Shown piece by piece: positions 1 to 23,869 of a stretch of DNA of 23,869 nucleotides (the first letter of the stretch is position 1; each line of letters starts with the position of its first letter). The notes under the pieces are model-generated. The model made no database searches and was not told the DNA's origin. It saw only the letters and a list, made by a program, of their open reading frames with translations. The translations under genes and the position numbers were made by a program. Source of the stretch: a virus; the IMG/VR virus record IMGVR_UViG_3300025674_004606, positions 1-23,869 of that record; one strand, written 5' to 3'.

Positions 1-3000
1 TCGCCGCCCGAGACTTCGTTGAGGAAAGCAGCGAGGTCTTTGTAGGTGTCAGGCGTAGTGCTGAAGCCCTGCTGTGACTTCGGCCCCTTTTGGAACGGGC
101 TGTCCGCGTAAATCTTGTTGCCGGCAAAGTTGGTGTTTGTTGCGATTTCCATTGGCAACTTGCCGACCTGCGGCGTGAGTGACACAGCAGGGTTTGCAGT
201 GATGCCAGAACCAGCCATCGGGTTGTAGGCTTCTGCTGCCATCAACGCTACTTCCCCTGCGGCCTCGGCCAACGTCATGTTCCCAAGCAAGACTTCGGCA
301 GTCGTCCGGCCAACACCGTGGAAGAGGTGATACCCGTAGGGCAAGGGCAGACGCATGTAGTCGTCCGTCATTGGAATCTTCATGACGTGATACGCACGCT
401 TCTCGTGATCAGGCACAAGGTCCATGGTCATCATGCCTGTCTCTTCATCCTCCTCATCAAAGAAGGCATTCAAGAATCCCTGCATCATGCCCAAGCCGGC
501 GATGCCCATGGCAACCTTACGGCCTCTTCCGGTGGTAAGCAGACCAGCAGAACGAGACGCACCCTGTGCCGAAGCATTGAAGAACAGGTACATCTGGTTC
601 AACGCTGCACCGATGGTGCCCTTACGGCTGAAGTCAACCGTCACGTCACGGGCACGCAAAGCAGCCTGCTCGTTGTTTGCACCTGACTCCTTCATCGCAA
701 CGTATGTCGCAAGGCGAGACGCATTCTCAAATGCTTCCCCTACCTGAAGGATGATGTCGAATGGCTTCATGAATGGGGTGCGAGCAGTCTTGCCCCGTGC
801 CAACCTTCTCGCCTTCTTCATCGCTTTGGCAAGCGACTCCTCATTTAGCGATGCGTACATGACCTGCCGCCCGCCGGCACGGATCATCTCTTCGTACTCT
901 TTGTGAAGCGGACCCTTGCGACCGAAGGCGTAGGCCAACGCAGTCTGGAATGCTTTGGGCACGTTCTTGAGAGTCGCAAGACCCTGCCCCTTCTCGCCAG
1001 TCTGTGCGATGACTGCGGTCTGCACATCGCGGGCAGCGTTGCGAAGCATAAACTCCGGGTCCAGTTGGGTGATCACCATCCGGTAGTAGGAGTTGAGAGA
1101 CGCCAACACTGCCATGGTGTGATCCATTGCAGAACCGTTGGGGTCGTAGGCTCGGTTGAGAACCTTGGCAAGCGGGGCACTCTTCACATGCACATAGACT
1201 GCATCGCCCTTCTTCTTCTGCACACCGTTGATCTTGGTGTCCTTGTCCAAGTAAACCGTCATCACATCTTCGCGTTGTTTGAACGACTGGTCTGGCTCGG
1301 TAAACTCTTTGCCGTTACGCAGCCTTCTCACCGTGGGCAACTTGGTAAGAACCTCAAACATCTCAGGCTCTTGAAGCATGTTGGACAGGCGGACCAATCG
1401 GTTGCCGGTGCGGTTCTTTTCAAGGCGGGCAGCAACATCAGCCCGACGCATCAAGGCATTCATCAGGACGTTGCGTGCCCGGCCCTGCCGGCCATGTGCA
1501 GCACGCATGCCGCTACCAGATGCACCGACGATTTTTCGGCCAACCCCAACGCCACCCAAAGTTTTGCCACCGACAATACCGCCCAATTCCATGTCCAACT
1601 GGTGCAGGATGTCATCAGACACACCTTGCAGTGGGACGTAGTGAGGGTAGGTGTTACCGAGGATCTCCAACTCGTTAAGCGTGATCAACCCATTCTCATA
1701 CAGCAGGTCGAGGTTCTCGTGGTTGATGTTGTCAAACAATCCGCCCAACTCCTCGAATGCCATGGACCTTGGGTCGGCAGCAATGTTGTTGAGGATCGCC
1801 TGCGACTCTGCGTTGGTCATGCCAGAGCCGCCATCTTTCGGGCCACCGCGTCTTGCAATCTCCGCGTTGCGTTCTTGAGCGTGGCGGGCGTAGAGAAACT
1901 CTTCCATCTCCTCCTCTTGGATTTGCTCCTCCGCCATCAACTGCATGATCGGCTTAACCGTGTTCTCGGAGTAGTCGTTGATGCGTTCCGCAACCCTTTG
2001 GTTTTGCAGGCGGGCACCGGCATACACATCACGATCACGGGGCACGGGCCGGCCAGTCCGCTCCGATGCCAGATCCACTGCGTCTCTCAGGTCAACCAAC
2101 CTGTCAACGAACGCTCGTCTGGCTCTCGTGCCCAAGTCGTTGTCGAACCGCATGTTCCCTGTTTCAGGGTTGCTGCGAACAGACGCTCGGATGTCAAAGG
2201 ATTGTGACGGGTTGCCCTCGTAAGGCGTCCGCACATCTGCATCTCCAAACTCTGCAACACCCGGCATGGCAGATCGAAGACTGCCGACCTCAGTGATGGC
2301 AAACGCAACCGAGCCTGCATAGATATATTTCTTGCCGGCAATGCCAACCTCATTTGCTTCCGCAACCGTCAATTCGGCCCCCACGCCGGCCTCGTTCGCA
2401 AAGTACGGGTAAATGTTCCCGGCGTAAGAGTCAACGACCATCTCACTTACCTTGGCCCTGCTGTCCTCCATCGTGTAGGTCATAGTGTTTTTGGCAATGA
2501 CCTCAGTTACCGACGCCAAATCTTCTACGTTCTCCTTAATCTCGCGTGCGACTCGTGCAATCGCTTTTTGACTCGCTTCTTTCCATTCTTCTATCAGCAT
2601 GTATCCCGCTTCCGTATCTTTTGCCTTGAGCAGGCGAGGGGGGACAGGCATGTTCAAACTTTCAAAGGCTGCGATAACACTGGGGCTGCTAGTACTCAAA
2701 TCAAATCTGCCACCAAGCGGGGTTGACGTTTCAATGTCAACTGACACGACACTTGCCTTGCTCAGGTCGTGCAATTTTGCAACTCCGTGACGTGTATTGC
2801 GAGGGTCAACCCCAAGCAACTCGGCTTTTTGAATGACGCTTGTGCCATCCAATTCGAGTCCGCCATCCTCACGAACCATGAAGTGGATTCGGATTTTTCC
2901 TTTACCAATCTGGTAACCAATGGGAGTATGGGTTGGAAGGTTCTGGTCCCTTTGATCATTTATAAGGCTATCCAGACGCAGCGTTCCATCCTGCAAACTT

Positions 3001-6000
3001 CTGTTTATACTCTTCAGGCCAGTCATGATGACCACGGGACCAAAGCCGTCCCCGAACGAATCGCTGTCCAGCCCCTTGAGATCCGAACCAAGAACGTCCT
3101 TGAGTTGGATGGTGTGTGCATCCTTCCGAACGTCGGTGGTTCGACCGTCAGTCGCAATAGCCCTGTGCTTGTCATTCATAGACTGGGCCAAACTCATGTC
3201 TGGACCCATGGCTACCGGGTTGAAGATGGGTATTCCTGTGCCAGAATCCAAGTCCGCTGAACCAAAGCCGTCACTGATAATGATCCCTGTTGGGTTGAAG
3301 ACCATCGGTGCAATGCCGCCAGCGTCGTAAGTAGAACCGTGGGGTTCGTAGCCCCTCGCAACACCAAAGTCAGGAGTGGTGTAGATGCCCGGCCCTGCCG
3401 CACCATATTCAGATGCAATAAGTGGGTTGCCTTCTTGTTCCCCTTTGACATAGCCGCCATGGAAAAGAATGAGTTGGCGATTCATAACCTCTTGGGTATA
3501 AGTCATAGGAGAACCCTGAACAAACTGTTCCCCATCCGGCCCCAGTCGGTCGGCGTAAATGAAGAACATGTTCTGGGTTGTGGCGGTTTGGCTTGGAATC
3601 TGCTCGAACGGCACGTCCTGATCAGGGTCACCCGTCTGTCTCGATGGCTGACCCTTGTATGAGTTAAGAAAAGCGGAAGACCGTGGCTCGTACTTGAGTC
3701 TCGCCTTGAGATCAGCCGGCTCAGGCTTGGGCATTACGACTTCATTTCCGTCTTCGTTGGTGACGGAATACGGAAGCCTTACGCGGCCAGTGTCTTTGTC
3801 GTTGAAGTTGCCGTCGTCCGTGAACGTACCACGCAAGGTTTCACCAAGCCTGTAGACCACCGGCATAAGCGGAATGCCCTCCTGCTTCATTGCGTGTGCC
3901 CTGTGCCGTCCTTCATGACCGACCACTGCCATGCTAATCCGGTTTTCATCAACAGCAGTTTCTGCAAAGGACAGGTGGGGGATGTCAGTCAGAGTCCCGG
4001 TATCGGTTGCTATCGAGTTTCTGATTGCACGGCGTAAGTCTCTCAGCGTATCAGCATCCAATTGATCTTTGTCAATATGCTTTGCCAAGGCCAAGTAGTC
4101 CTCAGGTGACATGTACACCAAACCAAGTCGAGCGTTGGGGTTGTTGTGGTCGCGTCTTGCTTGCTCGATTGCATCATCTCTGAACAGCCCGTTGGCCCGC
4201 TCAACATCAGTTCGACGGCTGGCACGCAGTGACGGACCCTCGTTGCCTTCCAGCATGAACGACGTGTCGATGTTGCGAACAAACTGGCGTGCGGTGTTGC
4301 GACCCATGCCGGCGTCGAGGCTTCGCTCGGTCCACCCTTCAGGAGTCAAGCCGGGGTTGTCTGCTTCAAACTCAGACAACTTGGCGTCAACTGCTTCAAC
4401 ATCAACACCCAGTGCTGCAAGGCGTGGGGCGAAGGATCTGGTTTCGCCACTTATGAGTGTCCGTGTTCGACCAGACATCAAGTTGGCGATGTCATCACCA
4501 CGGTAAATGTCTTCTTTTGCCAACTCCTGCTGCGAGATAGACCGCACGCCACGGGTTGGTGCCTTGCCTTTTTCCAATGCTTCACGCTGCTGCTTGCGTG
4601 CAGTAGAGACACGTTCACCCGTCACGCGGCCAATGACCCAAATCGCAGCCTGTGCCTCAGAGGGGTGGACGCCCAAACGCTCTGCCACACGACGAGTGAT
4701 GATGGTGCCAGCCCGGTACTCGGTGGCATTTGTCATCTTGTTCTTGTCGATACCGAACGCCCGTGCCATCAATGAGTCATTGACCACTTCGCCCAACTCA
4801 TTCATCAAAGCCTTGTGGAATGCAGACACCTTCAGCCCGCTGAACCTTTGCTCGGACTCTTCACGGGTAGTGGAAGACAGCACAGAGATGGTGTTGTTTA
4901 CGTCGGCCCCAAGATAGAGAATGCTCTCTCCAGTTTCGGGGTCAGTCAAAGCCTGCTCAATCTTTGTCGGGTCGGTCGGCCTGCCGGCAGCAGTCCACCG
5001 CTCGAACACTGTGAGTGTCAAGTCAACTGAGTCAGCGACAGACTTGCTTGGTGAGGTTGCAGACAGCACGCCTGCCAACTGCCACGAAGGAACGCCCATG
5101 CCCTTGGCCGCTTCGCTGATGGTGATGGATGCAGCGGTGTACCACTTCATCATTGGAAGGCCCATCTCTGCTGCCCTTTCGAGCAAAGGCTGTCCTGTCA
5201 TGGTGCCGATTCGCTCAACCACCTTGGCTGCCGCAGCCGGCCCTTGCATCGCCATCTTCTCTTCTTCAGTCAGGTACGACGCTTGTGGACCCAAGGCTTC
5301 GTCGATGCGACTCAGGTGTCGCTCACGGTTCCGCTTGCTGAATCGCATGGCTTCAGCCGGTGGGATAAACACCTTCTGGTCTGCAAACGGACGCTCGGAC
5401 TGAGGAACAAAGTCAGGGTCGTTGCGACTTGGCACAGTGCCATCGGGACGCAGCATGTGCGGGCCGTAGTTAACGAAAGCATTCTGCATGCGTGACTCTG
5501 CAATCAAAGCCGGCAGTGCTTCATCGGTGTACATCTGGCTGTGCTGCCATGCGGCATGCTCTTCGCCATAGGTGCCGAAGGTGCTGCCTTCCTTTGCGTG
5601 ACCGAACACATCGTGAACCACGCGGAACACATCGTTGTCAGTCATCTCATAGACTTCACCTGAATCCGTCTGGACCATACGCCCAGTTGGCTCCAGCAGT
5701 GGGTGGTCGTTTGCCTGCTCGTCTGTGTTGCCAAATGATTCCGCACCGGGCTGGATGGTGGGGTAGAAGACCAAGGTCTTTTCTTCTTCCACTTGGTCAC
5801 GCATCTTGCGGGACGGGCTGCGTCGGTCGGTGTCACCTTCTGCTGGCGGCTGGTATGGCTCCCTGCCGGGCGTGGAGTGTGCGATGAAGTTGTAGCCCGC
5901 ATCAATCAGCATGTCGTACTGGGCACGAGTCTCTTCCTTAAACGCCGCGTACGCTGCCATGACATCTGGGTTGCCCGGCTCGTGGGCTGCGTCGTGCATG

Positions 6001-9000
6001 GCCTGACCCAAGCGGATGTGACGCTGCTCATCGAACGGGCGGATGGATGTGTCGATCTCGGGCAAGCCGTTCAACTCGTTGTACTTGGCGGCAAGGTCAC
6101 GCAGATCAGAGTTGGTGCCGTTGTTAACACCTCGGCTGAATCGTGCGTCTGACTCCGCATCGCCAATCATGCGGCCACGGTGGTGACGCTTGCGTGCCCG
6201 ACCGATCTGTCGCTGGGCTTCTGAGCGATGGTTCTCTGGAGTCTTGTCCGCTACAGCCTTGACCTGTTCGTCAATGTCCTCCGGACTACCAACTTCTTCT
6301 TCAAGCCGGCGTGCAACTTCCTTGTCCAGCATCTGCTGAAGACCGGGCAGGTCGCCATACATTTGCTTGGCGGCTTCCGGGTCACTCGCCAAAGCAACCA
6401 CTTGCTCCTTTGCCAACTCATCCACGTTGACAGGTGACACCTGCTCCATGGGCGTACCGGGTCCACCGGCCAGCACCACATCAGATGCTTCTTTTGCGTT
6501 TGCCTTTTCGACGGTGCCGTCCTCGCGGAAGATGGGCACTGACTCAATGGGCTTCTTGTCAATCTGTGCTTCGAGTGCCGCAAGCCACAACTGTGCTTCG
6601 CGTCCACGCAGGCCGGCCCGCGTCAACAGCCGGCGGAAGCGGTCGGCAACTTGCTGACCCAAGGATGCGTTGGGGTTGAGAACGGAATCAATGCCAGCCT
6701 GCGAGCCAACTCGGGCACCACGGTCGGCTAGGTTCTCATCCACGAACAGGTTGACTGCACGCTCGATCTCTCCAATGCGTTGAAGGGCAAGACGCCTCTG
6801 TTCTGAGTCAGGTGCAGTTTGTGCTTCAAGTCTTTCCTGCTCAAGTTCAGCGGTGATCGAGTTCAACACCTCGTCAATCTCGCCGCGTCGTAATTGGACT
6901 TGCACTTGATTGATCTTGGCTTGGTCGCCGGCGTACAGTTGTTCAGCCAACGCAATAATGTTCAAGCCCTTACGTTTGCCCACCTCTCCGGTAGCCCTTG
7001 CCTGCGACATGCGTGCGGCCAACTCGCCCCAAAGCAAAGGGTTCTCCTTTGCCAAGTGGTGAACATTCTCGTGCTTCAGAGTGTCAAGCCAGCCAAGAGT
7101 TCGGCCATCTTGGTTCGCGTCGATGCCGATCACGTCGGTGCCACCGCTGACGGCTGCACCCTCAATAGCAACTTCATTCCCCTCGCCGTCAAGAGCAGTG
7201 TAGAACACAACCTTGCGGCCCAGTTTGTTACCAGCCTCAACAATCCCTTGCTGTTCAGGGGTCAAGTTCTCAGAGGGGATGATCTCAACAATCCCGTCCT
7301 TGCCGACCTCTCGTTTCAGAGATGCTTCGAGTTGAGCCTCCTGTGCTTCGATAGTAACATCCACTCCACCAAGGCCAGCCTCGACTGGTGCGGCATCAAA
7401 CGAGTTGATAATGTCACCGGGGTCCAACCTCAAGGTGCCGCCCGTCATCGTCTCCAGCACTTGGTTGCCATCGAGCAAAGCAACACCCATGTTGCCAGCC
7501 AACTTTGCCTGCAAGGAAGCATTGTCAAGTAGGGCGTTCTGATCGTGACGCCCGTCAGTCACCATTACCTTGACGACGTTTCCATCAGCGTCAACAATTG
7601 CTACGCCAGTCAGACCATCTGCTACACCCTCTTTACCACGCCCTTCCAGAGTGGCAGGGTCCATGCCCATGACGTTTCCGGTAAACGCACCCAAGCGTCC
7701 CGTATCGCCATGTGCCAATACCTGCTGAATGTCTACGCCGCTGTTTGGGTCAAAGACAAGGAACCCGTCACCCATGCTGACCACGCCCATGCCGGAGAGT
7801 TGGTCGTCGGACAGGGTGTCAAGTTCTTCTTGAGACATCAACGCAGCAGACTGACTGCCGGCCTTTACCAGTTGCAGTTTGCCGCTGGCTACTGGAGCAG
7901 CCTGATCGCCAGTCGCTGTGTGTTCGTGGTATCCAATACCCAAGCCACGGTCGCCGTTGTCTGCTGCGTTTGCTAGATGCGTGCTGGCTACAGCGATACG
8001 TTGCTGCTGCCGAATACGCTGGTCAAGGTTGCGGACACTAGCACTAGTGGACACAGTGTTTTGAACACTGGACATTCCTGACATGCCCACACCGCCGGCC
8101 AGAACAGCGTTCATAATCTCAACGCCGTCAAGTTCTCCACTGATCATTCTTTGATCAATGAAAGTTTGCATGCCTTCGGTCATGCCTTCAAGCGTCATAT
8201 CGCCAGCAACGCGGCGGAACATGCGGGCCAACTCTTTGGCCTGCTCTCTGCGATAGATTGCAGTTGCTGTCTGCGTACCTTCTCTGTTGAAGGATCTCTT
8301 CAGTGAGTGATAGACGGCTGCTTGAGCAGCGGACATACCTGTTTCATCCAACTGCGACCGGCCAAGCAAACGACCGATAGGCACATAGTCAACGGAGGTC
8401 TTTGCAGCACCAGCCCCTAGCACCCAACCCAAATCAACGTCTGAGGTAATTGACATCTCGCCGTCTTTAAACTCTGCCTCAAAGTTTTCACTCTGATTCA
8501 GGCCGGCTGATTCACCAGTGTTGCGGGCGTAACCAAATGGTGACGCAGCAGCGGCACTGCTGGTTGCAATCCGCCTGCGAACCTGTTTCGCCACCATCTT
8601 CTCGGTTTGTTCGATAATGAGATCGTCGCGTACCTTGTCTGTAACCTCGCCACCAAACTCTTTGGTGATTCGTTTCTCAACTGACGCGGCAATCTTCTTG
8701 TTGAGGCGGGAACCTGCTTTCAACGCAAGTCCTTCGGCTGCTTCTTTTGCACCCTTCTTTGCAATCCTGCCAGCAATGCCACCGGGAACCAGCATCATCG
8801 CCAGATCGGGGAAAGCCATGCCGATGTTGTAGCCAATAGCCTCGCCAAGGCTACCCTCTTCTTCGCTGCCTTCCCCGCGATACATCGAACGACGAGCGTA
8901 TGGATCATACGCCGCACCCACCATGTTGCGAGACTGCATCACCATCAATTCAGACTCGCCCTCACCCGATTCAAGACCCTCTTGAACCAATCCGGGCAAG

Positions 9001-9728
9001 GCGTAACGGAATGTGGTGTAGACGCTGTCAAGTCCGTCCTCAAGACCCCGAAGAAGTGCATTGTTGTTGCGGTATTCATCGCCCTCTTCGCCCATAATTG
9101 GGGTGTCGCCGTACTGGGCAAACCGCAAAGCCAGTTCAAAGTCCTTGCCACTCAGTCCTTTTGATGCTGCCAGTTGACGAAGCACCATTTCGCGGGTCGC
9201 ACTGACGTAATCAGTGGACTCCAACTCACGAGATACCTGCTTAGCGTAGTTATCGTCAGTTTGCATCAACGCTTCGTGGAGTCGCCGCAGCCTGCTAACC
9301 GTATCCACGAAATCTTGGCTCATCTCGAACCACTCAGGCACCACACGTTGGTAATCCTCAATCTCGTCGCCGGCATTGATGCGAGCCAAGAGGTCTTCAT
9401 TGGCAAAGAAGTATGTGTGTTCGTCCAGTTCTACCTCTACAGCCTCTGGTTCTGGCTCTGGCTTTGCCTCTGGCTTGGGCTGGACGGGTGTTGGCAACTC
9501 AACAGGGTCCGGCTCAGACATAATCTCCACCGGCTCAGGCACTGGCGGAGGTGTGTCTTGCGGCTCTACCGCTGCACCTTCAGTAAGTTGCTGCAAACCT
9601 TCAGCACCTGTCTCTACAGTCTCCTCTTCCTCCTCCTCCGTCTCGGCGGGTGGATCAAGTGATTCAGTCAAAGGCTTTTTGTTTTCGCCTTCAGGGTCAA
9701 GGAAGTTTGTAAAGTCGGCTTGCGTCAT
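1..9728 (-). CDS. Giant polyvalent (multi-domain) phage protein, 3' end outside window
   Basis: One open frame of 3,242 codons from ATG at 9728 to the left edge, with no stop. It starts in a TAATG overlap with the upstream gene. Modules seen, in residue order: acidic/Pro-rich low complexity (about 15-110); Ala/Gly-rich amphipathic stretch (300-345); HExxH as HENVH (H886, E887, H890); HDVFGH (H1372-H1377); possible helix-hairpin-helix-like segment (1500-1700); GHEGRHRAHA ParB-like motif (about 1938-1947); ADP-ribosyltransferase-like segment with LFHGG (H2090) and GIYTTPDFGVARGY; YARHAQERN (H2616); DPEFMLRNAARD (N2897) with FNAS further on, matching the LPD38/PLxRFG style of C-terminus. This is the architecture of phage polyvalent proteins, which are packaged or injected and carry several effector domains. 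The SD is weak (GGA 8 nt upstream), so translation probably depends on coupling. The visible end resembles the last part of PLxRFG proteins, so perhaps 100-300 residues are missing. Gene identity is well supported; activities are inferred from motifs. Confidence 0.93.
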   Translation of the reverse strand, partial: MTQADFTNFLDPEGENKKPLTESLDPPAETEEEEEETVETGAEGLQQLTEGAAVEPQDTPPPVPEPVEIMSEPDPVELPTPVQPKPEAKPEPEPEAVEVELDEHTYFFANEDLLARINAGDEIEDYQRVVPEWFEMSQDFVDTVSRLRRLHEALMQTDDNYAKQVSRELESTDYVSATREMVLRQLAASKGLSGKDFELALRFAQYGDTPIMGEEGDEYRNNNALLRGLEDGLDSVYTTFRYALPGLVQEGLESGEGESELMVMQSRNMVGAAYDPYARRSMYRGEGSEEEGSLGEAIGYNIGMAFPDLAMMLVPGGIAGRIAKKGAKEAAEGLALKAGSRLNKKIAASVEKRITKEFGGEVTDKVRDDLIIEQTEKMVAKQVRRRIATSSAAAASPFGYARNTGESAGLNQSENFEAEFKDGEMSITSDVDLGWVLGAGAAKTSVDYVPIGRLLGRSQLDETGMSAAQAAVYHSLKRSFNREGTQTATAIYRREQAKELARMFRRVAGDMTLEGMTEGMQTFIDQRMISGELDGVEIMNAVLAGGVGMSGMSSVQNTVSTSASVRNLDQRIRQQQRIAVASTHLANAADNGDRGLGIGYHEHTATGDQAAPVASGKLQLVKAGSQSAALMSQEELDTLSDDQLSGMGVVSMGDGFLVFDPNSGVDIQQVLAHGDTGRLGAFTGNVMGMDPATLEGRGKEGVADGLTGVAIVDADGNVVKVMVTDGRHDQNALLDNASLQAKLAGNMGVALLDGNQVLETMTGGTLRLDPGDIINSFDAAPVEAGLGGVDVTIEAQEAQLEASLKREVGKDGIVEIIPSENLTPEQQGIVEAGNKLGRKVVFYTALDGEGNEVAIEGAAVSGGTDVIGIDANQDGRTLGWLDTLKHENVHHLAKENPLLWGELAARMSQARATGEVGKRKGLNIIALAEQLYAGDQAKINQVQVQLRRGEIDEVLNSITAELEQERLEAQTAPDSEQRRLALQRIGEIERAVNLFVDENLADRGARVGSQAGIDSVLNPNASLGQQVADRFRRLLTRAGLRGREAQLWLAALEAQIDKKPIESVPIFREDGTVEKANAKEASDVVLAGGPGTPMEQVSPVNVDELAKEQVVALASDPEAAKQMYGDLPGLQQMLDKEVARRLEEEVGSPEDIDEQVKAVADKTPENHRSEAQRQIGRARKRHHRGRMIGDAESDARFSRGVNNGTNSDLRDLAAKYNELNGLPEIDTSIRPFDEQRHIRLGQAMHDAAHEPGNPDVMAAYAAFKEETRAQYDMLIDAGYNFIAHSTPGREPYQPPAEGDTDRRSPSRKMRDQVEEEKTLVFYPTIQPGAESFGNTDEQANDHPLLEPTGRMVQTDSGEVYEMTDNDVFRVVHDVFGHAKEGSTFGTYGEEHAAWQHSQMYTDEALPALIAESRMQNAFVNYGPHMLRPDGTVPSRNDPDFVPQSERPFADQKVFIPPAEAMRFSKRNRERHLSRIDEALGPQASYLTEEEKMAMQGPAAAAKVVERIGTMTGQPLLERAAEMGLPMMKWYTAASITISEAAKGMGVPSWQLAGVLSATSPSKSVADSVDLTLTVFERWTAAGRPTDPTKIEQALTDPETGESILYLGADVNNTISVLSSTTREESEQRFSGLKVSAFHKALMNELGEVVNDSLMARAFGIDKNKMTNATEYRAGTIITRRVAERLGVHPSEAQAAIWVIGRVTGERVSTARKQQREALEKGKAPTRGVRSISQQELAKEDIYRGDDIANLMSGRTRTLISGETRSFAPRLAALGVDVEAVDAKLSEFEADNPGLTPEGWTERSLDAGMGRNTARQFVRNIDTSFMLEGNEGPSLRASRRTDVERANGLFRDDAIEQARRDHNNPNARLGLVYMSPEDYLALAKHIDKDQLDADTLRDLRRAIRNSIATDTGTLTDIPHLSFAETAVDENRISMAVVGHEGRHRAHAMKQEGIPLMPVVYRLGETLRGTFTDDGNFNDKDTGRVRLPYSVTNEDGNEVVMPKPEPADLKARLKYEPRSSAFLNSYKGQPSRQTGDPDQDVPFEQIPSQTATTQNMFFIYADRLGPDGEQFVQGSPMTYTQEVMNRQLILFHGGYVKGEQEGNPLIASEYGAAGPGIYTTPDFGVARGYEPHGSTYDAGGIAPMVFNPTGIIISDGFGSADLDSGTGIPIFNPVAMGPDMSLAQSMNDKHRAIATDGRTTDVRKDAHTIQLKDVLGSDLKGLDSDSFGDGFGPVVIMTGLKSINRSLQDGTLRLDSLINDQRDQNLPTHTPIGYQIGKGKIRIHFMVREDGGLELDGTSVIQKAELLGVDPRNTRHGVAKLHDLSKASVVSVDIETSTPLGGRFDLSTSSPSVIAAFESLNMPVPPRLLKAKDTEAGYMLIEEWKEASQKAIARVAREIKENVEDLASVTEVIAKNTMTYTMEDSRAKVSEMVVDSYAGNIYPYFANEAGVGAELTVAEANEVGIAGKKYIYAGSVAFAITEVGSLRSAMPGVAEFGDADVRTPYEGNPSQSFDIRASVRSNPETGNMRFDNDLGTRARRAFVDRLVDLRDAVDLASERTGRPVPRDRDVYAGARLQNQRVAERINDYSENTVKPIMQLMAEEQIQEEEMEEFLYARHAQERNAEIARRGGPKDGGSGMTNAESQAILNNIAADPRSMAFEELGGLFDNINHENLDLLYENGLITLNELEILGNTYPHYVPLQGVSDDILHQLDMELGGIVGGKTLGGVGVGRKIVGASGSGMRAAHGRQGRARNVLMNALMRRADVAARLEKNRTGNRLVRLSNMLQEPEMFEVLTKLPTVRRLRNGKEFTEPDQSFKQREDVMTVYLDKDTKINGVQKKKGDAVYVHVKSAPLAKVLNRAYDPNGSAMDHTMAVLASLNSYYRMVITQLDPEFMLRNAARDVQTAVIAQTGEKGQGLATLKNVPKAFQTALAYAFGRKGPLHKEYEEMIRAGGRQVMYASLNEESLAKAMKKARRLARGKTARTPFMKPFDIILQVGEAFENASRLATYVAMKESGANNEQAALRARDVTVDFSRKGTIGAALNQMYLFFNASAQGASRSAGLLTTGRGRKVAMGIAGLGMMQGFLNAFFDEEDEETGMMTMDLVPDHEKRAYHVMKIPMTDDYMRLPLPYGYHLFHGVGRTTAEVLLGNMTLAEAAGEVALMAAEAYNPMAGSGITANPAVSLTPQVGKLPMEIATNTNFAGNKIYADSPFQKGPKSQQGFSTTPDTYKDLAAFLNEVSGG

Positions 9729-11035
9729 TAGTTGTTTCCGAATTCATCCAAAACTGATTGGACCGGGTTCACCGGGATTTCCACTGGTGCTGGTGACGGT
9801 GCGTTGCCGCCCCCTTGTGGGGTTGCCCTGCTGGGTGCGGGAGTCGCACCGGCTTGCTCCGCTTGGTCTGCAACCTGAAGTGCGAGTGCCGGCAACAGTT
9901 GACGCAGCCTTTTAGCAGCAGAACCACTGTCACGCAACATGTCAAAGAATTGCTGCTGCTCAAGTGGCCCTGCAAACAAAGAACGACCTGTCATGGCACG
10001 CGAATATTGTTGGAGGGTTTCAAGTTGTTCTTCAGCAGTGACACCCACGGAACCCTCACCAAGGGACATAATCTCTGCAAGGTCAGACAACGGATCGACA
10101 AGCACCGCTTCTCGTGATACACCTTGCGATCTTGCACGGGCCAAACCAGTAGCAAAAAAAGACCTGTTGTCGATACCACGAGGGGGCACTGCAAAAGACT
10201 CAACGCTGGCAACCAGCCGCTCACGCATATTCTCTTGTTGACGCAACCTACTAAGTTCCGTCCGAAGAAATTCCACTTGCTGTTGACGGCTTTCGTCAAA
10301 TGCAAACTCGTATGTTGTCTGGCCTGTCTTTGGGTCTGTTGTAGTCACCATGCCTTTTCGTTCTACGGCTTTAATTTCCTCCGATACCGACCGGATATCG
10401 GTCACAGTGGCAAACGCATTTCTTGCAGACCTAGCGGAATCTGATCTTTGCCTTTGTTCTGCTTCGGCTGTGGCCTTTTCGATTGCAGCAACCTCGTTTG
10501 ACGCACGAGTCTTTGCCAACAGAAGCGACTTGACAAAATCGCCGGCATCCTTTGATGTCATGCCGTCAATCATTTGCCCATACCCCATGGCCTGCTCTTC
10601 GTCAAAGCCGGCAGCACGAAGACCCTTCTTTAGGTTGGCCTTGTACTCAAGGTCTTTTTGTTTTTCCTCAAGTTTGTCTCGTGCTGTCTGCCGCAACTCT
10701 CGACGGGCGGCCAAGGTTGACGCCGCCTTGGCTGGGCTGATCGGGATCATCACCGTCTCGCGGCCCTCTTCTTTGTAGACCGCGTAGAATTGCTTGTCTC
10801 GACGCACCACGTCAAAGCCTTCCATCTCTGAGACTTTGTTGTTGTGCAGTCCTGTGATCGTGCGACCAACGTCCCGTGCCCCAAGAGCGTTACGCGAACG
10901 GATGTCAAGACTATCGAGGTAGTCAATGGCGTCCTGCGGGGTGGGCTGCTGCTTTGGCTTCGCACCTTCCCCGCTCAAAGAGAATTTCAGATCGCCACTC
11001 AAGTTGACTGATTTGTCTTTGTCGTTGCCCATCAT
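9728..11035 (-). CDS. Probable internal virion / ejection protein (435 aa)
   Basis: The 435-residue protein is mostly charged and helical. A Lys/Arg/Glu-rich coiled-coil-like part spans about residues 105-220, a second helical block rich in Gln and Arg follows (about 230-270), and the tail is Pro/Ala/Gly-rich (about 400-425). I see no enzymatic motif. It sits between tail genes and the giant polyvalent gene, the usual place for podovirus core or ejection proteins, so a virion-internal role is inferred from position and composition. The start is ATGATG; its first ATG overlaps the previous stop as ATGA, and its own TAA overlaps the next ATG as TAATG. Both junctions suggest translational coupling. 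No family is recognised from sequence alone; a tail-associated accessory or a chaperone for the giant protein is also possible. Confidence 0.85.
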   Translation of the reverse strand: MMGNDKDKSVNLSGDLKFSLSGEGAKPKQQPTPQDAIDYLDSLDIRSRNALGARDVGRTITGLHNNKVSEMEGFDVVRRDKQFYAVYKEEGRETVMIPISPAKAASTLAARRELRQTARDKLEEKQKDLEYKANLKKGLRAAGFDEEQAMGYGQMIDGMTSKDAGDFVKSLLLAKTRASNEVAAIEKATAEAEQRQRSDSARSARNAFATVTDIRSVSEEIKAVERKGMVTTTDPKTGQTTYEFAFDESRQQQVEFLRTELSRLRQQENMRERLVASVESFAVPPRGIDNRSFFATGLARARSQGVSREAVLVDPLSDLAEIMSLGEGSVGVTAEEQLETLQQYSRAMTGRSLFAGPLEQQQFFDMLRDSGSAAKRLRQLLPALALQVADQAEQAGATPAPSRATPQGGGNAPSPAPVEIPVNPVQSVLDEFGNN

Positions 11036-11496
11036 AGTTTGCTACCTCGCCCAGTTTTTGAACCTGCTCCACGGGTTGGCAATTTACTACCCGGACCTGT
11101 GCCTCCAGTTAACGCACCAAGGTTGTCAAACTTCAAGCCGCCGGCAATTGCTCTGTAATCGCCGCCAGATTCAAGTGCCTGCAACGCATCCAAGTCGTCT
11201 TGAAAGTAGTCAACACGCTTCTTGAAAATCTCTTCACGACGCTTGCGTTGCTCTTCGGCATCGTCGTCGATCTTGGCTTGCAACCTGTCGATTTCTTTAT
11301 CGCGTTCGGCGTCTTCCTTTTCACGCTTCTCGTCGTCTTTGGCAAACGGGGCCTTGAACCCACGCACCAGCGATGCTGTAGCAGGGTCTAGCCCTTCAGT
11401 TGAAAGGCCGGAAGCAAACGCGGCAAGCGGTCCTTGCTGACTGCCCTTTTTATCCGCGAGAAGTTGTGCGAGTTGTGCGATAATTGCTGGGTCCAT
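11032..11496 (-). CDS. Small charged coiled-coil phage protein (154 aa)
   Basis: The protein has 154 residues. It begins MDPAIIAQLAQLLADKK, has a dense Lys/Glu/Asp/Arg helical segment (about residues 50-105, probably coiled coil) and ends in a Gly/Ser/Thr/Lys-rich flexible tail. No membrane segment or catalytic motif is visible. It starts in a TAATG overlap with the 304-residue gene and ends in an ATGA overlap with the 435-residue gene, so the three are probably made together. Position among tail and internal-virion genes suggests a minor structural or ejection component. This is inference; no family is recognised. Confidence 0.82.
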   Translation of the reverse strand: MDPAIIAQLAQLLADKKGSQQGPLAAFASGLSTEGLDPATASLVRGFKAPFAKDDEKREKEDAERDKEIDRLQAKIDDDAEEQRKRREEIFKKRVDYFQDDLDALQALESGGDYRAIAGGLKFDNLGALTGGTGPGSKLPTRGAGSKTGRGSKL

Positions 11497-12410
11497 TATC
11501 CGAGTCCAAATGCTTTGAGGCCAAAGCCAATGCCTTGACCGATTATCTGTTGACCGAGGTTGTATCGGCCCAAACCTGTTTGTAAGCGGCCTTCTGCCCC
11601 GACCGATTCCACGTCAATCATCCGTCTCAGATAATCGCCGTACTGTTGCTCATACGAGCCAAGACCAGTTGTTGCAAGGCTGCCATAAGCACCAAGTCCT
11701 TGACCAATAAGGTCGAGGCGGGCACCTTCAGCAGACTGGCGAAGATTCTGCAAGCGACCGCTGTAATCTTGGAAGCCTTGCAAGTACGCACCTGTTTGTG
11801 CAGTCCGCAACTGTCCAAGGGCCGCCGCAGTGTTCTGGTCGTACTGACCAAGAGTCTGGCCGGCCAAGTTCAACTGACCGGCAAGTTGGGCACCGTACTG
11901 CTCACGCAAGGCTGCTTGTTCAAGGGCACCCTGCCGTTCAGTGGCAGCAACAGTTTGCTGACCAAACGATGTGCCGGCCATCCCGCCAAATGCCGCAGCC
12001 TGCGAGGCACGAGCCGTGGCAGTTGCTGACTGTTGAGCCAACAACTCAAGCGATGCATCACGACCTGTTGCCAGTTCGTCGTACGCACGGCCAAAGTAGT
12101 CCTCCAGCGTCTCGCGGCCTCGTGCCAAGTCGGACTCCATCGAGGCAATGTTTTGACCGAACCGTTCGTCCAGCGTAGCAAGAAAGTCGCCACGCTCTTC
12201 TTCAAGGTCGCCATAGATCCCCATGATGCTGCTGAACGCATCTTGTGCAAGGTCGCCGTACTCGTCTTGAAGTTGCCGGCCAAGGCCCGTGTACTCGCCA
12301 CGAATGTCGGATGCAAACTGGCCGAGTGGTGCAAGGACGCCACGCATCTGATTGACGTAGCGTTCGTAGTGCTGGCTTTGACCGCCGAACATGTCACTTA
12401 AAAAACCCAC
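11496..12410 (-). CDS. Probable internal virion protein, helical Ala/Gln/Gly-rich (304 aa)
   Basis: The start is GTG at 12410 (MGFLSDMFGG), preceded by GGAG six bases upstream, a well-placed ribosome binding site; the gap to the previous stop is two bases. The protein has 304 residues, is rich in Ala, Gln, Gly and Leu, has long amphipathic helices and repeated Gln-Tyr-Gly-like segments (for example REQYGAQLAGQLNLAGQTLG), and ends in a Gly-rich hydrophobic tail IIGQGIGFGLKAFGLG. This resembles internal core proteins of podoviruses that insert into or cross the host envelope during DNA ejection, and many such proteins start with a short MGF/hydrophobic N-terminus. No specific family is claimed. 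The neighbours (tail hub upstream, coiled-coil proteins and giant polyvalent protein downstream) fit that role. Confidence 0.85.
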   Translation of the reverse strand: MGFLSDMFGGQSQHYERYVNQMRGVLAPLGQFASDIRGEYTGLGRQLQDEYGDLAQDAFSSIMGIYGDLEEERGDFLATLDERFGQNIASMESDLARGRETLEDYFGRAYDELATGRDASLELLAQQSATATARASQAAAFGGMAGTSFGQQTVAATERQGALEQAALREQYGAQLAGQLNLAGQTLGQYDQNTAAALGQLRTAQTGAYLQGFQDYSGRLQNLRQSAEGARLDLIGQGLGAYGSLATTGLGSYEQQYGDYLRRMIDVESVGAEGRLQTGLGRYNLGQQIIGQGIGFGLKAFGLG

Positions 12411-12412
12411 GG

Positions 12413-14857
12413 CTAACTCCTACTCTTTATGCTTCGGTGCGGTCCAACATTGACGATGCCTGCACTTACGGATTCACAGATAAATGGGCGACTGTCGCTG
12501 CGAATGCCGATGCTGATAGCACCACCACGAATGCGACACCGCTTTGGCTCGTTGCGACCGGGGTATAAAACACCCAAGTCTGTCTCTACCCTGTCAACAG
12601 GACTTGCGAAGTCAGAGGTAAGACGCTCCAAGTACGCTCCGCTGGGCGGGACAATCGTGATGAATTGTGCCTCGAAAGGCGGATTGGCAAAGCCGCTGTT
12701 GCCAGTTTCAAACTGGTACTCGTCCACCGGGTCAGACGTGCCGTCTTCAGTTTTGATGTGTGCCTGCTTGTTCTGCACTTTCCACACGGTGTCATACTTG
12801 ATTTGGTACTTGCCGCCCTCCTGTTCATAGATTCGATCAATTTCAGGCAGCAAAGTGCTGGACACTGTGTAACGACCCTCTGGTCGAGTTGCAGATCCGC
12901 CGTTGGCAAAGTTGGCCCCAGAAAACGTAGAGTTGTAAGCACCGCCATCTAATGCACCAGTGAGTGCCGCATCCGGGTCGGTCCCGCCGTCGATAGTCAA
13001 TCTGTTTGTTGTAAGGCTGATTGTTTCTGAAATCTTGACCGCCGCTGTATTGTTAGGCGAATCCGCAGAACGCACGCTGATGTACGGTCGTTCAAGCGTA
13101 CCCTTCGCAGACTTCCCGATGTCTGGGTCATTGATGTCCAAATCAACCTCGACACACCGCAACTCTGTGCGAGTCCTGTCTGGGTTGTAAATGGGCGAGT
13201 GGTAGAAGTATGACTTGATCTTACGCAAATCGACTAGATCTGCTGAAAGCCCATCTCCATTGTTTGTCGTCGATCCTTCTGCACCCGGCAGGGTTTCCCC
13301 ATCGTAAGCCAAGTTGTCGCCTCGGTTGAACGTGCTGATCTTCCCGCCGGTCGAACCGAGCATAGTAAACGGAGCGTCCCGGCGACCAAACGGACGGAAC
13401 AAACAGTTTGACATTGCCCCACGAAACTCTGAAGAGAAGAAGGTTTGCGGCCACCATGATTGCGTAAGCAAATCGTAGTACAGGCTGGTGGATTGAACGT
13501 CGGCGTCGTTGTCTGCCAGCCATACCCACACTCCATTCATGTCAAAGTCATAGGTCAACTGCGGCTCAAGGTCAGAGTAATCGACGTTGGAGAAGAAGTT
13601 ACCCAATGCCGCAACAGACAGGCTAGACGTTTCGTCAATGTTGAACACGTTTGGCTCAATGCCATACATGCCATCGTGGTGCAAGATGTAAATTTCTTTG
13701 CGGGGGCCATAGGTAAAAGCACGCTGGCCCACCACCCCGATGTTCCGAGACAAAGCCCGAACCTGCGGCGAACCAAACAGGGGGTCTTGTGTAATAAACT
13801 GCACGGAGTTGGCACAGCCAAGTAGCAAGCCGGCCTCGCCAAACGGTGCAGAAAAGATAATGTTGTCGCCAAGTGTGCCCGGCTCATTGTTCGCATCAAC
13901 GACACTGGACGTAAATCCAAAGATTGGATTTTCTGCTCCAGCAGCCGGCGACCAATTTAACACCGCGTCAGTCGTAGCCACACCACTTGCAATGTAGTTG
14001 GTTGGCGTGTCAGCAAAGTTGGTGCAGACAAGGCGTGTACCCCACTTGGACAGGTGGGTGAAGTTGTCTGGTGGCAGACCGTCTTCTGAATTTTGAGCAG
14101 CATCTTCCAAATCTCTTTCCCGATAGTCATACATGATGTATCGGTCTGTCAGATCAAGGCTGTCACTTGGTCGGGTGCCTGATGCTTCAGGCTGCAACTT
14201 GACGTTGACCCATGCTGTGGTGTAAGTGCCGCCCCTGCTACCGTCGCTGCCTGTTCCGACAGTCTCGCTTGGCAGGGTAACTCCGGTACGCTTCTTGCCG
14301 ACCAAGTAGAAGTCGTTGAAATACTGAACACCTTCCACCAAACTGTCAGGGTCAAATGGTCGGTCATCTAGTTGAACCCGTGCGACATGACCATTGTCAT
14401 AAAGTGTGTCATCGCTGTTTTTAATCAAGTCAGGGTCTGACAAACTTACGGGCGTAATAAGACCTGCGACCTGCTGGCCGTTGCCGATGAAAGTGTCGCT
14501 GCCGTCTGCGATATACACACGACCGTCGTACACAACAATCATCAAGTCAACAAGAGAACCACTTTGGTACACCGTGGCGGAGCCAAGAAACTGAATCTTC
14601 TTACGAGACGCTGGCGTGTCTTCTGAGAATGTTGAAGTTTCGCCCGGCCCCGCAGTACCTTGGCCGGCCAACACGGCGGCGATGTCAAACACCTTAAACT
14701 CCGCAGGACGGGTGCCAATACGCAGCCTGTCCTCCACCCGGTCAAACGGCACGACGTTGTTACAGTCAACCGAAAACTGCGGGTCTGGCTCTGCAAACGC
14801 ACGCTTCTCTTGGAAGCCGCGATTGGGTGCCGGGATGGGAGTCATAGGCAACTTCAC
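12413..14857 (-). CDS. Tail hub/nozzle protein (tail tubular B or DNA-stabilization-like, 814 aa)
   Basis: The 814-residue product is mainly beta-type and rich in aromatic and Gly/Asp residues. The N-terminal part (about 25-55, VDCNNVVPFDRVEDRLRIG) looks like the opening segment of T7 gp12 / P22 gp10-type tail nozzle or packaged-DNA-stabilization proteins, where a Asn-rich entry strand precedes a beta-propeller. The length matches T7 gp12-type proteins (near 800). Segments such as RNIGVVGQRAFTYG and YDLLTQSWWPQ look like propeller blades. The start is GTG at 14857 directly after the previous TAA, with GAGG nine bases upstream; an ATG four codons later (14845) is an alternative. It follows adaptor and fibre genes, the expected place for a neck/tail component. 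The structural role is well supported; the exact family is less certain. Confidence 0.87.
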   Translation of the reverse strand: MKLPMTPIPAPNRGFQEKRAFAEPDPQFSVDCNNVVPFDRVEDRLRIGTRPAEFKVFDIAAVLAGQGTAGPGETSTFSEDTPASRKKIQFLGSATVYQSGSLVDLMIVVYDGRVYIADGSDTFIGNGQQVAGLITPVSLSDPDLIKNSDDTLYDNGHVARVQLDDRPFDPDSLVEGVQYFNDFYLVGKKRTGVTLPSETVGTGSDGSRGGTYTTAWVNVKLQPEASGTRPSDSLDLTDRYIMYDYRERDLEDAAQNSEDGLPPDNFTHLSKWGTRLVCTNFADTPTNYIASGVATTDAVLNWSPAAGAENPIFGFTSSVVDANNEPGTLGDNIIFSAPFGEAGLLLGCANSVQFITQDPLFGSPQVRALSRNIGVVGQRAFTYGPRKEIYILHHDGMYGIEPNVFNIDETSSLSVAALGNFFSNVDYSDLEPQLTYDFDMNGVWVWLADNDADVQSTSLYYDLLTQSWWPQTFFSSEFRGAMSNCLFRPFGRRDAPFTMLGSTGGKISTFNRGDNLAYDGETLPGAEGSTTNNGDGLSADLVDLRKIKSYFYHSPIYNPDRTRTELRCVEVDLDINDPDIGKSAKGTLERPYISVRSADSPNNTAAVKISETISLTTNRLTIDGGTDPDAALTGALDGGAYNSTFSGANFANGGSATRPEGRYTVSSTLLPEIDRIYEQEGGKYQIKYDTVWKVQNKQAHIKTEDGTSDPVDEYQFETGNSGFANPPFEAQFITIVPPSGAYLERLTSDFASPVDRVETDLGVLYPGRNEPKRCRIRGGAISIGIRSDSRPFICESVSAGIVNVGPHRSIKSRS

Positions 14858-16243
14858 TTAGGACAGCCTCATCACATAGCCCCAGACCGACATGCCAAGG
14901 TTGGTCAACGTAAAGGCGGTTTCGTTTGTACCTGTAATGTGGTCTACGACAGTCGATTCGCAATCTCTAACGCTTTCACGATCACTGCTTGAAGTAGTAC
15001 CCCAACACAAGACAAGGTATTTGCCAGTAGGTGCATTTTGCATAGAAATGTTTGATTGACCATTCACGCCAAGAGTTGCCATCGTCACCGTGAATGATGT
15101 GCCAGAATGGTCTCCTGACGGTGCAACGGCTCGTATGCCCCCGACTGGGAAACTGGAATCACTGTTTGTGATTGCAACAGTTGAGCCTACAGATGTAATC
15201 TGATCAAGCACCGTTCCCAACAACTCATCTTTACGGACAAGCGAATCGTCTTCCAAGGTCCGTCCCGTTTGCGTGATAGCACCGTCACGCATCAGAACAT
15301 CGCCGGCGTAATCCACTTCAAACACAGCATCCGCTGAATCTTCTTGCAACACTTGGATTGCAGTGTCGCCAGCGGTTGAACCATCTTCACTGTTCAGAGT
15401 CAGTCGGCCACGGAAGTCATCGCCGGCAGTGCCCTCTGTGTCGAGACGAAAGAACGGAACATCCTTTTGATCTCCGGTCGCACCGACATCGGTGTCGTCT
15501 GGGGTCGATAGAGACTGAACAACTGGCAGAATTGTAGGTTCCCCGTGCCCGCTGCCGTCGTCTGCATCTCCGACTTGGAATTTGCCGTACGAATGCACGT
15601 TGCCCGATTGATCAATTTCAAACGCAACATCAGTTCCAGTAAAAGTTTTGGTGATACGGACCAGTGGGCTTTCGTAGCCGCCTGAGGCAACATGAGCAGC
15701 GGGTCCAGTAATGTGCAACGCTGGATTAGGTCCGTCAGCACTTGGCTGTAGAGTCACATTGCCATCAGTGTCAATCTTAAAGACCTCGACACCACCATTT
15801 TTAACAAGGAACGTGCCCCCCTCAACCACCCCGTCGGAGTTGTCGTCTGCCCCGACGTAGACAATCATGCCCTTGTTGAAGTCAGGCACGTTGTCAAAGT
15901 CAACAGTAGCAGTATCGTCCACAACCATAGACGACCCGCTCTGCAAGGTGAACGATCCGCCGCTTGCCATAGCCAAGGCACGGGCGTTGTCGCCGGCGGC
16001 AAGCATTGCAAACGTGTAGTCTTCGTCAGTGGCAACGACGTGGCCGTACCGGGTGGTGCCCCCGCCTTGCGGTTGGAACGATGCAACCTGTGCATTCAGA
16101 CCACTGAAGTTTTGGCCGCTTACGCCAATGTACAGGAGCGGTCCCTTGGCATCGTCAGTCACCAAAACAGGCTCGCCGGCGGCTACCGCCTGCGTGGTCC
16201 AGTCACTTTCTTCTCCTCGACGTAGTTGGATTTGTACTGACAT
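14858..16243 (-). CDS. Tail fibre / appendage-like structural protein (461 aa)
   Basis: I place the start at ATG 16243, giving MSVQIQLRRGEESDWTTQ, because GGAG lies eight bases upstream and LRRG-type N-termini are typical of phage fibre and tail-appendage proteins; a longer frame to 16273 would run into the previous gene. The 461-residue protein is beta-rich and Gly/Asp/Ser/Thr-rich. It carries an imperfect repeat of the form hydrophobic-F-x-h-D-x-x-G-N/D-V: VFKIDTDGNVTL, AFEIDQSGNVHS, FFRLDTEG, VFEVDYAGDVLM, as in beta-helical fibre shafts. The C-terminal 90 residues (NSDSSFPVGGIRAV onward) look like a separate globular tip. It probably acts in host binding or in attaching other fibres to the tail. 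The gene begins two bases after the adaptor stop. Receptor specificity cannot be read from the sequence. Confidence 0.85.
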   Translation of the reverse strand: MSVQIQLRRGEESDWTTQAVAAGEPVLVTDDAKGPLLYIGVSGQNFSGLNAQVASFQPQGGGTTRYGHVVATDEDYTFAMLAAGDNARALAMASGGSFTLQSGSSMVVDDTATVDFDNVPDFNKGMIVYVGADDNSDGVVEGGTFLVKNGGVEVFKIDTDGNVTLQPSADGPNPALHITGPAAHVASGGYESPLVRITKTFTGTDVAFEIDQSGNVHSYGKFQVGDADDGSGHGEPTILPVVQSLSTPDDTDVGATGDQKDVPFFRLDTEGTAGDDFRGRLTLNSEDGSTAGDTAIQVLQEDSADAVFEVDYAGDVLMRDGAITQTGRTLEDDSLVRKDELLGTVLDQITSVGSTVAITNSDSSFPVGGIRAVAPSGDHSGTSFTVTMATLGVNGQSNISMQNAPTGKYLVLCWGTTSSSDRESVRDCESTVVDHITGTNETAFTLTNLGMSVWGYVMRLS

Positions 16244-16245
16244 AA

Positions 16246-17154
16246 TTACGCTCCGTAGACGAAGACATCCCACGGCGAAGTGGGCGGGGTAATTCCCAAA
16301 CCTACATCGTTCGTTGCGATGTACACATTCCCGCTATAGCGGACCAAAGAATTCTTGCTGTATGTATTGCTGGCTGAGTACGCCCCACGCCAGACAATCG
16401 AGTTGGGATCGGACGGGGCGGCAGCAGTGACGCTGTAGAACCCGCTGCCCTGACCGAGACTGCTGTACTGGTACTGCGGCAGCAAGGGGCCGTAGTCCAT
16501 CTGGAGCAGGCCGTCTTGCTCGGCTACCCGCATGTACAACGGGCCGGCGTCGATCTCAGCCAGACGCTGGTTCAGACCCTCGTCTTCGTACCCTTGGGCA
16601 AACGCTCGGCAGTATGCAATGAGCAGCGACTCGCACCATGTGGGTACGTCGATGACCGAGGTGCCATCTGACGACGTGGTGTAGGTCGGGAACGAATACA
16701 AGTAGGTGACCCGCATCAGGTCAGTGGTTTCTGTGGGCACTGACGGGTACACCTGAAACTGCCACTTGGGAGCGTTTTGACCGTTTACAGAACCGGGGTA
16801 GTGGTAGACAGCGACGTAATACTGGTTGTTGCTGCCAACCGTGGACCGGCGGTACAGATTGATCCGGTCAGGAGTTGTCAACTCGACTGTGCTGTCAAGT
16901 TCGTTGGTCATGCGTACCGAGATCAGCGTGTCGAAGTCGGACGGCAAATCCAGCACCGTTGCATTGGTGCCCACCGAAGCAACCACTTGATCATGCTTTT
17001 CGCGGAAACGCCAGCGTCGGGAGAACAGGTATCGACCTGCCTCATTTATCACGTCAACGATTCGCTGGTCTGATGAAACCCCGTGTGTGCTGTCGAAGGA
17101 AGGGTCGCCACCAATAGCCAAGCGAACCTGTTCTTTGAGGTTCTTCAGTTGCAT
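16246..17154 (-). CDS. Head-tail adaptor with C-terminal chitin-binding-type module (302 aa)
   Basis: Residues 1-240 are adaptor-like: a helical start (MQLKNLKEQVRLAIGGDPSF), the segment RIVDVINEAGRYLFSRRWRF, and VLDLPSDFDTLISVRM, patterns seen in podovirus adaptor (T7 gp11 / P22 gp4-role) proteins that bridge portal and tail nozzle. The last ~50 residues are different: WRGAYSASNTYSKNSLVRYSGNVYIATN ends with WDVF and fits the carbohydrate-binding module family 5/12 (ChtBD3) pattern W-x-G-x-Y ... V-x-Y-x-G-x-x-Y ... W. A fused sugar-binding module on a neck protein suggests exposure to the outside and contact with cell-surface glycans or other decorations; this is inference. GGTGA six bases before ATG may be the ribosome binding site, and it lies in the 3' arm region of the hairpin upstream. 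Confidence 0.86.
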   Translation of the reverse strand: MQLKNLKEQVRLAIGGDPSFDSTHGVSSDQRIVDVINEAGRYLFSRRWRFREKHDQVVASVGTNATVLDLPSDFDTLISVRMTNELDSTVELTTPDRINLYRRSTVGSNNQYYVAVYHYPGSVNGQNAPKWQFQVYPSVPTETTDLMRVTYLYSFPTYTTSSDGTSVIDVPTWCESLLIAYCRAFAQGYEDEGLNQRLAEIDAGPLYMRVAEQDGLLQMDYGPLLPQYQYSSLGQGSGFYSVTAAAPSDPNSIVWRGAYSASNTYSKNSLVRYSGNVYIATNDVGLGITPPTSPWDVFVYGA

Positions 17155-17162
17155 AAGAAATC

Positions 17163-17188
17163 ACCGAGGGGGCTGTCGCCCCCCCGAT
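17163..17188 (-). terminator. Terminator-like GC hairpin after capsid genes
   Basis: In the only gap of note inside the operon (49 bases), the minus strand reads GGGGGC, loop GACA, GCCCCC, flanked by ATC...GAT, followed by TTTCTT just before the next ATG. The core is a perfect six-pair GC stem (17168-17173 with 17178-17183). This looks like a Rho-independent, perhaps partial, terminator that would lower expression of tail genes relative to coat and decoration proteins, as T7 does after gene 10. The U-tract is short and interrupted, so it may instead be an mRNA-stability or translation-control hairpin. Confidence 0.6.
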
Positions 17189-17203
17189 GGGAAGAAGAGG
17201 AAA

Positions 17204-17713
17204 TCAGGCTCGGTTGATTGCGAACCCGTCGAGAAGAATCTTGTGGAATGTTCCAGCAGCACCAGCAGCCGTGTTGGCTTCCAATGCGACCGCAACAATT
17301 GCGTTGTCAGCATCTGCGGCAGACGCTTGCAACATACCCACGCCACCAGAAAGAATGCACGCAAGTGCATCACCAGCAGCAACGTCAGTGGTGCCACCGT
17401 CAACAACTGCATCGACGACGCCTGAAATGCAGACGCTTCCCTCGTTGCCGGCGGTGATCTCTTCAAGAGTAACACCGTAGATGCCGGGACCGTTGTTGGC
17501 AGCAGTACCGTCTACGTCCACAAAGCAGACGAAGCCAGAATCAAGACCCATGTCTTGGTTGTTGTCATTGACATCACCGTCGCCGTTGGCAAGATCGAGA
17601 ACAACGATTTCGCCTTTGCCGATGGTAGCCGCAGTGACATTTTTCAAGGTCACCTTGTACTGGTCAATTTGTACGCCCCGTGGTGGAGCAATGGATGGAA
17701 GTTTAAAACTCAT
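17204..17713 (-). CDS. Capsid decoration/cement-like protein (169 aa)
   Basis: The 169-residue protein is rich in Ala, Gly, Val and Asp and almost entirely beta-like. The core VTLEEITAGNEGSVCISG followed by VVDGGTTDVAAGDAL and a string of short Val/Ala strands resembles the DUF2190-type capsid cement/decoration proteins that stabilise expanded heads. Lying directly downstream of the major capsid gene (12-base gap) with a good AAGGA site before ATG fits this role and high expression. A terminator-like hairpin follows. It could alternatively be a minor capsid or head-fibre protein. Confidence 0.8.
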   Translation of the reverse strand: MSFKLPSIAPPRGVQIDQYKVTLKNVTAATIGKGEIVVLDLANGDGDVNDNNQDMGLDSGFVCFVDVDGTAANNGPGIYGVTLEEITAGNEGSVCISGVVDAVVDGGTTDVAAGDALACILSGGVGMLQASAADADNAIVAVALEANTAAGAAGTFHKILLDGFAINRA

Positions 17714-17725
17714 TGGTCTTTATCC

Positions 17726-19030
17726 TTACGCGATTGCGACTGGAGCCACGATGCCTTGACGTTGGCGAGAACCGCAGAAGAGGTTGTACCAAGTATCGGT
17801 GGGCTGGACATAGGTGAATGGCTGGTTCGGGTGCCGCATCACTTCATGCTTGACCATGTAGCGGTTGGCGTGGAAGAAGCCGTGGAGATAGTTGAAGTTG
17901 ACGAAGTAGTACCGGGCACCCTTACAGATGGTGTCGTCTGCACTCTCAGAGTCAGCACCATCGGCGGTTGCACCCTTCTGGCCGGCAGCAGTGTCAGCCA
18001 CGTTGGCACCAACGTCTGCGTCGTAAATCTTCGCAGTGTCAAGTTCAGAGCAGTACATCAACTCAATACCGGAGTAGGTAGGAGAGTTGTACGCTGGGTC
18101 TTGGTACGACACCAAGGTATCGTTAGAAGCACGAAGCAATCGCTTGTACTGGTTGATACCGTCACGCGAGCAAAGAATGATCTGACGGTTCAAGTTGCCG
18201 TCTTCAAAGTACTGTGCTTGCGTGCTTGGTGGGATGTACTGCAACCGCAGGAACATTTCGTCAAACGCACCGAAGAGGTCGTAAATGCTAGTGGTGCCTG
18301 ACTCAAGTGCGGCTTCGTTGTAGTGACCGTTGAAGTCAGCGGGCTTGGTTTGCACGCCGGAGTTGGCGGCAGCACCCTTGTTGTAGAACACGACTTCGTT
18401 GGTCCAACGCAGTTCGCTGGTTGGGTCAACACCCATCACGGTGCTGGAGTAACCAAGAGGTCGGCCACCACGGAATCGACCAGTGACGGCAGTTGCGTCA
18501 ACAGTCTTCTCGGTGATGAACGAAGGGATGGACGAAGGCAACTTACCGTTGGCTCCTTCCATTTCGGTAGCGTTGCCAAAGGTTGGGCGGAACAAGTCAG
18601 TTTCCATACCGTTCAGCATGGAAGTCATCATTCGCTGCTCTTTGATTCGCTTGAGACGCTTGTAGACGCCCTTCTGGCCTTCACCGGAAAGACCTTCACC
18701 GAAGTTCAACTCGATTTCAGAATCCGTGAAGGACAGGTGATCCAACGCAAATCGCCAGTGTTGGGTGATCGTGTCGGTCACTTGTGGGTTGGACCAAGAG
18801 AACACTTCGTTTGGCTGATAGTGTTGGTAGGTGTTTGATTCGTCAAACAGAACGACATCACGGATTTCCGTGCCGCCTTGGATGGTTTTATCTTCCCCTT
18901 TGCCCTTGAGCAAACGGGAGAAACAGTATGTGTTCTTCACTGCTTCATTCACGACATCCTGAGCCGAGGTCATGTAGGTCGGCCCGGTTGAGTTCATGAA
19001 GTCAACGAAGGTTTGGACTGGCGATGCCAT
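17726..19030 (-). CDS. Major capsid protein (434 aa)
   Basis: The product has 434 residues, the size of a HK97-fold coat protein. Features in line with a coat protein include a helical N-terminal arm (MASPVQTFVDFMNSTG), the motif LLKGKGEDKTIQGGTEIRD, a long spine-helix-like segment (GVYKRLKRIKEQRMMTSML, about residues 120-142) and a C-terminal beta region with many aromatic residues (NFNYLHGFFHANRYMV). It follows the scaffold and precedes a decoration protein, the normal head-gene order. A strong AAAGGA site lies eight bases before ATG, in keeping with abundant synthesis. No protease domain is seen at its N-terminus, so maturation probably relies on a separate scaffold. I am confident of the role; the fold is inferred. 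Confidence 0.92.
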   Translation of the reverse strand: MASPVQTFVDFMNSTGPTYMTSAQDVVNEAVKNTYCFSRLLKGKGEDKTIQGGTEIRDVVLFDESNTYQHYQPNEVFSWSNPQVTDTITQHWRFALDHLSFTDSEIELNFGEGLSGEGQKGVYKRLKRIKEQRMMTSMLNGMETDLFRPTFGNATEMEGANGKLPSSIPSFITEKTVDATAVTGRFRGGRPLGYSSTVMGVDPTSELRWTNEVVFYNKGAAANSGVQTKPADFNGHYNEAALESGTTSIYDLFGAFDEMFLRLQYIPPSTQAQYFEDGNLNRQIILCSRDGINQYKRLLRASNDTLVSYQDPAYNSPTYSGIELMYCSELDTAKIYDADVGANVADTAAGQKGATADGADSESADDTICKGARYYFVNFNYLHGFFHANRYMVKHEVMRHPNQPFTYVQPTDTWYNLFCGSRQRQGIVAPVAIA

Positions 19031-19042
19031 GTATCAAATCCT

Positions 19043-19927
19043 TTAGGAAAACATTGCTTTGACCTCTTCAGGATCTTTGCCGCTCATCAATGCATCAAGA
19101 ACCGCTTCGTCCCTCTCGGCTCCAGTCAACGTGCGTTTGGCAGGAGGCGTTGCTCCAGAAGACCGCACGGGTGTTGGCTGTGCTTTCGCAGGGGGTGGCG
19201 TCAGGTTTGCCTCTTTAATCTTGGAATAATTCGGCTCGCCATATTCTTGACAGCACGCGACGAACATCATCTGTTCGACGGATTCAAAGCGACCGGGATA
19301 CTGTTCGGCCAATGCTGACATAGAACGAGTGATCTTTTCACGGTCAAAGTCCGCGTCAGAGAATACTGAACGCATGTTTGATTCAGCCCGTGAAAGTTCC
19401 GACTGAATCGTCAATGCCTGAACCTGCTGCATTTGGCTTTGCATCTGCTCGGCCATTTCTCGCAGGGGCTTCGCGGCGTCCGCACCGTATCTCGCTTCGA
19501 CATCTGCAAACGGGTCATCGGCTTCTGTGCTGGCTTCTGCCGGCGTATCGCCTTCGGGGGTTTGCTTCTCTTCGAGAGCCTTGAGCCTAGATCCGTATGA
19601 GTCAACTTCGGACTGCCGTTTTGCAGCCTTGTTGCCCCATTCGGTTAGGTTCTCTACGTCGTTCTCCTTCATCTGTGCGATGACGGATTCGGGAACGCCG
19701 TCCCGCTTCAGAGCGTTGACGGCTTTGGTCAGGGCGTCATCGTCGGTTGTTACCTCAGATGATGCTTCGACCGGCTCGCCCTTTGTCTCTTCGTGCATCC
19801 CTATAAGACGGTCGAGAACCGCATCGTCCTGCGACTGGGCAGGGTTCGACGCTTCGACAGCCTCTGAGGTGGACTCAGACACTTCGGGCACAGAGTTGGG
19901 TTCAACGATATTGCTGTCCATTTCCAT
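19043..19927 (-). CDS. Scaffolding protein (294 aa)
   Basis: This is a 294-residue, very acidic, low-aromatic protein: Ser/Glu/Val-rich disordered N-terminus, central helical segment with Gln/Met repeats (EMAEQMQSQMQQVQALTIQS, about 157-176), Pro/Ala-rich linker (TPPPAKAQPTPVRSSG) and a short basic-to-acidic helix at the C-terminus (TLTGAERDEAVLDALMSG). Composition and place between portal and major coat match podovirus scaffolding proteins, which template procapsid assembly and often bind coat through the C-terminal helix. The start is uncertain: ATG 19927 or the ATG two codons later (19921) lack a close ribosome binding site; AAAGGAG lies about 22 bases upstream, unusually far. Confidence 0.86.
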   Translation of the reverse strand: MEMDSNIVEPNSVPEVSESTSEAVEASNPAQSQDDAVLDRLIGMHEETKGEPVEASSEVTTDDDALTKAVNALKRDGVPESVIAQMKENDVENLTEWGNKAAKRQSEVDSYGSRLKALEEKQTPEGDTPAEASTEADDPFADVEARYGADAAKPLREMAEQMQSQMQQVQALTIQSELSRAESNMRSVFSDADFDREKITRSMSALAEQYPGRFESVEQMMFVACCQEYGEPNYSKIKEANLTPPPAKAQPTPVRSSGATPPAKRTLTGAERDEAVLDALMSGKDPEEVKAMFS

Positions 19928-19955
19928 GGACTACATCGTACCGTATTTACTCCTT
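19928..19955 (-). promoter_or_regulatory. Unusually distant ribosome binding site for the scaffold gene
   Basis: On the minus strand, AAAGGAG overlaps the end of the upstream 98-residue gene and is separated from the scaffold ATG by about 22 bases including GTACGATG. No nearer purine-rich site is seen. A short fold in the spacer, or an initiation event just upstream, may be needed. The motif is seen directly; its use is inferred. Confidence 0.35.
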
Positions 19956-20243
19956 TGTGTAGCCATGCTGCCTTGCAATCTCACGCTCGTGTGTTTGGGA
20001 TCGAATTATTGGCTTGCCTGACTTGGTAGAGTCACACCCTTCAAGGTTGCGGGGGAGGGTCTGGGAGACATACGGATATTGGTGGGTCTTGCGTGCAATG
20101 CCGCCTTCATCCAGTTGGAAGGACGCGACCCGCTGCATCTCGACACCGTTGCGGACAATCCAGTCCCCGATCTTCGGGGCTGTCCCCATGGGGAAATCCA
20201 ACTCGATGTCTGAACCCTCTTTGGTCTTAAACAGGTAAATCAA
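19947..20243 (-). CDS. Small conserved-type phage protein between portal and scaffold (98 aa)
   Basis: The frame opens with TTG at 20243, overlapping the portal TGA stop as TTGA, with GAGGG six bases upstream; MIYLFKTKEGSDIELDF is a believable N-terminus. An internal ATG at residue 19 is the other option. The protein is 98 residues, beta-rich at first (IGDWIVRNGVEMQRVASF), then a basic C-terminal half ending SGKPIIRSQTHEREIARQHG. That last segment recalls the tail of small FmdB-like phage proteins (a Lys/Arg-rich 'S-R-x-x-R-E-x-x-x-R-H-G' ending), but the zinc-binding cysteine pairs are absent (one Cys only). The function is unknown; a link to procapsid assembly is suggested only by position. 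Confidence 0.75.
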   Translation of the reverse strand: MIYLFKTKEGSDIELDFPMGTAPKIGDWIVRNGVEMQRVASFQLDEGGIARKTHQYPYVSQTLPRNLEGCDSTKSGKPIIRSQTHEREIARQHGYTKE

Positions 20244-22006
20244 ACTCCAGCCCTCGCTGTAACGGATCGCAGTGCGGCAGCGATCTGCTGTTCATTAGCA
20301 GCCGTGCCGCCGGCAGGATTCTCTGATGGGGCAAGTTGTGACACTCCACCACCACCACTGCCGGCAGGACCAATCATACCTTGTTGCATGGCCTTGCTTG
20401 CTTTCTCCACGTCAATGATGGAGCCGAGGCTTGGCATGTTCATGGTCTGCCCCAGCATCTCAATGACACGCGGCCAGTCCACCCATGACGCCTGTGCGAA
20501 CAGGGGGGCAATGTTTCCAATCAACCCAACTACTTCAATAGCACGACGTTGCAGTACAACCTCAGATGTTCGCTCCATCGAGAACGGGTCAATCTGAAGC
20601 ATCAGGTCGTCGTAGTCACCTTCGACATCACCGCCCTTGAAGACTGGATCAATCTCGCCCAACTGCATCATGGCCTCACGACCAAGCGGCAAAGAGATGC
20701 GGTCGTCTTCAAACATGTACCACATCACGGTGTGCAAAGCATCAGTCACGCCTTCAGCAAATTGACGCTGAATGTGGGACAGGCGGACCGTGGCACCGGA
20801 CTCCGCGACCGCAACCTCAGTCGCAGTGGCACTGCCGGACAGGTTGCCCCGCTGGGCGTCGTTGATGCCGGACTGCCGGTCAAGTTTTTGTGTCAGCAAC
20901 TCAGAGTACTGAACGTGCTGCGGGGTCAGGCCACCCAACTCCATGGGCATGATTCGCTGCTGGTCAAGACCTTCAACAGGGATGACGTACATGTCCTGCT
21001 GTTCTTTGACATCCGTTGCCAACTTCTTGTTCTTGGCATCGACCAGATACAGACGCTTGTACGCCTGCCCGTTGCGAACCATCTGCCGCAGCGACGAGTT
21101 AATCTCAAGCGTCAGTTGGTTGGTTGCCGTCAACGGACCCAAGGGGTATGGGTCATCAGGGACGTGGTACACGCCGAACAGGGTGTAGGGTCCAGACCGT
21201 GGGCCGTAGTACTCCTGCGGCTTTCGGATGTACCCAACGTACGGTTCATCGTCTTCGCTTGATGTCGGTCCAGAAACCGCAAGCGTGTAGAGCATTCCAT
21301 TGTTGGTTGGGTCTACGGTGTCAGGCACCCAGATTTCGTAGATGGCAACTTCGTCGCGGTAGTTTGACACATCGCGGTAACTGTCAGCGTCACGCTGCTT
21401 GTCAACGCCTTCGCCAGACGCCATATCTGCAATGGCCTGTGCATCGTACGAATCGTCGTTCTCTGCCAATGCTTCCAACTCAGAGCGAAGCATGGTGTAT
21501 GAGTGGCCCATGTAGCGGGCCTCTGTCCAGTGCTTTGCTTTCGGGTCAATAAAGAATTGGTCCGGTGCCACCCGGTAGCAGCGTGGCAGGTTCTTCACTG
21601 GTCCTTCGGCAGTACGTTGTCCGGGCACTGGCTCGCTGACTGTGAGCATGACGCCCCAGCCAAACAGCATGTCCATGGCAACGCGGTGCAGCGTTTCGCG
21701 GTAGTTGGTGTCGCTAATCCAACGGTTCAGTGCCAACTGAATCTTCGTGACAGTCTCGCCTTGCAGGGCTGGCCGGCGGCTGTCTACACGAACCGCAGGG
21801 TTGTCGTAGATGATCTTGGGCAGCACAAGACTGATGTACTCGTAGGCGTGGTTGTCTACGTCCGGTGGGACCTCATTCTTGTAGTAAGCGTCATAGTCCA
21901 CGCCGGCAAAGCGTTTGACCATGCTCTTCATAGATGTGAGGTGACGGTCCCGGAAGTCTTCAGCCGCTTCGACTTCGCGGGCCATGTTGAACGCATCTGT
22001 GTTCAT
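20240..22006 (-). CDS. Portal protein (588 aa)
   Basis: The 588-residue protein fits the portal size range of podoviruses. The N-terminal part has the helical pattern FRDRHLTSMKSMVKRFAG and HAYEYISLVLPKIIYDNP, followed by VTKIQLALNRWISDTNYRE, typical of portal stem/wing regions; a region about 340-410 contains ELLTQKLDRQSGINDAQRG, a common portal motif of the sort 'R-x-G-I-N-D-x-x-x-G', and the C-terminus (from about 530) is Gly/Ala/Gln-rich and flexible. The portal forms the dodecameric DNA channel at one capsid vertex and nucleates head assembly with the scaffold. The ATG sits in a TAATG overlap with the DUF5681 gene with no clear ribosome binding site, so coupled translation is likely. Confidence 0.92.
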   Translation of the reverse strand: MNTDAFNMAREVEAAEDFRDRHLTSMKSMVKRFAGVDYDAYYKNEVPPDVDNHAYEYISLVLPKIIYDNPAVRVDSRRPALQGETVTKIQLALNRWISDTNYRETLHRVAMDMLFGWGVMLTVSEPVPGQRTAEGPVKNLPRCYRVAPDQFFIDPKAKHWTEARYMGHSYTMLRSELEALAENDDSYDAQAIADMASGEGVDKQRDADSYRDVSNYRDEVAIYEIWVPDTVDPTNNGMLYTLAVSGPTSSEDDEPYVGYIRKPQEYYGPRSGPYTLFGVYHVPDDPYPLGPLTATNQLTLEINSSLRQMVRNGQAYKRLYLVDAKNKKLATDVKEQQDMYVIPVEGLDQQRIMPMELGGLTPQHVQYSELLTQKLDRQSGINDAQRGNLSGSATATEVAVAESGATVRLSHIQRQFAEGVTDALHTVMWYMFEDDRISLPLGREAMMQLGEIDPVFKGGDVEGDYDDLMLQIDPFSMERTSEVVLQRRAIEVVGLIGNIAPLFAQASWVDWPRVIEMLGQTMNMPSLGSIIDVEKASKAMQQGMIGPAGSGGGGVSQLAPSENPAGGTAANEQQIAAALRSVTARAGV

Positions 22007-22404
22007 TAGTCGTCGCTTTCAATGCCACGTTGCAAATACGCTTCAAGAGCGAGATCGACCTCTGCGTCCTGCTGACGCTGCTCTTCTTGTGCCACCTGCA
22101 AACGGTGTACTTGTTCAATCGGACCTTCGTCACGAGCAACAAAGTCCTTGAGAATCGGCCAAGCCTTGACCGGATCTTCCTTGATTGCTTGGTGGATGAG
22201 GTCCACCATTTCGTCAGCACGAGTGCGACCATCCGCCGTCTCCTCTGCGAGGACACCGCGTAGCCGGGCCATGAGGCTGACTGCCCCTTTTGGCTTACCA
22301 CCGGGGTTACCGCTTATCCCTTTGACAAAGCGGCCCCGGTCGTCTCTGGTTTTACATTCCTCCGCCACGGGTGCGGCGTCGGTTACGGATGGCTTTGCTT
22401 GCAT
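22006..22404 (-). CDS. DUF5681-type protein, candidate small terminase / packaging factor (132 aa)
   Basis: Residues about 23-45 read DDRGRFVKGISGNPGGKPKG, a clear match to the DUF5681 signature 'G-R-F-x-x-G-x-S-G-N-P-x-G-R-P-K-G', a basic N-terminal motif common in phage and prophage proteins next to terminase and portal genes. The rest (VSLMARLRGVLAEETADG onward) is helical and ends acidic. Small terminase subunits often occupy this place, so a packaging or DNA-recognition role is reasonable but not shown. It is coupled by TAATG to both the 205-residue gene before it and the portal gene after it; AAGG is also present about seven bases before its ATG. Confidence 0.85.
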   Translation of the reverse strand: MQAKPSVTDAAPVAEECKTRDDRGRFVKGISGNPGGKPKGAVSLMARLRGVLAEETADGRTRADEMVDLIHQAIKEDPVKAWPILKDFVARDEGPIEQVHRLQVAQEEQRQQDAEVDLALEAYLQRGIESDD

Positions 22405-22477
22405 TAGCCTTGACTACCTTCTTTTTCATTGCGGGCTTCTTGCCCTTTCGCATTCCCTTGCTCATTCCGCGTGCCAT
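22352..22477 (-). CDS. Possible tiny basic protein in an alternative frame (41 aa)
   Basis: This 41-codon frame overlaps the 3' end of the 205-residue gene and the 5' end of the DUF5681 gene. It begins MARGMSKGMRKGKKPAMKKK and ends RRRTRGGGM, with extreme Lys/Arg/Gly/Met content like small nucleic-acid-binding phage peptides. A good site, GAGAGGA, lies six bases before the ATG at 22477; further in-frame ATGs occur at 22483 and 22492. No family is recognised. It may be a genuine overprinted gene or a by-product of the Asn/Gly/Lys-rich C-terminus in the other frame. Confidence 0.4.
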   Translation of the reverse strand: MARGMSKGMRKGKKPAMKKKVVKANASKAIRNRRRTRGGGM

Positions 22478-23021
22478 TGGCATTCCTCTCATCGACCCAC
22501 CGCAAATACTTGGGCGGGACGTTTTTGTAGTACCCACGCAACCGCAGGCGATTTGAAGCGTCTATCAATTCAGATCGACGCTGTAGAAAAATCATGGGAT
22601 AATCTTCATCGACCAACCAGTCCCATTCCTGATTGGCCCAGTCACAATCTACATCGGGCTGGTTTGCTTTGGGGGCATTCCCATTTGGCACAAAGGGCAC
22701 CAAGATAAAGTCTGACTTCTCAAGAATGCGGTTCTGGTCACGGCACCAGTCCTCAATCTCGTCCCAGTCCCACACCGCCCTGTTGATTGGCACCACCACC
22801 ACGATGTCTACCTCTGGGGGCCAGTAGTCAACGGCGTCCATAATTGTGCCTCTGCCACCTACGCGGATATCAACCCTGCCGGCGTCTAGGGCCGGCTTGG
22901 CAAATGGACAGGGGGGGATGTTATTGAAGTGAGGAGTAGGGACTGATAGCACCTGAACAATCCAGTTAAAAATTTCTTGTTTAACTTCGTTATGCGGCAC
23001 CTTTTGGTCGAAGTGTTGCAT
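22404..23021 (-). CDS. Unknown phage protein with PCPFAK motif (205 aa)
   Basis: I choose ATG 23021 (MQHFDQKVPHNEVKQEIFNW) because AAGGA lies eight bases upstream; a TTG six codons earlier is the alternative. The 205-residue protein has an aromatic/acidic character: PTPHFNNIPPCPFAKPALDAG (residues about 29-48) with a single conserved-looking Cys, a hydrophobic strand EVDIVVVVPI, the segment DWDEIEDWCRDQNRIL, FILVPFVPNG, and a C-terminal Asn/Gly/Lys-rich tail. The 'N-x-P-P-C-P-F-A-K' motif is reminiscent of unnamed proteins of environmental phages; no function is known to me. A Cys at a Pro-rich turn next to a beta strand could be redox- or metal-related, which is speculation. It is the first gene of the structural operon and is coupled to DUF5681 by TAATG. 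Confidence 0.82.
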   Translation of the reverse strand: MQHFDQKVPHNEVKQEIFNWIVQVLSVPTPHFNNIPPCPFAKPALDAGRVDIRVGGRGTIMDAVDYWPPEVDIVVVVPINRAVWDWDEIEDWCRDQNRILEKSDFILVPFVPNGNAPKANQPDVDCDWANQEWDWLVDEDYPMIFLQRRSELIDASNRLRLRGYYKNVPPKYLRWVDERNANGTRNEQGNAKGQEARNEKEGSQG

Positions 23022-23041
23022 CCTTGGATTCCTTCGCAAGG

Positions 23042-23053
23042 TATACTAGCAAC
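23042..23053 (+). promoter_or_regulatory. Possible promoter -10 element giving a leaderless message
   Basis: TATACT at 23042-23047 is followed by six bases and then the ATG of the plus-strand gene, with no ribosome binding site between. That spacing would place the transcript start at or next to the ATG. A matching -35 is weak. The hexamer overlaps GTATAC, a palindrome, so the minus strand also shows TAGTAT/TATACC facing the structural operon; a symmetric, divergent promoter is conceivable. Confidence 0.35.
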
Positions 23054-23371
23054 ATGTCAGACCAGAAGTACCACACCACAACAGACGACGGAATCCGGCT
23101 GCGGTCGGGCAAAGCCTCGATCTGCATCCGAGTCCCAGTTGACACTTACAGAGTTTTGAAGAGGCAGGCGGACAGTCTGCGAGGACCGTTCATGCCGGCC
23201 CCAACAGTGTCAGCCGTCGCGTCAAGAATCCTTGACAGTACCGTCCGTGACCTTGTCAGGGCAGGTCGGACACTGACCGATTTTGCCGAGGAGCAAGGCT
23301 CGGAGCCAACTCAGGATTGTTCGTCCAACCCACGCTCCTGCAAGGAAGGCGAGGACAATGATGAGAATTGA
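23054..23371 (+). CDS. Ribbon-helix-helix-like DNA-binding protein, opposite strand (105 aa)
   Basis: This is the only well-supported plus-strand gene. The 105-residue protein has a basic start (IRLRSGKA), a strand-like ASICIRVPVDTYRVLKRQAD, and TVSAVASRILDSTVRDLV, together a plausible strand-helix-helix layout of CopG/Arc-type repressors; the C-terminal third is acidic and Cys-containing. Such proteins bind operators as dimers and could govern the adjacent divergent structural operon, which starts only 32 bases away. ATG 23054 is preferred over an upstream TTG (23024) because a TATACT element lies six bases before it. Its last 150 bases overlap the minus-strand 57-residue gene, so one of the two may be spurious. 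The fold assignment is an inference from pattern, not a firm family match. Confidence 0.62.
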   Translation: MSDQKYHTTTDDGIRLRSGKASICIRVPVDTYRVLKRQADSLRGPFMPAPTVSAVASRILDSTVRDLVRAGRTLTDFAEEQGSEPTQDCSSNPRSCKEGEDNDEN

Positions 23372-23395
23372 CGTGAGAAAGTTTGTTTCAACCAT
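23222..23395 (-). CDS. Small single-TM protein (57 aa)
   Basis: ATG at 23395 is preceded by GAAGGA with an eight-base spacer, which is why I choose this start over a longer frame that extends to 23710. The 57-residue product has one clear membrane segment (about residues 6-24, LTSILIIVLAFLAGAWVG), a basic amphipathic stretch RTILSWLRALLLGKIG and a C-terminal CPTCPD motif with two cysteines. It overlaps the end of the 148-residue membrane protein by 85 bases in another frame. Small TM proteins near phage structural operons are often holin or lysis accessories; that is only a positional suggestion. It also overlaps the plus-strand regulator for 150 bases, and acidic codons on one strand tend to give Leu/Phe on the other, so some hydrophobicity could be coincidental. 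Confidence 0.55.
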   Translation of the reverse strand: MVETNFLTSILIIVLAFLAGAWVGRTILSWLRALLLGKIGQCPTCPDKVTDGTVKDS

Positions 23396-23757
23396 TGGGT
23401 AAATTCCTTCAAATCTAAGCCCAGTGTCAACAGGGCAACTATCACTGTACCGAAGATCAGCCAGACTGCCGCTTGGTTCTGGAGGATTCCCGCCAGCAGT
23501 GCGTTGATCACCACCAAGGCTACTCCTATCCCCAGTGGTATCCAGCCCTTGGAGGCTTGAGACACGAACAGAAGTGCTGCTCCCGAAATGATGCACAGGC
23601 CCCCCGCCCACCGAAGCGGGCTGAGACTGTGCAGTAGAACCGAATCTATTTCCGCCGGCTTGCTCGCCGGCAGATCGAAAGGGAGTTGCAGCCCCTCCCC
23701 ACTCTTGCAACTCAATGCAAGACAGGCGAATACAAGAGCAGCAATCCTGCTACTCAC
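23311..23757 (-). CDS. Polytopic membrane protein with lipoprotein-like N-terminus (148 aa)
   Basis: I set the start at GTG 23757 rather than the longer frame to 23844, because residues before it are the out-of-frame shadow of the upstream gene and GGGGGA lies three to four bases upstream. The N-terminus, MSSRIAALVFACLALSCKSGEG, is a short signal-like stretch ending in a Cys; it is lipoprotein-like but the bases of a strict lipobox are not met. Three membrane segments follow, about residues 50-66, 72-92 and 96-114, then an amphipathic tail with FTQWLKQTFSRQF. It overlaps the upstream gene by eight bases (GTGAGTAG). Role unknown; holin, membrane anchor or superinfection-exclusion protein are possibilities. 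Confidence 0.65.
   Translation of the reverse strand: MSSRIAALVFACLALSCKSGEGLQLPFDLPASKPAEIDSVLLHSLSPLRWAGGLCIISGAALLFVSQASKGWIPLGIGVALVVINALLAGILQNQAAVWLIFGTVIVALLTLGLDLKEFTQWLKQTFSRQFSSLSSPSLQERGLDEQS
23654..23671. repeat. Inverted repeat of GCCGGC with six-base loop
   Basis: GCCGGC at 23654-23659 and 23666-23671 are separated by TTGCTC and can form a six-pair GC hairpin on either strand, within the 148-residue coding region. No U-tract follows, so it is not a terminator. It is one example of the very frequent GCCGGC in this window. Confidence 0.5.
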
Positions 23758-23869
23758 AATTCCCCCACTCTGAGAGAACCTTGACGATGGCGTTGAAACC
23801 ATTGTTTGTCTGCGGGTGGTACTTGAATGCTGCAACATCACCAAGCACCTGCAACAAATCCTGAAATCC
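23750..23869 (-). CDS. C-terminal end of an upstream gene (39 codons visible)
   Basis: From the right edge inward, the minus strand reads in one frame GFQDLLQVLGDVAAFKYHPQ, continuing TNNGFNAIVKVLSEWGNCE and then TAG at 23750-23752. The composition is that of a folded soluble protein, with no membrane segment. The next gene starts inside this gene's last codons. The visible 39 residues are not enough to assign a family; it is not recognisably the end of a large terminase. Confidence 0.6.
   Translation of the reverse strand, partial: GFQDLLQVLGDVAAFKYHPQTNNGFNAIVKVLSEWGNCE

Follow-up and report, generated by a model that had tools for sequence, protein, structure and literature searches.

A putative regulator gene set antisense into the late genes of a phage, overlapping a conserved 57-codon membrane-protein frame

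In this study, the plus strand of a virus record, whose whole 23,869 bases were analysed and are called the window, was observed to carry one small gene that overlaps two minus-strand membrane-protein frames. Codon-substitution comparisons show all three open reading frames (ORFs) to be protein-coding and kept in the near clade, and simulations of single-frame evolution show that the main constraint on the shared bases comes from the 57-aa minus-strand frame. A sign of dual coding appears in 23222-23310, around the end of the plus protein's second predicted helix, and among the relatives only. We read the layout as an antisense gene set into a phage late operon in the manner of a noncontiguous operon, with a promoter of the regulator's own and mutual silencing, and we give this reading about even odds (a probability of roughly 0.5).

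According to the ORF map, all long genes of the window lie on the minus strand, including those for the major head protein (17726-19030), the portal (20240-22006) and a DUF5681 protein (22006-22404), which we take to be small-terminase-like. The plus ORF of 105 aa (23054-23371; ATG at 23054, stop at 23371) encodes a putative small DNA-binding regulator with a ribbon-helix-helix (RHH)-like pattern. Facing it on the minus strand are a 57-aa ORF with a single transmembrane (TM) segment and a conserved CxxC (23222-23395; ATG at 23395, stop at 23222), and a 148-aa membrane or lipoprotein-like ORF (23311-23757; GTG at 23757, stop at 23311), which is kept in relatives. The first-pass annotation had described a pair of genes, the plus and 57-aa ORFs, sharing 150 bases; the extent is right (23222-23371) and so is the pair, but a third overlapping frame on the minus strand, the 148-aa ORF, had been missed. 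As the 57-aa and 148-aa ORFs have 85 bases in common and every base of the 57-aa gene is common to either its plus or its 148-aa neighbour, the small gene is left without a private base. The overlap consists of a two-layer part on both strands (plus and 57-aa frames, 23222-23310), which is the only part with evidence of constraint on both frames, and that only among relatives, and a three-layer part of 61 bases (plus, 57-aa and 148-aa frames, 23311-23371), where the 57-aa frame alone showed constraint. The plus and 57-aa frames are read exactly in register: in the shared stretch, the reverse complement of every plus codon is a 57-aa codon.

Searches with the portal disclosed six records (L003-L008) in which portal identity is 73-76%, together with 65 other loci where it is 40-47%. 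The site is reached by four of the six near relatives, namely L004, L005, L006 and L008, the last of which is cut off inside the 57-aa gene; L003 and L007 end at the portal and so lie outside the site comparison. Since L004 and L005 are identical at this site, they make up three distinct relatives, not four. It had been proposed that conservation of only one of the two frames among homologous phages would speak against a real overlap; both were found in all four records, the plus frame at 46-51% identity and the 57-aa frame at 57-67% over the part held, and the 148-aa frame was kept in the three records that reach it (52-56%). The tails of the plus and 148-aa ORFs differ in length between relatives, and that of the plus ORF is shortened by an in-frame stop in L004 and L005. 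Profiles of the three proteins detected nothing else significant in the 85 loci examined (best other E 0.17), although the absence of the gene array from the further portal loci is weak evidence because, upstream of the portal, many of the 65 extend only a short way. Other viral-contig scans added no record with these genes to the four already known, and a genome-contig search with the plus-protein and portal alignments gave no relatives. Among named phages, no relative of the 57-aa or the 105-aa protein was found (best E 3 and 5), and the portal obtained one partial match only, at 24% identity. One further record, L002, was rejected as a relative, as its 18-residue match was judged spurious.

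Outside the overlap, the plus frame displays 7, 1 and 28 differences of 55 at codon positions 1, 2 and 3 between L004 and L006, and 22, 12 and 41 between the window and L004. Its omega there is 0.065, 0.066 and 0.074 in the three close pairs, indicating strong purifying selection, and its synonymous sites are saturated in the window pairs. The corresponding omega of the 148-aa frame is 0.17 for L004/L006, and 0.34 and 0.37 for the window pairs. From these substitution patterns we take it that the plus ORF is a gene. That it might instead be an accidental antisense frame would agree with the commonness of long antisense frames here, and with the lack of a family match and of a clear Shine-Dalgarno site, but we regard this as scarcely credible, because 56 codons outside the overlap, with no opposite gene identified, change in a coding-like manner at an omega of about 0.07, with 28 third-position differences against 1 at the second position in L004/L006. 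The view that both members of the antisense pair are real genes was borne out by the retention of both frames in the relatives and by codon-position patterns that are coding-like, though not along the whole overlap.

During analysis of chance expectation, we counted TTA, CTA and TCA at 102 of 6892 codons in nine late genes, and 3392 of the 6919 in-register 50-codon antisense windows opposite late genes (49%) were found to be open. With nearly half of such windows open, an open antisense frame at this site is weak evidence, and openness was rejected as an argument for overlap; in the sequence comparisons it is the conservation of both frames, not openness, that exceeds chance. Claims of antisense coding overlap often have nothing but an open frame behind them. 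Here the in-register geometry lets each codon be tested cleanly against controls taken from the phage's own genes, and the test locates the part that is truly two-sided.

Between the window and L004, the most variable position within the overlap is the wobble base of the 57-aa frame. Differences at plus codon positions 1, 2 and 3 amount to 14/29, 7/29 and 8/28 in 23222-23310, and to 10/20, 0/20 and 7/21 in 23311-23371. The pattern is less clear in the closer pair L004/L006, with 7/29, 2/29 and 8/28 in 23222-23310 and 6/20, 2/20 and 2/21 in the three-layer part. Because the plus and 57-aa codons are in register, it was possible to evolve one frame alone under constraint, read out the opposite frame and compare it with what is observed. 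Of 86 control windows in the portal and head genes, this simulation gave P<0.05 for the true gene in 84 and for the non-gene antisense frame in 1. In 11 of 12 ordered comparisons, constraint on the plus frame alone failed to account for the similarity of the 57-aa frame (P<0.05); only L008 to L006 departed from this (P 0.22), and P was at most 0.0005 in all six comparisons that involve the window. Under the reverse null, with the 57-aa frame constrained alone, the similarity of the plus frame over the whole overlap was unremarkable in the window pairs (P 0.47-0.98); among L004, L006 and L008, P ranged from low to borderline (0.015-0.086).

Another explanation holds that the 57-aa frame is untranslated and incidental, and that a DNA or RNA element conserves the sequence. 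No family match was obtained for the frame, and an element outside the families described in Rfam is possible, a search of 19900-23869 against those described families having given no match. We consider this very unlikely, as the changes concentrate at the wobble base of the frame, the relatives retain its start, Shine-Dalgarno site, TM segment and CxxC, and its similarity is higher than the plus-only null gives. We also looked in the 57-aa gene for a synonymous rate depressed relative to the portal, which was not clearly found: degenerate codons for the same residue had changed in 15/30 against 226/415 cases between the window and L004, 15/29 against 237/419 between the window and L006, and 11/35 against 209/503 between L004 and L006.

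In the two-layer part (23222-23310), the plus frame gave P values of 0.005, 0.041, 0.018, 0.054, 0.12 and 0.042 among L004, L006 and L008, and control windows did equally well or better in 0/113, 0/113, 0/80, 1/80, 2/80 and 1/80 cases, respectively; these six comparisons are not independent, as they have three sequences in common and the control windows overlap. No plus-frame signal was obtained in this part for window/L004 and window/L006, where 34 of 112 control windows were as good in each case. Within the shared bases, these single-frame tests favoured the 57-aa frame, and the plus frame in 23222-23310 among the relatives; they gave no sign of constraint on the plus frame in the window pairs or in 23311-23371.

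In the three-layer part, the last approximately 20 codons of the plus tail exhibit no constraint of their own in any informative pair. Against the 57-aa-only null, the plus tail gave P 0.40-0.98 in the six ordered comparisons among the window, L004 and L006 (the L008 pairs hold only 7 plus-tail codons in 23311-23371), and the 148-aa tail gave P 0.47-0.84 in six ordered comparisons. Functional three-layer coding in 23311-23371 was rejected, since both outer tails are explained by the 57-aa frame alone. The acidic plus tail faces hydrophobic codons of the 57-aa TM helix, and, judged on the alignments, this tail and the serine-rich tail of the 148-aa protein look like by-products of the 57-aa frame. 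Genomic compaction only, with three real genes whose ends collide, antisense frames that are often open and no regulation across the strands, would suit this lack of separate constraint on the two tails, their varying lengths in the relatives and the high share of open in-register windows; we hold it to be quite possible, at somewhat below even chances. It fits less well with two facts: every record that reaches the site has retained the arrangement despite a protein divergence of about 50%, and the regulator stands by itself against the late strand.

A second in-register antisense pair was noticed in the same relatives, beyond the window's end, hinting at a recurrent habit. There, a minus-strand ORF of 92-94 aa (L004:1699-1977 and L006:2095-2379) matches phrog_13182 (E 2.5e-13 and 3.4e-11), and opposite it, in register, lies a plus-strand ORF of 185 aa (L004:1525-2082 and L006:1927-2484). 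In one sequence pair, the 185-aa frame did not account for the similarity of the 92-94-aa ORF (P 0.0015 in one direction and 0 in the other), whereas the antisense ORF did account for that of the 185-aa frame (P 0.19 and 0.51). From this asymmetry, the 92-94-aa ORF is probably the constrained gene. The C-terminus of the 185-aa ORF carries a VPxPTSLPLLxLLAxxxxxR-like tail (VPSPTSLPLLALLAWKGRSRVRKT in L004 and IPTPTSLPLLGLLAIRGSRARSS in L006), which we take to resemble a PEP-CTERM sorting signal.

With regard to start signals, the GAAGGA Shine-Dalgarno site assigned to the 57-aa gene is present (23405-23410, minus strand), 9 nt before the start, and AGGAG stands at the matching place, 8 nt before it, in L004 and L006. 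Inspected by eye, none of the four loci has a well-placed Shine-Dalgarno site at the plus start. A -10-like TATACT (23042-23047, plus strand), likewise seen by eye, lies exactly 6 nt before the plus ATG, and TATGAT or TATGCT takes the same position in L004, L006 and L008; the box stands out because the sequence of the 6-nt spacer differs between the four loci. This suggests a plus transcript that is leaderless and begins from the box, which we put forward as a hypothesis only, given that the box is a post hoc observation, has no -35 partner and is absent from the output of the promoter scan. That scan gave one promoter-like match (shuffle mean 1.1), away from the plus gene, and the terminator scan gave four terminator-like matches (shuffle mean 1.7), two of them nested and none judged convincing. 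Again by eye, an inverted repeat CCTT-CGC-AAGG was observed in the window upstream of the -10-like box, in 23022-23053, and an inverted repeat GCCC-N7-GGGC in the matching intergenic DNA of L004, L006 and L008. These repeats upstream of the plus start could be a candidate operator.

None of the three proteins obtained a family match above curated cut-offs. As to the RHH-like regulator of the first-pass annotation, the model of the plus protein (mean pLDDT 51, low confidence) displays the strand-helix-helix order of such a fold (E21-25, H29-41, H52-69), but RHH_1 (PF01402) was matched by 0 of 3 records at E<=10, with a control that matched 14 of 14 genomes, and the protein had no match among PDB sequences. 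Pfam returned no RHH family for the whole plus protein at E<=1 nor for its trimmed core at E<=10, the best PHROG was phrog_7433, of unknown function (E 0.055), and a Foldseek search of the low-confidence model against the PDB gave 101 matches at E<=10, none of them at E<=0.001, which were taken as noise. The ribbon-helix-helix label stays a putative one. In the 57-aa protein, the TM segment that had been noted is predicted once, at residues 6-24, and the start, TM segment and CxxC are kept in relatives. The 148-aa protein harbors a lipobox-like Cys17, following the strict pattern in L004 and L006 and only the permissive one in the window, with two stretches above the hydrophobicity cut-off in L004 and L006 and three hydrophobic regions in the window; its model has a mean pLDDT of 48, and its alignment reached a best E of 2.3 against PDB sequences. 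T7-type lysis genes lie near terminase genes. Since the two membrane genes are close to the small-terminase-like gene, our guess is that the pair may form a lysis or membrane-permeability module. Holin and spanin families gave no match above the curated cut-off (Hol_Tox 12.3 bits against the 23.3 needed), and no endolysin was named in the subset of genes that was scanned.

As for the genome setting, a 39.7-kb relative, G001, carries exonuclease and ERF recombination genes on the plus strand and terminase and structural genes on the minus strand, and inside the minus-strand structural block the regulator is the only gene on the opposite strand. A further plus-strand ORF there, at 8686-9126, was taken for an artefact opposite basic genes. 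An opposite-strand gene within an operon is thus found in the ORF maps of both the window and G001, the operon itself being deduced from gene order. Further observations were made around the site. At 3-9728 on the minus strand, the window holds an ORF of at least 3242 aa that runs off the left end; the product of its 3-2402 segment matches giant phage proteins in their C-terminal parts (phrog_14770, E 2.4e-81, unknown function). Upstream of the membrane genes, the relatives harbor a run of very basic small ORFs, among which a 97-aa ORF (L006:3461-3754) matches several PHROG families of unknown function at their C-terminal ends (phrog_10346, E 3.8e-24).

In the noncontiguous-operon reading, the small probable regulator would have a promoter of its own and run counter to the late transcript, with a 3' end that crosses the C-terminal part of the 57-aa gene into the tail of the 148-aa membrane gene, and the 57-aa gene would have arisen by overprinting across the ends of its neighbours. 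Regulator RNA, being antisense to both membrane genes, would keep their output low through polymerase collision or decay of double-stranded RNA, and the regulator in its turn would be shut off by strong late transcription; the model itself predicts that the two transcripts silence each other. The earlier suggestion that opposite transcripts interfere and act as a switch between early and late expression is likewise a guess, and the placement of the regulator on the plus strand inside the late block of G001 counts in its favour. A stronger form, in which regulator transcription acts as a cis-acting timer that silences the membrane (perhaps lysis) pair until late transcription overruns it, with part of the stretch tuned for both strands, is in our view doubtful. 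If the switch reading is true, a phage group without a close named relative in our searches would harbor a compact timer that acts in cis.

No published report of this arrangement was found in the open-access PMC literature, and its features can be set beside several known systems. Leaderless mRNAs are found for phage repressors, as in lambda cI; the likeness is a small putative regulator with a -10-like box near enough for the mRNA to start at the start codon, whereas no sequence relation was found and the transcription start in the present phage is putative. Overprinted viral genes, including triple overlaps, are reportedly on record and resemble the present case in a new frame laid over existing coding sequence and in a small gene without private bases; in contrast to them, the phage overlap spans both strands. 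The antisense overlapping genes of E. coli O157:H7 (PMC7457138) are alike in having two coding frames on opposite strands of the same DNA, but, as far as that source indicates, those cases apparently rest on RNA-seq and ribosome profiling and the phage case rests on conservation. Unlike them also, the small phage gene is shared with both antisense and same-strand neighbours. In noncontiguous operons, as described in PMC7154746, an opposite-strand gene is interspersed in an operon with overlapping mRNAs, and such operons occur in S. aureus phages. The likeness of our case to the noncontiguous operon or excludon of that source lies in the opposite-strand gene inside the operon; there it is the transcripts that overlap, whereas here the coding sequences themselves do so.
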